Assembly: GCA_009377605.1 (NCBI GenBank)
Contig: WHTT01000033.1
Location: 1 to 64,000 of the forward strand
Direction: 5' to 3'
Source: Luteitalea sp.
GTDB lineage: Bacteria; Acidobacteriota; Vicinamibacteria; Vicinamibacterales; Vicinamibacteraceae
DNA length: 64,000 nt
Below, piece by piece: positions 1-64,000 of the stretch. Position 1 is the stretch's first letter. Each line of letters opens with the position of its first letter. A program made the translations under genes and the position numbers. The notes under the pieces are model-generated. The model was not told the origin of the DNA, ran no database searches, and worked only from the letters and a program-made list of their open reading frames with translations.

Positions 1-1025
1 CCTTCAGTGAAGAAGAGGATGTTGTACTGGTGCCGATCGGTATTTCCGATGAGGGCACCGAAGGCATCGAGCCATCGAAGTCGGCGAGCGCCTTCATCGG
101 CGAGACGCCCAGCACCTCTGAGTAACACGGCGGCCCGCGCCCATGCATCGGCTAGATCGTCGTGAATAGCCGCCAGACTCAAAACGGCAATACGCCCGCG
201 GACCCCTACGCGATCAAATCGCTCGCTCTCTAGGCACCAGTGGGAAGGGGTCTCGACGATGTTCGTACGCGCGGCAGATATCCCGCGTGAACACACGACG
301 AGGAGTGCGAGTGCTTCGAGGATGAGCAGATCACACCAGCGCCTCGCGACTCTATCGGCCGCCCCTCCTCGCGCAGCAAACTTGACGAGCATGTGCCGTC
401 CGTCAACGAGCACGCCGAATTTTGGCCGCTCGCCACCGGCTGATGACCCGGGAGGGTGACCCGCGATCGTCGCTTCAGCGAGCGCTGGGTAATCATTGCG
501 GGTTCTGGGAACACTCTCGAGTGCTTGCCATCGGGCAAACGATTCATCGCCAACGATAAGGTTGCCAGGCCAATCCTCTCCGCGCCGGGACATCGCGCTC
601 AGAATGTGGTGATCAGACCAATCGGCCAATCGCGGCGGTAGCCGGAGGTCGGCGTGAATGGCAGCAAAGTGTCGGCCTAAGAATCCCGACGGGCGCTGGT
701 CAACGAGCTCTATCGGAAGCCCGTTCGAAACCGTGCCGGCGGGCATCCAGACCGACTGACGTGCCACCAATGTAGTGACTTCGCCTGCTGAGACAGCAGT
801 CCCGTTTTCGGTGACTCGAACAAGCGGAAAACGCGAACCGTCGAGGTTTGGCCACGCTTGCCGCAACGCATACTGCGTCGCACGGCCGCGCCCGATTCGC
901 ATAACGTCGGGCCCAGCGTCCCGTACCATGCGCATGAGCGTTGCCGGCGAGACACCGAGCCGCTCTCGGAGGTCGGATGCGTGGAGAACGCCGCGGCTCA
1001 GCTCGCGTGACACGTTGCTGGTCAT
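1..1025 (-). CDS. HipA/YjjJ-like serine/threonine kinase toxin, C-terminus beyond window
   Basis: This reading frame has no stop down to base 1, so the gene runs off the window; 341 codons are visible. The N-terminus has a helix-turn-helix-like segment (LRERLGVSPATLMRMV), then a HipA N-lobe region (GFLGRHFAA, then RGEDWPGNLIVGDE). The C-terminal kinase lobe follows with ESERFDR and the catalytic-loop signature GNTDRHQYN near the window edge. HipA kinases phosphorylate targets such as glutamyl-tRNA synthetase; YjjJ-type members carry their own DNA-binding head and need no separate HipB. No hipB gene is adjacent. The ATG at 1025 overlaps one of three copies of a 9-bp repeat, which may be an autoregulatory operator. 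The family assignment is strong; the subfamily (YjjJ) rests on the fused HTH and overall layout. Confidence 0.85.
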   Translation of the reverse strand, partial: MTSNVSRELSRGVLHASDLRERLGVSPATLMRMVRDAGPDVMRIGRGRATQYALRQAWPNLDGSRFPLVRVTENGTAVSAGEVTTLVARQSVWMPAGTVSNGLPIELVDQRPSGFLGRHFAAIHADLRLPPRLADWSDHHILSAMSRRGEDWPGNLIVGDESFARWQALESVPRTRNDYPALAEATIAGHPPGSSAGGERPKFGVLVDGRHMLVKFAARGGAADRVARRWCDLLILEALALLVVCSRGISAARTNIVETPSHWCLESERFDRVGVRGRIAVLSLAAIHDDLADAWARAAVLLRGAGRLADEGARRLRWLDAFGALIGNTDRHQYNILFFTE

Positions 1026-1111
1026 GAAACGATTGTACAGCGGCCGTGTGGCGGTTTCGTGCGCCACATAGCGACATATCGCGTCCTGAGTGAAACGATA
1101 CTTGAAACGAT
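1025..1111 (-). promoter_or_regulatory. Three direct copies of ATCGTTTCA upstream of the hipA-like gene
   Basis: On the minus strand ATCGTTTCA occurs at 1111-1103, 1099-1091 and 1033-1025. The last copy ends in the start codon region. The first two are 12 bp apart, about one helical turn. A palindrome GCAGCTAGTCAGCTGC lies just upstream (1116-1131). Iterated sites at a hip-type promoter suggest autoregulation by the protein's own HTH; this is inference. Confidence 0.5.
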
Positions 1112-1213
1112 TTATGCAGCTAGTCAGCTGCCCTTGCTGGGAAACTGGGCGTGAAGCAGCTCGAACCCCTGAGCTGGCGAGCCGGACTTGAATCGGCCCG
1201 TCCGCTCCTTCGC

Positions 1214-2179
1214 TTACGAAAGGAGGCGGCGGCCGAGCACCGTCCAGACCGCGTACGCCAGCCGGCGACGCTCGTGGCGGGCAATGCCCCTCGTCCAGAA
1301 GGCGCCTTCCACCACTTCGCAGCCCGCAGGGACATCCCCAAGGAGCAGTGGTTCTTTGTGCTCGGCCGCATAGCGTGCGAGCACGTCTGGTGACGGACGA
1401 GCCGAGTTGAAGATGACCGCGTCGATTGGGCGACCCAAGACGTCGGCAAGACGCGCGACGGCCTCACCCGCGCTAAAGCCGCGCATCCCGCTGCCCTCGG
1501 TGAGCAGGTTCGCCACCAGGATGAGCGGCGTCCGACGCGCTGCCAGCGCTTCGCGCACGCCGCGCACGAGGAGTGTCGGCATCAGGCTCGTGTAGAAGCT
1601 CCCGGGCCCGATGATCGCGGCGTCGAGCTCGCCGATCGCCTTCTCCGTATCCCGATGAAGACGAACGGCCGGGTCGAGCCACACGCGCTTGACATAGCGA
1701 CCGCGCGCCTGCCCCTCGTCTACCTCGACCTCCCCGGAGGTGATCGTTCCATCGGTGTATTCCGCACAAATGCTCGCGCGATCCGTGCTGACAGGCCACA
1801 CCCGCCCCTTGCAGCCCAGCACCGTGCGTAGACCGTCGACTGCTGCGAGGAAGTCTCCACTGTACTGCTCCATCATCGACAGCAGCAGGTTGCCGCCGGT
1901 GTGCCCCCCGAGACGTTCGTGCTCGAGCGTCGGCAACCGAGACAGGAGGACGCGCCGTGCTTCCGGTTCGTTGCGTGCGAGCGCCAGGGCGCACCTCAGC
2001 ACGTCGCCCGGCGGCAGCACGCCGAGCTCGTCTCTGAGGACACCCGAGCTGCCGCCGCTGTCGAACGTGGTGACGATAGCGCTGACGCGCAGCCAGGGAT
2101 TGCGCTTGAGACCGCCAAGCAGGCTGGGCAGGCCAGTTCCGCCCCCGAAGCAGCCAACATGCAGCTCGCGCAGAAGCAT
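1214..2179 (-). CDS. yvcK: YvcK/CofD-like gluconeogenesis factor
   Basis: A 321-residue protein of the YvcK family, which binds UDP-N-acetylglucosamine and links carbon flux to cell-envelope synthesis and cell shape. The N-terminus has the nucleotide-binding loop CFGGGTGLPSLLGGL, then TTFDSGGSSG and GDVLRCALAL, followed by HTGGNLLL and IIGPGSFYTSLMPTLLV, all typical of the family. The ATG at 2179 (MLLRELHVG) is chosen because the longer in-frame extension runs into a dispersed repeat upstream. A stem-loop (CTCCTT/AAGGAG, 1205-1225) straddles the stop codon and could help end transcription. The hipA-like gene follows in the same direction after 188 bp. In other bacteria yvcK is often beside rapZ and whiA; neither is here. 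Confidence 0.93.
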   Translation of the reverse strand: MLLRELHVGCFGGGTGLPSLLGGLKRNPWLRVSAIVTTFDSGGSSGVLRDELGVLPPGDVLRCALALARNEPEARRVLLSRLPTLEHERLGGHTGGNLLLSMMEQYSGDFLAAVDGLRTVLGCKGRVWPVSTDRASICAEYTDGTITSGEVEVDEGQARGRYVKRVWLDPAVRLHRDTEKAIGELDAAIIGPGSFYTSLMPTLLVRGVREALAARRTPLILVANLLTEGSGMRGFSAGEAVARLADVLGRPIDAVIFNSARPSPDVLARYAAEHKEPLLLGDVPAGCEVVEGAFWTRGIARHERRRLAYAVWTVLGRRLLS

Positions 2180-2205
2180 GACCCGATTCTGGCCGAGTCG
2201 GGGCG

Positions 2206-2345
2206 AAAAAGGAACCACCACGAAGGTTTTCACCACGAAGGACACGAAGATCACGAAGGAAGGATTTCTTGTATTCTTCGTGTTCTTCGTGCTCTTCGTG
2301 GTGAAACGGGTGCCTATTCAGGCGGAAGGCGCCCGGTTCCTTTTT
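2206..2345. repeat. Nested palindromic repeat element (CACGAAG family)
   Basis: Outer perfect 11-bp inverted repeats AAAAAGGAACC (2206-2216) and GGTTCCTTTTT (2335-2345) enclose an imperfect 30-bp inverted repeat (2231-2260 against 2274-2303). That inner repeat is built from iterated CACGAAG units. There is no transposase, so it is MITE- or REPIN-like in appearance. It fills the gap upstream of yvcK. Confidence 0.8.
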
Positions 2346-2408
2346 ACTTCTCGGAAATGGCGAGGTAGACCGCGAGAGGAATTAGCAATGCGGCCGACAC
2401 GCAGGCAA

Positions 2409-3122
2409 TCAGCGCCAGCCGGATGCTCGCCGGGTCGAAGCGCGCAAACCAGCCGATGACAGCGGTGCGCACGTCCGCAAGCAGCGTCGCATGAGCGCCA
2501 TCAGATCCTCGTGCGACGCGAAGCGATCGAGCAGCTTGTTGCGCAGCTCCGTCTGGCGGTCCACGACCTGGCGCCAGCGCCGGTGGTCGAGCGCCGTCTT
2601 GAGGATCCAGAGGATGCCACCGGCGACGACCAAGAAGATGCCGAACGGGATGAGAACCCCGAACATGCTCTCCCAGAATCGCTGCATCGCCGCCCGCGGA
2701 TCCTGACTGCGCCAGATCGACTCGGCGTCCCCCACGAAGAAACGGAGGTCCCGCGACACTTCGGGATGCTGTTCCAGGAAGGAGCCGAGCTCGGGATACG
2801 GCGACAGGTACTCCGTATTGGCCAGCAGCGTGGGATCCGCATTGAGCACCTGCGAGACCGAGGGTGGCAATCGCCCCAGCAAGTCCTGGAGCTGCTCGCG
2901 GGTGCGTTGGGCATCCTGCGCCGCGCCCCGATCTCGCAGAATTTCAACCCGCTTGAGTGCTTGCGGCTTCCGCTCGGGGAGCTCCTGGCCAGACGCAACG
3001 CCCGGCGCGGCAAGGACGACGGCCAGGGCAGTAGCCGTGAGTCTGCTTACCGTCCCCCCGCCCCGCCTTTTACGGCCGTCTCGTTGCCGCCCAGCGCTCA
3101 CTAGGCTCACAAAGTGGCCCAT
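2409..3122 (-). CDS. Exported membrane protein of unknown function, probable 3' frameshift
   Basis: I do not recognise a named family. The ATG at 3122 is preceded by a very strong GGAGGAGGAG site. The N-terminus has a basic stretch and a hydrophobic segment ending in APGVASG (signal peptide-like). A helical middle follows (QALKRVEILRD to LPPSVSQVLN), then one clear membrane helix (GVLIPFGIFLVVAGGILWIL) and a basic coil (RQTELRNKLLDRFASHEDLM). The last 25 or so residues look random (RCLRTCAPLSS). In the neighbouring frame the same DNA encodes a plausible continuation ending in a second membrane helix (IRLALIACVSAALLIPLAVY) and ISEK with a stop near 2348. A single-base indel near 2480-2500, or a sequencing error, is likely. 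The divergent neighbour is the 3252 gene. Confidence 0.65.
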   Translation of the reverse strand: MGHFVSLVSAGRQRDGRKRRGGGTVSRLTATALAVVLAAPGVASGQELPERKPQALKRVEILRDRGAAQDAQRTREQLQDLLGRLPPSVSQVLNADPTLLANTEYLSPYPELGSFLEQHPEVSRDLRFFVGDAESIWRSQDPRAAMQRFWESMFGVLIPFGIFLVVAGGILWILKTALDHRRWRQVVDRQTELRNKLLDRFASHEDLMALMRRCLRTCAPLSSAGLRASTRRASGWR

Positions 3123-3251
3123 GCTCAGCTCTCCTCCTCCCTCCACACGCCCCACCTCGATGTCGGACTTCCATTCGAGAATACGGGCGGCGCCTGCCGT
3201 GGTTCACAGCGAGAAACGGCTGGGGTGAGCGGCGTCCAGTACAATGAGGTG

Positions 3252-4004
3252 ATGTCTCTATCCTCGCTGCACCCAACGGTGCGCCGCGCTGTGGACGTCT
3301 TGGCCGCCGATCTCGCCAATATCTTTGGTCCGAGGCTCCAGGTCCTGCTCGTGCACGGTGCGCATGCTCACACCGGTGACCCTGCCTCCACGCCGCCGCC
3401 GCAGCCGGTCGAAACCCTCGCGCTCGTCGACAGCCTCGAGTACGGCGACCTTGCCGCGTGCGCCGACCGGGCACACACGTGGCGGGCACGGAACCTCGCC
3501 ATGCCTTTCCTGCTGCCGGCGATCGAGTTCCACCGGGCGCTCGATGTCTTTCCCGTGGAGTACGGCGACATCATCGCCAATCACGTGGTGGTGTCCGGCC
3601 GCGATCCATTCGTCGGCCTCGCCGTCCTTCCAGACGACCTCCGGCGAGCGTCTGAAGTGGAGGTGAGGGGGCACGCAATCCACCTCCGCGAGGGCTTCCT
3701 CGAGACTGGCGGCGAGGCCGAACAGGTAGCCAGGCTGTTGGTGGCCTCTGCTTCGCCGTTTGCGAAGCTGTTGGGGACACTGGCACGGCTCGGCGGTCTG
3801 GAGACGTCGGAGCCGGAGGCGCTCGCCGGTCATCTCGAAGCGATGACCGGCCTGTCTGCATCGGTCGCGGGGCGTGTGCTCGCGCTCGAACGCGTTCCTC
3901 AGCTTGCGCCGGACGAGGCGGTTCGGTTGTTCCCGCCCTATCTCGATCTCATGCAAGCGCTGACCCGCTTTGTCGACTCATGGTCAATCGCACACAGTCG
4001 GTAA
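3252..4004 (+). CDS. Conserved hypothetical protein upstream of TPM/LemA pair
   Basis: A 250-residue soluble protein with no signal peptide. The N-terminal half (FGPRLQVLLVHGAH, then PVETLALVDSLEYGDLAACAD) has the feel of a nucleotidyltransferase-like fold. The C-terminal half is helical and rich in Ala/Leu. I cannot name a catalytic motif. The ATG at 3252 was taken because longer versions read through the promoter region of the divergent gene. Its end overlaps the following TPM gene by 25 bp, so the two are very likely co-transcribed and translationally coupled with the TPM and LemA genes. A role in the same envelope process is inferred from position only. Confidence 0.7.
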   Translation: MSLSSLHPTVRRAVDVLAADLANIFGPRLQVLLVHGAHAHTGDPASTPPPQPVETLALVDSLEYGDLAACADRAHTWRARNLAMPFLLPAIEFHRALDVFPVEYGDIIANHVVVSGRDPFVGLAVLPDDLRRASEVEVRGHAIHLREGFLETGGEAEQVARLLVASASPFAKLLGTLARLGGLETSEPEALAGHLEAMTGLSASVAGRVLALERVPQLAPDEAVRLFPPYLDLMQALTRFVDSWSIAHSR

Positions 4005-4912
4005 CGCCCGGCGCGCCGGCGACCGCTTCCTCGACCCCGTCCTCGACCCGGTCCTCGACCCCGTCACGGGGGCGGAGCCGCGGGCTGTTGTTGGCGCTGG
4101 CCGTTCTGCTGCAGCTGACCAGCATGCTCGCGGCCAGGGGCGTGTCCGGCGCGCAGGCCGATGACACCGCTTCTCCCCTACCGCTGCTCACGGAGCCGGT
4201 CAACGACTTCGCGCATGTCATCGACGCCGCGAGCGCCGGCGAGCTCGACCGGCTCAGCCGCTCGGTACAGGAAGCCACCGGTGACGTCATCATCGTAGCC
4301 ACCGTTCGCACGGCCACGCCGAGATTCGCCGATATCCGTGAGCTTGCGGTCGAGCTGTTCGAGAACCATGGCCGCGGCATTGGCGACAAAGAGCAAGACA
4401 ACGGGCTGCTGCTGGTCCTCGCCGTAGAAGACAGGGAGGTCTGGACCGAGGTGGGCTACGGGCTCGAGGGCGCAATTACCGACGGCTTTGCCGGCGAGAC
4501 CGCCCGCCAGTACATGCTGCCGCACTTCAAACACGGTGCGTACGGCGCCGGCCTCGTGGCTGGCGTGGAACGCTACATCGATCGCATCTCCGAAGAGCGC
4601 AAGGTCGACGTTGACCGCAAGCCGCGCGCGAAGCCACTGCCTACCGCTGGGGGAACGCGAATCCCATGGTTCCCTCTCGTCTTTTTCCTGCTGTTCTTGC
4701 TGAACGGCCTCACGCGAGGGCTCTCAGGGCGACGCCGCTATTACGGTGGCCACCGCTCTGGACCATGGAGCGGATGGCCCGGCGGCTTCGGCGGCGGGAG
4801 CTGGGGAGGAATGGGCGGCGGCTTTGGCGGCGGAGGCTTTGGCGGTGGCGGCGGCTTTGGGGGCTTTGGCGGCGGCGGCAGCGGCGGCGGCGGTGGTGGC
4901 GCCCGCTGGTGA
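3980..4912 (+). CDS. TPM-domain membrane protein with glycine-rich tail
   Basis: A 310-residue protein of the YgcG/TPM_phosphatase family. A Ser/Thr-rich N-terminus and a signal-anchor helix (GLLLALAVLLQLTSMLA) precede the TPM domain at about residues 68-190 (VNDFAHVIDAASAGELDRL, then DNGLLLVLAVEDREVWTEVG, then YGLEGAITDGFAG). A second membrane helix follows (IPWFPLVFFLLFLLNGL), then a long Gly/Phe-rich tail (roughly residues 255-308) before a terminal ARW. The TPM domain probably faces the periplasm. Paired TPM and LemA genes are a common bacterial arrangement, and lemA follows 33 bp downstream. The low-complexity tail is typical of the family. The molecular function of the pair is unsettled. 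Confidence 0.9.
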   Translation: MVNRTQSVTPGAPATASSTPSSTRSSTPSRGRSRGLLLALAVLLQLTSMLAARGVSGAQADDTASPLPLLTEPVNDFAHVIDAASAGELDRLSRSVQEATGDVIIVATVRTATPRFADIRELAVELFENHGRGIGDKEQDNGLLLVLAVEDREVWTEVGYGLEGAITDGFAGETARQYMLPHFKHGAYGAGLVAGVERYIDRISEERKVDVDRKPRAKPLPTAGGTRIPWFPLVFFLLFLLNGLTRGLSGRRRYYGGHRSGPWSGWPGGFGGGSWGGMGGGFGGGGFGGGGGFGGFGGGGSGGGGGGARW

Positions 4913-4945
4913 TCGTCCGTTCTTGTCTGGACGAGGGAGAATGAT

Positions 4946-5506
4946 ATGCACACGTTGAAACAGACGATGGCGGTCGTGCTCGTCAGCGTCGTGATGATGG
5001 GCCTCGCGGGCTGCTCGTACAACCGGTTCGTGTCGGAACAGGAAGCCATCAAGGGCGCCTGGGGGGAGGTGCAGAACCAACTTCAGCGCCGGAACGATCT
5101 CATCCCGAATCTCGTGGAGACGGTGAAGGGCTTCGCCGCACAGGAGAAGTCGGTGCTGCAAGCCATTGCCGACTCACGCGCGAAGCTGGCGGGTGCGCAG
5201 ACGCCGAGCGAGACGATTGCCGCCGCCAACGAGCAGAGCTCCGCCTTGTCCCGCCTGCTCGTCATCGTCGAGAACTATCCGCAGCTCAAGTCCGATCAAA
5301 CGTTCATGCGGCTGATGGACGAGCTCTCCGGCACAGAGAACCGCATTGCGGTGGCGCGGGGGCGTTACAACGAGCAGGTCACCGCCTACAACCAGCTGCG
5401 CCGCAGGTTCCCGGCGAATATGACCGCCCGCGTCTTTGGGTTCGAAGAGTATCCGTACTTCGAGGCTCCAAAAGAGGCACAGCAGGCGCCGAAGGTAACC
5501 TTTTGA
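4946..5506 (+). CDS. lemA: LemA family protein
   Basis: A 186-residue LemA family protein. The N-terminus has a short hydrophobic segment with a lipobox-like GLAGC (VVMMGLAGCSYN), so it may be a lipoprotein. Then come the conserved LemA stretches NRFVSEQEAIKGAWGEVQNQ, RRNDLIPNLVETVKGFA and SRLLVIVENYPQLKSDQTF, and the C-terminal ENRIAVARGRYNEQVTAYN followed by FEEYPYFEAP. A GAGGGAG site precedes the ATG. LemA proteins form an extracytoplasmic helical bundle. It closes the 3252-5506 operon; the next 200 bp are repeats. Confidence 0.93.
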   Translation: MHTLKQTMAVVLVSVVMMGLAGCSYNRFVSEQEAIKGAWGEVQNQLQRRNDLIPNLVETVKGFAAQEKSVLQAIADSRAKLAGAQTPSETIAAANEQSSALSRLLVIVENYPQLKSDQTFMRLMDELSGTENRIAVARGRYNEQVTAYNQLRRRFPANMTARVFGFEEYPYFEAPKEAQQAPKVTF

Positions 5507-5706
5507 GGTGAGGGGTGACAGGGTGAAAGGGTGACGGGGTGAAAGAGTGACGGGGGTGACTCGGTCATCGGGGTAAGCAGCCAAGGACCTTGCCAGCTCG
5601 TGCAACGCAAGGCTAAAACGCCGCCATCTGCGTTCGAACAACCCAGTCACCTTGTCACCCGGTCACCTTGTCACCTTGTCACCCGGTCGCCTTGTCACCT
5701 TGTCAC
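5507..5706. repeat. GTGACAGGGTGA-type repeat cluster, both orientations
   Basis: Iterated 8-9 bp units of the form GTGA(C/A)GGG occur at 5507-5565. Their complements (GTCACCTTGTCACCCG) lie at 5645-5706, so the cluster is an interrupted inverted repeat. It fills the gap between lemA and the next gene. Units are contiguous with no unique spacers, so it is not CRISPR. The same family recurs near 11610, 11750, 15985, 59630 and 59790. Confidence 0.85.
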
Positions 5707-5723
5707 ACCCCCCACCCCTTTCT

Positions 5724-7277
5724 ATGCGTCTCGTTGGTGTCTGGATCGCGGCGCTCCTTGGCTTCATCGTGCTCGCGACTGCCAACTCAGCCGGGTACCG
5801 CTACGGTTTGTCCGATCAGTTGTTCTACCTGCCTTCGGTGCTGCGCGCTCTGGATCCAACGCTCTTCCCACGCGACTCGATACTGCTCGACGCGCAGAGC
5901 ACGCTGATCCTCTCCGATCAACTGCTCGCGTCCGTCGTGCGGATCACGCACGCATCCCTGCCCATCGTGATGCTGATTGGTTACGTGCTGACGCTAGCGC
6001 TGTTGCTCGCGGCAGCGATGGCTTTTGCCCGTCCGTTTCTGGTGTCTGGATGGAGCATCGCAGTCTTTGGCGCGGCGCTGACGCTGCGGCACCGTATCGC
6101 GGAGACGGGCGTCAATACGCTGGAAGGCTACTGGCACCCTCGGATTCTGGCGTTTGCCGTCGGGATTGCCGCCCTTGCCGTCGCGGCAAGGAAAAAGCGG
6201 ACAGGCCCCTTTTCGGTTGGATCAAGTCCCGAAAAGGGGCCTGTCCCCTTTTTCCTTCTTTTTCCCCTCGTGCTGGTCGTGGCGGCGGGCCTGATCCATC
6301 CCACCACCGGCCTCTGGTTCGCAGTCTGGCTATTCGTGATGCTGTGGATCAACGAGCCACAGCTGCGGCGGCCACTTGCCGTGGTTGGCATCGTGTGCAT
6401 CGCCGGTGCGATGTGGGCCCTGGCTGCTGGGCCGCTCGCTCGCAGGCTGACGCCGTTCGATGCAGCATGGGAAGCGGCTGTTGCCGGCAAGGACTACATC
6501 TTCCCCACCCGCTGGCCGCCCGAAGTCTGGGCCCTACACGCGGGTTGCGTCCTGTTGGTCGTGCTCATCTGGCGGATCCGTCTGCGGCGTGGGCTCACCC
6601 ACGCCGCAGAGTCAGGCCTCGTGATGGGCTGCCTTGCGCTCGTCGTCATCTTTCTCTTGTCGCTGCCCTTCATTGCAGCGCGTCTCGCGTTCGCCGTGCA
6701 GCTCCAGGTGTCGCGCGTGCTCTGGATGGTGGATTTCCTCGCCACGCTTTACCTCGTGTGGTGGCTGGCGGAGGGTATGCGGCGTAGCCGTCCGCGGCTC
6801 CTGTTCACAGCCGTGCTCCTCGCCTCGATGGCACGCGGCCTGTACATCTTGAACATCGAGTTTCCGGATCGACGCTTCGCCCAGGTGGACCTGGAGCCTG
6901 GTCCGTGGCTCGACGCGGGTCTCTGGCTCCGCACACACACGGCGGGCAACGCGCATCTGCTGGCCGATCCCGACCATGCGTGGAAGTACGGCGCGAGCGT
7001 GCGGCTCACGGCAGAGCGTGATGTGCTACTGGAGGTGGTCAAGGACACCGCAGTGGCGCTGTACGCTCGCAACGTCGCGGTGCGTGTCGATGAGCGCATG
7101 ATCGCGACCCGACGCTTTGCCTCGTTCGATGAGACGGCATTCTTGCGCCTTGCGCGCCGCTACGATCTCGACTACCTCATCGTCGATCGGAAGCTGGAGC
7201 TCCCTGCGGTGTACCGCAACGAGCGCTTTCACGTCTATGACCTCCGCCAGGTGCGGAATCTGACCCTGATACGATGA
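5724..7277 (+). CDS. Polytopic membrane protein of unknown function carrying an in-frame repeat insertion
   Basis: A 517-residue integral membrane protein with about 9-11 hydrophobic helices and a hydrophilic C-terminal domain (about residues 395-517) that probably lies outside the membrane. Its general layout resembles DUF6798 or lipid-linked glycosyltransferase-like proteins (conserved-looking GVNTLEGYWHPRILAF after a long first loop), but I see no certain catalytic motif. The ATG at 5724 (MRLVGVW) is preferred, because an extension to 5652 merely translates the upstream GTCACC repeat. Residues about 157-177 are encoded by a dispersed palindromic repeat (6193-6253) that keeps the frame open between two helices. 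The gene follows lemA on the same strand, and a YheT-like gene follows 10 bp later. Confidence 0.75.
   Translation: MRLVGVWIAALLGFIVLATANSAGYRYGLSDQLFYLPSVLRALDPTLFPRDSILLDAQSTLILSDQLLASVVRITHASLPIVMLIGYVLTLALLLAAAMAFARPFLVSGWSIAVFGAALTLRHRIAETGVNTLEGYWHPRILAFAVGIAALAVAARKKRTGPFSVGSSPEKGPVPFFLLFPLVLVVAAGLIHPTTGLWFAVWLFVMLWINEPQLRRPLAVVGIVCIAGAMWALAAGPLARRLTPFDAAWEAAVAGKDYIFPTRWPPEVWALHAGCVLLVVLIWRIRLRRGLTHAAESGLVMGCLALVVIFLLSLPFIAARLAFAVQLQVSRVLWMVDFLATLYLVWWLAEGMRRSRPRLLFTAVLLASMARGLYILNIEFPDRRFAQVDLEPGPWLDAGLWLRTHTAGNAHLLADPDHAWKYGASVRLTAERDVLLEVVKDTAVALYARNVAVRVDERMIATRRFASFDETAFLRLARRYDLDYLIVDRKLELPAVYRNERFHVYDLRQVRNLTLIR
6193..6253. repeat. Palindromic repeat (GGACAGGCCCCTTTTC family) inside a coding region
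   Basis: The left arm 6193-6217 and right arm 6229-6253 are inverted with 24 of 25 positions matching, with an 11-bp loop. It is translated in frame within the 5724 gene. A half copy lies at 14200-14216. Confidence 0.85.
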
Positions 7278-7287
7278 TCGGTCGCCT

Positions 7288-8322
7288 ATGAACGCGTCGC
7301 CCGATCGTCTGCCGCCGCGTCCCTCGTGCCAGCTTCCCGTCTACGTCCCCTCCGTGCGCTGGAGGGGCGGGCACTGGATGACGGTCTACGTCTGGGCGCG
7401 CCGGCGACGTCTCCCAAGCTTGCCACCAGCGGAGGTGCGGTACTTCGATGTTGCACCGGACGCTCGGGTCCTGGCGCACTGTCACTGGCAGATCGACCGT
7501 GCGGTACACCCCACCCTGGTTGCCCTGCACGGTCTCGAAGGCTCGAGCTCTGCACACTACATGTGCGGCATGGCTGACAAGGCATTCGCGCGCGGCTTCA
7601 ACGTCGTGCGCTTGAACCAGCGCAACTGCGGTGGCACCGAGGCGCTCTCGCGCGGGCTCTATCACTCCGGTCTGACCGCTGATGCCAGCTTTGTCATCGA
7701 CGAGTTGATGGCGCGTGACGGGATCTCGGCGTTCGTCGTTGCCGGCTACTCACTCGGCGGAAACCTCGCCCTCAAGCTGGCCGGCGACTACGGCGCTCGG
7801 CCGCCGACAGCGTTGCGCGCCGTCTGCGCCGTGTCACCGACGATGGATCTCGCGACATGCGTGGAGGCGCTCGAGCGCCGCGAGAACGCAGTGTACGAGT
7901 GGAATTTCATGCGGAAGTTGAAGACGCGGCTGCGTCGAAAGGCGCGGCTCTTTCCGGATCTGTACGACGCGCGCCCGCTCCAGCACATTCGGACGATTCG
8001 CGGGTTCGACGACCAGTACACCGCGCCACACCACGGCTTTCGAAACGCCGCGGACTACTATCATCGTGCGAGTGCTCTACGCGTCATCGCACGCGCTCGG
8101 GTGCCGACCTTGATCATCTCCGCTGCCGATGATCCGTTCGTGCCCGTCGATCAGTTTCGCGATCCGGCGATCTCGGGCAATCCGTGGATCACGTGCCTCC
8201 TCACGCCACACGGCGGGCACTGCGCGTTCCTCAGCGAGACCACGACGGATCACGACGGCTATTGGGCGGAACAAGCGATCGTCGAGTGGGCCGATTTCCA
8301 CACGCGAAGCGCGCGTCCGTAG
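7288..8322 (+). CDS. YheT-like alpha/beta hydrolase
   Basis: A 344-residue cytosolic alpha/beta hydrolase of the YheT/ABHD3 (EMB8-like) family. Visible landmarks are the oxyanion region VALHGLEGSSSAHY, the family-typical LNQRNCGGTE, the nucleophile elbow GYSLGGN, the acid in SAADDPFVP and the histidine in GGHCAFL. The substrate is unknown; relatives act as carboxylesterases or lipases on acyl lipids. The start ATG is 10 bp after the preceding gene's stop, so the two may be co-transcribed. The stop TAG (8320-8322) lies inside a palindromic repeat shared with the convergent DUF72 gene. Confidence 0.9.
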   Translation: MNASPDRLPPRPSCQLPVYVPSVRWRGGHWMTVYVWARRRRLPSLPPAEVRYFDVAPDARVLAHCHWQIDRAVHPTLVALHGLEGSSSAHYMCGMADKAFARGFNVVRLNQRNCGGTEALSRGLYHSGLTADASFVIDELMARDGISAFVVAGYSLGGNLALKLAGDYGARPPTALRAVCAVSPTMDLATCVEALERRENAVYEWNFMRKLKTRLRRKARLFPDLYDARPLQHIRTIRGFDDQYTAPHHGFRNAADYYHRASALRVIARARVPTLIISAADDPFVPVDQFRDPAISGNPWITCLLTPHGGHCAFLSETTTDHDGYWAEQAIVEWADFHTRSARP

Positions 8323-8407
8323 CGCAGGCCTTGAGGCCTACCCACCTCCGCGAGGAGAAAGCCCGCCGACCACACACATGTTGGCAGGCCTCAAGGCCTG
8401 CGCTACG
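8319..8407. repeat. Inverted repeat between convergent genes, supplies both stop codons
   Basis: The arms GTAGCGCAGGCCTTGAGG (8319 onward) and CCTCAAGGCCTGCGCTAC (to 8406) are complementary around a loop of about 45 bp. The TAG of GTAGCGC is the stop of the plus gene at 8322 and, in the other arm, of the minus gene at 8403. It probably acts as a bidirectional terminator. A related copy lies at 31369-31402. Confidence 0.85.
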
Positions 8408-9131
8408 CGCGCGCGCTGAGCTCGCTCAGGATGCGCATCAGCTCGCCGGCGAACTCCGGCCCCTTGCCGGCCTCTTCGTGCTTGAAGTAGACGTACGTTT
8501 CGCGCCACGTCGCCGCGGAACCCTCGACGACAGACGCCCAGCGCGCGAGGTCGGCCGGCGCGTAGCCTTCATCGCGGAGCCGGAGGTATCCATAGTCCGC
8601 CGTGGAGACGATGGGCGTGTGTCGTGTCTCGCTGTCCGCGATGCACAGCGCGAGGTTGCGTCCCCGCAATCGCGCGTACACGTTCTCATCGAGCCACGAC
8701 TCGTGCCGAAACTCGAACGCCGCCCGCACACCCGGCGGCAGCGTGTCCAGGAACGCGTCGAAGAGATCCAGGTCACACCTGAGGCTTGGCGGCAGCTGGA
8801 ACAGCAGAATCCCCAGCCTCGGGCCGAGGGTCGCGGCGGCTCCACAAAACGCCTCCACCAAGCTGGCGCAGTCCTTGAGCCGCTGGTCATGGGTGATGCG
8901 CCGCGGTGCCTTCAGCGTGAACCGGAAGCGCTCGGGCACCCGCTCTGCCCAGCCGGCGAGGATGCGGGCACTGGGCAAGCGATAGAAGCTGTAATTGATC
9001 TCGACGGTCGGGAGGCGCGCCGCGTAGTAGGCGAGCATCTTCGATGCCGGCAAGTCGCCAGGATAGAACGTTCCCTTCCACTCCGGGTAGTTGTAGCCGG
9101 ACGTGCCAATCCAGCAGGAACCTGGTACCAT
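8403..9131 (-). CDS. DUF72 domain protein
   Basis: A 242-residue DUF72 (YecE-like) TIM-barrel-type protein. Characteristic pieces are WIGTSGYNYPEWKGTFYP at the N-terminus, then TVEINYSFYRLPS, then FRFTLKAPRRITH. The middle has LLFQLPPSL and AFEFRHESW, and the C-terminus has YLRLRDEGY and TYVYFKHEEAGKGP. Biochemical function of the family is not established. The ATG at 9131 gives the canonical start. It is divergent from the ABC ATPase gene (98 bp between start codons) and ends in the palindrome shared with the YheT-like gene. Confidence 0.92.
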   Translation of the reverse strand: MVPGSCWIGTSGYNYPEWKGTFYPGDLPASKMLAYYAARLPTVEINYSFYRLPSARILAGWAERVPERFRFTLKAPRRITHDQRLKDCASLVEAFCGAAATLGPRLGILLFQLPPSLRCDLDLFDAFLDTLPPGVRAAFEFRHESWLDENVYARLRGRNLALCIADSETRHTPIVSTADYGYLRLRDEGYAPADLARWASVVEGSAATWRETYVYFKHEEAGKGPEFAGELMRILSELSARA

Positions 9132-9229
9132 GCGTCATTGTGGCACGGTTGCCACGACGCCGCGGGCCGCCCCACCCGCGGGTGAGCCGCCTTGCCACGC
9201 GGATGAATCGCGAGAGAGAGGATACATCT

Positions 9230-9952
9230 ATGTTTGGCCGTTCACGCCCTGCTCCGGTCGACACCCTGTCGTCGGAGCAAACGCCGGGCGCGCTCATTAC
9301 GCTCCAGCACATCGAGAAATACTTCCAGCATGGCCCTGGTCGTACCTACGTCCTGCGACGCATCACGGTCGATATCCGCGAGGGCGAGTTCGTCTCCGTC
9401 ATGGGACCGTCGGGCGCAGGCAAGTCGACCCTGTTGCACATCCTCGGCATGCACGACAGCGATTGGAGCGGCGACTACTGGTTCGTTGGCCACCCGGTCC
9501 ACGCCCTGAGCAAGAAGGAGCGCGCCGAGCTGCACAAGGCGTACATCGGCTTCGTGTTCCAGAGCTACCATCTGCTGGATCACCTGACGGTGTACGAGAA
9601 CCTCGAGCTGCCGCTCTCCTATCGGAACGTCAAGAAAGGCGAGCGCGACTCCATCGTCTGCGATACGCTGGACCGGTTCCAGATTGTCGGGAAGAAGGAC
9701 CTCTTTCCAAACCAACTGTCCGGTGGCCAGCAGCAGCTCGTCGCCGTGGCACGTGCGGTGATCGCGAATCCAAAGCTGATCCTCGCCGACGAGCCGACCG
9801 GGAATCTCCACTCCGATCAGGGCCGGGAGATCATGGAGCTCTTCAAGCGCCTCAACTCGGCGGGCACAACCATCGTGCAGGTCACGCACTCGGAGACGAA
9901 CGCCTCGTACGGCGATCGCGTCGTCAATCTGAGGGACGGCTGGATCGTCTGA
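9230..9952 (+). CDS. Orphan MacB/LolD-type ABC transporter ATPase
   Basis: A 240-residue ATPase subunit of the MacB/LolD/FtsE group. The Walker A motif is GPSGAGKST, the Q-loop lies in [18 protein letters not shown], the signature is [14 protein letters not shown], Walker B is [11 protein letters not shown], and the H-loop is in QVTHSE. The signature carries Leu where most relatives have Arg after LSGGQQQ. The ATG at 9230 has GAGAGAGAGGA upstream; an in-frame ATG at 9203 is less well placed. No permease is adjacent. In acidobacteria such ATPases usually partner MacB-like or ADOP permeases; one ADOP permease is 37 kb away, but partnership cannot be shown. Confidence 0.93.
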
Positions 9953-10055
9953 TCGCTCCAGCGTCGACTCCGCCCGTGGCGTGCTCAAAGTGAGCAACCG
10001 CGGTGTCGTCGCCAGCCCGGCTGCAACGCCGTGTAGCGGCTCGCGTGTCCGAGGT

Positions 10056-10379
10056 CTACCAGCGAGGCTCCCGGCGGCCACCGCGCGACATCTCGCCGTC
10101 CCCCCAACCACCTCGCGGGCCGTTGTGCGCCGGCTTTGGCCGAGCTTCGTTGACGACCAGCGCACGCCCGTCGAGCTGATATTCGTGGAACTCGGAGATA
10201 GCGCGTTGCGCATCTTCGGCAGAGGCCATCTGCACGAACGCAAAGCCTCGCGCACGCCCTGTGGCAAGGTCGCGCATCACCTGGACGTTTTCGACCATGC
10301 CTGCACGACTGAACAGGGCGCTCAGCTCTTCGTCGGTTGTGCCGTACGGTAGGTTCCCCACATACAGTCTTTGAGCCAT
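10056..10379 (-). CDS. RRM-domain RNA-binding protein
   Basis: A 107-residue single-RRM protein like the cyanobacterial Rbp proteins. RNP2 is LYVGNL at residues 5-10 and RNP1 is RGFAFVQM at about residues 44-51. A glycine/arginine-rich tail follows (GPRGGWGDGEMSRGG). It probably binds single-stranded RNA, with a possible role in cold adaptation or mRNA handling by analogy. The ATG at 10379 has AGGA a few bases upstream. It is divergent from the 10549 gene, with about 170 bp between that must hold both promoters. Confidence 0.93.
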   Translation of the reverse strand: MAQRLYVGNLPYGTTDEELSALFSRAGMVENVQVMRDLATGRARGFAFVQMASAEDAQRAISEFHEYQLDGRALVVNEARPKPAHNGPRGGWGDGEMSRGGRREPRW

Positions 10380-10548
10380 CGGATCCGATCCTGCTTCACG
10401 TGCGCGAGTTATCGTCTCGTGGCCACGGCCGCGCGCCCGACCGGGACCACATGCTGGGGATTGCAACCTGATGCGCAGTGCGGGCGAGAATAATGACAAC
10501 TCCCACTGGGGCCAAGTCGAAGGTTCTTGGGGGGAGTATACCAGTATC

Positions 10549-11244
10549 GTGAGGAAACGTCGATCCTCCAGGGAGATTCCGCTCGCGCCGCCACCGCTGG
10601 CGCGATTCACGCGCGCCGAGCGCCATCTCATCCGGCTCCTGGGCACGCCCCGCCGCGTGCAGCAGTTCCTCAACGGCCTCAGCTATAACACAGAGCTCAA
10701 CGGCGAGACACAGCAGAGCTTCCGAGGTGTTGTGCGCGCCAGGCGCGTCCATTGTCTCGAGGCTGCATTGTTTGCCGCCGTCGTTCTCGAACAGCGCGGC
10801 GTTCCACCGCTGCTGATGAGCCTCGAGTCAATTGACAAGCTCGACCATGTGTTGTTTGTTTATCGGGCGCGAACCGGCTGGGGCTCCATCGCCCGCTCGC
10901 GAGATCCTGGTCTGCACGGCCGGCGACCCGTCTTCCGCACGGCACGCCAGCTGGCCTTGAGCTACGTGGATCCGTACGTCGACAAGACAGGCCGGATCAC
11001 CGGGTATGGCCTCCTCGATCTCCGCTCCTTGGGCCAATACGACTGGCGGTTTGCCACGACCAACGTCTGGAAGGTAGAGCGGGCGCTCATCAATCTCCCA
11101 CACCGGGCGATTCGCTCGTCTGATAGGCGGATTGATCGCCTCCGGCGCGCCTACTTGGCCTTCATCGAGGCTTGTCCGGGCCAGAAGCCGGTGGACTACG
11201 CCGGTCGCGACGCCTGGACGCCCATTCCTCGGATCTTCACGTAA
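10549..11244 (+). CDS. Transglutaminase-like fold protein, function unknown
   Basis: A 231-residue protein when started at GTG 10549, which has GGGGGGAG upstream; an in-frame ATG at 10471 would add 26 residues. The segment RVHCLEAALFAAVVLEQRGVPP has the Cys at the start of a helix as in the transglutaminase/bacterial cysteine-peptidase superfamily. It is followed by a His in DHVLFVYR and a possible Asp in SYVDPYVD, giving a possible Cys-His-Asp triad. The remainder is Arg-rich and helical. It lacks a signal peptide. The substrate is unknown. A small gene follows after about 50 bp on the same strand. Confidence 0.7.
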   Translation: MRKRRSSREIPLAPPPLARFTRAERHLIRLLGTPRRVQQFLNGLSYNTELNGETQQSFRGVVRARRVHCLEAALFAAVVLEQRGVPPLLMSLESIDKLDHVLFVYRARTGWGSIARSRDPGLHGRRPVFRTARQLALSYVDPYVDKTGRITGYGLLDLRSLGQYDWRFATTNVWKVERALINLPHRAIRSSDRRIDRLRRAYLAFIEACPGQKPVDYAGRDAWTPIPRIFT

Positions 11245-11297
11245 CCTGTATGATCGAGGGAGGTACGGATGGGCCGTACCTGATGGGTAGAACGCGT

Positions 11298-11600
11298 ATG
11301 GCTCCACTCGCGTCGGAATTCACCTCCGAGTGTCCGTGTTGCGGGGCGACGCTCACGATCGACGCCAATCTCAAGCGCGTCGTTGGTCACGTCGTGCCGG
11401 AGCGCGGCGACAGACCCGAGCTCGATCACGCTCAGCGGATCCTCAAGGAAGAGGCTGCGCGTCGCGAAGCAGCGTTTCAACGGTCGCTCGAAACAGAGCG
11501 GACGAAGGGGGATGCCCTCTCACGCCGGTTCGAAGAAGCCCTTCGCCAGGCGCAGAAGGAACCTGTGACGCGCCCCGAGCGGGACTTCGATTTCGAATAG
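11298..11600 (+). CDS. Small two-cysteine (zinc-ribbon-like) coiled-coil protein
   Basis: A 100-residue protein not assigned to a named family. The N-terminus has SECPCCGATLTID, a CPCCG knuckle that looks like half a zinc ribbon. The rest is strongly charged and helical (residues 45-90, EEAARREAAFQRSLETERT), consistent with a coiled coil. In-frame ATGs at 11250, 11283 and 11298 all allow the frame; a GGGAGG at 11258-11263 fits the first two poorly. It lies downstream of the transglutaminase-like gene and may be co-transcribed. Confidence 0.65.
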   Translation: MAPLASEFTSECPCCGATLTIDANLKRVVGHVVPERGDRPELDHAQRILKEEAARREAAFQRSLETERTKGDALSRRFEEALRQAQKEPVTRPERDFDFE

Positions 11601-11607
11601 GAACGGA

Positions 11608-11790
11608 CGAAGGTGGCAAGGTGCGGAGGGGTGACAAGGTGACACGGTGAGGGGGTGACCAGGTGAAGGGGCCGTTCGCGGTGCGTAGAAAGGGCCTTCG
11701 GCTACGGTCGGATGCATGGGCGCCCCTAACGCACACCCCCGACAACCCAGTCACCGTGTCACCCCATCACCTTGTCACCCTGTCACGCCC
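11608..11790. repeat. GTGACAAGGTGA-type repeat cluster, inverted halves
   Basis: GTGACAAGGTGACACGGTGA-like units at about 11630-11665 and complementary TCACCTTGTCACCCTGTCAC units at about 11748-11787 flank about 80 bp of unique sequence. It is the same family as at 5507-5706. It fills the gap before the EEP gene. Confidence 0.8.
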
Positions 11791-11820
11791 CGCCGCTGGC
11801 GCCTCGCCCCTGATCACGCT

Positions 11821-12573
11821 GTGGCTCGCCTGCGCATCGCGACGTACAACATCCACCGCTGCTGCGGCCTCGATCGGCGCACGAGCCCTGAGCGCATTGC
11901 GGAGGTGCTCCAGAGCACGCGCGCCGACGTGATGGCCCTGCAAGAGGTCATCGGCGCGAGCGCGTCGCACGAGGGACACGCAGCCTGGCTCGGCGCGGCA
12001 CTGGGCATGGGCTGGGTCATGGCCTCGACGCGAAGACGCCGGGGGCATCTCTTTGGGAATGCCGTCCTGAGCCGGTTCCCGATTCAGCATCACACACAGT
12101 ACGACCTCTCCTGGCATCAACACCGCGAGCCTCGCTGCTGCCAGCGGGCAGACATTTCAGTCGATGGCCCGCTGCTCCACTTCTACAACGTTCACCTTGG
12201 CACGTCGGTCCTGGAGCGCCGATATCAAGCCAGACGACTCGCCACGTTCGTGAACGATCAGCGCGTCTCGGGCCCCAAGCTCGTGCTGGGTGATTTCAAC
12301 GAGTGGCTTCGCGGCCTTGCCACGGCAACACTGTCTCGCTTGTTTCAGGGAGTCGACATCTACGCCTTTCTGCGCCGGAGGCGCACCTACCCCGGCCTGT
12401 TTCCGCTCGTACACCTGGATCACATCTACTACGATGGCGCCATCGAAGTGCTCGATGTGGAGCTGATACGCACACGGCTGGCGCTGGTGGCGTCGGATCA
12501 CCTGCCGCTCGTCGCCGAGATCCGTGTGCGCAGCGATGCAACGGAACGACCCAGGTCAGGCGTATCTGGGTGA
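11821..12573 (+). CDS. Endonuclease/exonuclease/phosphatase (EEP) family enzyme
   Basis: A 250-residue EEP-fold metallohydrolase. Motifs in order are RIATYNIHRC (Asn), VMALQEVIG (metal-binding Glu), HFYNVHLGTS, LVLGDFNEW (Asp, Asn), and the C-terminal LDHIYYDG and ASDHLPLVAEI (Asp-His). The substrate could be nucleic acid, phosphoinositide-like or another phosphodiester; sequence alone does not decide. The GTG at 11821 is chosen because the upstream in-frame extension translates the GTCACC repeat. The M28 peptidase gene begins 4 bp after its stop. Confidence 0.88.
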   Translation: MARLRIATYNIHRCCGLDRRTSPERIAEVLQSTRADVMALQEVIGASASHEGHAAWLGAALGMGWVMASTRRRRGHLFGNAVLSRFPIQHHTQYDLSWHQHREPRCCQRADISVDGPLLHFYNVHLGTSVLERRYQARRLATFVNDQRVSGPKLVLGDFNEWLRGLATATLSRLFQGVDIYAFLRRRRTYPGLFPLVHLDHIYYDGAIEVLDVELIRTRLALVASDHLPLVAEIRVRSDATERPRSGVSG

Positions 12574-12577
12574 CAAG

Positions 12578-14200
12578 ATGCCATCTCGTCACCATGTCAT
12601 GCAGTCCCTCCTCGTAGTGGTCGCGGCCGCGCTGCTCCTCGGTACAGGGCAGTCCCGGGCACGCCCGTCAACGACGTATCCCGGGCTCGAGCAAATCACT
12701 GCCGCGGATCTGCGCAGCTACCTGGCATTCATCGCGGCTGACGAGCTCCAAGGACGAAACACGCCCTCGCGCGGCCTCGATACGGCCGCCCTTTACATCG
12801 CCTCGCACCTCTCGCGTTGGGGTGCCAGGCCCGCTGGTGACGAAGGCAGTTACTTTCAGCGTATCGCCCTCGTCGAGCACCGTGTTGATCGCGATAGATC
12901 GCGTGTGGCGCTTGGAGACCGCGCCTTCACCTACGATGACGATTTCCTCGCGGGCGGCACGTCGGGCCAGGCGTCCGGCCCCCTCGTTTACGTCGGCCAC
13001 GGCTACATGATCAAGGAGCGGGGGCTCGACCCGTACGCCGGCCGCGACATCAAGGGAAAGATCATCGTCGCACACGAGTCGATGCCGAGCGGCGTCAGGC
13101 GTGCCGACCTCAAAGGCAAGCAAGGCGTCGACTGGGACGATCCCATGAGCGCCGCCGAGCGCCTTGGCGGCGTTGGCGTGGTCTATCTCCCATCCTATCG
13201 GACGCTGACCTCCTGGCGCCGGAAGGCCGATGAATCGACGTATGTCGTCGAGAAGCTCCCGAGCGAACAACCGGACGATATCCCGTCGATTACGGCGTCG
13301 CCGGGCTTGTTGGGCGCGTTGTTCGATGGTGAAGAAGCGACAGCCGAAGAGGTGCTCGCTGGCGCCATCTCCCGAAAGCCCGAGAAGCCGTTCGCGCTCG
13401 ACGCGCACAAGATCTTGAGCATCACCGTCGCGCTGACGAGCCGCCCCGCACGAACGCAGAACGTGGTGGCCGTGGTGGAAGGAAGCGACCCAGCGCTGAG
13501 ACAGGAGTACGTCGCGCTCGGCGCCCACTACGATCACGTGGGCGTCGGCACCGGCTCGGGCGACATCATTTACAACGGTGCTGACGATGACGGCTCCGGC
13601 ACGGTGGCGTTGCTATCGATGGCAGAGGTATTCGCGACTGCTCCGCGACCGAAGCGATCCATGCTCTTCACGTGGCATACGGGTGAAGAGCGCGGTCTCT
13701 GGGGCTCCGACTACTTCACCCGTTTCCCGACGGTGCCGCTCGAGCAGATCGTTGCGCAGCTGAACGTCGACATGATTGGCCGCAGTCGCAAGCCGGGCGA
13801 CACGCACCCCGCCAACAAACACCTGACGGGGCCCGACTCCACCTACGTGATCGGCTCGACGCTGATGAGCAGTGAGCTCGAGCGGCTCAGCCGGCGCGTC
13901 AACGCAGGGCTCTTCAACCTGTCGTTCGACTACAAGTACGATGCACGTGGCGATCGCGAGCGTTTCTTCTACCGGAGCGATCACTACAACTACGCCAAGC
14001 ACGACATCCCCGTGATCTTCTACTTCAGCGGTCTCCACGAGGACTATCACGACGTCGGCGACTCGGCCGACAAGATTGACTATACGAAGATGGAAAAGAT
14101 CGTGCGAACGATCTACGCAACCGCGCGCGCCATCGCAGACCTGCCGCACCGGCCGGCCGTCGACAAGGCGCTCCCGGAGCACACAACCGACGAGCGGTAG
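12578..14200 (+). CDS. Secreted M28 family zinc metallopeptidase
   Basis: A 540-residue exported aminopeptidase-like protein. A signal peptide is clear (LLVVVAAALLLGTGQSRA). A PA-type insertion is likely in the first half (GPLVYVGHGYMI, IKGKIIVAHESMP). The co-catalytic zinc ligands of M28 are all recognisable in order: GAHYDHVG (His), NGADDDGSG (Asp), WHTGEERGLWGS (Glu pair), LNVDMIGR (Asp), and the C-terminal His in SGLHEDYH. It probably cleaves N-terminal residues from peptides in the periplasm or outside the cell. The ATG at 12578 (MPSRHH) sits just after the upstream stop; MQSLL at 12599 is an alternative start. Confidence 0.92.
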   Translation: MPSRHHVMQSLLVVVAAALLLGTGQSRARPSTTYPGLEQITAADLRSYLAFIAADELQGRNTPSRGLDTAALYIASHLSRWGARPAGDEGSYFQRIALVEHRVDRDRSRVALGDRAFTYDDDFLAGGTSGQASGPLVYVGHGYMIKERGLDPYAGRDIKGKIIVAHESMPSGVRRADLKGKQGVDWDDPMSAAERLGGVGVVYLPSYRTLTSWRRKADESTYVVEKLPSEQPDDIPSITASPGLLGALFDGEEATAEEVLAGAISRKPEKPFALDAHKILSITVALTSRPARTQNVVAVVEGSDPALRQEYVALGAHYDHVGVGTGSGDIIYNGADDDGSGTVALLSMAEVFATAPRPKRSMLFTWHTGEERGLWGSDYFTRFPTVPLEQIVAQLNVDMIGRSRKPGDTHPANKHLTGPDSTYVIGSTLMSSELERLSRRVNAGLFNLSFDYKYDARGDRERFFYRSDHYNYAKHDIPVIFYFSGLHEDYHDVGDSADKIDYTKMEKIVRTIYATARAIADLPHRPAVDKALPEHTTDER

Positions 14201-14216
14201 GAAAAGGGGACAGGCC

Positions 14217-14501
14217 CTAACCCTCTTCTTCGTATTCTTCTTCGCCTGTGGGATTGATGCGCGTGGAGGGACGAAGCGACTCGCGAAAATCGTACAGCGG
14301 CAGGCCGGTGACGTGGAGCGTGGACGGACACTGCGGGGAACGTTCATCGACGACGACAACGACGGGACTGCCCTCGACGCCCTCGCGAAACGTAATACGG
14401 CACCCGCAGGCCAGACGCGCGTGAGTAAACCCCTTCAGCATCGCCTGTTCATCATAGCACCAACCAAGCCCAGGGGCTCTGCCCTCGGCTGGTTCCATCA
14501 C
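14217..14501 (-). CDS. Small acidic-tailed cysteine protein of unknown function
   Basis: A 94-residue protein. Its ATG overlaps the stop of the TlpA-like gene by 4 bp (ATGA at 14498-14501), which is the best support that it is real and translationally coupled. Visible features are ARLACGCRITFREG (Cys-x-Cys-like pair), VVVVVDERSPQC, a third Cys region near CPSTLH, and a terminal Glu-rich GEEEYEEEG. I do not recognise the family. The Cys residues and the thioredoxin neighbour suggest a redox or metal-binding role, but that is inference. A half copy of the GGACAGG repeat lies just beyond the stop. Confidence 0.6.
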   Translation of the reverse strand: MMEPAEGRAPGLGWCYDEQAMLKGFTHARLACGCRITFREGVEGSPVVVVVDERSPQCPSTLHVTGLPLYDFRESLRPSTRINPTGEEEYEEEG

Positions 14502-15055
14502 AAGAGTGCCTCGATCACCTGCTGGAACGGCTTCTCACCCGGAAAGCCCATGAATCGCTTGCAGACCGTGCCATCCCGCGCGAGCAGCACCGTGACTGGA
14601 ATACCGTAGAGCGGGCCATACGCGCGCTCCAACTCAGCATCGCCGGTGCCCTGGAGCACGGGGTAGTTCATCTCGTATTCCTTCGCGAAGGCCTTGATCG
14701 GCTCCATGCTATCGTCCTGAACCGAGATGCCGACAAAGGTGAAATCTTTGTCACGATAGCGTTCCTGGAGCTCGACGAAGATGGGGATCTCGTGTCGGCA
14801 GGGCCCGCACCACGTCGCCCAGAAGTTGATGGCCAGGACCTGACCGCGGTAGTCGGCCAACGTGACACGCTTGCCATCGATGTCCGGGAGCGTGAAGTCC
14901 AGCTGGGCCGGCTTTGGCTCCGCGTTGCACACCGCCGGCAACGCCGCGGTCGATCTGGCCGTCGTGTCACTGCTGCCGCCAAGCGGCAAGAAGGGTACCG
15001 CCGCCAACCCCAGTCCCAGGGCGCCGAGCGCCGCAATCATCCAACGCTTCTTCAT
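14498..15055 (-). CDS. TlpA/ResA-type periplasmic thioredoxin
   Basis: A 185-residue membrane-anchored thiol:disulfide oxidoreductase. The N-terminus is MKKRWMIAALGALGLGLAA (signal anchor). The redoxin domain starts at LDFTLPDIDGKRVTLADYRG and carries the active site NFWATWCGPCRHEIP. It continues with VGISVQDDS and the cis-proline YGIPVTVLL. Such proteins reduce apocytochrome or other exported disulfides. The ATG at 15055 (MKKR) is preferred; the upstream extension reads through a repeat. It heads a two-gene unit with the small Cys protein. Confidence 0.93.
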   Translation of the reverse strand: MKKRWMIAALGALGLGLAAVPFLPLGGSSDTTARSTAALPAVCNAEPKPAQLDFTLPDIDGKRVTLADYRGQVLAINFWATWCGPCRHEIPIFVELQERYRDKDFTFVGISVQDDSMEPIKAFAKEYEMNYPVLQGTGDAELERAYGPLYGIPVTVLLARDGTVCKRFMGFPGEKPFQQVIEALL

Positions 15056-15078
15056 GGTCAACCTCAGATGTGACAGAC

Positions 15079-15142
15079 GCCTGGGCGAGGCGTCCCTCCA
15101 TTCCACCATCGTAGGGCACGTTCGCCGAACGCGCCGTGTTCG
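15079..15142. repeat. TTCGCCGAACGCGCC-family repeat
   Basis: GCCTGGGCGAGGCGTCCCTCC followed by TAGGGCACGTTCGCCGAACGCGCC forms imperfect palindromes (GTTCG-CCGAAC core). Relatives lie at 20300-20410, 25437-25500, 53480-53600 and 61575-61645. It lies between the TlpA and anti-sigma genes. Confidence 0.75.
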
Positions 15143-15166
15143 TTCCCAGACCGACGCCTTCTCGAC

Positions 15167-15943
15167 TCAGAAACGGACCGCTGCTTCATGGCGCGCCCGC
15201 ACCAGCCTCGCCTCGAAGTATCGTTTGAGTCGAGCCACCGTATCCGGCGGCAGATCGGCAACGAGCGCGTACGTGCGGTGTCCGTCCGACCAGGTGCGCG
15301 CACGCTGTCCCAGGATGGAGAGATTCGCGGACGGCGAGTCGGCACCCGGCAGCACGAAGAGTGACACATCGCGATCGTCGATGTTGTATATCGCGTGCGC
15401 CAGCTGCCCGCGCATATACAGGCAGCGCCGTAAGCAAATAAATCGCGACTCTCCGCCCGGCGGCGCCGCCGGCACGGCAACATGCCAACCGTAGGTGCGC
15501 GCAAAGCGTGCGGACGCATCGGCGGGCGCCTCCGCATCTTCCGATGATTCGCCTGAGAACGTGCGGCACTTGACATGGTCGAGTGCGAGCTGCGCGGCGA
15601 GAACCCGGCCCGAGACACCGGTCAGTCCGTAGAGCGCCACGCCGCCCAGCGCGAACAGCAAGCTCGCGGCCAAGGTCGTCGGAATCCACAGCCGTCGACG
15701 CACGGCCGCCGATCCACACGTCAACGCCGAACAGCGGGTCACGAGCTCGTCGGGCGCCGCCGACCGGAGGCGCGCGGCGCGGGAGCGCAGCAACGCCCGG
15801 CAGCCGGCCTGCGCACGCGCGGCGTCTCGGCAAGGCGGGCACTCCTCCAGGTGGCCTTCGATCTCGGCCTGAGCGTCCGACGGCAACTCCCCATCGACAA
15901 ACGGGGCCAGGCGCTCCTCAATCTCGCGACATTTCGACATCAT
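15167..15943 (-). CDS. Zinc-finger (HC2) anti-sigma factor
   Basis: A 258-residue single-pass membrane anti-sigma factor. The N-terminal zf-HC2 motif is H-x3-C-x2-C in GHLEECPPCRD (about residues 30-40). One membrane helix follows at about residues 88-110 (LAASLLFALGGVALYGLTG). The C-terminal part is periplasmic (HVKCRTFSGES, then FICLRRCLYMRG, Cys-rich). The mycothiol/cupin-type ligand-binding extension is absent. It lies downstream of the ECF sigma gene on the same strand and presumably binds that sigma factor. Two adjacent ATGs (15943 and 15940) follow GGAAAGGA; the second has better spacing. Confidence 0.9.
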   Translation of the reverse strand: MMSKCREIEERLAPFVDGELPSDAQAEIEGHLEECPPCRDAARAQAGCRALLRSRAARLRSAAPDELVTRCSALTCGSAAVRRRLWIPTTLAASLLFALGGVALYGLTGVSGRVLAAQLALDHVKCRTFSGESSEDAEAPADASARFARTYGWHVAVPAAPPGGESRFICLRRCLYMRGQLAHAIYNIDDRDVSLFVLPGADSPSANLSILGQRARTWSDGHRTYALVADLPPDTVARLKRYFEARLVRARHEAAVRF

Positions 15944-15974
15944 TCCTTTCCAACTCGTTAAGACGCGCCCCGAG

Positions 15975-16032
15975 CCCTACAGGTCCCCTCACCCTGTCAC
16001 CCCGTCACCCCCTCACCCTGTCACCGTTCACC
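15975..16032. repeat. GTCACC-type repeat array
   Basis: Units of CCTCACCCTGTCACCCC repeat at about 15985-16030, the same family as near 5507. The ECF sigma gene's last codons and stop (16005) lie inside it, so its C-terminal residues NGDRVRG are repeat-derived. Confidence 0.85.
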
Positions 16033-16595
16033 CCCTGCCGTGCCTCCCGCTGGCGCATCAGGGTTTCGTACAGCAGCCGCCGCCCCCGGGCGATTCGGGA
16101 CATCACGGTGCCCACAGGCACCGCCATCACGCCGGCAATCTCAGCGTAGGTCAGCTCCTCGACGTCGCGGAGCCAGACCGCCTGCCGAAAGACGTCCGGG
16201 AGCCGATCGAGTGCCTCCTGCAGGTCCGCGTCGAGCGTCTCCCGGAGCAGCCGGTGTTCCGGATCGTTGTCGGCCATACGGGTGGCTTCTGCATGCTCGA
16301 CGACATCGCTCGCAGTCTCGACGGGGTTGCGGGCGGCGCTCCGGCGGAGGTTGCGATGTGCGTTGTGCAGGATCGTGAAGAGCCACGCCTTGAGGTTCGT
16401 GCCGGGCTCGAAGCGCGACACAGCCTGGAATGCTCTCAGATAGGTCTCTTGCACGAGGTCTTGGGCGGTCTCGCGATCGCCTGCGAGCCGCAACGCGGTG
16501 CCGTAGAGGCTGTCGAGGTGTGCGAGTGCATCGGCGCGAAACTGCTCGTCCCGTGAGACCTGCCGATCCTCGCGTCTTCCCAGCCGCAGCACCAT
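16005..16595 (-). CDS. ECF-family RNA polymerase sigma factor
   Basis: A 196-residue group 4 sigma factor. Region 2 spans about residues 18-85 (DALAHLDSLYGTALRLAGDRETAQD, then ETYLRAFQAVSRFEPGTNLKAW, then LFTILHNAHRN). Region 4 spans about residues 128-185 (LQEALDRLPDVFRQAV, then LTYAEIAGVMAVPVGTVMSR). The ATG at 16595 is one option; an in-frame GTG about 13 codons later (VSRDEQF) is also plausible. The anti-sigma gene follows on the same strand, 62 bp downstream with a repeat between. The last residues are encoded by a GTCACC repeat. The divergent 1089-residue envelope protein is a candidate target. Confidence 0.92.
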   Translation of the reverse strand: MVLRLGRREDRQVSRDEQFRADALAHLDSLYGTALRLAGDRETAQDLVQETYLRAFQAVSRFEPGTNLKAWLFTILHNAHRNLRRSAARNPVETASDVVEHAEATRMADNDPEHRLLRETLDADLQEALDRLPDVFRQAVWLRDVEELTYAEIAGVMAVPVGTVMSRIARGRRLLYETLMRQREARQGVNGDRVRG

Positions 16596-17027
16596 AAGTC
16601 GGGTCGGACCGTGCGCGGCGGCGCCGGCACGCATGATCCCGGGCGAGCCCTCAGTATATTCGGAGTAACGCCACCAGGGGGCGTCGCAAGAGGCCTTTGA
16701 GCCCCTCATCGTGCGGCCGACTGTGTCCGCAGACGCCCGGAGGGCGGAGGGCGGAGCGCCGCGCGGAATGTGGGCGACCTGGCGCCTGCAAGGGACATTT
16801 CTGTGGCCCCCCAACCACACCACCCAGCCCGCCGGGCGCTCACATCGACGGCCGCCCCTGTCGGCACATCGGCACGGCTGTTGCAGCCATCCGGCCATCA
16901 CAACCGTTGCTTCCGGGCCATCCAACCAAGTACGATGACCGTATCGTCATGCGGCACCTGCTGCGCAGGCGCCAGAGTGTTACGCGAGGTTGATGGCTCC
17001 GCGTTAGGATGCCTCCGAGGTGTCGCC
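16596..17027. other. 432-bp divergent intergenic region
   Basis: It lies between the divergent sigma factor gene and the 17028 gene. It can be read as an open frame (extension of the plus gene), but the composition and lack of motif argue for non-coding DNA. It must hold both promoters. I see no clear sigma70 or ECF consensus pair and no repeat of the families found elsewhere. Confidence 0.5.
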
Positions 17028-20000
17028 ATGCGGCAAGATCCACGGCGTCGATTGACATGGTTGGTCTCCTGTGCGGTGACCGGATGGCTCGCGGCCACCG
17101 GCGTGGCGCAGGCGCAGACGGTTTTCGCCCCCTATCAAGGCACCGGCGATCGCGTGTCCTGCGCACTGTCCGGTCCCGTGAGCGTCGGCCACGCCACGGT
17201 CCGCGGCCAAACGCCACTCGTCCCGTACTACGGAAAGAATGAGATCAAGTACGACAAGTTCAGGTGGCACACCTACACGACGGACCACTTCGAGATCTTC
17301 TACTATCCGGAGATCGAGCCTCACCTCGAGCGTGTTGCGAGCTACGCGGAAAGCGCGTACCAGCACATCAGCTCGGAGCTGAAACATGATCTCGCGATCA
17401 GGGCGCCGCTCGTCCTGTTCAAGACACACGCCGAGTTTCAACAGCAGAACATCATGCCCGGCGGCGTTCCAGAGGGTGTGGCCGCGTTTGCCGAGTCCCA
17501 GCGCAACCGCATGGTGCTGCCGCTCGACTATCCGCCCGATCAGCTCTACGGCCTCATCGTGCACGAGCTCACGCATCTCTTCGAGTACGACATCATCCCT
17601 CGCTCGCTCGTGCGTCGCGGCCACCCGCTGTGGGTAGACGAGGGGCTGTCCGATTACATGCGCGGCACCTGGGATGCGCTCGACATGATGACGGTTCGCG
17701 ATGTCGCCGTGGCGGACATCGTCCCGAAGATGACCAAGATGGAGTCCTATGGAATGTTCGGTGGGCGGACTCCTTACAATCTCGGGCACGCGGTGTTCGA
17801 GTTCATCGAATCGAAGTGGGGGAAAGAGGGCATCCGCCAGTTTCTCTTCTCGCTCCGAAAGAGCGTCATCGGCGGCGGCGAGAACGCCTTCGAAGAGGCG
17901 CTCAGTGTCTCCGACGATGAGTTCGACGATCAGTTTTCGAACTACCTGAAGGATCGCTTCAAGCCGTTTCGCGACAAGGAGCGGCCCGAAGACTACGGTC
18001 GCGACTTGTCGCCGGACCCGGAGGACACGAGGTACACCGGCGCGATTTCAATCGAGCCTGCGCCCTCGGGCGAGCTCGTGGCCGCGGCGGTCGGCAATCG
18101 GAAGGATCAAGAGCTCGACATCATCCTGCTGTCGACGAAGGATCGGCAGGTCGTGCGCAACATCACACAAGGATTCGACAAGGACAGCGGGTACGAGTAC
18201 ATCGCGCTCCCGAACGCACGCGGGAACACCGTGCCCTGGATGGCATGGAGCCCGAAAGGGGATCTCATCGCCTACTTCGCCCGCACGGAAAAGCAGCGGT
18301 CGCTCATCCTGCGCAATGTCGTGACGGGAAAGGCAGAGAAGCGCTATTACATCGACTCCGTCGACGCGCCGGAGTCCCCGGCCTTCTCACCGGACGGGAA
18401 GACGCTTGCGTTTGCGGGCCTGCGCAATGCCGTGGGAGATCTGTTTCAAATCGACCTCGCGAGCGGTAAAGTCAGCCCTCTCACGACTGACGCCTTTGCC
18501 GACTTCGCGCCGGTCTTCGCACCCGACGGCAAATCCATCGTGTATCTCTCGCGCATCAGCGGAAACGACAAGCTCTTCAGGCTGGATCTGGCATCCAAGA
18601 AGCGTACGCAGCTCACCTTCGGCACGCACGACGAGGGCGGTGCGCGCTTCATCGACGATCGCACGCTCGTCTTTCCGTCGACGGCACTGGATCCACGCAA
18701 GCCCATCGATCCAGAGCTGGCGAAGGACGGCAACATCTACAACATCTGGACGCTGGATCTCTCGACGGACACCTTGCGGCAGTACACCGACGCGCTCACG
18801 GGTAATCTCTCGCCCATCGTGTTGCCCGCGACGAAGGAGGATGAGCCGCAGCGTATTTCGTTCATCACGTACTTCAAGGGTGAGTACGGGCTTCACGAGA
18901 TTCCACTGCGCGATCCAGAGCTCGAGGTGGCGTCGAGCGACTTCGGCGCGCCGGGCCCGGTGATTGATTTCCAAGCGCCGTTGCCGCACACGCTCGTGCC
19001 CGCGAACCAGAAGCGCAAGGGGACCTTCGACCGGCTGTTTCTCGAGGGTCGACCTCCGGTGTCCGTGGGCGTCACGAGCGGAGGGGATCTCTTCGGGGGA
19101 ACGCAGGTCACGTTCGCGGACGTGCTCGGCGACCAGCAGTTCAACTTCTATGCGGCGTCGATCTCGCAGTATCGAACGCTCGCCTTGGGCTATCACAACC
19201 TTTCGCGGCGGATACAGTGGGGCGCTCAGGCGTACCAGCAAACGCTGTTCTACTATGGCCTGCAACCCGGCCTCCTGTACGACTCACGGTTCTTGCTGGA
19301 TCGCGATGCTGCGATCGCCACGCGGACGATGACCGGGGCTTCGCTCTTTGCCTGGTATCCGCTCAATCGTTACCGGCGTCTGGAGCTCTCCGGCGGTGTG
19401 TTCCGGTACAACGAAGAGTTCGATGACCCTGGCCTGCAGGACGCCTCCGACGATTTTCAGAGACAAACCTATGGGCGGACGCTCTTCCAGAGCGGGACGC
19501 TCGTCCCGCTCGGCCTCACGTTCGTCCAGGAGACCACGATCTTTCGCGAGTTCGGTCCGCTTTCGGGCTCGACCGTGCGACTGGGCTACGAGGTGTCGCC
19601 CGGGATCGGGGACACGCTGTCTCGCCAGGCCGTGGATGGCGACCTCCGCTACTACAAGCGTCTCGCCACCACCGGCGTGCTGGCGCTCCGATTCCGCGGC
19701 TTCCGGAGCTGGGGCGACGCTCCGGACTTCTTCTTCTACGGCGGTAATTCGGAGCTGCGTGGGTACGACTACCTGGAGTTCGTCGGCGACCGCGGCTTCT
19801 TCGCGAACGCGGAGCTGCGCTTCCCGCTCATCGAAGCCATGCTCACGCCGCTCGGCGTCCTCGGCGGCGTGCGTGGAGCCTTCTTTGCGGGCCTCGGTGG
19901 TGCGAGCTTCGAGGGCCGGCCCACGACGACGGACTTCGGCCAGCCGTTGAATCTGACCAATCCCGGCTCGGGGTTCCGCTTGTGGGACAACAACACGGAG

Positions 20001-20297
20001 CAGGTGCGCTCGATCGAGAATTTCGTGGCGGATGAGTTCGGCTTTCCGATCCCCGTCTATGGCCAGCCGCGCACGATTTCCGGCTTCCGGCTCGTCGATG
20101 GGCGCGCCTCATACGGAGTGGGCCTCGAGACGTTTCTCCTCGGCTTCCCTGTGCACTTCGACTGGTCTTGGCGTACCCTGTTCAATCGCGATTGGGAGGA
20201 TGCGCTGTTCCAGTTCCAAGGCGCCCTGGAGGGCAAGAGTGGCAGCGACTGGTTCCGCGAGCCTCGCTTCAGCTTCTGGATTGGCTACGACTTCTAA
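17028..20297 (+). CDS. Outer-membrane protein: zinc peptidase + beta-propeller + C-terminal barrel
   Basis: A 1089-residue exported protein with three parts. (1) A signal peptide (LTWLVSCAVTGWLAATGVAQA), then a gluzincin-like peptidase at about residues 80-330 with HELTH at 179-183 and a downstream WVDEGLSDY (Glu206), the MA-clan ligand pattern. (2) A TolB/PD40-type beta-propeller at about residues 340-640 (PAFSPDGKTLAFAG, PVFAPDGKSIVYLS). (3) A C-terminal barrel at about residues 670-1089 resembling the BamA/D15 surface-antigen barrel (GGNSELRGYDYLEF, NAELRFPLIEAML), ending in FSFWIGYDF with the terminal Phe typical of barrels. The ATG at 17028 has CGAGGTG upstream. It probably presents a peptidase and propeller at the outer membrane. 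The substrate is unknown. Confidence 0.85.
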   Translation: MRQDPRRRLTWLVSCAVTGWLAATGVAQAQTVFAPYQGTGDRVSCALSGPVSVGHATVRGQTPLVPYYGKNEIKYDKFRWHTYTTDHFEIFYYPEIEPHLERVASYAESAYQHISSELKHDLAIRAPLVLFKTHAEFQQQNIMPGGVPEGVAAFAESQRNRMVLPLDYPPDQLYGLIVHELTHLFEYDIIPRSLVRRGHPLWVDEGLSDYMRGTWDALDMMTVRDVAVADIVPKMTKMESYGMFGGRTPYNLGHAVFEFIESKWGKEGIRQFLFSLRKSVIGGGENAFEEALSVSDDEFDDQFSNYLKDRFKPFRDKERPEDYGRDLSPDPEDTRYTGAISIEPAPSGELVAAAVGNRKDQELDIILLSTKDRQVVRNITQGFDKDSGYEYIALPNARGNTVPWMAWSPKGDLIAYFARTEKQRSLILRNVVTGKAEKRYYIDSVDAPESPAFSPDGKTLAFAGLRNAVGDLFQIDLASGKVSPLTTDAFADFAPVFAPDGKSIVYLSRISGNDKLFRLDLASKKRTQLTFGTHDEGGARFIDDRTLVFPSTALDPRKPIDPELAKDGNIYNIWTLDLSTDTLRQYTDALTGNLSPIVLPATKEDEPQRISFITYFKGEYGLHEIPLRDPELEVASSDFGAPGPVIDFQAPLPHTLVPANQKRKGTFDRLFLEGRPPVSVGVTSGGDLFGGTQVTFADVLGDQQFNFYAASISQYRTLALGYHNLSRRIQWGAQAYQQTLFYYGLQPGLLYDSRFLLDRDAAIATRTMTGASLFAWYPLNRYRRLELSGGVFRYNEEFDDPGLQDASDDFQRQTYGRTLFQSGTLVPLGLTFVQETTIFREFGPLSGSTVRLGYEVSPGIGDTLSRQAVDGDLRYYKRLATTGVLALRFRGFRSWGDAPDFFFYGGNSELRGYDYLEFVGDRGFFANAELRFPLIEAMLTPLGVLGGVRGAFFAGLGGASFEGRPTTTDFGQPLNLTNPGSGFRLWDNNTEQVRSIENFVADEFGFPIPVYGQPRTISGFRLVDGRASYGVGLETFLLGFPVHFDWSWRTLFNRDWEDALFQFQGALEGKSGSDWFREPRFSFWIGYDF

Positions 20298-20450
20298 CGG
20301 CCACCTCGGCGAGGCGGCCTACCCTCGTGCGCGGTAGGGCGTATTCCCTCGGCATGGTAGGGCGCGTTCTCTCGGGCCACGGTAGGGCGCGTTCGCCGAA
20401 CGCGCCGTGCTCGCGAGCCCCGATCGCAAAGGTACCCGGTTCCTTTTCCA
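20298..20450. repeat. Composite of two repeat families
   Basis: CTCGGCGAGGCGGCCTACC and three GGTAGGGCG(C/T)(A/G)TTC units (20335-20400) lead into a GTTCGCCGAACGCGCC palindrome. A copy of CAAAGGTACCCGGTTCC (20427-20449) then ends two bases before the next ATG. The run separates the fusion protein from the thioesterase gene. Confidence 0.8.
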
Positions 20451-20452
20451 TT

Positions 20453-20977
20453 ATGACTACGCTCACGCCGAAGCGCGTCGACGAGTCCGCCACCGAGATG
20501 ATTCAGGCGGTGCTCCCCAACGACGCCAACCCCTTGGGATTCATGCTCGGCGGCGCCGTCATGCACCTCATCGACATCGCTGGCGCGATCACCTGCCTCA
20601 AACACACGCGGCAGCGCGTCGTCACAGCCGCAGTGGATGGCCTGCAGTTTCTCCATCCCATTCGCATTGGGGATCTCGTCATCCTGAAGGCGCAGGTGAC
20701 CTGCACGTTCACCACATCGCTCGAGGTGCAAGTGCAGGTCTTTTCCGAAGAGGCACTGACGGGCGTGCGCAAGCTCACGTGCCACGCGTATCTCACATTC
20801 GTGGCGGTCGACGAGCACGGGAATGCGGTCCCGGTACATCCGCTGCTCTTGGAAACCGACGAGGCCCACCGCTCGGCGGCAGAAGCCCGAGCACGGCGGG
20901 AACAGCGGCTTCGCGCGAAGCAGGCGCTGTTGGCACGTGAGACCGAGATGCTGCGCGCCGCAGACGGACGCGCCTGA
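20453..20977 (+). CDS. Acyl-CoA thioesterase (hotdog fold)
   Basis: A 174-residue acyl-CoA thioesterase of the YciA/BACH type. The hotdog helix is NPLGFMLGGAVMHLIDIAGA with the catalytic-region Asp. It is followed by VTAAVDGLQFLHPIRIGDLV and the strand pair LEVQVQVFSEEALTGVRKLT. A charged helical C-terminus follows (residues 140-174). It hydrolyses acyl-CoA thioesters. It is convergent with the ferredoxin gene, so it is not in the BOX operon, but it may release CoA from dead-end intermediates of that pathway (inference). The upstream sequence is entirely repeat, so its promoter must lie within or beyond it. Confidence 0.9.
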   Translation: MTTLTPKRVDESATEMIQAVLPNDANPLGFMLGGAVMHLIDIAGAITCLKHTRQRVVTAAVDGLQFLHPIRIGDLVILKAQVTCTFTTSLEVQVQVFSEEALTGVRKLTCHAYLTFVAVDEHGNAVPVHPLLLETDEAHRSAAEARARREQRLRAKQALLARETEMLRAADGRA

Positions 20978-20984
20978 CCTCGGG

Positions 20985-21245
20985 CTATTTCTGGAAGTAC
21001 TGGGCGTTGGTTTCGATGTACTCCTTCCACTTGTCGGGCACCTCGTCGAGCGCGAAGATCGCTTCGACGGGACACGCCGGAACACAGGCGCCACAATCGA
21101 TGCACTCGTCCGGATGGATGTAGAGCATCGGCGCGCTCTCGAAGTCCGCTTCATCCTTGCGTGGGTGAATGCAGTCCACCGGGCATACGTCGACGCACGA
21201 ATGGTCCTTCGTGCCGATGCACGGTTCCGTGATGATGTAAGCCAC
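20985..21245 (-). CDS. FdxA-type two-cluster ferredoxin
   Basis: An 86-residue ferredoxin with two Cys clusters. The first is CIGTKDHSCVDVCPVDCI and the second is CIDCGACVPACPVEAI, the latter a complete [4Fe-4S] C-x2-C-x2-C-x3-C-P motif. The first has the extended spacing seen in FdxA-type 7Fe/8Fe ferredoxins. The GTG start at 21245 has GGAGGA five bases upstream. It lies downstream of the IclR gene on the same strand as boxB/boxC. BoxB needs electrons that BoxA normally supplies; this ferredoxin might be part of a substitute chain, but that is inference. Confidence 0.93.
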   Translation of the reverse strand: MAYIITEPCIGTKDHSCVDVCPVDCIHPRKDEADFESAPMLYIHPDECIDCGACVPACPVEAIFALDEVPDKWKEYIETNAQYFQK

Positions 21246-21288
21246 GCTTCCTCCTCTCAGGAACGACGGAGACGGGCTTCGTCTCTCG

Positions 21289-22059
21289 TCACTCGTCCGC
21301 AATGCGGCTTGCCAAATGTCCCAGCCGCCACGAGATTGCCCGCGCCAGCTCCCACGCCGCCGGGACATGGTGCTCGTGCAGCAGATGCTCATCTTCACGG
21401 TGGGCAAACAGGCCCACACGCGCGACCTCACGGCCGCTGTAGTCGTAGACCGGCGCGCAGGTGCAATTGAGCGAGTGCACCCGGGAGACCAGCTCCCCCG
21501 AGCCGAGCCGGCGCGCGATCTCTGCACTTCGGCGCGCATCCGCGCTCCGATCCAGCTTGACGCAGACGAGCCGGCGCGCGCTCTGTTGATCGGGCGTGAA
21601 GTATATCGAGCAGTGCCCAGGCATTGCCTTTCCGTACGCCGTGTACATCGAGACCTCGTCTGCGCCGCCGCTCCACACATACGTGACCTCACCGTCCGGC
21701 GGCACGGCAATGAACGTGCGTGCCTGTGTGCGCAGCACGTACTCACGCATCACGGGATATGCGTGGAGCCGAATCTCTGAACGGCCGAGTGCACGAAAGC
21801 TGAGGTCGAGCCAGCGCAACGTCAGAAGGTAGCGACCGGTCTCTTCGTCCTGGCGCACAAAGCCGCGGCGCCTCAGCACGCGCAACAGCCGATGCGTCGT
21901 CGCCGGCGGCAGTCGAACCTGGCGCGCCAGTTCGGACAAGGTGGCGCCCCTGGGTACGGCGCTCAACGCCTCGCACAGATCCAGCGCCTTGTCGAGCGAG
22001 GTCGGCTTCTGCCTCGGCGTCTCCAGCTCGCTCGGGGCCAACCTGGGAACACCATGCAT
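21289..22059 (-). CDS. IclR-family transcriptional regulator
   Basis: A 256-residue IclR-type regulator. The N-terminal winged helix is at about residues 20-75 (ALDLCEALSAVPRGATLSEL, LPPATTHRLLRVLRRRGFV). The C-terminal effector domain follows with ARTFIAVPPDGEVTYVWS, KAMPGHCSIYFTPDQQ and CTCAPVYDYSGREVA. An in-frame ATG at 22077 exists, but it lies inside an IclR-like operator, so ATG 22059 (MHGVPR) is preferred. It sits between boxB and the ferredoxin gene. Members of this family often bind aromatic or CoA-linked effectors, which fits control of benzoate degradation. Confidence 0.9.
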   Translation of the reverse strand: MHGVPRLAPSELETPRQKPTSLDKALDLCEALSAVPRGATLSELARQVRLPPATTHRLLRVLRRRGFVRQDEETGRYLLTLRWLDLSFRALGRSEIRLHAYPVMREYVLRTQARTFIAVPPDGEVTYVWSGGADEVSMYTAYGKAMPGHCSIYFTPDQQSARRLVCVKLDRSADARRSAEIARRLGSGELVSRVHSLNCTCAPVYDYSGREVARVGLFAHREDEHLLHEHHVPAAWELARAISWRLGHLASRIADE

Positions 22060-22068
22060 TTCACTATG

Positions 22069-22083
22069 CGGAATCATTTTCCA
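22069..22083 (-). promoter_or_regulatory. Candidate IclR operator
   Basis: CGGAATCATTTTCCA is a near-palindrome (GGAA-N5-TTCC) that matches the known IclR consensus TGGAAATNATTTCCA at 11 of 14 fixed positions. It sits just upstream of the regulator's preferred start. A TATAAA-like -10 (TATAAAGT on the minus strand, around 22100) lies close upstream, so binding would block transcription. This suggests autoregulation. Confidence 0.6.
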
Positions 22084-22129
22084 AATCCGCTCTCTACTTT
22101 ATATCGCTTGTGGGCAAGCGCAATCAAGG

Positions 22130-22258
22130 TTCTTGGTCCCTAGGTCTGGTTCCTGGTTCTTGGTCCTTGGGTCTGCCTCGCTGCCGCCTCGGGAGCGTCG
22201 ACGCTAGCCCAGGGCACAGCTCGGCGCACCAAGAACCAAGGACCAAGAACCAAGGACT
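22130..22258. repeat. GGTTCTTGGTCC inverted repeat between boxB and iclR-like gene
   Basis: Units of GGTTCTTGGTCC(T) at about 22137-22171 are mirrored by ACCAAGAACCAAGGACC units at about 22228-22252, right next to the boxB stop (22259). It forms a long stem and could act as a terminator or processing site separating boxB from the regulator. Confidence 0.8.
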
Positions 22259-23683
22259 CTAGAGCTCGGTGCGAACGTACTCGAAGTCGACCGGCCGGCG
22301 ATTGATGCCCTTCGAGGGTGGTGCGATGTAGTTGGCGAAGTTGGAGGGCTCGTAGACGGGCGCCGCCATCAAGCTCCTAATGTACGCTTTGTCTTCAGAA
22401 GACGGTAGCCACTCGGTCCGGCGAGCCTCCCACTCGTCGGATTCGATCATGCGACCTTCCGGATCGAAGTGGAAGCCGGCGTAGATGCCAATGTGGCGAT
22501 TGAACTTTCGGTCAGGTACCCGCAAGCGCTCGCCGATGCCGTGCTTTTCGAGGATGCGATTCCAACGCTCGACACCGGCACGACAGTCGCCGGTGTACCA
22601 ATCGCGTTGAATCTCGTTCATGGCGTTCCTGAGCGGCACATTGCGGGTCTCGATCGTGCCGTCGACGACCACATCGACCGCGTAGGTTCCCTCCAGGCAC
22701 TTGTGGTCGGGGTATTTCTCCTCGTACTGCCGCCCCTTGAGACCATTGGCGAAATAGATGGCAGCATTGCTCGAGATCTCGCCGCCGTGGAGATCGAGGC
22801 TCATGCTGAACCAGAAGTTCAAGAACTTCTGTAAGGTCGGCAGGTCGATGCCGCCCACGCGGCGAACATCCTCGGAGAAGCCAGCCTGGCCGCTGGTGAG
22901 AAGCTGACATGTGCGCTCGATGATGCGCGCAACGCCGCTCTCTCCGACGAACATGTGGTGCGCCTCCTCGGTCAGCATGAACCGCGTCGTGCGCGACAGC
23001 GGATCGAAGGCGCTCTCGGAGAGCGACAGCAGCTGTGACTTGCCGTCACGGTCCGTGAACATCGCAAACATGAAGAAGTCCAGCCAGGTGTCAATCGGCT
23101 CGTTGAAGGCGTCGAGGATGCGCGGTTTGTCGGCATCGCCACTCTGGCGGTCCAACATCTCCTCCGCCTCGTCTCGGCCATCACGGCCGAAATAAGAGTG
23201 GAGGATGTACACCATGGCCCACAAGTGGCGCCCTTCTTCGACGTTCACCTGAAACAAGTTGCGCAGGTCGTACATGCTGGGACAACTGTGGCCGAGCAGG
23301 CGCTGCTGCTCGACGCTGGCCGGCTCCGTGTCGCCTTGCGTGACGACGAGCCTTCGCAGCGGGCTGCGAAAGTCACCCGGGACTTCCTGCCAAACGGGGC
23401 TGCCGAGAAAATCACCGAATCCAATCGTCCGATCGCGGAGGGGCTCCGCGAGGAAGATGCCCCAGCGGTACTCCGGCAGCTTGACGTAGTCGTAGTGCAC
23501 CCAGCCTCCGGGATCGACGCTCACGGCGGTTCGAAGGTAGACATAGTGGTGGTCCTGGAAGCCTTCCGGCCCCATGTCGCGCCACCATTCGAGGTACTGC
23601 GGCTGCCAGTGCTGAAGCGCGCGTTGCAGCCGCCTGTTCTCGGAGAGGGAGACGTTGTTGGGAATGCGCTCTGCGGAGATCAT
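22259..23683 (-). CDS. boxB: Benzoyl-CoA 2,3-epoxidase, di-iron subunit BoxB
   Basis: A 474-residue class I di-iron epoxidase that converts benzoyl-CoA to 2,3-epoxybenzoyl-CoA using O2. The di-iron ligands reported for the Azoarcus enzyme appear at the same residue numbers here: Glu120 (in GDTEPAS), Glu150 and His153 (in VEEGRHLW), Asp211 (in MFTDRDG), and Glu240 and His243 (in LTEEAHH). The length equals the usual BoxB length. It follows boxC by 33 bp on the same strand, so the order is boxC-boxB. The oxidoreductase partner BoxA is not in the window. It is followed by a repeat and an IclR regulator. Confidence 0.96.
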   Translation of the reverse strand: MISAERIPNNVSLSENRRLQRALQHWQPQYLEWWRDMGPEGFQDHHYVYLRTAVSVDPGGWVHYDYVKLPEYRWGIFLAEPLRDRTIGFGDFLGSPVWQEVPGDFRSPLRRLVVTQGDTEPASVEQQRLLGHSCPSMYDLRNLFQVNVEEGRHLWAMVYILHSYFGRDGRDEAEEMLDRQSGDADKPRILDAFNEPIDTWLDFFMFAMFTDRDGKSQLLSLSESAFDPLSRTTRFMLTEEAHHMFVGESGVARIIERTCQLLTSGQAGFSEDVRRVGGIDLPTLQKFLNFWFSMSLDLHGGEISSNAAIYFANGLKGRQYEEKYPDHKCLEGTYAVDVVVDGTIETRNVPLRNAMNEIQRDWYTGDCRAGVERWNRILEKHGIGERLRVPDRKFNRHIGIYAGFHFDPEGRMIESDEWEARRTEWLPSSEDKAYIRSLMAAPVYEPSNFANYIAPPSKGINRRPVDFEYVRTEL

Positions 23684-23716
23684 GTGGCACCTCGATCGAT
23701 GAAGCCACCACGGAGG

Positions 23717-25408
23717 CTATGTCCTGCGCCAATCGAACTCCGGTCGGCCTCGGCCGCCGCCGTACGCCGCCAGGGCGCCGCGCTCGCCGACCGCGTTCGG
23801 ACGCTGAAAGATCCAGTTCTGCCACGCGGATAACCGTCCGAAGATCTTCGTTTCGATGGTCTCCGGGCCGGCAAACCGCAAGCTCGCCTCCAGGCCCGTC
23901 AGCGCATCTGGCGACATCGCCGCTCGGTGCTCGATCGCAAGTCGCACCTCGGCATCCCAATCGAGCTCGTCCGGTGCCGCCGTGACCAACCCGGCCTCGA
24001 GCGCGGCGGGCGCATCGAAAGGTCCTGCCTGCGCGAGCATCTCCTCGACCCGTTCCGGCGTCGCGAGGAACCGTGCTTGCAGCCGGGACAGCCCGTTGGC
24101 CATCGGCAGACGTCCCGCATTCATCGGCGAGAGCGCGACCAAGACCGGCCGCTCTTCATCATCGAGCATGTAGCAGCGGTCCGCCGCCAGAGCCAGCTCG
24201 AACAAGCTGCCGCCGAAACAGGAGCCAGCATCGGCCAGCGCGACGATGCTGCGCGCGGACTGCTCGAGCCGCTTCAGGACGCGCTTCATGAAGTGAATGA
24301 TTTCACGGACCAGCCAGTGCCGATCGTGCGCGGCCAGTGTGGCGTCCACCGACAGCACGCGCGCGAGATCCCCTCGCGTCCGGACAACGATCGTGCCGAT
24401 TTCCGGCTCGTTGAACCGCAATCGCAACAGCACGTCCTCCAGCTCGCGAAACGTGCGCAACGGCCAGTACCGGTCGCCGGCGTCCACGATGTCGTCGATG
24501 GTCTGCGGCTCGGTTTCCGCAGGCGCCATGATCGTCAGCTCCGCTGTCCGTGCGGCGCGGTGGATCGAGAGCTCGACCGACGAGTAGGACAGGACGTCAC
24601 CGGTGACAATTGGCTCGAGCGGTCGCAACGCGATGCCACGTGCATCGACAGGACGAGCGGAGGTCATCGCAAGCTCGCGCGCGCGGCTGTCGACAGCGCT
24701 CCAGAACCGGCTGGTGGGATACACCGCATCGACAAGGCCCCACGCGACGGCACGACGTCCCTTCACACCCTCGGCAAGCGTGCAGAAGACGTCTGCCAGA
24801 TCGCGCCGCACACGGCGCTTGTCGACGAGCCGCGTCACTCCGCCGGTGCCCGGCAAGACGCCGAGCAGCGGGACTTCCGGTAATGACACCGCCGCACGCC
24901 CATCGTCCACCAGGAAGATCTCGTCACACGCCAGCGCCAGCTCGTAACCGCCTCCCGCGCAGGTGCCACTCACCGCGGCGAGGAATGCCATCCCGGAGTG
25001 CGCGCTCGCATCTTCCAACGCTAGTCGCGTTTCGTTGGTGAACTTGCAGAAGTTCACTTTGAAGGCGTGGCTGCTCTGCGCGAGCATGTAGATATTGGCG
25101 CCGGCAGAGAAGACGCGATCGAGCGCACTGCGCAGGACCACGACGCGCACTTCGGGATGCTCGAAACGTAGTCGCTGCAGGGCATCGGCGAGCTCGAGAT
25201 CGACACCGAGATCGTAGGAATTGAGCTTGAGGCGGTAATCACCAAGGCCGCCATCCTCTTGCACGTTCAACGCAAGCGTGGCGATGGCTCCATCGTACGA
25301 GAGCTGCCAGTGGCGGTATCGATCCGGCGCGGTCTCGAAAGTCAACGGCGCCCGGGGCGCACGCACGGCCGAGGCCGCGCTCGGTCCTCTCTCGGCTGAA
25401 CTTGTCAT
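23717..25408 (-). CDS. boxC: 2,3-epoxybenzoyl-CoA dihydrolase BoxC
   Basis: A 563-residue enzyme with two crotonase-like halves, the length typical of BoxC. It opens 2,3-epoxybenzoyl-CoA with two waters to give 3,4-didehydroadipyl-CoA semialdehyde and formate. The N-terminal half has VRVVVLRSALDRVFSAGANI and SGTCAGGGYELALACDEIFL followed by LPEVPLLGVLPGTGGVTRL, which is classic crotonase. The C-terminal half has a second such region (GTIVVRTRG, DAGSCFGGSLFELALAADRC). The ATG at 25408 gives the full N-terminus. It leads the box gene cluster. The next enzyme (semialdehyde dehydrogenase BoxD) and benzoate-CoA ligase are not seen here. Confidence 0.95.
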   Translation of the reverse strand: MTSSAERGPSAASAVRAPRAPLTFETAPDRYRHWQLSYDGAIATLALNVQEDGGLGDYRLKLNSYDLGVDLELADALQRLRFEHPEVRVVVLRSALDRVFSAGANIYMLAQSSHAFKVNFCKFTNETRLALEDASAHSGMAFLAAVSGTCAGGGYELALACDEIFLVDDGRAAVSLPEVPLLGVLPGTGGVTRLVDKRRVRRDLADVFCTLAEGVKGRRAVAWGLVDAVYPTSRFWSAVDSRARELAMTSARPVDARGIALRPLEPIVTGDVLSYSSVELSIHRAARTAELTIMAPAETEPQTIDDIVDAGDRYWPLRTFRELEDVLLRLRFNEPEIGTIVVRTRGDLARVLSVDATLAAHDRHWLVREIIHFMKRVLKRLEQSARSIVALADAGSCFGGSLFELALAADRCYMLDDEERPVLVALSPMNAGRLPMANGLSRLQARFLATPERVEEMLAQAGPFDAPAALEAGLVTAAPDELDWDAEVRLAIEHRAAMSPDALTGLEASLRFAGPETIETKIFGRLSAWQNWIFQRPNAVGERGALAAYGGGRGRPEFDWRRT

Positions 25409-25501
25409 TCACGTTGATTATACCCGCCTGACCAAGGTGCGAGGGAGAACGCACCCTACGATCGGCGCAACGTAGGGACGCCTCGCCGAGGCGTCCGTCA
25501 C
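25409..25501. repeat. GCGAGGCGTCC / GAACGCACCCTACG repeat
   Basis: The gap between boxC and the hydrolase gene contains GAGGGAGAACGCACCCTACG and a palindrome GGACGCCTCGCCGAGGCGTCC (about 25478-25498). It belongs to the family seen at 15079 and 61575. The boxC promoter must be in or beyond it. Confidence 0.75.
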
Positions 25502-26218
25502 TCATCGGGCCGTCCGGCCCGGCTCGAGCTCCAAGACCTGGACGCCCTTGGGCTCGACCAGCTTACGCAGCGCCGCGGGAGTGCCTGTAAGCACGGGAAA
25601 GGTGCCGTAGTGCATCGGCACGACCTGCTTCACGCCGAGCAGCTCGCACGCCAGCGCCGCCTGTCGCGGTCCCATCGTGTAGTGATCACCGATCGGGAGA
25701 AACGCGAGCTGCGGCTCGTACAGTTGTGCAATGAGACGCATGTCCCCAAAGACATCCGTGTCGCCCGCGAAGTACGCCACGAGGCCGTCTTCGAAGCGCA
25801 GCACGAACCCAGCGGCCAGGCCCAGGTACACAATGCGGTTGTCCTCCACGAAGCCGCTGCCGTGTATGGCTTGAACCATCGTGATGCGGACACCGGCTAC
25901 TGTCGTTGTGCCACCAATGTTCATGCCGACGAGATTCTTGAGGCCCTTCTGCTCGAGCCACGCACAGACCTCGTACGAGCCGACGACCGGCGCTTCGGTC
26001 TCTCGTCCGATGCGAAGCGCGTCGCTCACGTGATCGCCGTGGCCATGTGTGATGAGCATGGCATCGAGCGGACCAACCGATCGCCGGTATTGCTCCGGGC
26101 ACGCCGGGTTGTCGGTCAGAAACGGGTCGAGCAGGATGCGCCGGCCGCCCGGTGATTCCAGCAGGAACGTGCCATGGCCAAGCCAGGTTATCGCGAGGGA
26201 GGAGGACTGGGTCGTCAT
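25502..26218 (-). CDS. Metallo-beta-lactamase-fold hydrolase (UPF0173-like)
   Basis: A 238-residue metal-dependent hydrolase. The motifs are ITWLGHGTFLLES, then LLDPFLTDNP, and the metal site HGHGDHVSD. Further ligands are visible in HGSGFVED (His), YFAGDTDVFGDM (Asp) and VPMHYGTFPVL (His). This is the UPF0173/YtkL-like arrangement. The substrate is unknown. The ATG at 26218 (MTTQSS) is used; MWRM at 26227 is close by. The open frame continues far upstream only because it lies antisense to lipA. It is divergent from lipA with 24 bp between starts. Confidence 0.9.
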   Translation of the reverse strand: MTTQSSSLAITWLGHGTFLLESPGGRRILLDPFLTDNPACPEQYRRSVGPLDAMLITHGHGDHVSDALRIGRETEAPVVGSYEVCAWLEQKGLKNLVGMNIGGTTTVAGVRITMVQAIHGSGFVEDNRIVYLGLAAGFVLRFEDGLVAYFAGDTDVFGDMRLIAQLYEPQLAFLPIGDHYTMGPRQAALACELLGVKQVVPMHYGTFPVLTGTPAALRKLVEPKGVQVLELEPGRTAR

Positions 26219-26242
26219 GCGCCACATGTTACGATACTCAGG

Positions 26243-27148
26243 ATGTCGAGTGTCTCGCCGCTGCACCTGATCCGACCTTCCGAGCGACAGCCCAAACCAG
26301 CATGGTTGAAGGTTCGCGCGCCCGGCTCGGCCAACTATGTGCGGCTCAAGCAGTTGATGCGCGGCTCCGGCCTGCACACCGTCTGCGAGGAAGCACGCTG
26401 CCCGAACATCGGTGAGTGCTGGCATCACGGAACCGCGACGTTCATGATTCTCGGCGACGTGTGCACGCGAAATTGCGGCTACTGCGCCGTGGCACACGGG
26501 CGTCCGGCACCGCTCGACCTCGAAGAGCCGGTGAGGCTCGCCGCAGCGGTCGAGCGGCTCGGTCTCAGCTACGTCGTGATCACGTCGGTGGATCGCGACG
26601 ATCTGCCGGACGGCGGCGCCTCGATCTTCGCGGCGTCGGTCCGCACCATTCGAGCCGCAATGCCGCAGACACGAATCGAGGTACTGATCCCAGACTTCCA
26701 AGGCAAAGCGGATGCTCTGCGGGCGGTGCTCGACGCCAGCCCAGACGTCTTGAATCACAACACGGAAACGGTGCCGCGCCTCTATCGCGCGGCACGCTCC
26801 GGCGGACGCTACACCAGGACCCTCGAGCTGCTTCGCCGGTCCCGCGCCTTCGCGCCGCATATTCCCACCAAGACGGGGCTGATGGTCGGTCTCGGCGAGC
26901 AATGGGAGGAGCTCATCGCGGTGTGTCGCGACTTGCGCGACGCGGGAGTCCAGATTCTCACGATTGGACAATACCTCCGGCCAACGCCAGCACACCTGCC
27001 GATGGTTCGCTACTACGAGCCGGCCGAGTTCGCGCAATTGAAGGAGGCCGCGCTCGACATGGGATTCGGCCACGTGGAATCCGGTCCGCTCGTCAGGAGC
27101 TCGTATCACGCGCACGAGCAGGCAGATGCTCTTGTTCAGGGGGCTTGA
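26243..27148 (+). CDS. lipA: Lipoyl synthase
   Basis: A 301-residue radical SAM enzyme that inserts sulfur at C6 and C8 of protein-bound octanoyl groups. The auxiliary cluster motif CEEARCPNIGEC (C-x4-C-x5-C) and the radical-SAM cluster motif CTRNCGYCAV (C-x3-C-x2-C) are both intact, and the C-terminal RSSYHA motif is present. It supplies the cofactor of the lipoyl domains of AceF, encoded 5 kb away. The ATG at 26243 gives the normal length. The uracil-DNA glycosylase gene follows after 15 bp and may be co-transcribed. LipB is not in the window. Confidence 0.97.
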   Translation: MSSVSPLHLIRPSERQPKPAWLKVRAPGSANYVRLKQLMRGSGLHTVCEEARCPNIGECWHHGTATFMILGDVCTRNCGYCAVAHGRPAPLDLEEPVRLAAAVERLGLSYVVITSVDRDDLPDGGASIFAASVRTIRAAMPQTRIEVLIPDFQGKADALRAVLDASPDVLNHNTETVPRLYRAARSGGRYTRTLELLRRSRAFAPHIPTKTGLMVGLGEQWEELIAVCRDLRDAGVQILTIGQYLRPTPAHLPMVRYYEPAEFAQLKEAALDMGFGHVESGPLVRSSYHAHEQADALVQGA

Positions 27149-27163
27149 CCCGTTGTCCCTCCG

Positions 27164-27850
27164 ATGCTCGAAGCTGCCCGCCGCGCGGTGATTCGCTGTG
27201 AGATCTGCCCTCGGTTGCGGGCGCACTGCCAGCAGGTCGCACGCGAGAAGAAAGCGGCCTACAGGAACGAGACGTACTGGGCTCGGCCGGTGCCCGGCTT
27301 CGGAGACCCGCGCGCGCGGCTGCTCGTGCTTGGCCTGGCCCCAGCGGCGCACGGCGCGAATCGGACGGGGCGCATGTTCACCGGTGACGGCGTCGGAGGA
27401 TCAGGCGACTTTCTCATGCGCGCCATGCAGGTCACCGGCTTCTCCAACAAATCGACGTCCGAGCGGGCCGACGATAGCCTGGTGCTCAGCGACGCCTATG
27501 TGCTGGCAGCCGTTCGCTGCGCGCCGCCCGCGAACAAGCCGACACGCGACGAGATCCTGAGCTGCCATCGCCATCTCGAAGCGGAGGTCTCGGCCTTGCC
27601 AAACCTTCAAGTCGTCGTGGCACTGGGACGACTGGCGTCGGAAGCATATTGGCGTCTGCTCGCAGGGCGAGGCATTCACGTCCGCCCGCGGCCGGCGTTC
27701 TTCCACGGGCAGCTCTTCAGACCTCGGGAGCGAGGCCTACCGATCCTCGTCGAGTCCTACCACCCCAGTCGCCAGAACACGCAGACAGGCAAGCTCACGC
27801 CCAGCATGCTCGATGCCGTGTTTCGGACCGCTGCCAAGCTCCTCCGGTGA
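27164..27850 (+). CDS. Uracil-DNA glycosylase, family 5 (UdgB type)
   Basis: A 228-residue DNA repair glycosylase. The N-terminal Cys pair CEICPRLRAHC and a downstream Cys (VRCAPPANK) fit the Fe-S ligands of thermostable family 4/5 enzymes. Motif 1 is GLAPAAHGANRTGRMFTGD, with Ala-rich GLAPAAHG rather than the GEGPG of family 4, which points to family 5. The C-terminal motif is SYHPSRQNTQTGKLT. It removes uracil, and in family 5 also hypoxanthine, from DNA. It is probably co-transcribed with lipA (15-bp gap). Confidence 0.92.
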   Translation: MLEAARRAVIRCEICPRLRAHCQQVAREKKAAYRNETYWARPVPGFGDPRARLLVLGLAPAAHGANRTGRMFTGDGVGGSGDFLMRAMQVTGFSNKSTSERADDSLVLSDAYVLAAVRCAPPANKPTRDEILSCHRHLEAEVSALPNLQVVVALGRLASEAYWRLLAGRGIHVRPRPAFFHGQLFRPRERGLPILVESYHPSRQNTQTGKLTPSMLDAVFRTAAKLLR

Positions 27851-27888
27851 TTGAAAAAGGAACCGGGTACCTTTTCGTCCGCTCAACA
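27851..27888. repeat. GGTACCCGGTTCC-family palindromic repeat
   Basis: GAAAAAGGAACCGGGTACC (27853 onward) ends in CTTTTC, forming an A-rich/T-rich flanked palindrome between two convergent genes. Related copies lie at 20427, 58796 and 58825. The structure could terminate transcription in both directions. Confidence 0.8.
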
Positions 27889-28647
27889 TCAGAACGCCGC
27901 GCGGATCCGTGCTCGATAGCTTCGGCCCGACTTCAGTCGAACGCCGTTGCGAAGCATCAGCGTGACGTCGCCTTGGAACCGAGACGTGAGTGTGCGGACG
28001 CGATCCATCTGCACAATGGCGGAGCGGTGGATGCGAAGGAAGCGGGACGGGTCGAGCGTGGTCTCGAGATGATTGAGCGTGTCACGGATCAGATAAGAGC
28101 GCTCACCCACGTGGAGGCGCGCATAGTTCAACTCTGCGGTGATGTAGTCGATCTCGCCGATGTCGATGAGCCGAGTCTCGCCTCGATGTCTCACCGAGAT
28201 CCGCTCCGTGAACCGCGCCTGTCCGTGAGCAACGCCCGTCAGCGCCCGCGCGTGCGTCTCGACTTCCGGTGTGCCGATGATGCGCCGGCTCCTTGCAACG
28301 GCGGCGTGAAAGCGCTCGCGCGAGACCGGCTTCAACAGATAGTCGAGCGCGTGCACTTCGAACGCGCGAAGCGCATGCTCGTCGTAGGCGGTCACGAAGA
28401 TCACCGCCGGCATGTGCTCCGGTCCGATTCGGGCGACGACCTCGAAGCCATCCACCTCCGGCATCTGGATGTCGAGGAACACGAGATCAGGCCGTAGGCC
28501 CTCGATGCGCGCCACTGCCTCGAGACCGTGCCGGCATTCGCCCACCACCGAGATATCCGGCTCCGTTGCCAGCAGCCGCGCAAGGTGCCGGCGCGCCGGC
28601 GGCTCATCGTCCACGATCAGTGCCCGGATTGGGTTGGAATGACTCAT
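27889..28647 (-). CDS. LytTR-type response regulator
   Basis: A 252-residue response regulator. The receiver domain (residues 8-125) has the acidic pocket VDDEPPARRH, the phospho-Asp in LVFLDIQMPEVDGF and the Lys in HALDYLLKPVSRERF. The C-terminal LytTR DNA-binding domain (about residues 155-250) has FTERISVRHRGETRLIDIGE, INYARLHVGERSYLIRDTL-like core residues and FLRIHRSAIVQMDRV. The ATG at 28647 overlaps the kinase stop by 4 bp, so the pair is coupled. LytTR regulators often control envelope, biofilm or metabolite-uptake genes. No target can be read here. Confidence 0.95.
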   Translation of the reverse strand: MSHSNPIRALIVDDEPPARRHLARLLATEPDISVVGECRHGLEAVARIEGLRPDLVFLDIQMPEVDGFEVVARIGPEHMPAVIFVTAYDEHALRAFEVHALDYLLKPVSRERFHAAVARSRRIIGTPEVETHARALTGVAHGQARFTERISVRHRGETRLIDIGEIDYITAELNYARLHVGERSYLIRDTLNHLETTLDPSRFLRIHRSAIVQMDRVRTLTSRFQGDVTLMLRNGVRLKSGRSYRARIRAAF

Positions 28648-29720
28648 AGCCTGGCGGCCGCGCGGCGCGCGGGAATGACGAGCGTGGCAATCGTACCGCC
28701 AGCGGGGGCGCCACGCACGGTAAATCGATGCCGCGGGCCGTACAGGTGGCTCAGGCGGGCGCGCGTCGTGGCAAGGCCCATGCCCGCACCCCGGCGGTGA
28801 GGGGGCGCCGCGTCGATGCCGACACCGTCGTCGTGAACGTCGACCTGGAGCCAATCGCCCGCGAGGCGCGCCGTCACGGTGACCGTACCAGATGTTGCGC
28901 GCGGGGCGATCCCGTGACGGAGGGCATTCTCGACGAGCGGTTGGAGAATGAGATGCGGCACCGCCACGTCGAGGGCAGACGGATCGAGGTGCCACTGGAC
29001 GCTCAGGTGATCCTCGAACCGCGCCTGCTCGATTTCGAGATACAGGCGCAGGAACTCCAGCTCGCCCCGCAGCGACACCTCTGGTGTGTCACCTGCCGCG
29101 AGTGACCGGCGGAGCAGCTCACCCAATTGCGCCAGCACCCGCTCTGCCGCAACCACATTCTCGTGCATCAAGGAGGCAGCCGTGTTCAGCGTGTTGAACA
29201 AGAAATGCGGCCGCATCTGGGCCGTGAGCGCCTGGAGCTGCGCGCGGGCGAGCTGGGCATCACGCATCCGGACGGCCTGCGCGTAATGCAGGGCGTGGGC
29301 CACGCCGACCAGCATCAAGTACAGCACTAGGTTCTCCTGGAAGCGCGTAGCGAGAACGCGCTCTACGGTCGGCGTCTCGGCGTACCACCCTACCCAAGGG
29401 TCCAGCCATACGACAACGATGGCTCGAAGCAGTACCACGACACATGCCGTTACCAGATGCACGCCGACAGCAACATGCCAGCGTCCCCGCTCCACGGGAA
29501 AACGCTCCACGAGCCAGAAGGCGGCAACCGTGAAGGGCACCCAGAGCAGCGCATTCGTCAGGCTGATGCTGAGCGCGTATCCCCAGGTGACGGGCTCCCC
29601 CGCCGACTCGTGAAGAAAGTGAAACTGAAGCGTATATGTGAGGCCCTCGACGGTCCAGCACGCCAGGGCAATTGCGCTCCATCGCCACAGTCGCCTTGCC
29701 AAGAGAGGGACCCCTGCCAC
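28644..29720 (-). CDS. LytS-like sensor histidine kinase
   Basis: A 358-residue membrane histidine kinase of the His_kinase (PF06580) class. Four hydrophobic segments fill residues 10-160 (IALACWTVEGLTYTL, ALSISLTNALLWVPFTVAAF, VGVHLVTACVVVLLRAIVVV, NLVLYLMLVGVAHAL). The phospho-acceptor motif is QMRPHFLFNTLNTAA (about residue 190). The ATPase domain has LVENALRHGIAPR (N box), DVHDDGVGID (G1) and GMGLATTRARL (G2). It phosphorylates the adjacent LytTR regulator, with which it overlaps by 4 bp. There is no extracellular sensing domain beyond the membrane helices. Confidence 0.94.
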   Translation of the reverse strand: MAGVPLLARRLWRWSAIALACWTVEGLTYTLQFHFLHESAGEPVTWGYALSISLTNALLWVPFTVAAFWLVERFPVERGRWHVAVGVHLVTACVVVLLRAIVVVWLDPWVGWYAETPTVERVLATRFQENLVLYLMLVGVAHALHYAQAVRMRDAQLARAQLQALTAQMRPHFLFNTLNTAASLMHENVVAAERVLAQLGELLRRSLAAGDTPEVSLRGELEFLRLYLEIEQARFEDHLSVQWHLDPSALDVAVPHLILQPLVENALRHGIAPRATSGTVTVTARLAGDWLQVDVHDDGVGIDAAPPHRRGAGMGLATTRARLSHLYGPRHRFTVRGAPAGGTIATLVIPARRAAARL

Positions 29721-29896
29721 GCCCGTCAGGGTAACACTCGCGAGGCGGGCACACCGCGACGTCTGGGATGAGTTGCTATCTAGGAGGGATGAAGAGAGAC
29801 GGGAAACAGCCCTTCGACTCGCTTCGCTCGCTCAGGGCATTCGCCTCGGCTGCGGCTTGCTATGAGCGAGGCTGACGGCGCACCGAAGGCGGGCCG
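29721..29896. other. 176-bp intergenic region with a CGACTCGCTTCGCTCGC repeat
   Basis: It contains AGCCCTTCGACTCGCTTCGC followed by TCGCTCAGGGCA (29811-29840), a palindromic unit related to the one in the BlaR1-like gene (44103-44139). The rest shows no gene. The promoter of the two-component operon should be near 29721-29760. Confidence 0.55.
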
Positions 29897-31339
29897 TCAG
29901 CCGAGTCGAATGGGGACGGCTCCGGCTTTCTTCTTCGGGCGATAGACGTGCGTGCTCTCGCCGAGGGCCACCTCGGCAGACTCCATGACGGTCTCGGACA
30001 GGGTGGGATGCGGGTGAATGCTCAGGGCGACGTCGCGCACCAGCGCTGCCATCTCGACCGCGAGCACGCCTTCCGAGATGAGCTCGCCGGCTCCGACGCC
30101 CACGATTCCCACACCCAACACGCGCTCCGTTTTTGGCTCGATCACCAGCTTCGTGAGCCCGTCGTTTCGATCGAGCGTCGTGGCGCGCCCCGACGCACCC
30201 CAGCGAAACTTTGCCACGTCGATGGGGGTTCCTCCCCGTCCCGCCTCGGTCTCGGTGAGGCCACACCACGCAATCTCGGGATCCGTGAAGACGACGGCAG
30301 GAATGGCCCGGGGCTCGTAGGCGACCTTGTGTCCCGCGATGGCCTCGACGGCGACCCTCGCCTCATGACTCGCTTTGTGCGCGAGCATCGGCTCGCCCGC
30401 CACATCGCCGATTGCGTAGATCGACGGCTCGTCGGTGCGCCGCTGCGCATCGACACCAATGAATCCGCGGCGATCCACTTGCACCCGAGTTCGTTCGAGG
30501 CCGGCAATCTCGGAGTTCGGCCTGCGCCCGATGGCAACGAGCACCTGATCGAAAACCTGCTCGGATGGGTTGGCGCTACCGTCGAACGTCACCTTGACCC
30601 CGCCCACCACCTCCTCCATCTGGACCACTTTCGTCTCGAGCATGATGCTCTTGCAGACACGCTCCATGCGCTGGTGGAGCACCTGGACGAGATCTCGGTC
30701 CACGCCCGGGAGCAAGCCGGCCATCATCTCCACCACTGAGACCTCGCAGCCGAGGGCGGCATACACGGACCCGAGCTCCAGACCGATGTATCCGCCACCC
30801 ACGACCAGCAGATTCTTCGGAACACGTGTGATCTCGAGCGCCGACGTCGAGTCGAGCAGCCGCTCCGGACCGAGGGCGGTGTTCGGCAGCGTCATCGGGC
30901 GCGAGCCTGTCGCGATGATGGCCGTCTCGAAAGGCACCGTCTCCTCGCCGCCTCCCCGCTGGATGATGGTCAGCGTCTGCGCGTCGGCAAAGCTCGCGTG
31001 TCCCTGCATGTAGCGAACCTTGCGCAGCTTCGCGAGCTGTCCGAGACCACCGGTCTGCTTCGCGACCACCTGCTCCTTCCATGCCCGGAGCTTGTCGACG
31101 TCGACTCGCGGCTCGGGGAACTCGATTCCCCAGGCAGACGCGTGCCGCGCCTCGGAGAGCAGCTTGGCCACGTGCAACAGCGCCTTCGATGGGATGCAGC
31201 CTCGGTATGTGCAGACGCCGCCAGGATTGGCTTCCTCGTCGACCAGCACGACGTCCAAGCCGAGGTCCGCCGCCCGGAATGCGGCAGCGTACCCGCCCGG
31301 CCCTGCACCAATCACGACGAGCTGTGTCCTGTTTGACAT
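29897..31339 (-). CDS. lpdA: Dihydrolipoyl dehydrogenase (E3 of pyruvate dehydrogenase)
   Basis: A 480-residue flavoprotein that reoxidises dihydrolipoyl groups with NAD+. FAD binding is shown by VVIGAGPGGYAAAFRAADLG, and the redox-active disulfide by GGVCTYRGCIPSKALLH. NAD binding is shown by LLVVGGGYIGLELGSVYAAL, and the second FAD motif by YAIGDVAGEPMLAHKA. The dimer-interface His-Glu is in SIHPHPTLSETVMESAE. The ATG at 31339 has a normal N-terminus. It is the third gene of aceE-aceF-lpdA, 69 bp after aceF with a repeat in the gap, so it may also have its own control. Confidence 0.97.
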   Translation of the reverse strand: MSNRTQLVVIGAGPGGYAAAFRAADLGLDVVLVDEEANPGGVCTYRGCIPSKALLHVAKLLSEARHASAWGIEFPEPRVDVDKLRAWKEQVVAKQTGGLGQLAKLRKVRYMQGHASFADAQTLTIIQRGGGEETVPFETAIIATGSRPMTLPNTALGPERLLDSTSALEITRVPKNLLVVGGGYIGLELGSVYAALGCEVSVVEMMAGLLPGVDRDLVQVLHQRMERVCKSIMLETKVVQMEEVVGGVKVTFDGSANPSEQVFDQVLVAIGRRPNSEIAGLERTRVQVDRRGFIGVDAQRRTDEPSIYAIGDVAGEPMLAHKASHEARVAVEAIAGHKVAYEPRAIPAVVFTDPEIAWCGLTETEAGRGGTPIDVAKFRWGASGRATTLDRNDGLTKLVIEPKTERVLGVGIVGVGAGELISEGVLAVEMAALVRDVALSIHPHPTLSETVMESAEVALGESTHVYRPKKKAGAVPIRLG

Positions 31340-31368
31340 GGATTTCAGGAGTTATGAGCTGTGAGTCG

Positions 31369-31402
31369 TAGCGAGGGCCTGAAGGCCGCGCGCTACGTAC
31401 GG
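31369..31402. repeat. GTAGCGAGGGCCTGAAGGCC repeat in the aceF-lpdA gap
   Basis: A single palindromic copy ending GCGCGCTACGTA, of the same family as 8319-8407. It lies in the 69-bp gap between aceF and lpdA and could attenuate transcription into lpdA. Confidence 0.7.
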
Positions 31403-31408
31403 AGAAGA

Positions 31409-33163
31409 CTATCCTTGAAGAGCGAGCAGGAACGGTTGCTCGAGCGCGTCGGCCACCCACCGCAGGAAGCGCATGGCATCGGCGCCGTCGATCACGCGAT
31501 GGTCGTAGGAAAGCGACAGCGGCAACATCAACCGCGGCTGAAAGGCGGCGTCGATCCAGACCGGCTCCATGCGCGCGCGCGACACACCGAGAATCGCCAC
31601 CTCTGGCCAGTTCACGATCGGCGAGAAATGGGTACCGCCGAGACCACCCAGGTTCGTGATGGTGATGCTGCCCCCTTCCATCTCGGCCATCGTCAGCTTG
31701 CGGTCCCGTGCTCGCTGCGCCGCTTGTGCGATCTCGACTGCAATCTGCGTAATGTTCTTGGCATCCACGTCACGGATGACCGGCACGAGGAGGCCGCGCT
31801 CGGTATCGACAGCGATGCCCACGTGCACGTACTTCTTGTAGATCAGCTCTTCCTGCGCGGAATCGAGCGAAGTGTTGAATTGTGGAAACGCCTTGACGGC
31901 GGCCGCAAGGATCTTCGCGAGAATCGCGGTGACTGTGAGCTTGCCACTCGCCTGCTCCACCTGCGGCGCGAACCGCTTGCGCAGGTCTTCGAGCGCCGTG
32001 ATGTCCGCCCTCTCCGACTGTGTGACGCTCGGGATGAGCGACCATGCCTGGGAAAGGTGCTCTGCCGTCTTTCGCCGCACGCCGCTCATTGTCTTGCGAT
32101 CGATTTCACCCCACTTCGCGAAGTCTGGCAGCGCCGGCGCGGCGACCGCACCCGGCTGCATCGCGGGCAGCGGCGCAGACGTGATGATCTCTTTCGCGTG
32201 GGCGAGAACGTCTGCCCGCGAGATGCGCCCCGCCGGACCGGAGCCAGGCACGTCGCGAACATCGACGCCCAGCTCGCGTGCGAGCCGCCGTATGGACGGC
32301 GCCGCCGGCACGTTGGGTCGCGGGGGAATCGCTTCGGCTCGCCCCGGCGGCGACGGCTCGGCGCGGCTCGGGGCCTGCCTGACCACGCGACTGATGTCGT
32401 ACACCTCGGCGCGCGGCCGCTCCGCCTCAGGCGCCCACTCCGGCGATTCGGCGCCTGGCGCGGCTTCGCTGGCGGCGTCCGGCGGCTGAGCCTTCCCTGC
32501 CGACGGCGCCGCTGCGGCTCCGGGTCCCGACACGTCGAGCGTGAAGATCACCTGGCCAACCTTCACGGTCTCGCCCTCTTTCACCGGGATCTCGCGCACG
32601 CGACCCGCTGCGCTCGAGGGGACCTCGACGGTGGCCTTCTCGGTCTCGAGCTCGATCACCGGTTGCTCTCGCTCGACGACATCGCCAGGCTTGACGAGGA
32701 GACGTAGGACGTCGCCCGACGTCACGTTCTCGCCGAGCTCTGGGATCTTGACCTCCACAACGCCACCCGCTGCGGCAGCCTCGGCTCCCGGTGCGGCGGC
32801 GGCCGGCGCGGGCCCGCCTTCGCTCGCCTCCGGCGAGCTACGGCGAGGCAAGCCCGTCTCCTGATTCCCGTCTCCCGTTTCTTGCTTCCCGGTTCCCGGT
32901 TCCTGGTTCCCGTTTCCCGTTTGCTGACTGTCTTCTACGGTCAGCACTGCCTGTCCGACCTGTACCTGATCGCCCTCGTTGACATTGACTGTCTGCACGC
33001 GGCCAGCTACCGCGGAGGGCACCTCGAGGGTCGCCTTGTCCGTCTCGAGCTCGAGGACCGGTTGATCCCGTTCAATGACGTCCCCGGGCTTCACCAGCAC
33101 TCGCAGGACGTCGCCGCTCGTGATGTTCTCGCCCAGCTCGGGCAGTGCGAATTCAGTGGCCAT
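31409..33163 (-). CDS. aceF: Dihydrolipoamide acetyltransferase (E2)
   Basis: A 584-residue E2 with two lipoyl domains (residues 1-75 and about 120-195; lipoyl lysines in LETDKATLEV and LETEKATVEV). A peripheral-subunit-binding domain follows at about residues 285-320 (APSIRRLARELGVDVRDVPG). The catalytic domain (about residues 355-584) ends with the active-site LSYDHRVIDGADAMRF. It transfers acetyl groups to CoA in the complex core. The linker after the first lipoyl domain (about residues 78-115, QQTGNGNQEPGTGKQETG) is encoded by a GGGAACC-type dispersed repeat at about 32851-32930. The ATG at 33163 is 1 bp after the aceE stop. Confidence 0.96.
   Translation of the reverse strand: MATEFALPELGENITSGDVLRVLVKPGDVIERDQPVLELETDKATLEVPSAVAGRVQTVNVNEGDQVQVGQAVLTVEDSQQTGNGNQEPGTGKQETGDGNQETGLPRRSSPEASEGGPAPAAAAPGAEAAAAGGVVEVKIPELGENVTSGDVLRLLVKPGDVVEREQPVIELETEKATVEVPSSAAGRVREIPVKEGETVKVGQVIFTLDVSGPGAAAAPSAGKAQPPDAASEAAPGAESPEWAPEAERPRAEVYDISRVVRQAPSRAEPSPPGRAEAIPPRPNVPAAPSIRRLARELGVDVRDVPGSGPAGRISRADVLAHAKEIITSAPLPAMQPGAVAAPALPDFAKWGEIDRKTMSGVRRKTAEHLSQAWSLIPSVTQSERADITALEDLRKRFAPQVEQASGKLTVTAILAKILAAAVKAFPQFNTSLDSAQEELIYKKYVHVGIAVDTERGLLVPVIRDVDAKNITQIAVEIAQAAQRARDRKLTMAEMEGGSITITNLGGLGGTHFSPIVNWPEVAILGVSRARMEPVWIDAAFQPRLMLPLSLSYDHRVIDGADAMRFLRWVADALEQPFLLALQG
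32851..32930. repeat. GGGAACCGGGAAGC-type repeat within aceF
   Basis: A run of CCCGTTTC and CCCGGTTCC units of 7-9 bp (plus strand) encodes the Gly/Gln/Thr/Glu-rich linker of AceF without breaking the frame. It is followed by CGGCGAGCTACGGCGAGGC. The units resemble the dispersed GGTTCC families in the intergenic gaps. Confidence 0.75.
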
Positions 33164-33164
33164 G

Positions 33165-35837
33165 TTAGGAAGTTGCTGGGTTCGGTTTCTCCGCGTCGAT
33201 CCCGAGCTCCGTGATGGCGCGGGCGACGACCTTGCCGTCAATCTTCCTCTCCCGCGCGAGGGCTGCGAGCGTGGCGACCACGACGTGGCGGTGGTCGACC
33301 TCGAAGAAGTCCCGGAGCGATCCGCGGCTCTCGCTGCGTCCAAAGCCGTCGGTGCCAAGCGATGTCAGTGGCCGCGGGAGCCACCGGTCGATGGCGTTCG
33401 GCAGCATCTTGACGTAATCGCTGGCCGCGACGAAGACGCCGGGCGCCTTCTCGAGACACGTGGTCAAGTAAGGGACCTTGGGAGGTTCCGCCGGGTGCAA
33501 GCGATTCCATCGCTCGCACGCCTCGCCGTCACGATAGAGCTGCACATAGCTCGTCACACTCCAGACGTCGGCGGCAACGTCGTACTTCTCTTCCAGAACA
33601 TGGGCAGCCTTGACCACTTCGGGCAGAATAGCGCCGCTGCCGAGGAGCTGCGCTTGACGGCTCGGCTTCTTCTTCGTCGATGCGCGGAGGCGGTACAACC
33701 CCTTGAGGATACCGTCGCGGCAGCCCTCGGGCATCGCTGGCTGCGGATACGGCTCGTTCATGACGGTCAGGTAATAGAAGACGTTCTCCTGTTCACCGTA
33801 CATGCGCCGGATACCGTCTTCGACGATGGTGGCAATCTCATACGCGTACGCCGGGTCGTAGGCCTGGCACGTGGGCACAGCGGAGGCGAGGAGATGGCTG
33901 TGGCCATCCTGATGCTGCAGGCCTTCACCGGCGAGCGTCGTCCTGCCGGAGGTGCCACCGAGCAGGAAGCCTCTCGCGCGCATGTCGGCCGCGGCCCAGA
34001 TGAGATCGCCGATGCGCTGGAAGCCGAACATCGAGTAATAGATGAAGAATGGAATCGTGTTGATGCCGTGCGTCGCGTAGGCCGTGCCGGCGGCAATGAA
34101 CGAGGACATCGATCCGGCTTCGGTAATGCCCTCCTCGAGGATCTGCCCGTTGGTGGCTTCCTTGTAGTAGAGGAGCGTGTCGCTATCGACCGGCTCGTAG
34201 AGCTGGCCGACGTGTGAGTAGATGCCGACCTGCCGGAAGAGCGCCTCCATGCCGAAGGTGCGCGCCTCGTCTGGGACAATCGGCACGACGAGCTTGCCGA
34301 TTTCCGGGTGGCGCAGCAGCTTCGCCAGCAGCCGCACGAACACCATCGTCGTCGAGGCGCCGCGGTCGCCGGTGCCGGCGTTGAACTCTTGGAACAGATC
34401 GGCGAAGTCGCAGGCGAGCGGCGTGGCGCGCAACTTCCGGGCGGGCATATAGCCGCCCAGTGACTTGCGGCGCTCGTGCAGGTACTCCATGTCCGGGCTG
34501 TCGTCCGGCGGCCGATAGAACGGCATCTTCGCGATCTCGGCGTCGGAAATGGGAATGCCGAACCGGGATCGGAACTCGCGCACTTCGGCTTCGTTCAGTT
34601 TCTTCTGCTGGTGCGTGATGTTCTTCCCCTCGCCGCTCTCACCCAGGCCGTATCCCTTGATCGTGCGGGCGAGAACGACCGTCGGCGCCCCCTTGTGCTC
34701 TACCGCAGCCCCGAACGCCGCATAGACCTTCTCCGGATCGTGACCGCCGAGCCGAAGCTTGCTCAGCTCCTCGTCCGAGAGGTGCTTCACCATCTCGAGC
34801 AGCCGGGGATCCTTGCCGAAGAAGTGCTGTCGGATATAGCTGCCGGGTGAGACCGAGTACTTCTGGTACTCGCCGTCGACGACCTCGCCCATCCGCTTGA
34901 CGAGCGCGCCCTCGTTGTCCTTGACGAGCAGCGAGTCCCAGTCCCGCCCCCAGAGCACCTTGATCACGTTCCATCCGGCGCCGCGAAAGACTCGCTCCAG
35001 CTCCTGGATGATCTGACCGTTGCCGCGGACCGGCCCGTCGAGCCGCTGCAAATTACAGTTGATGACGAAGATGAGGTTGTCGAGCTTCTCGCGTGCGGCA
35101 AGCGAGATGGCACCGAGCGTCTCCGGCTCGTCACACTCACCGTCGCCAAGAAACGCCCAGACCTTCCCATTCGCCTTCGGCTTCAACCCGCGATCCTCGA
35201 GATAGCGATTGAAGCGCGCTTGATAGATGGCCATGATGGGCGACAGGCCCATGGAGACCGTGGGCGCCTCCCAGAAGTCCGGCATGAGCCACGGGTGCGG
35301 ATATGAGGAGAGCCCGCCACCTGGCTTCAGCTCACGCCTGAAGTTCTCGAGCTGCTGGTCGCTCAATCGTCCCTCGAGGAAGGCGCGTGCGTAAATTCCG
35401 GGTGACGCGTGCCCCTGGAAGTACACGAAGTCGCCGCCGCCGTTGTCGCGGCCGCGGAAGAAATGGTTGAAGCCAACCTCGTAGAGCGTGGCAGCGGACG
35501 CGTAGGTCGAGATGTGGCCGCCGATACCATCCTCGAGCTTGTTGGCGCGCACAACCATGACGAGCGCATTCCAACGGACGAGACTTTTGATGCGGCGCTC
35601 GACGGTCCGGCTCCCGGGCATCTGGGGCTGGTGTTCGGTCGAAATGGTATTGATGTATGGCGTGTCGGCGGTGAACGGCAGCTTCACCCCGCGCGCCCGG
35701 GCGTGGCCGCGGAGCGTTTCGATGAGGTCGGCCGCGCGGGCCGGACCGCTGTTCTCGATGACGTAGTCCAACGAATCGACCCACTCGCGGGTTTCGATCG
35801 TGGTGTAGTCGGCGGTGTCCTGGGCGACGTTTCTCAC
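33165..35837 (-). CDS. aceE: Pyruvate dehydrogenase E1, homodimeric type
   Basis: An 890-residue thiamine-diphosphate enzyme that decarboxylates pyruvate and acetylates the lipoyl domain of AceF. The length and features match the AceE family: TISTEHQPQMPGSRTVERRI near the N-terminus, the histidine-rich FFRGRDNGGGDFVYFQGHAS, and the thiamine motif FLGDGECDEPETLGAISLA ending in NLIFVINCNLQ. The C-terminal region has RMYGEQENVFYYLTVMNEPY. The start is GTG 35837 with AGGAGAG upstream; annotation programs may write it as Met. It leads the operon and is divergent from the M49-like gene, with 51 bp holding both promoters. Confidence 0.97.
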   Translation of the reverse strand: MRNVAQDTADYTTIETREWVDSLDYVIENSGPARAADLIETLRGHARARGVKLPFTADTPYINTISTEHQPQMPGSRTVERRIKSLVRWNALVMVVRANKLEDGIGGHISTYASAATLYEVGFNHFFRGRDNGGGDFVYFQGHASPGIYARAFLEGRLSDQQLENFRRELKPGGGLSSYPHPWLMPDFWEAPTVSMGLSPIMAIYQARFNRYLEDRGLKPKANGKVWAFLGDGECDEPETLGAISLAAREKLDNLIFVINCNLQRLDGPVRGNGQIIQELERVFRGAGWNVIKVLWGRDWDSLLVKDNEGALVKRMGEVVDGEYQKYSVSPGSYIRQHFFGKDPRLLEMVKHLSDEELSKLRLGGHDPEKVYAAFGAAVEHKGAPTVVLARTIKGYGLGESGEGKNITHQQKKLNEAEVREFRSRFGIPISDAEIAKMPFYRPPDDSPDMEYLHERRKSLGGYMPARKLRATPLACDFADLFQEFNAGTGDRGASTTMVFVRLLAKLLRHPEIGKLVVPIVPDEARTFGMEALFRQVGIYSHVGQLYEPVDSDTLLYYKEATNGQILEEGITEAGSMSSFIAAGTAYATHGINTIPFFIYYSMFGFQRIGDLIWAAADMRARGFLLGGTSGRTTLAGEGLQHQDGHSHLLASAVPTCQAYDPAYAYEIATIVEDGIRRMYGEQENVFYYLTVMNEPYPQPAMPEGCRDGILKGLYRLRASTKKKPSRQAQLLGSGAILPEVVKAAHVLEEKYDVAADVWSVTSYVQLYRDGEACERWNRLHPAEPPKVPYLTTCLEKAPGVFVAASDYVKMLPNAIDRWLPRPLTSLGTDGFGRSESRGSLRDFFEVDHRHVVVATLAALARERKIDGKVVARAITELGIDAEKPNPATS

Positions 35838-35888
35838 TGCTCTCCTCTGGTTGGCCGAACTCCAAACGATTAGCTTATCATCCAGCGT

Positions 35889-37610
35889 ATGACGCGCAAA
35901 GCACTACTCCCGCTCGTGGCGACCGCAACGCTCGCCGGATCCGGAGGGCCGTTCTTGCTCGGGGATGCGCTCGCCGACATGCAGGGAGACGCCGCCGGGA
36001 CGGACGAGACCACGCCCGACCTGACGCGCCTGACCAGCATGACCGCACGCTTCGCCCCGGTCGATCTCGAGGTCGATATTGCCGTCCTCCCGGCCAGCGA
36101 GCGCACGGCTCTCGTCCACCTCGTGGAAGCCGCCGGCATCATGGACGGCATCTTCCTCCATCAAGTCTCCGCCGCCAACGCGACACGGCTCCTGCAGCGG
36201 GCCAGCGACCAATCGCCGCTCGGACGCGCACGTCTGCACTACTTCCTCATCAACAAAGGTCCCTGGTCGCGGCTCGATCACGATCGGCCGTTCCTGCCGG
36301 GCGTCGGCCCGAAGCCGGAAGGCGCCAACTTCTACCCCGCCGATGCCACGCGCGACGAGATCGAGCGTTGGATCACATCGCTCCCAGCACCCGAGCGCCA
36401 GGCGGCAACCGGGTTCTTCACGATCATACGGCGTGCACCCGACGGCGCGTTTCAAATCGTGCCGTACAGCGTCGCGTATCAAGGCGAGCTCCATGCCGCG
36501 GCCGAGCATCTGCGCGAGGCCGCCATGGCCACCCGACAGCCCTCGCTCCGCCGCTACCTCGAGACGCGCGCGAAGGCTTTCAGCGCGAATGAGTATTACC
36601 AGAGCGACGTCGCCTGGATGGAGATCGATGCCTCCATCGAGCCGGTGATTGGCCCATACGAGGTGTACGAGGACGGGTGGTTCAACTACAAGGCCGCGTT
36701 CGAGGCATTCGTGACGGTGCGTGACGAGGCGGAGAGCAAGAAGCTCGCCGTCCTCGGGAGTCGCTTGCAGTCGCTCGAAGACCGATTACCCATCGAGCCG
36801 CGGTATCGCAATCCAACGCTCGGCGCCCTCTCGCCCATTCGGGTCGTCGACGTGATCTTCACCGCTGGTGATGCCAACCGCGGCGTACAGACCGCCGCCT
36901 TCAACCTGCCGAACGACGAGCGCGTGATTCGCGAAAAGGGCAGCAAGCGCGTCATGCTGAAGAACGTGCAGCACGCGAAGTTCACCGTGGTGCTCCAGCC
37001 GATTGCCAAGGTCGTGCTGTCGGCGGCGGACCAGCCGCGCGTCGCCTTCGATGCCTTCTTCACGCATATCGTCATGCACGAGTTGATGCACGGCCTCGGG
37101 CCCCACGACATCACCGTGGACGGCAGCACCACCACGGTGCGTCAAGCGCTCAAAGAGCTGTACAGCACAATCGAGGAAGCCAAGGCGGATGTCTCCGGCC
37201 TCTGGGCGCTGGAGACGCTGATCGCAGACGACGTGCTTTCCCGCAACCTGGCGCACACCATGTACACGACGTATCTCGCGTCGATGTTTCGATCCATTCG
37301 CTTTGGCATCAGCGAAGCACACGGCCGTGGCGTCGCGATTCAACTCAACCGCTTCCTCGACGCCGGCGCCGTGACGCTGGACGCCGGCGGGACATTTGCC
37401 GTTGACGACACCAAGATCAAGGAGGCCGTACGCTCGCTCACCGGCGACATCATGACGCTGCAAGCCGAGGGAAGCTACGAGAAGGCGAAGGCGCTCGCGG
37501 ATCAGTACGGTGTCGTTCGTCCAGAGATAGAGCAAGCGCTCGAGAAGCTTGGTGATGTCCCGGTGGACATCGAGCCGCGGTTCGTCACCGTGCAGGAGCT
37601 CCGCCGCTGA
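35889..37610 (+). CDS. M49-like (DPP III-related) zinc peptidase with HExxH
   Basis: A 573-residue protein with a likely signal peptide (PLVATATLAGSGGPFLLG). The zinc motif is HELMH (397-401) followed by GLGPHD, and the third-ligand region is IEEAKADVSGLW (429-434 EEAKAD). This second motif matches the EEXXA(D/E) of dipeptidyl peptidase III (M49), but the first is a five-residue HExxH rather than the usual HExxGH. A Tyr/Asp-rich N-terminal part (FYPADATRDEIERWI) resembles M49-like bacterial proteins. The substrate is probably oligopeptides; the cellular location is exported. It is divergent from aceE. Confidence 0.8.
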   Translation: MTRKALLPLVATATLAGSGGPFLLGDALADMQGDAAGTDETTPDLTRLTSMTARFAPVDLEVDIAVLPASERTALVHLVEAAGIMDGIFLHQVSAANATRLLQRASDQSPLGRARLHYFLINKGPWSRLDHDRPFLPGVGPKPEGANFYPADATRDEIERWITSLPAPERQAATGFFTIIRRAPDGAFQIVPYSVAYQGELHAAAEHLREAAMATRQPSLRRYLETRAKAFSANEYYQSDVAWMEIDASIEPVIGPYEVYEDGWFNYKAAFEAFVTVRDEAESKKLAVLGSRLQSLEDRLPIEPRYRNPTLGALSPIRVVDVIFTAGDANRGVQTAAFNLPNDERVIREKGSKRVMLKNVQHAKFTVVLQPIAKVVLSAADQPRVAFDAFFTHIVMHELMHGLGPHDITVDGSTTTVRQALKELYSTIEEAKADVSGLWALETLIADDVLSRNLAHTMYTTYLASMFRSIRFGISEAHGRGVAIQLNRFLDAGAVTLDAGGTFAVDDTKIKEAVRSLTGDIMTLQAEGSYEKAKALADQYGVVRPEIEQALEKLGDVPVDIEPRFVTVQELRR

Positions 37611-37669
37611 GCCCTTGCGCCATGAGTGAACGAACGCCGCTGGTGGTGTAACGCCTTGCGAGAAGGGAG

Positions 37670-38473
37670 ATGCGTGTGAAGCTCACGGGCACCTTACGGG
37701 AAGCGTCGGCTGAGTTCCTCGGCACGTTCATACTGATGATCTTTGGACTAGGTGTCGTCGCCCAAACAGTGCTGAGTCGCGAAACGGCCGGCAGCCCTCT
37801 CGCCATTCACCTTGCCTGGGGCCTCGCGGTGATGCTGGGCGTGTACACCGCCGCCGGCGTGTCCGGCGCGCACATCAATCCTGCCGTCACACTGGCGCTC
37901 GCCGTGCGGCGCGGCTTCCCATGGCGCAAGGTCGTTCCCTATTGGCTGGCGCAGATGCTCGGCGCATTCGTCGCGTCGAGTGTCGTCTACATGACGTACG
38001 GGGAGGCGCTCGATCATTTCGATGGCGGGATCCGTCAGGTGATCGGCCCTGTAGGCACGGCCGGGATCTGGGCGACGTATCCCCAAGACTTCGTGAGCGC
38101 GTTCCCCGGCGGCTTCATCGATCAAGTGGTGGGCACGGCGCTGTTGATGATTGGTGTGCTCGCGGCAACCGACGAACGCAACCGCGCGCCACACCCAGGG
38201 TTGGTGCCAATCATCATCGGCCTGCTCGTCGCGGCCATCGGTATGTGCTACGGCTTCAACACCGGCTACGCCATCAACCCGGCGCGTGACTTCGGTCCAC
38301 GTCTCTTCACGGCAATCGCCGGCTGGGGCAGCGACGTCTTCACGGCAGGCAATTCCTGGTGGTGGGTTCCGATCGTCGGACCTATCATCGGTGGCGTGAT
38401 CGGCGCGTACGTCTATGACCTGTTCGTCGCCAACCATCACCCAGAAACGAAAGGGGACCCCGCGCTCGGGTAG
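37670..38473 (+). CDS. Aquaglyceroporin (MIP family channel)
   Basis: A 267-residue six-helix channel. The two NPA half-helices are SGAHINPAVTLALA and GYAINPARDFGPR. The Asp after the second NPA-Arg is the residue that marks glycerol facilitators rather than water-only channels, so glycerol or another small polyol is the likely solute. The insert near GFIDQVVGTALLM and the loop AATDERNRAPHPGL are typical of GlpF. The ATG at 37670 directly abuts GGGAG; a GTG at 37676 has better spacing from that site and may be the true start. It stands alone, without glpK or glpD. Confidence 0.94.
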   Translation: MRVKLTGTLREASAEFLGTFILMIFGLGVVAQTVLSRETAGSPLAIHLAWGLAVMLGVYTAAGVSGAHINPAVTLALAVRRGFPWRKVVPYWLAQMLGAFVASSVVYMTYGEALDHFDGGIRQVIGPVGTAGIWATYPQDFVSAFPGGFIDQVVGTALLMIGVLAATDERNRAPHPGLVPIIIGLLVAAIGMCYGFNTGYAINPARDFGPRLFTAIAGWGSDVFTAGNSWWWVPIVGPIIGGVIGAYVYDLFVANHHPETKGDPALG

Positions 38474-38499
38474 AAGCGACGGACGCATCGCTAGCGTCC

Positions 38500-38918
38500 C
38501 GCCTTGCGTTGCGGTTTTGACGATGTATCATCGTCTTCAGGAGGCAGTTTCTGCGACGCGACCGAGGGAGAAGACGAGAAGCGGGCCTCTTCTCTCCGGT
38601 TTGGCGTTGGCACCCGTCTCGCACATACTGCGGGCGTGGAGAACTGGACATGCTCATGCAGGGTACTGGAATGGAGCGCCCGACCTCGCGGTAGAGGTAC
38701 TTTCGCCTGAGGACGGGCCAGGCAAGGTACAACGCAAAATCGCTGCTTGGCTGGCGCATGGCACTCGCGTCGTCTGCGTCGTGGATCCGAACGTACGCAC
38801 GCTGACGGTCCATCGTCCGAATTGGACGCCGAATGTGCTGACGAGGAGGACACGCTCCGCGACGAGGACGTGCTGCCTGGATTTCAGATGCGTACGCGAG
38901 ATATTCGCCGAGATGTGA
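38500..38918 (+). pseudogene. Broken Uma2-family (DUF820) putative nuclease gene
   Basis: The segment GAPDLAVEVLSPEDGPGKVQ followed by KIAAWLAHGTRVVCVVDP and TLTVHRP matches the Uma2/DUF820 PD-(D/E)XK-like domain (catalytic Asp, Glu and Lys region). The end of the domain lies in a different frame (DTLRDEDVLPGFQM), and the last part (VREIFAEM) returns to the first frame. The N-terminal part is degraded and partly repeat-like. At least two frameshifts are needed to restore a full protein, so it is probably dead. Confidence 0.75.
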
Positions 38919-38946
38919 CTCTCGGATGGAGGATGGTTGATCGCGT

Positions 38947-39783
38947 ATGTCCGACACTCCTGCCCGACCGCTCGCTGGTCGACGTATCGCCGTGCTTGAG
39001 GCTCGGCTGACCGACGCGCTTGCGTCGTTGATGGAACGTGCGGGTGCAGAAGTCGTGCGCGCGCCGGCTCTCCGCGAGCGTCCGCTCGAGGCCACGACGG
39101 AAGTGGTGGCGTTTTGCGACGCGCTCGAAACGGGCGGCTTTGCAGCCGTGGTCTTTTTGACGGGCGTCGGAGCTAACGCGCTGCTGACCGAGGCAGAACG
39201 GCTTGGTCGTCTCGACGCGACGCTCGAAGCGCTCCGCGGGGCGATGACGGTGTGCCGTGGACCGAAGCCGGTCGCGAGACTGGCGCGCCAGCGCGTGCCC
39301 ACGAAAATCGCCGTGCCGGAGCCGCACACGACAACGGAGCTGCTCCACGTGCTGCGAGGCCTCGATCTCAGAGGACAGCGGGTTGGTATCGTGCACTACG
39401 GCGAGCGAAACGACGCGCTGTCGGACGCGCTTCTCGCAGACGGCGTGCAGTTGATCGAGCTTTGCCTCTACGAGTGGGTGCTGCCGGAGGATATTGCACC
39501 GCTGGAGCACGTCGTGCGGGCAATCATCGATGGCGAGGTCGACGCGGTTGCGTTCACGAGCCAGGTGCAAGTGCGTCATTTGCTCCACATTGCGGAACGT
39601 CTCGGTGCCCTCGAGGCGCTTCACCGCCAGCTCACGACCCATACCGTGGTTGTCGCGGTCGGCCCGACGACGGCGAGGATGCTCGCGGCGAGCGGCATTA
39701 CGCCGACCGTCGTGCCCACCAAGCCCAAGATGGGACCGATGGTGGCGGCGCTCGGCGACCACTTTGCCAATCGTCGATCATGA
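38947..39783 (+). CDS. hemD: Uroporphyrinogen-III synthase
   Basis: A 278-residue HemD-like protein with the two-domain layout. Domain 1 has LAGRRIAVLEARLTDALASL and FAAVVFLTGVGANALL. Domain 2 has LDLRGQRVGIVHYGERNDAL and DAVAFTSQVQVRHLLHIAE, and the C-terminus has TVVVAVGPTTARMLAASGI. It closes hydroxymethylbilane to uroporphyrinogen III, the branch point to haem and corrinoids. No other hem gene is adjacent. The family is very divergent, so the call rests on these pattern matches. A 500-bp gene-free stretch follows. Confidence 0.88.
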   Translation: MSDTPARPLAGRRIAVLEARLTDALASLMERAGAEVVRAPALRERPLEATTEVVAFCDALETGGFAAVVFLTGVGANALLTEAERLGRLDATLEALRGAMTVCRGPKPVARLARQRVPTKIAVPEPHTTTELLHVLRGLDLRGQRVGIVHYGERNDALSDALLADGVQLIELCLYEWVLPEDIAPLEHVVRAIIDGEVDAVAFTSQVQVRHLLHIAERLGALEALHRQLTTHTVVVAVGPTTARMLAASGITPTVVPTKPKMGPMVAALGDHFANRRS

Positions 39784-40284
39784 CTCCGGTGGTATAGCGC
39801 GGCGGGCTCGCCATGCTCGAGGTTGGAAGAAGTCGTTACAACCGTGGATTTTCTCGCGTGTCGCTGCATGCTCATCCGCGGTATCTGGTCAGAAGCAGAT
39901 CGATCTCAGCCTCTCTGATGACTTATCGTTGCTCGTGGCTTCGCGGATAGCACCTGTGCTGCTCGAGCGAGATCACTTACTTCTCAGGCGACTTAGCCTC
40001 ACTTTTCTGCGCTCACTTAGTTACTTGACAGGCTCAACTGCTTGTGTATAGTGAGCGACGCTGCAACGATGGCGGCGTTCACCTCCCCCGATAACCGGTG
40101 TGACCGCGTGGCGGCAATGCAGTGGGCATTCTGCAGGTGCTCTTGCGTGTACCGTCGTCGTAACGTCCGGCTATCGACAGCACGCCCTTACGTAGCCCAG
40201 GCCTTTAGGTTGCTAACCAACAGCCGATCGGCCTACCAGCGATAGCGTAGTTCCACACGTTAGTTGACGTAGGAGGGAAGGACA
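39784..40284 (+). promoter_or_regulatory. 500-bp gene-free region with promoter and long leader
   Basis: No convincing gene is seen. Six ACTT tetramers (39975, 39979, 39991, 40001, 40015, 40023) cluster just upstream of a promoter at 40025-40052. Transcription would start near 40060 and give a leader of about 225 nt before the ATG at 40285. The leader has no terminator I can fold by eye, so an RNA regulatory role is possible but unproven. Confidence 0.5.
40025..40052 (+). promoter_or_regulatory. Strong sigma70-type promoter
   Basis: TTGACA (40025-40030), 16-bp spacer, TATAGT (40047-40052). The -35 is a perfect match and the -10 is 5 of 6. It faces the small cysteine-rich peptide gene. Such a near-consensus promoter stands out in this GC-rich window. 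Confidence 0.8.
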
Positions 40285-40527
40285 ATGATGCAAGCTGGAA
40301 TGAAGAAGCTGGTGTTCAAGTTGGGTACATTGGCAGTGCTCGTCGGCATGGTGTTCGTAACACCCATGATGGCCGATGGATACGGCAAGCCTAAGCCGCC
40401 TCCAACCTGTCTAGAGCTGTGCTACGATCAGTATGCGTTGTGTCTCAGGCACGCCGGCGGCTTTTTGGACAAACTCCAATGCACAGTACTCAAGGTAGTG
40501 TGTGAGACGGAGTGCCACATCTTCTAG
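40285..40527 (+). CDS. Secreted six-cysteine peptide with mirror-symmetric Cys spacing
   Basis: An 80-residue precursor with an AGGAGGG ribosome site 7 bases before the ATG. Residues 6-30 form a signal peptide (MKKLVFKLGTLAVLVGMVFV then TPMMA), cleaved near Ala30. A short Gly/Lys/Pro linker (DGYGKPKPPP) leads to Cys42, 46, 53, 66, 73 and 77. The spacing C-x3-C-x6-C-x12-C-x6-C-x3-C is exactly symmetric about position 59.5, next to Gly58-Gly59. Cys42, 46 and 53 (i, i+4, i+11) fall on one face of a helix, as do 66, 73 and 77, so a helical hairpin with nested 42-77, 46-73 and 53-66 disulfides is predicted. The twin C-x3-C pairs recall hairpinins and CHCH-type folds. Function is unknown. It has its own promoter and terminator and no partner gene. 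Confidence 0.8.
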   Translation: MMQAGMKKLVFKLGTLAVLVGMVFVTPMMADGYGKPKPPPTCLELCYDQYALCLRHAGGFLDKLQCTVLKVVCETECHIF

Positions 40528-40559
40528 GCGATCCAGGGCAAGTCTCAGGCTGAAAGACT

Positions 40560-40612
40560 GGGTATCCCTCAGATCTGGAAGTGAGCGTTTCTCAGTTCCT
40601 TGAGGGATACCC
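40560..40612 (+). terminator. Long hairpin downstream of the six-cysteine peptide gene
   Basis: A perfect 12-bp stem, GGGTATCCCTCA (40560-40571) with TGAGGGATACCC (40601-40612), encloses an inner stem (GGAAGTGAG/CTCAGTTCC, one mismatch). TTTT follows at 40615-40618. It begins 33 bp after the peptide stop and is probably its terminator. The remaining sequence up to 40867 shows no gene. Confidence 0.75.
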
Positions 40613-40867
40613 CATTTTGCACGGGATCGTGAGCGTCATCGTTCCCGTAGGGCATGCGTTCCAAGACGCGACCCTTGAAGCACTGTCCCCCGCTTTCCTC
40701 GTGACCTCATCCGCGAACGCGTCGTCCAACCCGCCAATTGTCGCAACTTCAGACACAAGCTGTGTATAATTCAACGGCGCACCGCTGACGATGCTTGGTG
40801 CAAGTGTGTCATTGTCACAGCGCCCGTGCTGATTCGCCTGTCCTCTCTGACCACACCTCACTTGGAG

Positions 40868-42439
40868 ATGGCGTCATGCAGCCTGCTGAGACGTGTTGGC
40901 TGTCTCCTCGTCTGCATGCTGGTGGCAGCCTGCGACGGGGCACCGCTACCGCCGTCCACAGGCGCGCCGCCAGGCGGCGAATCGACTGCCGTCCGCGGCA
41001 CGGAGCGGATCGCATGGGAGCAGCCGGCGGCGAGCGCGCGTGAGGTTGCGAGCTTCCGCTTCGCGGTGTACGTGGACGGTGTGCGAGGTGAGCTCTCCGG
41101 TGCTCGCTGCGAAAGCTCGTCAGGCCCCAACGGCTACGCCTGCGGTGCACCGCTACCTCAGCTCACGCCTGGCACGCACGTCATCCAGCTGTCAGCGATC
41201 ATGCCCAGACGCGGGGGCTCCGTCGAAAGTCCCCGCTCGCCAGCCCTGAACGTTACGCTCATCGCCGCGAAGGGAGCTGCGTCACTCGGCGCTGAGGGAG
41301 CTGCGCCAGGCAATGTCGAAGCGCCTTCGCCAGGCGACGCGGATCCGGCGGCGCGGAGCGCGGCCGAGACCAGTGCCGCGATCACGTTGCCCGACGGTAC
41401 ACGCTTGCGCGCACAGACTGTCGTCGCGAATCTGGACCGACCGTCTGCCGTCGCCTTTGGCCCCGATGGCCGGCTGTTCATCGCAGAGCGCGCGGGGCGA
41501 GTGCTCGCGTTCGACGAAACGCAACTGCTGGATGCGACCGTTCTGGAAGGTGTCGCGGCCACGGGCGACGCAGGCGTGCTGGGGCTCACGCTGCATCCGG
41601 ACTTTGCGGGCAACCGCCTCGTTTACATCGTTGACACCACCCTGAGCGCCGACCGCACGCTCAGTTATCGCCTCAGCCGCTTCCGCGAGGTGAACGGCCT
41701 CCTCGGCGAGCGACTGATTCTCCTCGACGGTATACCGGCCACGGCCGCAGACGCCGGAGCCGTGATTCGGTTCGGGCCCGATCGCAGACTCTACGTGTCG
41801 TTTGGGCGCGCCGGTCCCGAAGTGAGCGCATCGCGGTCCTCGTACAACGGCAGCCTGTTGCGCCTCGATGACGATGGCTCGACGCCTGATGACAATCCGT
41901 GGTCGTCGCCGGTGTACTCCGTCGGTCACCACACGCCGCGCGGGTTCGACTGGGATCCATTGACGGGCGAGCTTTGGGAGGTCGAGCGCGTCGGCACGGC
42001 GCGAGACGAGTTGAACCGCATCCAACCTGGCGGCGATTACGGCGACGAGCAAGCAGCGGAAACGAACGGTCGCCAGCGCGCAGGTACGGTGGCGCCGGTC
42101 GTCGCGTGGCCCGCCGCGCTCGGTCCCTCTGGCGCAGCGATCTATGACGGAACCCTCATCGAGTCGCTCCGTGGCGATCTCCTCATTGCCGCGCTCGAAG
42201 GTGAAGACATCGTGCGCGTGCGCTTCGATCCTCGGGATCGGGCGCGTGCTACGGCCACAGAACGTTTGCTCCAGGGACGCTTCGGCCCGATTGCCGGCAT
42301 CGAGGTGGCACCAAACGGCGCGATTTACTTCGTGACGGCCACTCGCCGCGACGATGTTGCCTCCGCGCATGACGATCGACTCATCCGGTTGGTGCCAGCA
42401 TCCACTGAGGCACTTGACGCCACGGGGGCAGCCCGTTAA
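40868..42439 (+). CDS. PQQ-type sugar dehydrogenase-like lipoprotein
   Basis: A 523-residue lipoprotein. The lipobox is LLVCMLVAAC (Cys after Ala-Ala). Residues about 20-170 are Ala/Pro/Ser-rich with a small beta domain. The catalytic propeller starts near residue 175 (LDRPSAVAFGPDGRLFIAER) and continues with LGLTLHPDFAGNRLVYI and GAVIRFGPDRRLYVSFG. HTPRGFDWDPLTGELWEVE follows, then the C-terminal ASAHDDRLIRLVP. The fold matches soluble glucose/sorbosone dehydrogenases that use PQQ, with Ca and PQQ ligands partly visible (the His of HHTPRG, Asp-rich loops). Whether PQQ is bound is uncertain. The ATG at 40868 is preferred to a GTG at 40826. It lies just upstream of the BlaI-like gene. Confidence 0.85.
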   Translation: MASCSLLRRVGCLLVCMLVAACDGAPLPPSTGAPPGGESTAVRGTERIAWEQPAASAREVASFRFAVYVDGVRGELSGARCESSSGPNGYACGAPLPQLTPGTHVIQLSAIMPRRGGSVESPRSPALNVTLIAAKGAASLGAEGAAPGNVEAPSPGDADPAARSAAETSAAITLPDGTRLRAQTVVANLDRPSAVAFGPDGRLFIAERAGRVLAFDETQLLDATVLEGVAATGDAGVLGLTLHPDFAGNRLVYIVDTTLSADRTLSYRLSRFREVNGLLGERLILLDGIPATAADAGAVIRFGPDRRLYVSFGRAGPEVSASRSSYNGSLLRLDDDGSTPDDNPWSSPVYSVGHHTPRGFDWDPLTGELWEVERVGTARDELNRIQPGGDYGDEQAAETNGRQRAGTVAPVVAWPAALGPSGAAIYDGTLIESLRGDLLIAALEGEDIVRVRFDPRDRARATATERLLQGRFGPIAGIEVAPNGAIYFVTATRRDDVASAHDDRLIRLVPASTEALDATGAAR

Positions 42440-42458
42440 TATCCTAACGAATTAAGAT
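42414..42458 (+). promoter_or_regulatory. Promoter with overlapping palindromic operator for blaI-like gene
   Basis: TTGACG (42414-42419), 17-bp spacer, TAATAT (42437-42442) form a good sigma70 promoter. It starts inside the end of the preceding gene. ATCCTAACGAATTAAGAT (42441-42458) is a near-perfect inverted repeat (ATCYTAA-N4-TTARGAT) covering the start-site region, a typical place for a BlaI/MecI dimer to bind. The ribosome site of the GTG start at 42476 is weak. Confidence 0.7.
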
Positions 42459-42475
42459 AACGGGGCCAATCTCTC

Positions 42476-42856
42476 GTGTCTCGAAAGCGGTCCGAAACCA
42501 TTACCGACGGTGAGCTACGCTTGATGCGGGTGTTGTGGGCTGAGCAACGCGCCACGGTCGGAGAAATATGGGCAGGGCTGCCTGACGTCGACCGGCCGTC
42601 GTACAAGTCGGTGCAAACGCTGCTCCGGATTCTCGAGCAGAAAGGCTGCGTCCGGCACGAGAAAGATGGGCGTGCGTTCGTCTATATGCCACTGGTCGAT
42701 CGCGAGCGCGCCAGGAGCGGCGCCGTGGCGCGGCTGCTCCGCCAATTCTTCGACGGAAGGCCGGGGCTGCTGGCGCTCAACATCCTCGAGCGGGAGCAGT
42801 TGGATGAGCGCGAGCTCGCAGAAGTCAAGCGACTCATCAAGCAGGTCAAACGCTAG
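42476..42856 (+). CDS. BlaI/MecI/CopY-family repressor
   Basis: A 126-residue winged-helix repressor. The DNA-binding part is ITDGELRLMRVLWAEQRATV with GEIWAGL and SYKSVQTLLRILEQKGCVRHEKDGRAFVYMP. The C-terminal dimerisation helices are at about residues 80-126 (AVARLLRQFFDGRPGLLALN). In the bla/mec systems the repressor is inactivated by proteolysis triggered by the M56 partner; here the M56 gene follows 9 bp downstream. The start is GTG 42476. The promoter and palindrome upstream fit autorepression. Confidence 0.93.
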   Translation: MSRKRSETITDGELRLMRVLWAEQRATVGEIWAGLPDVDRPSYKSVQTLLRILEQKGCVRHEKDGRAFVYMPLVDRERARSGAVARLLRQFFDGRPGLLALNILEREQLDERELAEVKRLIKQVKR

Positions 42857-42865
42857 ATTCTCGAG

Positions 42866-44446
42866 ATGTCCTTGTTGGCAACCTGGATCTGGCAAGGCGT
42901 CGCTCTGACCTTGGCGATTGCCGCGCTGCTGCGCCTCTGGCGCCCCGGTGCTGCGGCATGCACTTTCGTGTGGTGGGCAACGCTGCTCGCGGTCCTCTTG
43001 CTACCACTACCATGGCTCGTCCCGCAATCGCCCGATCCACGCGTCTCCAACCTGCAGGCTGGCGCTCCCACAATCGGTGTCGCGATACCCGTTCCCCCTG
43101 ACGCGTTCATCAGCGTCGCGATCGGCATGTGGCTGGGCGGCGTGCTCCTCGGCTTACTGACGCTCGTGCACGGCTTCGTCAAGCTTCGTCGTGTCAAAGC
43201 GCGCTGTTCGCCGCTGAGCCTGGCCCGCGAACGATGCCTTCGCGGTTGGATGGCCGCAAGACATGGCCGATCTGCCCGCCTCTGCGTCTCCGACGATGTG
43301 GCGCTTGCGACGGCGTTGGGCCTGGGATCACCGGTGATCGCTGTAAACACATCGCTCGCGAGCGCGCTCGACGACCGTGAGCTCGATCAGCTCGTTCTCC
43401 ACGAGTATGCCCATCTCGAGCGGTTCGACGACTGGAGCCAGCTCCTCCAAGCCGGCGTCGAGACATTTTGTGGTCTTCATCCCGCAATCTGGTGGATCGG
43501 CCGGATGCTTCGCTTCGAGCGCGAGTCGGCCGCGGACGAATGGGTCCTTCGCCGGACTGGAGCGCCGCATGAGTACGCGTCGTGCCTCGCCACGGTTGCC
43601 GACGCGGCGCTCGTCGATCATCCCGGCAGGTTGCTACGCGGCGCGGGAGGACTCGGCGTTGGCGCCGGTTTGCGACGCGGTGACCTGTTGCGCCGTGTTG
43701 AGCGCATTCTCGGCTCCGTGGATCGACCTCCTCAACGGATGCCTCGCATGGCCTGCGCGACGATGGCCACGGCACTGGTTGCAGGCGTGATTGCCTTGCG
43801 CCAGCTCCCAGTGTTGGTTCACGTTGTCGACGCGCCCGCGCCGCGGGAAACCGTGGCGCGCGATGTCCCCCTCGAGGCGCACCTTCGCACGTGGCCAGGA
43901 ATGGCGCGCGTGCAGATCGGAGGCGCCACCGGGCTCGCATCTCTCCCCTCCTCTGCCCCACGAGGGCCGGAAAGAGAACGCACTGCCCCGTATCCGCCGC
44001 GACTGGCTCCGAGCGTGCGCACCCTCCCGACGGACACGGCCATTCTCACGGCAACGCTACAATCGCTGGACACCTCTATGATGCCCCGAAGCCGGCGCCG
44101 AGCGAAGTCCAGGGCTCGCCCCGAGCGGAGTCGAGGGGAACTGCTCCTTCTCCGTTCGTCTCCCTTGGAAACCGCGGCGCTCGCGCCCAAGCTCTCTCCC
44201 GCGACGATGGTCCCGCTGCGGGGGCTCGACGCCGCAAACGAGCAAGGCGAGCGTTCGGACGGTCGTCACTGGCTTCGTCTTCCGTCGCTCGCGAAACAGA
44301 CGAGCAGCACGGCCACGAAGACAGCGACGTCCATCGCCAAGGCCACGGCGGAAAGCGCCGTGGATGTAAGCGGTGTGGTCGCCGACTTCGGCAGGACCCG
44401 CGCGGTGCGCAGCGTCGGGTGGTTCCGCCGTCGCCTTGGACTATGA
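42866..44446 (+). CDS. BlaR1-like M56 membrane metallopeptidase without penicillin sensor
   Basis: A 526-residue integral membrane protein with four N-terminal hydrophobic segments in residues 5-110 (LATWIWQGVALTLAIAALLR, ATLLAVLLLPLPWLV, GMWLGGVLLGLLTLVHGF). The zinc motif is HEYAHLERFDDW (HExxH), with a downstream ERESAADEWVLRR (Glu). A fourth helix is near residue 300. The rest (residues about 310-526) is Arg/Pro/Ser-rich with no penicillin-binding sensor, so the inducing signal is not obviously a beta-lactam. The tail contains a repeat-derived stretch (RARPERSRGELL, from 44103-44139). It would cleave or trigger cleavage of the BlaI-like repressor. The aldo/keto reductase starts 7 bp after its stop. 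Confidence 0.9.
   Translation: MSLLATWIWQGVALTLAIAALLRLWRPGAAACTFVWWATLLAVLLLPLPWLVPQSPDPRVSNLQAGAPTIGVAIPVPPDAFISVAIGMWLGGVLLGLLTLVHGFVKLRRVKARCSPLSLARERCLRGWMAARHGRSARLCVSDDVALATALGLGSPVIAVNTSLASALDDRELDQLVLHEYAHLERFDDWSQLLQAGVETFCGLHPAIWWIGRMLRFERESAADEWVLRRTGAPHEYASCLATVADAALVDHPGRLLRGAGGLGVGAGLRRGDLLRRVERILGSVDRPPQRMPRMACATMATALVAGVIALRQLPVLVHVVDAPAPRETVARDVPLEAHLRTWPGMARVQIGGATGLASLPSSAPRGPERERTAPYPPRLAPSVRTLPTDTAILTATLQSLDTSMMPRSRRRAKSRARPERSRGELLLLRSSPLETAALAPKLSPATMVPLRGLDAANEQGERSDGRHWLRLPSLAKQTSSTATKTATSIAKATAESAVDVSGVVADFGRTRAVRSVGWFRRRLGL
44103..44139. repeat. CCCCGAGCGGAGTCGAGGGG repeat inside the BlaR1-like gene
   Basis: A palindromic unit in frame in the C-terminal part of the M56 gene. 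A relative at 29811-29840 shares the CTTCGACTC(G/C)GCT core. It adds an Arg/Pro-rich segment to the protein. Confidence 0.7.
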
Positions 44447-44453
44447 TCCGCGT

Positions 44454-45419
44454 ATGCGCTATCGACGGTTTGGACGGCTTGGCTGGCAAGTGGCGGAGAT
44501 TGGCTACGGCATGTGGGGCATGGGCGGTTGGAGCGGCTCGGATGACGAGGCGTCGCTCCAAGCGCTCGACCGTGCCGTGGCTCTCGGCTGCAACCTCTTC
44601 GACACCGCATATGCGTACGGCGAGGGACGCAGCGAGCGACTCCTTCGTGAAACGCTGAAGCGGCACCCGGACCGCCGGTTATACGTTGCGACAAAGGTGC
44701 CACCGATGGATCGCGTCTGGCCGGGCAAGGCCGAGACGTCCATCAGCAGCGTCTTTCCCTACACCTATATTCGCGAGATGACCGAAAAGAGCCTCGCGAA
44801 CCTGGGCGTCGACTGCATCGACCTTCAGCAGCTCCACGTGTGGAGCGACGCCTGGGCGGAGGAGGACAGCTGGCAACGCGCGGCGTCGGAGCTCAAACGC
44901 GATGGTCTCATTCGAGGATTTGGCATCTCGGTCAACCGGTGGGAACCTCGGAATGTCGTGAAGGCGCTTCAGACCGGATTGGTCGACGCCGTGCAGGTGG
45001 TCTACAACGTGTTCGATCAGGCGCCGGGGGAGGAGCTGTTCCCCGTGTGCGAGCGGCTCGACGTTGCGGTGATCGCCCGGGTTCCATTCGACGAAGGCAG
45101 CCTGACCGGCACCATGCACGAAGGTGTGAGCTGGCCGGCGGGCGACTGGCGGAACCTCTATTTCACCCCCGAGCATCTCCGTGAGATCCTGCCCCGCGTC
45201 GAGCGGCTGAAGGCGGTGCTTCCAGACGGCGTGCCGTTGCCGGAGCTCGCATTGCGCTTCATCCTGCACCATCCCGCTGTGTCGACGATCATCCCCGGCA
45301 TGCGAAAGGTCGGTCACGTCGAGGCGAACCTCGCCGCCAGCGATCGCGGTCCCCTCGATCCGTCACTCGTCGCGGCGCTCGGTCCATACCGCTGGGATCG
45401 CACGTACGACATCCCATAG
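44454..45419 (+). CDS. Aldo/keto reductase
   Basis: A 321-residue AKR. The catalytic tetrad is visible: Asp and Tyr in NLFDTAYAYGEGRSE, Lys in LYVATKVPP, His in QQLHVWSD. The cofactor-binding C-terminal region is STIIPGMRKVGHVEANL. It reduces a carbonyl with NADPH, or acts as a dehydrogenase; the substrate cannot be read. The ATG at 44454 lies 7 bp after the BlaR1-like stop, so it is probably expressed from the same operon and may be a target of the BlaI-like repressor. The sequence after it is a decayed mobile-element region. Confidence 0.93.
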   Translation: MRYRRFGRLGWQVAEIGYGMWGMGGWSGSDDEASLQALDRAVALGCNLFDTAYAYGEGRSERLLRETLKRHPDRRLYVATKVPPMDRVWPGKAETSISSVFPYTYIREMTEKSLANLGVDCIDLQQLHVWSDAWAEEDSWQRAASELKRDGLIRGFGISVNRWEPRNVVKALQTGLVDAVQVVYNVFDQAPGEELFPVCERLDVAVIARVPFDEGSLTGTMHEGVSWPAGDWRNLYFTPEHLREILPRVERLKAVLPDGVPLPELALRFILHHPAVSTIIPGMRKVGHVEANLAASDRGPLDPSLVAALGPYRWDRTYDIP

Positions 45420-45541
45420 GAGGTCCTCAACAGTTGTGAGGCGCTCCTGAAGCTCACGTATCACGACTCATACCTATCCACTTAGCCTGCGGTGCGCAAG
45501 TAGATGTTGCGGTTGAAGGTCTTGAAGGACATCCCCGACCA

Positions 45542-45619
45542 GGCGCGCAGGTGCACATCGAAGATTTCGCGCAAGTGTTCGGCCTCTACCCCGCACAGAA
45601 GTACGGGAAGGCGAGCCAT
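45542..45619 (+). pseudogene. Fragment of a HipA C-terminal domain
   Basis: One frame encodes VHIEDFAQVFGLYPAQKYG followed by KAS, a close match to the conserved HipA segment where the kinase lobe begins (compare RLPQEDMCQTFGLPSSVKYE of E. coli HipA). It is flanked by an in-frame stop region upstream and by the transposase remnant immediately downstream, so only about 25 codons remain. This is a short match, so confidence is moderate. A second, intact HipA-like gene opens the window. Confidence 0.55.
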
Positions 45620-46620
45620 GCTCCAGCTCTGGCGCGGCGCCCGCAGCGGCCATGGCTGGCTCACCCTCTGCGCCTTGTCGCGCACCTTCCCGCTTGAGGA
45701 ATCCGAGAAGGCCCGCTGCTCGTCCGCCTCGCCCTCGGCCCCGACCCACAGGGCTGGATCCCCATCGTGGTCGATCAGACCACCATCCGCGGGACGCCGG
45801 TCCTCATGGCCGGCGTGCGCGTCGCGCGCCGGGTCCTCCCCGTCGCGTTCGTCTGCTACGAGTACGCCACCCTTCGCAAGAGTCAAAATGTGATCGAGGA
45901 GTCGCTGTTCCTTCTGATCGCCGCGTGCTTGCCGCCGGGGTGTAAGCCGATCTTCATTCTCGATCGGGGCTCCGCGCGCGCCTCGCTGCTCCGGCAGCTG
46001 CGTCGGCTGAAGATCCCCTTTATCCTGCGCGGCCGGGCCACCACCATGGTGCGCGTCGGCGGCCAGCGCCTCAGCCTCGGCCGCGTGCGCCGACGCGCGG
46101 GTCGGGCCCGCCGCGACACACACGCCGCGTATCAGGACACCGCGCAGGAACCCGTCGATCTCATCGTCTACCACGACCGGGCCTTCCAGGAGCCCTGGTT
46201 CCTCCTGGTCCCGGCGGGCTCCGAGACGCCGCTCCCCACCGACGATGTGGGGGCGCTCTACCGCGAGCGCATGTACATCGAGCTGACCTTTCGCGACTGG
46301 AAGACGCATCTGGGGGTGCGCGGCCTGCGGCTCGAGCTCGACCTGGCCCCACGCCTCGGGCGCTTACTGCTCGCCCTGACGCTCGCCTCCATGCTGGCCG
46401 TGCTGCTGGGAGCCGGCCCGCTCGCGCGCCGGGTGCGTGCCCACACCGAGGTGCTCCGTGCCACGCCGCGCCATGGCACCCGGCGGCGCCTCAGCGCGCG
46501 CTCGATCGCGATCCTCGCCCTCTCCCTGGGGCGCTCTTCGCCCGGCTCGCCCGCGATGCATTGCACCGCCTCCTGGCCGCCTTGGCGCGCGGCGAACCCG
46601 CGACGGCGCTTCCGCGATGA
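45618..46620 (+). mobile_element. Frameshifted IS4-like transposase remnant
   Basis: Pieces of a DDE transposase lie in three frames. The 5' part is LQLWRGARSGHGWLTLCALS. Next, after a stop near 45704, comes GPLLVRLALGPDPQGWIPI followed by VVDQTTIRG (first catalytic Asp). FILDRGSARASLLRQL follows (second Asp), then YRERMYIELTFRDWKTHLG (third, the Glu of the Y-R-E-like signature of IS4). Near 46527-46535 the frame shifts again to ALFARLARDALHRLLAAL, ending at TGA 46618-46620. At least two frameshifts and a 5' deletion make it inactive. I could not identify terminal inverted repeats or a target duplication. The insertion lies against the hipA fragment. Confidence 0.8.
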
Positions 46621-46831
46621 CGCGCCTGCGAACGGACCGAACGCCGCTCGTGTCGTCGCGGCTCGCGTCCCTGCAGTACGCGAGCGACAGCACCCTCGAA
46701 CTCACGTTCCACAGTGGCGTCAGATACCGCTACTTCGGGGTCCCACGCCAATCGTCGACGCTTGGTCGCCGCCGAGTCGAAAGGCGGCTACTTCAACCGG
46801 CACATCCGGAACGGCTTTCGTGACGAGCGCG
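46617..46831 (+). pseudogene. Frameshifted KTSC-domain gene
   Basis: The ATG at 46617 overlaps the transposase stop. SSRLASLQYASDSTLELTFH then SGVRYRYFGVP is the N-terminal half of a KTSC domain. The second half, LVAAESKGGYFNRHIRNGF then RDERVA and stop, is in another frame, and a short bridging piece (IVDA) is in the third. KTSC proteins are small, often phage- or defence-associated, of unclear function (some are fused to lysyl-tRNA synthetase-like proteins). At least two small indels inactivate it. Confidence 0.75.
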
Positions 46832-46991
46832 TGGCCTGACCGGTTGCCCTCCTGCTCTGCGCCACCTCACGTCACGCGTCAGCTGTGGTACGCGCGCCTC
46901 CTGCGCGTCTTCGGCGACGTCACAGAGCGTCGGCGCTCAGCGTGTCGGGGAGGGCTGAAAACACTGGGGGGCGGCAAGCTCCTGCGAGCCC

Positions 46992-47020
46992 TTGACATTC
47001 TCCGTGTCAACCACTATATG
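46992..47020 (+). promoter_or_regulatory. Consensus-like promoter with an inverted repeat on the -35
   Basis: TTGACA (46992-46997), 17-bp spacer, TATATG (47015-47020). The -35 is also the left arm of TTGACA-N7-TGTCAA (46992-47010), a likely operator. It faces the ADOP permease gene. PadR-type repressors often control such permeases in acidobacteria, but no regulator gene is adjacent here. Confidence 0.75.
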
Positions 47021-47052
47021 TAGAAGCATAAGGTATACGCGGAGGTGCGACC

Positions 47053-49656
47053 ATGCGATGGCTCGATGCCCTGGTGCGACGTAGATCGCTCGAACGTCAA
47101 TTGGATGCCGAGTTGCGCTTCCACCTGGAGCAGCAGGTGAAGGACAAGATCGCTGCCGGGGTGTCACCAGACGAAGCGCGGCGTCAGGCGCGATTCGAAT
47201 TTGGCGGTGTCGACCAGATGAAGGAAGCCTGCCGCGACGTGCGGCCGCTCCGAATCGTCGAGGGGCTCGTGCAGGACCTCCGTTACGGGTGCCGGACGAT
47301 GTTCGAGAAGCGTGGCTTTACAGCGGTTGTCGTGCTCACCATCGCTCTCGGCATCGGCTCCAGCACGCTCGTCTTCAGTGTGGTCAATGCGGTGCTCCTG
47401 CGGCCTCTTCCCTATGAGGATCCTGAACAGCTCGTCTGGATGTGGGCCAGATCGGGATTCAGCGAGACGGCCGCGGTGTCTGCCGGCGACTTCCGGGACT
47501 ATCGGAGGGAGAATCGCAGCTTTGCCGCGTTGGGCGCGACCTTCTATGCCACCCTGGGCATGAACCTGACGTGTGGTCCACAGCCTGAGCGGGTTCAGGC
47601 AGCCATGGTCTCCGCCGACTTCTTTGACGTGCTGAGCGTGGCGCCGTTGCTAGGCCGAGGCTTTCAGCCGCGAGACGAGCAAGTCGACGTTCCGGCGAGC
47701 GCGGTCCTCAGCTACGGTCTCTGGCACCGTCTGTACGGTGCCAAGAGGGATGTCCTCGGTGACACGCTGCGACTGGACGGCGAGGTTGTCACCATTGTCG
47801 GTGTGATGCCCTCCGGGCTTCGATTCCAACATGACGCAGATCTTTGGGTTCCCATGCCTCTGGCACTCCCAGAGACGCAAGCGCGAAGCTGGAGAGGTCT
47901 CCGTCTGGTCGGTCGGCTGCACAAAGATGTCACGCTGGCACAGGCCCAGCGGGAAATGGACCTCATTGCGGCACGTCTCGAGCAACAGTACCCCGTGGCC
48001 AACGCCGGCTACAGCCTTCGGCTCGAGCCTCTCCGGGACGTCGTCCTGGGAGATGTCCATCGTCCCTTGATGCTCCTCATGGCCGCAGTCGGCCTTCTGC
48101 TCGTCATCGCCTGCGCCAACGTCGCGACCCTGGTCCTGTCCCGCGGTACGGCGCGACGACGCGAGCTAGCGACACGCGCTGCCCTTGGCGCGGGCCGTCT
48201 TCATCTCGCACGTCTCTTGATCGCGGAGGCGGTCGTCTTTGCACTGGCCGGGGGCGCGTGTGGCATGTTGCTGGCTCTCTGGGGTGTCCGCGTATTGAGG
48301 AACCTGCACCTGGACGCTATTCCGCGGCTGGCCGAGCTCAGCGTGGATCCGCACGTGCTCCTCTTCGCCTTGGCGCTGACGCTCTCAACTGTGCTGGTCT
48401 TTGGGCTCCTGCCGGCTATTCAAACGTCGGGGCTCAGCGCGATGGAGGCGCTTCGCGCCAGCACAGGCACTGTCGGACTGCGGCAGAGCCAGCGGATGTC
48501 CAGAGCTCTGGTGATCTCCGAGCTGGCCATCGGCCTGATGCTGTTGGTTGCGGGCGGGCTCGCAGCGCGAAGCTTGGCCAATCTCCTCGCGGTCGACCCG
48601 GGATTCAACCCATCGCATGCGCTCACGCTGCCGATCACGGTGTCTCGCGGGTTGGAGGCGCCAGCGCGCAAAGCGTTCTTCGTCGACCTTCTGGACCGCG
48701 TTGAACAGATCCCTGGTGTGAGAACGGCCGGCATGATCTCTGAGCTGCCACTGACCGCACAGAGGAACGATGTCTATTTTCACGTTGAAGGCTCGGCTCC
48801 CGCGTCGCCAGACGAACGAGTCACCGTGGACTATCGGCGTATCAGTCCAGGGTACTTCCGGGCGATGGAGATTCCGCTTCTCCGGGGACGGCTCTTCACA
48901 TCGACAGAGCTATCCACGTCAGCGCCGGTTGCGATAGTGGACAAACACCTTGTCGAGATGTTCTTTCAGGGGAAAGACCCGCTCGGCCAGCGACTGGTCG
49001 TGGGCGAAGGCGACACGACCACGTTCGAGATCGTCGGCGTTGTCGGCAGCGTGCTTCACAGATCCTTACACGGGCGGCCCTACCAGACGATGTACGTGCC
49101 AGACGTGGAGAGCTTTCCATCGATGACGTTGGTCCTACGAACCACCGTTCGTCCCGAAGACGTCGTCGGCACGCTACGGGCTAGCATCGCGGCCATTGAC
49201 AACGACGTGCCGACCTCGAACATCGCGACGCTCGATGAGATCGTCTTTCGCGACGTATCTGGATCTCGATTCGGCGTGCTCTTCCTGAACGCCTTTTCTG
49301 CCCTTGGCCTGGTGCTTGCCGTCGTCGGCCTCTACGGCGTGCTCGCGTTCTCCACGACTCGCCGAACACAGGAAATCGCCGTGCGCATGGCACTTGGGTC
49401 ACACCGACGCAGTGTTCTGAGGCTGGTGGTCGCCGAGGGCATGAAGCTGTGGCTCGTGGGGATGACGTTGGGCCTCGCCGGAGCCTACGCGCTTGGCCGC
49501 TTCATGCAAAGCCTCCTTTTTGGTATTGGCTCCACCGACAGTATGACGTTCGCCCTGGCGATCATCGTGCTGGCGGCGACCTCGTTGCTGGCAAGCTACG
49601 TGCCCGCTCGACGCGCGGCTGCGATCGACCCGGCGAGAGCCCTCCGGCAAGAATGA
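47053..49656 (+). CDS. ADOP-type MacB-like ABC transporter permease
   Basis: An 867-residue protein of the acidobacterial duplicated orphan permease class. The N-terminal cytoplasmic stretch is RRRSLERQLDAELRFHLEQQ with SPDEARRQARFEFGGVDQMKEACRDVR. The first MacB unit begins at GFTAVVVLTIALGIGSSTLV with FSVVNAVLLRPLPY. Periplasmic and FtsX membrane blocks follow (LMAAVGLLLVIACANVATLV). The second unit begins near LVISELAIGLMLLVAGGLA and ends with the FtsX block GLYGVLAFSTTRRTQEIAVRMALG. GGAGGTG lies before the ATG at 47053. Members may act in efflux or lipoprotein/peptide signalling, without an ATPase encoded alongside. The strong promoter upstream has an operator-like repeat. Confidence 0.95.
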   Translation: MRWLDALVRRRSLERQLDAELRFHLEQQVKDKIAAGVSPDEARRQARFEFGGVDQMKEACRDVRPLRIVEGLVQDLRYGCRTMFEKRGFTAVVVLTIALGIGSSTLVFSVVNAVLLRPLPYEDPEQLVWMWARSGFSETAAVSAGDFRDYRRENRSFAALGATFYATLGMNLTCGPQPERVQAAMVSADFFDVLSVAPLLGRGFQPRDEQVDVPASAVLSYGLWHRLYGAKRDVLGDTLRLDGEVVTIVGVMPSGLRFQHDADLWVPMPLALPETQARSWRGLRLVGRLHKDVTLAQAQREMDLIAARLEQQYPVANAGYSLRLEPLRDVVLGDVHRPLMLLMAAVGLLLVIACANVATLVLSRGTARRRELATRAALGAGRLHLARLLIAEAVVFALAGGACGMLLALWGVRVLRNLHLDAIPRLAELSVDPHVLLFALALTLSTVLVFGLLPAIQTSGLSAMEALRASTGTVGLRQSQRMSRALVISELAIGLMLLVAGGLAARSLANLLAVDPGFNPSHALTLPITVSRGLEAPARKAFFVDLLDRVEQIPGVRTAGMISELPLTAQRNDVYFHVEGSAPASPDERVTVDYRRISPGYFRAMEIPLLRGRLFTSTELSTSAPVAIVDKHLVEMFFQGKDPLGQRLVVGEGDTTTFEIVGVVGSVLHRSLHGRPYQTMYVPDVESFPSMTLVLRTTVRPEDVVGTLRASIAAIDNDVPTSNIATLDEIVFRDVSGSRFGVLFLNAFSALGLVLAVVGLYGVLAFSTTRRTQEIAVRMALGSHRRSVLRLVVAEGMKLWLVGMTLGLAGAYALGRFMQSLLFGIGSTDSMTFALAIIVLAATSLLASYVPARRAAAIDPARALRQE

Positions 49657-49767
49657 AGAACCAAGGTTCACGGCATCTTACGCTGCTTGGCGGGCGTCGG
49701 CCAGCTCGCCAGCTGCGTGGTCGAACCGACGACTCACTCGATCTTCTCGAGATTGTTCGCGTGATCG

Positions 49768-52700
49768 TCAGCGAGCAGACGTGACGCTGGAGACCTTCGC
49801 AGCCTCGGCCTGAACTGCCTGCAACTCCTTCATCACATCGTCAAAGCGCTGATAGGCGTCCTGGCCGACCTTCTGATCCGCCTGAGAGAGCATGCGCCGA
49901 ATGTTGGCGAGCTGGTTGACGAGCATCGGCTGCGGATAAGGACCTTCCGCTGATGCGACGCGCGCCCAGAGCGACTGCAGCGGGCTCTCGTAGGTCACCG
50001 TGCCCGGCGTCTCGCCTGGTGCGGGCGCAAGAGGTGGCTCGAAGCCCGCCTCGTCCATCGCCTGCTCGAGAGTCTGTTGGAGCTTGCGCGCATCACTGAT
50101 GGCGTCGCGCACGCGCAGCAGAAACGTCGTCTGCTCGACGAGATCAGCCTGGGTCACACCGGACGCCTCGACGCGCGGATCGATCTCGATGTCGAGCGGC
50201 TGCGTGTCGGTCCAGCCCCCGCTGGTGAGCCGTACTTGATAGCGGCCCGGCGGAACCAGTGGGCCGTCGCCGTCGTCGTCTGGCGCATCGGGCGACCAGG
50301 CACCAGGATAACGGAGGTCCCACAAGAAGCGATTGTGACCAGCTTGCACAGAAAGCGCTGTTTGGCCGCGCGGGGACCGGCGGAAGCCACGCATGGGCTG
50401 GGCGTCATTCGAGTCTTCGGGCTTGCCTGGCCTGAACGTCCGGACCACCTCGCCCTTCGCATCGAGAATCTCCAACGTCACATCGGTCGCCCCTCCCTGC
50501 GCGAGCGAATAGTCGACGTACGCGCCGGCGGGCGGGTATTCAGGGACGTCCTGCGAGCCGACGGAAGCTGCATAGTGCATCCGCCAGGCCGTTGCGGGAC
50601 GGAAGAGACGATTCGCTTCGTCACTCCTCGCCTCGCGCGAAGCCGTGGGGCGATCGACCGCGACACGGACGCCCGATCCGTTGCTACCGCCGGCAGTCGA
50701 CTCGCCGGCGACCACTCCTGCAAGCTGCTGCAATACTGTGACGTCATCCATGATCCAGAACGATCGACCCATCGTGGCGATCACCAGATCCTGCCGGTGC
50801 ACACGGATGTCCGTCACAGGCGTGGCCGGAAGATTCTGCTGCAGCGACTGCCAATGACCGCCCTGGTCGAATGACACGAAGCAGCCGAACTCGGTGCCGG
50901 CATAGAGCAGCCCTTCCCGATCGGGATCCTCGCGCACGACGCGCGTAGGGTGATCGATCGGGATCCCGTTCTCCCCATTGGTGAGCTTGGTCCATGTCGT
51001 GCCGTAGTCGTTCGTCACATAGATGTATGGCTGTAGGTCGTGCTCGCGGAGGAAGCGATACACGGCGATGTAAGCCGAGCCCTTGCGGTGCGGCGAGTCT
51101 TCGATGTTCTGGACGCGCCCACCAGGCGGCAGATCCTTGGGCGTCACGTTCGTCCAGGTCTTGCCGTTGTCACGGGAGACATGCACGGGCCCGTCGTTGG
51201 CGCCCACCCAGAGCACGCCTCGCTCTAGTCGCGACTCGACCATCGAATAGATGGAGCTGTAGACCTCCTCGCCCGTGATATCACGCGTGATCGGGTTGCC
51301 TGGCACGATCTGCTTGTCTGGCTCACGGGCCGTCAGGTCCGAGCTAATCACCTCCCAGGTCACGCCTTCGTCCGTCGATCGATGCATGACGTGCGACCCC
51401 TGGTAGACGACCTTTGGGTCGTGCGGCGAGACGACGACGACGGTTTGGCGAGGGAAGCGGTACTTGATCTCGTCCGGATCGTGGCCGTAGCGATTCTGTG
51501 GATAGACCCAGTAGAGCTGTTCCTGGCCGGTCTCGATGCTGTAGCGGCCCACCTCACCTTTGCAGGCGCCCCAGATCACCGTACCATCCGGGCGGGGCTG
51601 GATCTGACCCGTCTCACAACCGGGCCCCTGGGCCCACGACTGCCCTTGGTGGTCATAACCCCATGACACAGGTGGAAGACTGGGAACGATGATCGTCGAG
51701 TTGTCCTGCTGCGGACCATAGAGACGATAGGGGAACTGCTCGTCGACGGAGACCATGTACAGCTCCGCGGTCGGCTGGTTCAGGATGCTCGACCAGGTCT
51801 CGCCGCCGTCGGTTGTCACATTTGCGCCGCCATCGTTGGCCTGAATGGCGATGTCGGGATTCTCCGGGTTGAACCAGATGCCGTGATTGTCGCCGTGCGG
51901 CGTGGGTACCTGCGTCCAGGTCTTGCCGCCATCGGTCGACTTGTGGAGGCGTAGCTCGTTCACCCACACCTCGTTCTCATCCTTGGGGCTCACGTCGACG
52001 TAGTGAAAATAAAACGGCCGCGCACGCAACGTCGGGCTGTTGTTCACCAGGCGCCACGTCGCACCTGCGTCATCGGAGCGATAGAGACCTCCCTCTTCTC
52101 CCGGCGCTTCGATCATCGCGTACACGACCACGGGATTGCTGCGCGAGACATCGAGATCAATCTTGCCAATCAGGTCCTGGGGCAAACCGGCCGATAGCTT
52201 CGACCATGTCTCCCCGCCGTCGCTCGACTTGTAAACGCCGCCTTCGCTGGCCGGTCCGCCGCTGATAATGTCCCAGCCCTTGCGGAAGCCGCGGTACATG
52301 CCGGCGTACAGCTCATTCGGGTTGGACCAATTGATCGCCACGACTCGGCCACCGGTCTCGTTGTTGACGAACAGCGTCTTCTTCCAGGTCTTGCCACCGT
52401 CGGTCGTCTTGAAGATGCCGCGCTCCTCGTTTGGCCCGAAGGGCGATCCGAGCGCAGCAATCCAGACGATGTCCGGGTTCGTGGGGTGCACGATGACCGA
52501 TCCAATCTGACCGGCCTCGCGAAGGCCAACGAAGGTCCACGTCTTACCAGCGTCCGTGGACTTGTACATACCGCGGCCGATGATCACGTTGCTTCGAATC
52601 GCCGCGCTACCGGTGCCGACGTAGACGATGTTTGGATCCGAATCGGACACGTCGATGGCGCCAATCGAGCCGGTCGCGATCTGACCGTCGCTGACGGGTC

Positions 52701-53010
52701 TCCAGTCATTGCCACAGCTCTCCGTCTTCCACACCCCGCCACCGGTGGCCCCCATGTAGAAGGTGCAGGGCGTCGTACGGACGCCGGCAATCGCCGTGAC
52801 GCGGCCGCCACGCTGCGGCCCGACATTGCGCCACTTCATGTCTTGGTAGAGCTTCAGATCTACGACTGGCGTGGGAGCAGAGGCCGAATCAGTCTGCGCA
52901 CGCAGTCCAACCGCTTCTCCCGGAAGCACCCGCGTCGGCAGATCCAGCGCGGCAAACAGCAGGGCGGCGAGCAGCATCGCACGAGCACGAGAGATTTGAC
53001 ACCAGGGCAT
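49768..53010 (-). CDS. Exported Asp-box (BNR) repeat protein, sialidase-like propellers
   Basis: A 1080-residue exported protein with a signal peptide (MLLAALLFAALDLPTRVLP and following). Repeated Asp-box motifs S/T-x-D-x-G-x-T-W are visible: STDAGKTW, TTDGGKTW, SSDGGETW, SDDAGATW, STDGGKTW, TTDGGETW, STDEGVTW, SRDNGKTW. They mark two beta-propellers of the BNR/VPS10-like glycosidase type. The first propeller carries NVGPQRGGRVTAIAGV. The C-terminal 250 residues form a separate beta and helical part (PPAGAYVDYSLAQGGATDVT, VPPGRYQVRLTSGG). Common in acidobacteria and often annotated as glycosyl hydrolase, but no catalytic pair can be assigned here, so activity is unknown. Confidence 0.9.
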   Translation of the reverse strand: MPWCQISRARAMLLAALLFAALDLPTRVLPGEAVGLRAQTDSASAPTPVVDLKLYQDMKWRNVGPQRGGRVTAIAGVRTTPCTFYMGATGGGVWKTESCGNDWRPVSDGQIATGSIGAIDVSDSDPNIVYVGTGSAAIRSNVIIGRGMYKSTDAGKTWTFVGLREAGQIGSVIVHPTNPDIVWIAALGSPFGPNEERGIFKTTDGGKTWKKTLFVNNETGGRVVAINWSNPNELYAGMYRGFRKGWDIISGGPASEGGVYKSSDGGETWSKLSAGLPQDLIGKIDLDVSRSNPVVVYAMIEAPGEEGGLYRSDDAGATWRLVNNSPTLRARPFYFHYVDVSPKDENEVWVNELRLHKSTDGGKTWTQVPTPHGDNHGIWFNPENPDIAIQANDGGANVTTDGGETWSSILNQPTAELYMVSVDEQFPYRLYGPQQDNSTIIVPSLPPVSWGYDHQGQSWAQGPGCETGQIQPRPDGTVIWGACKGEVGRYSIETGQEQLYWVYPQNRYGHDPDEIKYRFPRQTVVVVSPHDPKVVYQGSHVMHRSTDEGVTWEVISSDLTAREPDKQIVPGNPITRDITGEEVYSSIYSMVESRLERGVLWVGANDGPVHVSRDNGKTWTNVTPKDLPPGGRVQNIEDSPHRKGSAYIAVYRFLREHDLQPYIYVTNDYGTTWTKLTNGENGIPIDHPTRVVREDPDREGLLYAGTEFGCFVSFDQGGHWQSLQQNLPATPVTDIRVHRQDLVIATMGRSFWIMDDVTVLQQLAGVVAGESTAGGSNGSGVRVAVDRPTASREARSDEANRLFRPATAWRMHYAASVGSQDVPEYPPAGAYVDYSLAQGGATDVTLEILDAKGEVVRTFRPGKPEDSNDAQPMRGFRRSPRGQTALSVQAGHNRFLWDLRYPGAWSPDAPDDDGDGPLVPPGRYQVRLTSGGWTDTQPLDIEIDPRVEASGVTQADLVEQTTFLLRVRDAISDARKLQQTLEQAMDEAGFEPPLAPAPGETPGTVTYESPLQSLWARVASAEGPYPQPMLVNQLANIRRMLSQADQKVGQDAYQRFDDVMKELQAVQAEAAKVSSVTSAR

Positions 53011-53048
53011 GAAGACCTCTTTCCAGCGTGGGCAGGGCGCTGATTCTA

Positions 53049-53100
53049 ACGAATGCCAAAGACGAATGCCAGAAACGAATACCAGAAACGAATGCCAGAC
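53049..53100. repeat. Tandem 13-bp repeat (4 units)
   Basis: ACGAATGCCAGAA-type units: four copies (ACGAATGCCAAAG, ACGAATGCCAGAA, ACGAATACCAGAA, ACGAATGCCAGAC) run head to tail. They lie between the divergent BNR gene and rpmE, close upstream of the rpmE promoter. Confidence 0.85.
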
Positions 53101-53143
53101 AGCTGTCAGCCAAAAGGTCTCGCGAGCCGCATTGCACTGCCTG

Positions 53144-53152
53144 TGGTATACT
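53144..53152 (+). promoter_or_regulatory. Extended -10 promoter of rpmE
   Basis: TGGTATACT (53144-53152) is a TG-N-TATACT extended -10. No good -35 is present at 17 bp. It lies about 45 bp before the rpmE start and just after the 13-bp repeats. Confidence 0.6.
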
Positions 53153-53194
53153 TACTGATTGCGCTGGTCGCGCTGGCGCTGGAAGGAGCGTCCT

Positions 53195-53470
53195 GTGAAG
53201 GAAAGCATTCATCCCACATACCATGAGGTCGAGGCTCGTTGCGCCTGCGGCGCGACATGGAAGACGCGCTCGACCAAGAAAGAGTTGCACCTCGAGATCT
53301 GCAACAACTGCCATCCATTCTTTACTGGGCGGCAGAAGCTCATTGATACCGAGGGGCGTGTCGAGCGGTTCACGCGGAAGTACGGCGCGCAAACCGTCGC
53401 CGCACGCAAGGCCCGCGAGAAGGAAATCAAGGGATCAAAGGACCAAGGAGCCGAGGCGTCACGGGGTTGA
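53195..53470 (+). CDS. rpmE: 50S ribosomal protein L31
   Basis: A 91-residue L31. The zinc-type motif is CACG (residues 16-19) with CNNCHPF later. Conserved flanks are [35 protein letters not shown] and KYG. The start is GTG 53195, with GGAAGGAG 6 bases upstream; an ATG-only gene finder would miss it. The C-terminus is longer than usual ([12 protein letters not shown]), because a GGATCAAAGGACCAAGGAG-like stretch is read through to the stop. L31 sits in the central protuberance and, as the zinc form, is a zinc reservoir. It is flanked by repeats on both sides. Confidence 0.95.
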
Positions 53471-53475
53471 GCACG

Positions 53476-53600
53476 CTACGCGTCACGTAGACGGCGCGTT
53501 CTTGCGGGGCACGGCCTTCGGCTGCGCCCCGCGACGCTCACTTGCGAGCCCCGAAACTTGACGTTCGGGTTCGCAAGGGTCCGGCGAACGCGCCCTACCA
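53476..53600. repeat. Palindromic repeat mix between rpmE and the nuclease gene
   Basis: CGGCGCGTTCTTGCGGGGCACGG, GGCGAACGCGCCCTACC and similar units give a long imperfect inverted repeat of the CGCGTTCGCC family between convergent genes. No gene is seen. Confidence 0.7.
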
Positions 53601-54941
53601 CTACCAAAGTCGCCCGGCAGGCCACTGCGCTTGCCGGGCGATTTTCTTTTCGAGTCGTGCCAGGCGATACTCGACTCCCGCCCGCTGCGTCTCGCTTGCC
53701 GTTATCGTGAGCGCCTGCTGCGCGTGGGCGCGTGCCTGCTCGAGATCGCGCGCCCGATGCTCGTGGTGAATCGCCAGCGCCTCGCGCGCCTCGCGTGCTG
53801 ACACCGTCTCCCGCGGCTCGCACGCCACGACCTGCTCCCATGCCGCTGCCGCCTCTGCATACCGCCGGCTGCTCCGGCAGAGCATGGCCACACCGCGCCA
53901 CGCGGCAGCACGCAGCACTCGCTCTGCAGCGGGATCGTCGGCCGCCGCGCGATAGCTCGCCTCTGCTGCTGCCAACCGTCCCGCTCGCTGATAGAGCCGC
54001 CCCAGGCCAAGACGCTCGCCGGCGCTCGCCGGCACCTCGATACCGTTTTGCACCAAGTGCCGCGCCCGCGCCGTCAGCGCGGCGAGGGTCAACAAGTCGA
54101 ATCGATTATGGTGAAAGACCGCCGCGAGCCCGCTCGTGTCGCCACGGCGGATGAACGCGAAGTAGCGGCTCGGAATCTCCCAGCTCGGCACATCCCCCTC
54201 GCGTGCGAGCCCCACGAGGGCCTGCTCCAGGGCAATGAGCCGGCAGCTCCCATCGCCGGCGAGCGATGCCGTACGCCAGAGCCGGCGCGCCGCTGGCAGC
54301 AGGTCGAGGTGCGGCAGGCTGCACAGCGGGACGGCCACCCGGTGGAACGCCCCGCGTACCTCGATAACCGGCATGTCGAACGTGCGGCCGTTGAACGTGA
54401 CAAGGCAATCGGTCTCGTCGACCAGGTCGGCCACGGCAGAGAGCAACGCTCGCTCTGCCGAAAAGCTGGGTAGAAAGAACTGCCTGAGATGCACACCCTC
54501 GCCATCCGCCCATGCGCAGCCAACGAGGAATGGCACAGTTCCCGCACCACCACTCAAGCTCGTTGTTTCCAGATCGACATACAGCACACGCTGCGGCTGC
54601 ACCTGGCTGATCGCCTGCCCGGCCAGCACGTCGAACGCCTCGTCTGGCTCGACATGGAGATCCGCACACGACCATCGTCCGTGGCGCTCCCCGATCGGAT
54701 AGTCACGCTCCACGACGAGGCACGAACCGTCGCTCGTCGACACCTCTCGCGCCGTCTCGAGCGGCGAGCCCACGAGCCCGCCAATCCTTGATTCGGCTTG
54801 CCAACTCCTTGTCGGGTCGAGCGGATAGCCGTCTGCATCGACCGGCTCGTAGACCAGCTCTCGAGCGGATGAATCCCCGTGCGGCGGCACAAGCCCGCGT
54901 CGGCTCTGACGTGCGGCGTCACGAAAGCGCGATAGATCCAT
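53601..54941 (-). CDS. MrfB/YprB-like exonuclease (RNase H fold, TPR tail)
   Basis: A 446-residue protein. The RNase H-like nuclease region is at about residues 115-300: RVLYVDLETTSLSGGAGTVP (Asp and Glu), VTFNGRTFDMPVI (Asp), and HHNRFDLLTLAAL (His/Asp). The C-terminal part (about residues 300-430) is Ala-rich helical with TPR-like repeats (GRLYQRAGRLAAAEASYRAA). It resembles YprB/MrfB of Bacillus subtilis, a nuclease that works with the DEAH helicase YprA/MrfA in mitomycin-C repair. The helicase gene lies 58 bp upstream on the same strand, in the same order, which supports the pairing. Confidence 0.88.
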   Translation of the reverse strand: MDLSRFRDAARQSRRGLVPPHGDSSARELVYEPVDADGYPLDPTRSWQAESRIGGLVGSPLETAREVSTSDGSCLVVERDYPIGERHGRWSCADLHVEPDEAFDVLAGQAISQVQPQRVLYVDLETTSLSGGAGTVPFLVGCAWADGEGVHLRQFFLPSFSAERALLSAVADLVDETDCLVTFNGRTFDMPVIEVRGAFHRVAVPLCSLPHLDLLPAARRLWRTASLAGDGSCRLIALEQALVGLAREGDVPSWEIPSRYFAFIRRGDTSGLAAVFHHNRFDLLTLAALTARARHLVQNGIEVPASAGERLGLGRLYQRAGRLAAAEASYRAAADDPAAERVLRAAAWRGVAMLCRSSRRYAEAAAAWEQVVACEPRETVSAREAREALAIHHEHRARDLEQARAHAQQALTITASETQRAGVEYRLARLEKKIARQAQWPAGRLW

Positions 54942-54999
54942 GCTCCGGTGAATAACAGCGCCCAGGCGCTACATACGGAGAAATATAGGACCTCCCCGT

Positions 55000-57396
55000 T
55001 CAGAACGGTATCGCATCTCGAGCGTCCTGATTCATGTCCATCAGACGATCGAGCAGCTCGAGGGCCACCTGCTTCGCCCGGGGGCCGAGCTCGCCGACAG
55101 GACCAACACACGACGGACAGCCGGTCTCGCACGGACAGGACCGGACGAGATCCCGGGCGTCGGTCAGCACACGCTCGCGCATCTGAAAGAGCGGCGTGCT
55201 CAAGCCGATGCCACCCGGATAGTTGTCGTACAGAAACACGTACGCCTCAGCCCCACCCGTACCTGGACCGCCGCTGTCGATCGACAGGCCGAGGTCTTGT
55301 CGATCGCACATCAGGAGCAGTTGCGCAATCGCGCGCATCGCCGTGGCCAAGCCGCCAACGCCGTCCCGCCGGTCATCAGCAGAGTACGGCAGCGAGCCAA
55401 GTACCTCTCCGGGGATCCGGAGCCAGTACGACGTCGTGTGCATCGGCTGTTCCGGCAGATCCAGCTCGCCAGAGCCCACATTCTCGCTCGTGTAAAAGCG
55501 AATCTTCTTGAAGCCGACCACGCGTGAGACGACGTGCACGTCACCGTGCGCATGGCTCGCGGCCGTGACCGTGCTCTCCTCGGCCTCATCGAGAATCGTC
55601 ACCTTCGTGTACGTAATGGCATCCGTGTAGTAGTCGCAGTCCACGTCGCGGACATACGCTTTTCGCCCTTCGATGTCGAGACGCTCCACCTGATAGAGCT
55701 GACCTTCCACGATGTAGATGGCCTTTTCGTGCAACGTTGAAAACGCGCTCGTATAGTCTGTCTCGCCGATCACCTGGGGCGCGGCGCCGGTCGTGTCGAC
55801 CACGACGAAGTTGTCCGACGAGACCGAGCGTAAGCTGACGGCGTCGGCTGGGTACGACTCGTCGGTCCAATGCCACCGTCCGTCGGCCTCGTGCACGAAG
55901 CCCTCCTCGGCGAGCACGCCGAGGACATCCTGCGTTGGAGCCGTCGTCCCGCCAAACTGTTCGTCGGTTGAAAATGGAAGCTCGAATGCCGCGCATTTGA
56001 GATGATCGACGAAGATGTGCGGATTGTCTGGATTGACGAGGGCATGTTCCGGCGACGACTCGAAGAAATAGTCCGGGTGCCGGACGATGAACTGATCGAG
56101 CGGCGCGCTCGACGCGACGAGCACCGCAGCGGAACGCCCGGAACGACGGCCCGCACGTCCAGCGCGCTGCCACGTGGAGGCAATCGTCCCCGGGTAGCCC
56201 GCCATGACGCAGACATCGAGCGCCCCGATGTCGATGCCGAGCTCGAGCGCGTTGGTGGACACCACCGCACGCACGACGCCGTCGCGTAGCCCCCGCTCGA
56301 TTTCCCGCCGCCGCTGCGGAAGGTAGCCGCCACGATATCCGCGCACCGGATCAACCGTGCCAGGCAGCCCAGGCACGGCGTCCTTCAGATAGGTTGTCAG
56401 GATCTCGGTCGCCAGGCGACTCTGGGCAAAGACGATGATCTGGAGATGACGCTTGAGGAATTCGAGCGCCGCGCGCCGCGTCTCGGCGAGATAGGAGCGG
56501 CGAATACCCAGCTGCGCGTTGACGACCGGAGGGTTGACGAAGACGAACAGCTTCTCACCATGCGGCGCGCCGTTCTGGTCCACGAGCACGAACTCGCGGT
56601 CGGTCAGCCGCGACGCGAGCTCGCGGGGGTTGGCGATGGTTGCCGATGCGCAAATGAACACCGGGCTCGAGCCGTAGTGACGACAGATGCGCTGCAAGCG
56701 CCGCATGATGTTGGCGAGGTGGCTGCCAAACACGCCACGGTACGCGTGCAGCTCGTCGATGACCACGTAGCGCAGGTTCTCGAACAGCTTCGCCCAGCGC
56801 GGATGATGCGGCAGGATGCCCGAATGCAGCATGTCGGGGTTGCTGAGCACCACGTGCGCCTTCGTGCGAATCGATCGGCGCGCGTCCTGCGGCGTGTCAC
56901 CGTCGTAGGTGTGCACGCCAATCTCCATATCCGCCCCGTCGCCGACGAGCGAGGCGAGGCCATGCAGCTCCGCGAGCTGGTCCTGCGCCAGTGCCTTCGT
57001 CGGGAAGAGGTACAGCGCTCGTGCCGAGGCGTCGCGCAGGATAGCGTTCAAAACCGGTCCGTTGTAGCAGAGCGTCTTGCCCGAGGCCGTGGGGGTAACG
57101 ATGACGACATGGCGGTCGGCGAGGATGTGCTCGATCGCCTCAGCCTGGTGCGAATAGGCCTGTGTGATTCCCCGGCGCGCCAAACCCTGCTGCAGACGCT
57201 CGTCCAGCGCGCCAGGGAACGGGACGAGCCGCGCCTCGGCAGCCGGGTCGCGACGGATGGCGGTTACGGCGGCGTTCCCGCCCCGAACGACCAGCGCCTG
57301 GCCCAGGTCCGGGACATGGGGCCCCAGACGATCCACCGCCTCCGCCAGCGCGCGATCTTTGTCGCCGTGTTGCCGCGCGAGGCCTAGCGAGGACAT
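55000..57396 (-). CDS. MrfA/YprA-like DEAH-box DNA helicase
   Basis: A 798-residue SF2 helicase. Walker A is PTASGKTL (motif I), DEAH-type motif II is VVIDELHAYRGVFG, then SASATIANPREL (motif III). C-terminal helicase motifs are STNALELGIDIGALDVCVMAGYPG and WQRAGRAGRR. The C-terminal DUF1998 part carries four Cys in CPCETGCPSCVGP (a metal or redox site). This is the layout of YprA/MrfA, which acts in repair of mitomycin C crosslinks independently of UvrABC in B. subtilis. The nuclease MrfB-like gene follows directly. The ATG at 57396 (MSSLGL) is used. Confidence 0.92.
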   Translation of the reverse strand: MSSLGLARQHGDKDRALAEAVDRLGPHVPDLGQALVVRGGNAAVTAIRRDPAAEARLVPFPGALDERLQQGLARRGITQAYSHQAEAIEHILADRHVVIVTPTASGKTLCYNGPVLNAILRDASARALYLFPTKALAQDQLAELHGLASLVGDGADMEIGVHTYDGDTPQDARRSIRTKAHVVLSNPDMLHSGILPHHPRWAKLFENLRYVVIDELHAYRGVFGSHLANIMRRLQRICRHYGSSPVFICASATIANPRELASRLTDREFVLVDQNGAPHGEKLFVFVNPPVVNAQLGIRRSYLAETRRAALEFLKRHLQIIVFAQSRLATEILTTYLKDAVPGLPGTVDPVRGYRGGYLPQRRREIERGLRDGVVRAVVSTNALELGIDIGALDVCVMAGYPGTIASTWQRAGRAGRRSGRSAAVLVASSAPLDQFIVRHPDYFFESSPEHALVNPDNPHIFVDHLKCAAFELPFSTDEQFGGTTAPTQDVLGVLAEEGFVHEADGRWHWTDESYPADAVSLRSVSSDNFVVVDTTGAAPQVIGETDYTSAFSTLHEKAIYIVEGQLYQVERLDIEGRKAYVRDVDCDYYTDAITYTKVTILDEAEESTVTAASHAHGDVHVVSRVVGFKKIRFYTSENVGSGELDLPEQPMHTTSYWLRIPGEVLGSLPYSADDRRDGVGGLATAMRAIAQLLLMCDRQDLGLSIDSGGPGTGGAEAYVFLYDNYPGGIGLSTPLFQMRERVLTDARDLVRSCPCETGCPSCVGPVGELGPRAKQVALELLDRLMDMNQDARDAIPF

Positions 57397-57459
57397 GGTG
57401 CGTCGATGCTAGCAGGCACCGGTGGGACGATCAAGAGGCGAAAGCTTGAAGGTCGAGGT

Positions 57460-58779
57460 TCACCCGATGCTTTTCGGATGCGCCCGCCGCACAATCGTCG
57501 CGACCAGCGCGCTCAGGCCAACGACGCCGACGAGGTTTGGGAAGATCTGCAGCGCGTTCATCAGATCCCCCCACGCCCAGACGAGCTCGACCCTGGCCAT
57601 GGCGCCAAAGGGGATGAGCAGGCAGTAGATCCAACGGTAGGGGATTGTCACCCGCTCACCGAGAACATACGCGAGAAACCGCTCGCCATAGTACGACCAT
57701 CCGATCAGCGTGCCGTAGCCGAACAGGAACGCACACACGGCAACCACCAGCCCACCTACGCCCGGCATCGCCTGGTCGAACGCTTGCGCCACCGCCGCCG
57801 TGCTCGTCTGGCCAGCCTCCCATACACCAGTGACCAAGATCGCCAGCCCACTGATGGACGAGGTCACGAACGAAACGATGAAGGTTTCCATCACGGCGTT
57901 GAGGCCTTGACGGCGCGGCTCGCTGCTCTGTGCCGTGCCGTACGCGACGGCCGCTGTGCCGTACCCTGCCTCGTTCGCATAGAGGCCGCGGGCGAGGCCA
58001 TAGCGCATCGCCACGATGATGCCCAGACTGCCGCCCGCCGTGGCACGGAACGAGAACGCTTCGCGAAAGACGAGCGCCAATACGTCCGGCAGCTGCGAGC
58101 CAAACGAAACGATGACGATCACGCCCCCAATCAGATACAGACCGACCTTGAGCGGCGCGAGCTTTTCCATCACGCGTCCGATCCACCTGATGCCACCGAT
58201 GATGACCATCCAGGTGAGCACGGCCACGGCGAGCCCGGTTACCCATGTCGGCACCGAGAGCTCGCTCTCCCACACCACGGCAATCGAGTTGGGCTGCGTG
58301 AATGGTGTGGTCGTGAGCGCGGCGACACCGGCCACCAGCGCGTAGACCCACGCGAGCCGGGGGGATCGCAAGCCGTCGCGCAGATAGAACATCGGGCCGG
58401 ACAGCACGGCGCTGCCCCGCTGGTCTCGGTACTGCACACCGAGCACCGCCTCGGTGAGCTTGATCGTCGTCGCGACGAAGCCGTACGCCCAGATCCAGAA
58501 CAGCGCGCCCGGGCCGCCCGTCACGATGGCCGCGGCCACGCCCGCGATGTTGCCGGTGCCGACCGTGGTCGCGAGCGCTGTCATGAACGATTGGAACGGC
58601 GGCAACGCACCGCGGGCTGTCGCATCGCGTGGCGCCACGAAGTTCCGCAGCGCCTCGGCGAAGTGCGTGAGTTGAATGAAGCGATACCGGAACGTGAGAA
58701 AGATCCCGGTGCCAAAGAGGATGACGACCAGCCACGGAACGAAGAGCGCGTCCGCCGCAGATTGAATCAAGTCAGACAT
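57460..58779 (-). CDS. Alanine/glycine:cation symporter (AgcS)
   Basis: A 439-residue polytopic symporter with about 11 membrane helices. The N-terminal motif TVGTGNIAGVAAAIVTGGPG and the middle motif ARGLYANEAGYGTAAVAYG are signatures of the alanine or glycine:cation symporter family, which imports small neutral amino acids with Na+ or H+. The C-terminal block is YGTLIGWSYYGERFLAYVLG. The ATG at 58779 (MSDLIQ) is correct; a longer frame continues upstream only through a repeat. It stands alone, with repeats separating it from the SDR gene. Confidence 0.95.
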   Translation of the reverse strand: MSDLIQSAADALFVPWLVVILFGTGIFLTFRYRFIQLTHFAEALRNFVAPRDATARGALPPFQSFMTALATTVGTGNIAGVAAAIVTGGPGALFWIWAYGFVATTIKLTEAVLGVQYRDQRGSAVLSGPMFYLRDGLRSPRLAWVYALVAGVAALTTTPFTQPNSIAVVWESELSVPTWVTGLAVAVLTWMVIIGGIRWIGRVMEKLAPLKVGLYLIGGVIVIVSFGSQLPDVLALVFREAFSFRATAGGSLGIIVAMRYGLARGLYANEAGYGTAAVAYGTAQSSEPRRQGLNAVMETFIVSFVTSSISGLAILVTGVWEAGQTSTAAVAQAFDQAMPGVGGLVVAVCAFLFGYGTLIGWSYYGERFLAYVLGERVTIPYRWIYCLLIPFGAMARVELVWAWGDLMNALQIFPNLVGVVGLSALVATIVRRAHPKSIG

Positions 58780-58795
58780 CGTCTTCAGCAAACGC

Positions 58796-58850
58796 GAAAA
58801 GGTACCCGGTTCCTTTTTCGCTCCCGAAAAGGTACCCGGTTCCTTTTTCA
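58796..58850. repeat. Two tandem copies of the GGTACCCGGTTCC repeat
   Basis: GAAAAGGTACCCGGTTCC plus TTTTTC occurs twice (58796-58820 and 58825-58850). The second copy contains the stop codon of the SDR gene. They lie between the SDR gene and the symporter gene and could form a terminator. Confidence 0.85.
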
Positions 58851-59627
58851 GATGTTCGAGCGCGATTGGCAGCCGTCGACCGGGATGCAGGCGCCGCTCA
58901 CCCAGCTCGCACGCGGCGACGCGAGAAACGCCACGAGGTCCCCCACCTCCTCGGCACGTCCGAAGCGGCCGAACGGCAGGTCGCGGCGGACGAACTCGGC
59001 GATGCCCTCCGGATCTGCCTGCTGCCGCTGATGCCACGATCCGCCCGGAAACAGGATCGATCCTGGGGCGACGCTGTTCACACGAATGTTGTCCCCCGCC
59101 AGCTGCTGGGCAAGTGCTTTCGCCATGCTGATCTCGGCTGCCTTGACGGTGTTGTACGTCATGCGGCCGCCCGACTCACGGCCCCAGATGGAGGCAATCA
59201 TCAAGATGACGCCGCCGCCACGCTCTCGCATGGAGGGCACGACGAGCCGCGACGCGCGGATTGCGGGGAAGAGCGTTTGATCGAAGGCGGCCTGCCACTC
59301 GGCATCCGACGTCTCGACAATGCCGCCGCCGCGCGCCACGCCGACGTTGTTGACCAGGATGTCCACGCCGGCCCATGCTCCAACCGTCCGCTCGATGATC
59401 GTGCGAACGCCCGCCTCCGTTGCCACGTCGGCGGCCACTGCCATCACGTTGGATGCACTGCGAGCAACAGCACGGACTTCCTCGGCCGCCTCTTCGAGTC
59501 GCTGCGCACCCCGCGCACAGAGCGTCACGGAGCAGCCCTCGGCGGCAAGCGCTTTGGCGCTCGCCAATCCCAAGCCGCGGCTCGAGCCGGTGACGATAGC
59601 AACTTTGTCAGTCAGGTGCAGATCCAT
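58848..59627 (-). CDS. Short-chain dehydrogenase/reductase
   Basis: A 259-residue SDR. The cofactor loop is VTGSSRGLGLASA, and NNVGVARG lies in the fourth strand. The catalytic Ser is in IASIWGRESGG and the Tyr-Lys pair in YNTVKAAE. C-terminal residues are WVSGACIPVDG. The substrate is unknown. The final residues (CQSRSNI) and stop lie within a dispersed repeat. A GTCACC-type repeat lies immediately upstream, so its promoter lies close by or within it. Confidence 0.93.
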   Translation of the reverse strand: MDLHLTDKVAIVTGSSRGLGLASAKALAAEGCSVTLCARGAQRLEEAAEEVRAVARSASNVMAVAADVATEAGVRTIIERTVGAWAGVDILVNNVGVARGGGIVETSDAEWQAAFDQTLFPAIRASRLVVPSMRERGGGVILMIASIWGRESGGRMTYNTVKAAEISMAKALAQQLAGDNIRVNSVAPGSILFPGGSWHQRQQADPEGIAEFVRRDLPFGRFGRAEEVGDLVAFLASPRASWVSGACIPVDGCQSRSNI

Positions 59628-59835
59628 GGGGTGACTGGGTGATCGGGTGACCAGGTGACAGGGTGACCAGGTTCGAGGTCAACGGTTCGAGGTCAACGGT
59701 TCGAGGTCGGGATTTCTCGAGCTCTGTTTAGCTCAAGCAACAAGGAGACAACTTGACGGACTCAATTCGCACTATCCGGATTGCCCGCTCACCTTGTCAC
59801 CCTGTCACCCCCTCACCCCGTCACCCCCTCACCCA
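59628..59835. repeat. GGTGACAGG repeats plus a tandem GGTTCGAGGTCAAC array
   Basis: At 59628-59670 there are GGTGAC(T/C)GGGTGA units. At about 59669-59709 there are three copies of GGTTCGAGGTCAAC (14 bp). At 59793-59835 there are complementary GTCACCCCCTCACC units. Unique sequence lies in the middle. The DUF547 gene's stop (59829) lies in the last block. Confidence 0.85.
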
Positions 59836-60686
59836 CTCGGCCCACCGCCGGTCAAGTCATTGAGGCGCCAATCGAACGTCGTGAACTTCAGGCGAAATGT
59901 ATTGCGGCGGAGGAAAGCGCGCTCTCTGGGAAAGAGGTTGGGCTCGAGGAGATGGAGAATTGCCAGCTCGATTGGGCTCCGGCCTTTGTAAGTGGTTTCG
60001 CCGTCACCCTGTCTCGCATACGCCTTGACGAGCTCCTGCTCGTGCCAGCTGAAGATCGGCGTCACCGATAGCTCACCTGTTTCCTTGTCGAGCATCGAGC
60101 ATTCCGACCGGTTGACGCAGTCTTGCGCAACCGCCTCCAGTTGCTTACCGAGACGCGCCCCCGTGTACGCCTCGCTCCTCAATCGCCCGCTGCCGACCGC
60201 CCCTCGCCCGAGCGCGAGGGAGAGCCTCGGATCGGCGAGCTCCGGCAGAATCACCTTCGCGATCTCGTCCAACGTCACACTCCGTCCAGCCGCGCGATGG
60301 CTCAACCGCTCGAAGGCGCCTGGGATCTGCCGAATGCTGTTGGCGGGATACTGCTTGGAGCCGCCCCGGATTGGGTAGTTGTTGATCACGGTTTGCAGCA
60401 CGAACGTGTTGTAGGCGTTCACCCAGAAGGCCGCCTTCTCGTCGCGGCTCCAGGCGTCGTACGTGGCGGGAGAGACGTTCAATGAGGCTGCATAGCGATC
60501 GAGCCGCGCGCGCTCGCCCTTGAGTGCCGCGTAGTAGACGAGACCGTCGCGTACATAAAGATCCAAGATCGCGTCGAGCGTGGCGTGCATGCCGCCGGCA
60601 CTCTGCCCGGGCTGTGCCCGTGGCGCGGCGGCCAGCAGCGTCACGAGGATGAGCGCGAGATGTGTCGTGAGCCTGGCGATACTCAT
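59829..60686 (-). CDS. Exported DUF547 protein
   Basis: A 285-residue exported protein with a signal peptide (LTTHLALILVTLLAAAPRAQ). The DUF547 core has DEKAAFWVNAYNTFVLQTVI, followed by RSVTLDEIAKVILPELADPR and RLSLALGRGAVGSGRLRSEAY-like residues. The family's function is unknown; members are often secreted. The C-terminus (GGGPSG) and stop are repeat-derived. The hydrolase gene is 28 bp upstream on the same strand, so the two may be co-transcribed. Confidence 0.92.
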   Translation of the reverse strand: MSIARLTTHLALILVTLLAAAPRAQPGQSAGGMHATLDAILDLYVRDGLVYYAALKGERARLDRYAASLNVSPATYDAWSRDEKAAFWVNAYNTFVLQTVINNYPIRGGSKQYPANSIRQIPGAFERLSHRAAGRSVTLDEIAKVILPELADPRLSLALGRGAVGSGRLRSEAYTGARLGKQLEAVAQDCVNRSECSMLDKETGELSVTPIFSWHEQELVKAYARQGDGETTYKGRSPIELAILHLLEPNLFPRERAFLRRNTFRLKFTTFDWRLNDLTGGGPSG

Positions 60687-60714
60687 GCGGAATACAGGCG
60701 CCTTTCCTTACTCG

Positions 60715-61542
60715 TCACGCGTCCAGACGGTCGAGAAACTGGTGCAGCGACCTGCCGAAAGCCTCCGGCTGCTCGAGATTGCATAGATGTCCGGCGCCGG
60801 CAATGACGTGCACTGCCGCACCAGGAATGGCGCACGCCATGGCCTCGCTCATCGCCGGCGTGGTCACCTGATCCTCCGCACCCACGATGATGAGCGTGGG
60901 GCACGTGAGCGCCGGCAGCAACGGCCGCGAATCCTGGCGCGACTTGAGGCACTCGAGCGCGTCGATGAGGCCGTCGGGACTATTCTGCCGAGCCATCGCC
61001 CCAACGTCGTCGAGGAGCTCCGGCCGGTCCTTCTGGGTAGACGAGCCGACGATCTGCGGAACCATCGCGTCGGCTATGGCGGCCGCGCCATGCTCTCGCG
61101 CCATTTGCTTCAAGCTGTCGCGCTTGGCGCGCCCTTCGTCGGTATCTGGCTCCGCGCGCGTATCGGCGAGCACGAGTGCCCGGACTCGCTGCGGAGCACG
61201 CCGGCAGAGCGCAAACGCGACATACCCGCCCATCGACAAACCGACGACCACGGCAGAGTCGATCCGGAGCGCGCCCAGTAGCGCGTCCAAGTCATCGGCG
61301 TGATCCTCCATAGACGAGGCGGCGCGACCCTGACGGTCCCCTGCCGCCAGCGCCGACCGACCGAGCCCGCGAAGGTCTGGCGCAAGACCACGCCAGCCCG
61401 GCGCCAGGGTCTCGAGCTGGGGCCGCCACATCTCCGCCGTCAGGGGAAAGGCGTGCACGAAGAGCAGGGCTGCGCCTTCTCCGGCCTCCAAGTACGCGAG
61501 ACGCCGTCCCGGCAAATCCACGCTTCGATACGGTATCGCCAC
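60715..61542 (-). CDS. Alpha/beta hydrolase
   Basis: A 275-residue alpha/beta hydrolase. Landmarks are LLFVHAFPLTAEMW (oxyanion hole), DLRGLGRS, the nucleophile elbow VVGLSMGGYVAFALC, the acid in IIVGAEDQVTTPAMS and the His in GAGHLCNLEQP. It belongs to the broad PcaD/RutD-like group; the substrate cannot be told. The GTG start at 61542 (MAIPYRS) is preferred. It is the first of a two-gene run with the DUF547 gene; upstream lies a repeat. Confidence 0.92.
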   Translation of the reverse strand: MAIPYRSVDLPGRRLAYLEAGEGAALLFVHAFPLTAEMWRPQLETLAPGWRGLAPDLRGLGRSALAAGDRQGRAASSMEDHADDLDALLGALRIDSAVVVGLSMGGYVAFALCRRAPQRVRALVLADTRAEPDTDEGRAKRDSLKQMAREHGAAAIADAMVPQIVGSSTQKDRPELLDDVGAMARQNSPDGLIDALECLKSRQDSRPLLPALTCPTLIIVGAEDQVTTPAMSEAMACAIPGAAVHVIAGAGHLCNLEQPEAFGRSLHQFLDRLDA

Positions 61543-61574
61543 AGGCGAGACAATGTACTACACGATCCAGTCGT

Positions 61575-61645
61575 CAGTCAGGACGCCTCGGCGAGGCGGC
61601 CCTACCGTCCGCCAATGGCAGGGCGTTCGCCGAACGCGCCGCGCA
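61575..61645. repeat. GCGAGGCGGCCCTACC / GTTCGCCGAACGCGCC repeat
   Basis: GGACGCCTCGGCGAGGCGG and GGCGTTCGCCGAACGCGCCGC form strong palindromes of the same family as 15079 and 20298. They lie between the divergent hydrolase and heme A synthase genes. Confidence 0.8.
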
Positions 61646-61676
61646 GCAGACCCTCCTCTGCGCTACCATCGACCAT

Positions 61677-62645
61677 GTGGCTGCGCTCGCTCGGTTTGCA
61701 TGGTTCGTGGTCGCTTACAACCTGGGCGTGATCCTCTGGGGCGCCTATGTGCGCGCGTCCGGCTCAGGCGCCGGGTGCGGCAATCACTGGCCGTTGTGCA
61801 ACGGCGATATCGTGCCCCGCGCACCCGCAGTCGCGACGCTGATTGAGTACTCTCACAGGCTCACGAGCGGTGTAGCGCTCATCCTCGTTGTCGTCCTGCT
61901 CGTGGCAACGCTGCGGGTCACCAAGCGCGGTGACGCGGCGCGCCTGGGGGCCTGGATGGCGCTGCTGTTCATGCTGACCGAAGCTGCGGTGGGTGCCGGG
62001 CTCGTCCTGTTCGAGCTGGTGGCGGACAACGCGACCATGGCCCGCGCACTGTTCATGGCGGTCCACCTGACCAACACCTTCATCCTCCTGGCCTGGCTGG
62101 TGCTGACGGCCCACTGGCTCTCCGGCGGAGGGCCCGTCCGCCTGTCGCATCGGCCGGGAGTCACGTTGCTCTTCGCGTCGGGCATCATCGGCCTGCTCCT
62201 CGCTGGTGTGAGCGGCGCCGTCGCCGCATTGGGCGACACGCTCTACCCCGCCGGCTCACTCACCGAGGCGCTGCGCGCCGATCTGTCACCCACGTCGCAC
62301 ATGATGGTTCGGCTGAGAGTCTTGCATCCAGCGATCACAGTGACCGCCGGCTTCGCGGTCCTGCTGATGGCATGGCGGGCGCAGCTCCCGGACGGGCCTC
62401 GCTGGGGCCACTTGGCGGCGCGGGTCGTTGTCGTGACGACGCTCGTGCAGCTCGCGGCGGGTGTCGTGAACGTTCTCCTGCTCGCACCGATCTGGATGCA
62501 ACTCCTGCACCTGCTGTTGGCAGACATCCTCTGGCTGGCCTTCGTCGTGCTCGGCGCATCAGCGCTCGCCGTGCAGGAAAGCCCCCGAGCAGCGGCCGTA
62601 GCCAACCCTCACCGGTCAAGTCTCGAGCCATCGCAGATTCTGTGA
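61677..62645 (+). CDS. ctaA: Heme A synthase (COX15/CtaA)
   Basis: A 322-residue eight-helix membrane protein that oxidises heme O to heme A for cytochrome c oxidase. The N-terminal motif is RASGSGAGCGNHWPLCNGD with the Cys pair, and the haem-ligand His are in IEYSHRLTSG, FMAVHLTNTF, RVLHPAITV and LLHLLLADI. The two four-helix halves are similar, as in the family. The start is a GTG at 61677 (MAALARF); the ATG two bases upstream is out of frame. There is no ctaB or cytochrome oxidase gene in the window. Confidence 0.95.
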   Translation: MAALARFAWFVVAYNLGVILWGAYVRASGSGAGCGNHWPLCNGDIVPRAPAVATLIEYSHRLTSGVALILVVVLLVATLRVTKRGDAARLGAWMALLFMLTEAAVGAGLVLFELVADNATMARALFMAVHLTNTFILLAWLVLTAHWLSGGGPVRLSHRPGVTLLFASGIIGLLLAGVSGAVAALGDTLYPAGSLTEALRADLSPTSHMMVRLRVLHPAITVTAGFAVLLMAWRAQLPDGPRWGHLAARVVVVTTLVQLAAGVVNVLLLAPIWMQLLHLLLADILWLAFVVLGASALAVQESPRAAAVANPHRSSLEPSQIL

Positions 62646-62827
62646 CGATCGAGCGCCCATCGTGTTGCAAGGTCTGCGTCCCCAGCAGCAATCTCGCCGA
62701 TATTTCGGCCAGAAATAGCGTGATTGCCGCCAGAAACAGCTGGCACGACTCTCGCTCGTGGGTCTGTGCGATGGCTCACCAACAAACGGCTAGACAGAGG
62801 GTGCGGTTATGGTAGATGCTAAGACCT

Positions 62828-63079
62828 ATGCCTGTGAAGGCGACCCTGAGCCCGGAGCGTCGGGTCAGACTGTTCAAGAACGGCAGAAACCAGGCGGTCC
62901 GGATTCCTCGAGAGTTCCAGCTCCCTGGAAAGGAGGCAATCATGCGAAAGGAAGGCGAACGACTGATTATCGAACCGGCCCCGCCCAAGTCCTTGTTGGC
63001 GGTACTGGCGACACTCCAGCCGATCGGCGAGGACTTTCCACCGATCCGCGACTTGCCCGTCGATCCGGTCGAGCTTTGA
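62828..63079 (+). CDS. VapB-family antitoxin
   Basis: An 83-residue antitoxin. The AbrB/MazE-like N-terminal fold is RVRLFKNGRNQAVRIPREF with KEAIMRKEGERLIIEPA. The C-terminal tail (LLAVLATLQPIGEDFPPI) would bind and mask the toxin. ATG 62828 (MPVK) is chosen; an ATG at 62816 is also in frame. Its stop overlaps the toxin start (TGATG at 63077-63081). It probably represses its own operon. Confidence 0.93.
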   Translation: MPVKATLSPERRVRLFKNGRNQAVRIPREFQLPGKEAIMRKEGERLIIEPAPPKSLLAVLATLQPIGEDFPPIRDLPVDPVEL

Positions 63080-63477
63080 TGCGCTATCTGCTCGACACGA
63101 ACATCGTGTCCGACCTGATCCGGAACCCACACGGACGCGTGGCACAGCGCATCCGGGAGGTGGGCGAAGGCCGCGTCTGCACCAGCATCATCGTTGCAGC
63201 GGAGCTCCGCTATGGCGCCAGGAAAAAGAACGCGCCACGATTGACCGCGCAGCTCGACGCGGTGCTCGAAGCGCTCGACGTGCTGCCGTTCGAAGCGCCG
63301 GGCGACACGGCCTATGGTCCGCTCCGTGCCCAGCTCGAACTGGCTGGGCTGCCGATTGGCGGCAACGACTTGCTCATTGCCGCCCACGCCATCGCTCTCG
63401 GCTGCACCATCGTCACCGACAACGACCGCGAGTTTGCGCGGATCGACGATCTTCCGCGAGAGAATTGGCTCCGTTAG
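63079..63477 (+). CDS. VapC-family PIN-domain toxin
   Basis: A 132-residue PIN ribonuclease. The acidic active site is visible as YLLDTNIVSDLIR (first Asp), TSIIVAAELRYGA (Glu), GGNDLLIAAHA (Asp) and IVTDNDREFARI (Asp). In known systems VapC cleaves tRNA or rRNA loops when free of VapB. It is translationally coupled to vapB by a 1-base overlap of stop and start. The pair stands on its own, 60 bp before the convergent rpiB gene. Confidence 0.95.
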   Translation: MRYLLDTNIVSDLIRNPHGRVAQRIREVGEGRVCTSIIVAAELRYGARKKNAPRLTAQLDAVLEALDVLPFEAPGDTAYGPLRAQLELAGLPIGGNDLLIAAHAIALGCTIVTDNDREFARIDDLPRENWLR

Positions 63478-63535
63478 CGACAAACGCCAAGGACGCAGCG
63501 CGTGAGCTCGACGCGCAGAAGCGCGAGGCGCAGTA

Positions 63536-63964
63536 CTATTGATCGAGCTTGGCGATCCTCGTGCCGTGGCGGCCACCCTCGAACGGCACCGATAGCCATG
63601 TTTCCACGATTGCGCGTGCGACCTCTTCTGAAACGAGCCGCTCGCCGAGCGCAATCACGTTGGCATTGTTGTGGGCGCGGCCGAGCCGTGCCGATTCGAC
63701 ATTCCAACAGAGCGCACACCTGACACCACGGAAGCGGTTTGCCGCAATGGCCTCTCCGTTGCCGGAGCCGCCGATCACGATGCCCCGCTCGCACTCTCCC
63801 TGGGCCACGGCCCGGGCGGCTGGAAAGACGACGTCCGGGTAGTCAACGGGTTCCTCGGAATCGGTGCCGAAGTCGACGACCTCCTCGCCCCGCGACCGAA
63901 GGTATGCCGCGAGCATGCTCTTATAGCGAAACCCTGCATGATCTGACGCAATCGCGATTCTCAT
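63536..63964 (-). CDS. rpiB: Ribose-5-phosphate isomerase B
   Basis: A 142-residue RpiB/LacAB-fold isomerase that interconverts ribose 5-phosphate and ribulose 5-phosphate. The N-terminal motif is IASDHAGFRYK (Asp-His), the active-site GIVIGGSGNGEAIAANR is present, and VRCALCWNVESARLGRAHNN supplies the remaining ligands. The middle Cys of the classic GSGIGMSIAANK motif is a Gly/Asn here, as in the actinobacterial-type GSGNGE subset. It is convergent with vapC. Confidence 0.94.
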   Translation of the reverse strand: MRIAIASDHAGFRYKSMLAAYLRSRGEEVVDFGTDSEEPVDYPDVVFPAARAVAQGECERGIVIGGSGNGEAIAANRFRGVRCALCWNVESARLGRAHNNANVIALGERLVSEEVARAIVETWLSVPFEGGRHGTRIAKLDQ

Positions 63965-64000
63965 AGGCGCTTCCGCTCCCCATAATTTACGCTAGGTGTA

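Follow-up and report, generated by a model that had tools for sequence, protein, structure and literature searches.

A gene on the forward strand of Luteitalea sp. contig WHTT01000033.1 appears to encode an exported hairpin with three nested disulfides, possibly a secreted binding scaffold. It lies within the window, the whole 64,000-nucleotide stretch of DNA that was analyzed, in a 6.79-Mb genome of the Acidobacteriota. The product, MMQAGMKKLVFKLGTLAVLVGMVFVTPMMADGYGKPKPPPTCLELCYDQYALCLRHAGGFLDKLQCTVLKVVCETECHIF (translated from the ORF at 40285-40527, + strand), has its six cysteines arranged as C-x3-C-x6-C-x12-C-x6-C-x3-C, or 3-6-12-6-3, an exact palindrome. The mirror symmetry had been pointed out in the initial annotation of the DNA and is borne out by the translated reading frame; the signal peptide described there corresponds to an N-terminus judged signal-like on visual inspection and under a simple rule. 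The features of the locus are as follows.

40025-40052, +: promoter TTGACA-16-TATAGT, 11/12 consensus matches
40059-40284, +: leader of about 226 nt, its start placed from the promoter position
40285-40527, +: ORF for the 80-residue peptide, with cysteines at 42, 46, 53, 66, 73, and 77
40285-40374, +: putative signal peptide, residues 1-30, from sequence; probable cleavage after Ala30
40375-40407, +: linker DGYGKPKPPPT preceding the first cysteine, from sequence; low model confidence
40408-40452, +: predicted helix 1, residues 42-56, with Cys42, Cys46, and Cys53 (AlphaFold2 model)
40453-40461, +: turn Ala57-Gly58-Gly59 (AlphaFold2 model)
40462-40521, +: predicted helix 2, residues 60-79, with Cys66, Cys73, and Cys77 (AlphaFold2 model)
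40560-40618, +: terminator-like element, a 3' hairpin and then a short U tract; folds in two species

Reality of the Gene and Its Symmetry

A short reading frame in a GC-rich genome might be an accident, and symmetry by itself is something that chance produces at a rate of 0.3%, as judged by shuffling six cysteines among 50 residues. That the ORF and its symmetry are both accidental is nevertheless exceedingly improbable. The gene has a syntenic counterpart in a second species, its promoter and 3' hairpin are conserved there, and seven palindromic relatives occur within the genus. Comparison of the signal region and linker of the two syntenic genes gives dN 0.15 and dS 0.86 (p = 2.6e-4), and this purifying selection on the signal region indicates that the frame is a genuine gene. 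Among the 4912 distinct short ORFs in all of the sequence examined, 184 have exactly six or eight cysteines; 16 of these are palindromic, and 15 of the 16 are members of the hairpin group. Because the loci were fetched for carrying these peptides, the baseline serves as a background check and not as a census.

The near-consensus promoter reported earlier holds up, and both hexamers, along with the sequence surrounding the -10 element, are kept in the second-species syntenic gene (G001). A good promoter does not by itself establish the high expression that the initial annotation proposed. The leader, previously given as 225 nt, measures about 226 nt when counted from the transcription start expected for this promoter; its sequence is poorly conserved in the syntenic gene, and it carries the Shine-Dalgarno sequence AGGAGGG at its 3' end, just upstream of the ORF. 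No Rfam family was matched in or around the gene. The downstream element had been called a strong terminator, a description that survives in part. The hairpin is real, folding in both species with similar energies (-34.8 kcal/mol for the window gene and -34.3 for its counterpart) and showing a compensatory pair change from T-A to C-G between them, but the U tract in the window is just four long and a simple terminator scan did not list the structure.

Family Members in the Genus

The genus is represented here by two genomes, that of the window and the MAG Luteitalea sp. Dino_bin50, the second species. Together they hold eight full members: the window gene, its syntenic counterpart, a tandem pair in each genome (two loci), and two more genes of the second species. 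Both syntenic genes are followed by the same GSDH-type dehydrogenase gene. Every one of the eight members is palindromic, and the spacings are 3-6-12-6-3, 3-6-3-8-3-6-3, 3-10-12-10-3 (four members), and 3-6-18-6-3 (two members); thus relatives sought for conservation of the symmetry do keep it, though the spacing itself differs among them. Counted along each helix from the outermost cysteine, the cysteines of the genus members fall at positions 0, 4, 11, and 15. The window peptide uses 0, 4, and 11, the counterpart 0, 4, 11, and 15, and the tandem pairs 0, 4, and 15. Positions 11 and 15 are gained or lost in both arms at once, and none of the eight peptides has an unpaired cysteine. Such change in mirror pairs is what one-to-one bonds across an antiparallel hairpin would be expected to leave.

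A profile search of genome contigs with one paralogue found matches only in Dino_bin50, and a sister genus yielded no member by profile. A ninth candidate, with four cysteines (3-11-3) and a signal-like N-terminus, lies at L057 5342-5554 (-) and is preceded by a TTGACA-16-TATAGT promoter, with the same hexamers as that of the window gene. After the tandem pair comes, in both species, a gene for a thioredoxin-like protein that has a CxxC motif (Redoxin E 1.4e-5, slightly under the curated cut-off) and is a possible partner of the pair; beside thioredoxin-like homologues in other families, no adjoining palindromic peptide was found.

Predicted Structure and Disulfides

AlphaFold2 was given the mature window sequence alone, because a MAFFT alignment of this sequence with its paralogues had slipped register. 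The model is a helical hairpin, as the initial annotation had anticipated, with helices at residues 42-56 and 60-79 and a mean pLDDT of 86.8, rising to about 95 in the hairpin. By straight-helix geometry the cysteine positions lie within a 60-degree face. For a 3-10-12-10-3 paralogue the prediction (pLDDT 83.6) is again hairpin-like, with two helical arms, though its five models agree less well with one another. The window model, together with the mirror-paired changes among relatives, suggests the bonds 42-77, 46-73, and 53-66.

A Foldseek comparison of the window model with the PDB gave no significant match. On structural realignment the walnut Jug r 2 leader ranked first, with a Z of 5.2 and an rmsd of 1.5 over 38 residues; the nemertean neurotoxin B-IV and the copper-storage-type protein CSP3 gave Z values of 2.3 and 2.5. 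Values of this size are common for helical hairpins.

Comparison with Known Hairpins

The nearest likeness in shape is to the α-hairpinins of plants. The 6C class has the motif C-x3-C-x3-C-x4-20-C-x3-C-x3-C, which is symmetric and comprises three pairs (PMC11591084), and in the 4C class the bonds join the first cysteine to the last and the inner two to each other (PMC7191063). Like these, the window peptide has twin C-x3-C elements and would be a small exported helix-turn-helix, probably with nested disulfides; its model has two antiparallel helices and a turn, and the Jug r 2 leader is its best match among solved structures. In contrast, the second gap is 6 or 10 in the bacterial peptides instead of the 3 of the 6C motif, their helices are longer, and the genus members are not basic. 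With an inner gap of 6, the window peptide fails the 4C and 6C x3-gap motifs, and no sequence similarity to plant α-hairpinins exceeded the Pfam and NCBIfam cut-offs, the plant sequences covered being PDB chains.

Neurotoxin B-IV also folds as a helical hairpin, which carries four disulfides (PMC6410017; 1VIB). Its spacing, 3-6-2-10-3-6-3, is close to the 3-6-3-8-3-6-3 of a second-species gene, which likewise has eight cysteines, whereas the window peptide has six. B-IV (1VIB; Pfam Toxin_13) is, however, an animal toxin; the matches to it, at E 1.8 and 0.26, are not significant, its structural Z is low, and Toxin_13 scores 11.9 bits in the window peptide, under the gathering score of 21. Thus the bacterial peptides resemble the α-hairpinins and B-IV in shape but are not filed as members of either group, because the sequence and motif criteria that were tested fail. 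The initial annotation had found a third symmetric pair unfamiliar. Hairpins with three or four pairs are in fact known from plants and nemerteans; what stands is the bacterial setting, for which no report of a laddered hairpin was found in the open-access literature.

Other comparisons are more distant. The small Tim and CHCH proteins of mitochondria, with twin C-x3-C or C-x9-C motifs, are also helical hairpins with nested disulfides that are oxidized outside the reducing cytosol, but they have two cysteine pairs. No CHCH or Tim profile matched the window peptide at E 10, and the CHCH model matches one distant eight-cysteine relative weakly (E 0.04, below cut-off). The Csp and DUF326-like bundles also have rows of cysteines facing the inside of helical bundles. 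Csp proteins are four-helix bundles whose free thiols bind Cu(I), and mirror pairing of cysteines is not expected in them. TIGR04453 (Lepto_8Cys) likewise describes small Cys-rich proteins; it weakly matches one distant relative (E 0.019, 15.4 bits against a cut-off of 34) and has no above-cut-off match in the window's genome. Indeed, no family in Pfam, NCBIfam, PHROG, or PADLOC covers the bacterial hairpin peptides above cut-off. Matches of the window peptide to Phage_G spike protein were not significant.

Relatives Elsewhere in the Phylum

A full-length profile run over 396 genomes of the phylum retrieved exported peptides with spacings of 3-10-10-10-3, 3-10-11-10-3, and 3-10-17-(12 or 13)-17-10-3, and a mature-domain profile added three further relatives. 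The shorter peptides follow 3-10-(9 to 11)-10-3 overall; in one relative (L115) the palindromic core is accompanied by one additional cysteine on either side. The long eight-cysteine subfamily occurs in 8 of the 41 genomes of one class, with up to three copies per genome. Its spacing, 3-10-17-(11 to 13)-17-10-3, is kept in 13 of the 14 long peptides listed, the lone exception having an extra cysteine in one arm and another at the end. A conserved SPSxP-like tail comes immediately after the last cysteine in the long peptides (L157-L171). A profile of the 3-6-x-6-3 type found no convincing member beyond the genus in the same 396 genomes, and no relatives appeared in the viral contigs, phages, or plasmids searched.

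The first matches had per-genome E-values of 5.8e-7 to 2.5e-3, of which the best alone is clearly significant after correction for 396 genomes, and the later profiles were built with these first matches included, so that their tests are not independent. On these grounds common descent of the phylum relatives with the window genus is suggested by the sequences, and the same architecture may instead have been reached by convergence.

Several associations of the relatives were seen in passing. One subgroup of the long peptides adjoins, in four genomes, an oppositely directed gene for an exported TSP3-repeat protein (L175 5708-8794, L177 711-3818, L179 392-3511, and L153 7114-8931), which in three of the four has about 1030 residues and BNR repeats. 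A second eight-cysteine subgroup has in its vicinity a gene encoding a zinc-ribbon and response-regulator protein (L176 3642-4415, L180 1269-2096, and L154 1805-2488). At L148, L149, and L151, in three genomes, the surroundings of the basic 3-10-x-10-3 peptides include genes of the nicotinate phosphoribosyltransferase-like and isochorismatase-fold (nicotinamidase-like) kinds, with Pfam run on L149 alone. A degenerate DNA pattern of cysteine codons, applied to the order, was swamped by TGY-rich repeats in 126 of 162 genomes, and a control pattern was equally noisy. Tandem TGCCCCACACGATGTTG-type repeats are widespread in the order (for example at G105:C64:15038-15160), and their reverse complement would code for NIVWGT-like repeats.

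Proposed Mechanism and Function

A plausible course of maturation would begin with Sec export of a peptide of about 50 residues and proceed by oxidation in the periplasm by the disulfide machinery of the cell. Export and oxidation are made plausible by the signal-like N-terminus and by a VKOR disulfide-forming enzyme, above its family cut-off, encoded in the window genome. The product would be a hairpin of two antiparallel helices fastened by three nested disulfides, probably 42-77, 46-73, and 53-66; these would form a ladder whose rungs lie on one face of each helix. The rigid, protease-resistant scaffold so formed would leave exposed faces free to bind a target outside the cytoplasm.

What the binding is for can be proposed with reserve. 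The reading tentatively preferred is that of a secreted interaction or antagonism peptide. Between the two syntenic genes the Cys core has dN 0.51 and dS 0.29, and its substitution pattern differs from that of the signal and linker (Fisher p = 0.0012). A conserved signal with a fast-evolving core is typical of secreted antagonists and target-binding peptides, and a core that appears to diverge much faster than its signal peptide would fit such a role. Yet the core by itself does not reach significance for a dN/dS above 1 (p = 0.10 to 0.25, from a single gene pair). Paralogue pairs are under purifying selection, with dN/dS of 0.07 to 0.42. The neighbors of the window gene (an aquaporin, HemD, the GSDH-type dehydrogenase, a BlaI-type repressor, and an M56 peptidase) include no immunity, export, or maturation gene, and the peptide has a net charge of -1. 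Antagonism is therefore only weakly indicated.

A housekeeping protein of the envelope or periplasm, serving stability, redox buffering, or adhesion and not aimed at other organisms, is a possibility that follows close behind. It would suit the purifying selection on the paralogues, the thioredoxin-like gene adjoining the tandem pair, and the long eight-cysteine relatives, which keep their SPSxP tail and their neighbors in several genomes. It accords less well with the rapid divergence of the window core and with a scattered presence that leaves the sister genus, by profile, without the family. An unlikely alternative is a periplasmic store or chaperone for a metal such as copper, in which facing thiols would bind metal, as in Csp or Cox17, with no disulfides. 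The facing rows of cysteines do recall Csp proteins, CSP3 is among the low-Z structural matches, and by eye Csp/DUF326-like Cys-rich proteins fit the raw cysteine pattern in other genomes. A metal core, however, would account for strict mirror pairing less well than one-to-one bonds do, the location is exported and VKOR is present, no metal-transport or copper gene was recognized next to either the window gene or the tandem pair, and enrichment in methionine or histidine was not seen. Slightly less likely again is a cationic antimicrobial peptide that disrupts membranes. The peptide is small, exported, and Cys-rich, and a strongly basic character (+6 to +12) is seen in some of the distant relatives, but within the genus, the window peptide included, net charges run from 0 to -4. 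A charge so close to neutral, together with the absence of a neighboring immunity gene, counts against a classical antimicrobial role.

Beyond the single gene, one may speculate, with more doubt than confidence, that the Acidobacteriota hold a large unrecognized superfamily of exported disulfide-ladder hairpins, built from modular rungs at positions 0, 4, 11, 15, and 33 and used for secreted binding or antagonism, which arose independently as the counterpart of the plant α-hairpinins and the worm toxins. Bacteria would then be added to the known makers of helical hairpins stapled by several disulfide rungs, and the rule of mirror-paired rungs would allow members to be found once sequence similarity has faded. 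The modular rungs would provide a natural series for asking how disulfide ladders set stability, and so small and stable a scaffold may be useful in peptide design. Such a family would also offer a way into the small exported proteins of the Acidobacteriota, an unexplored set.
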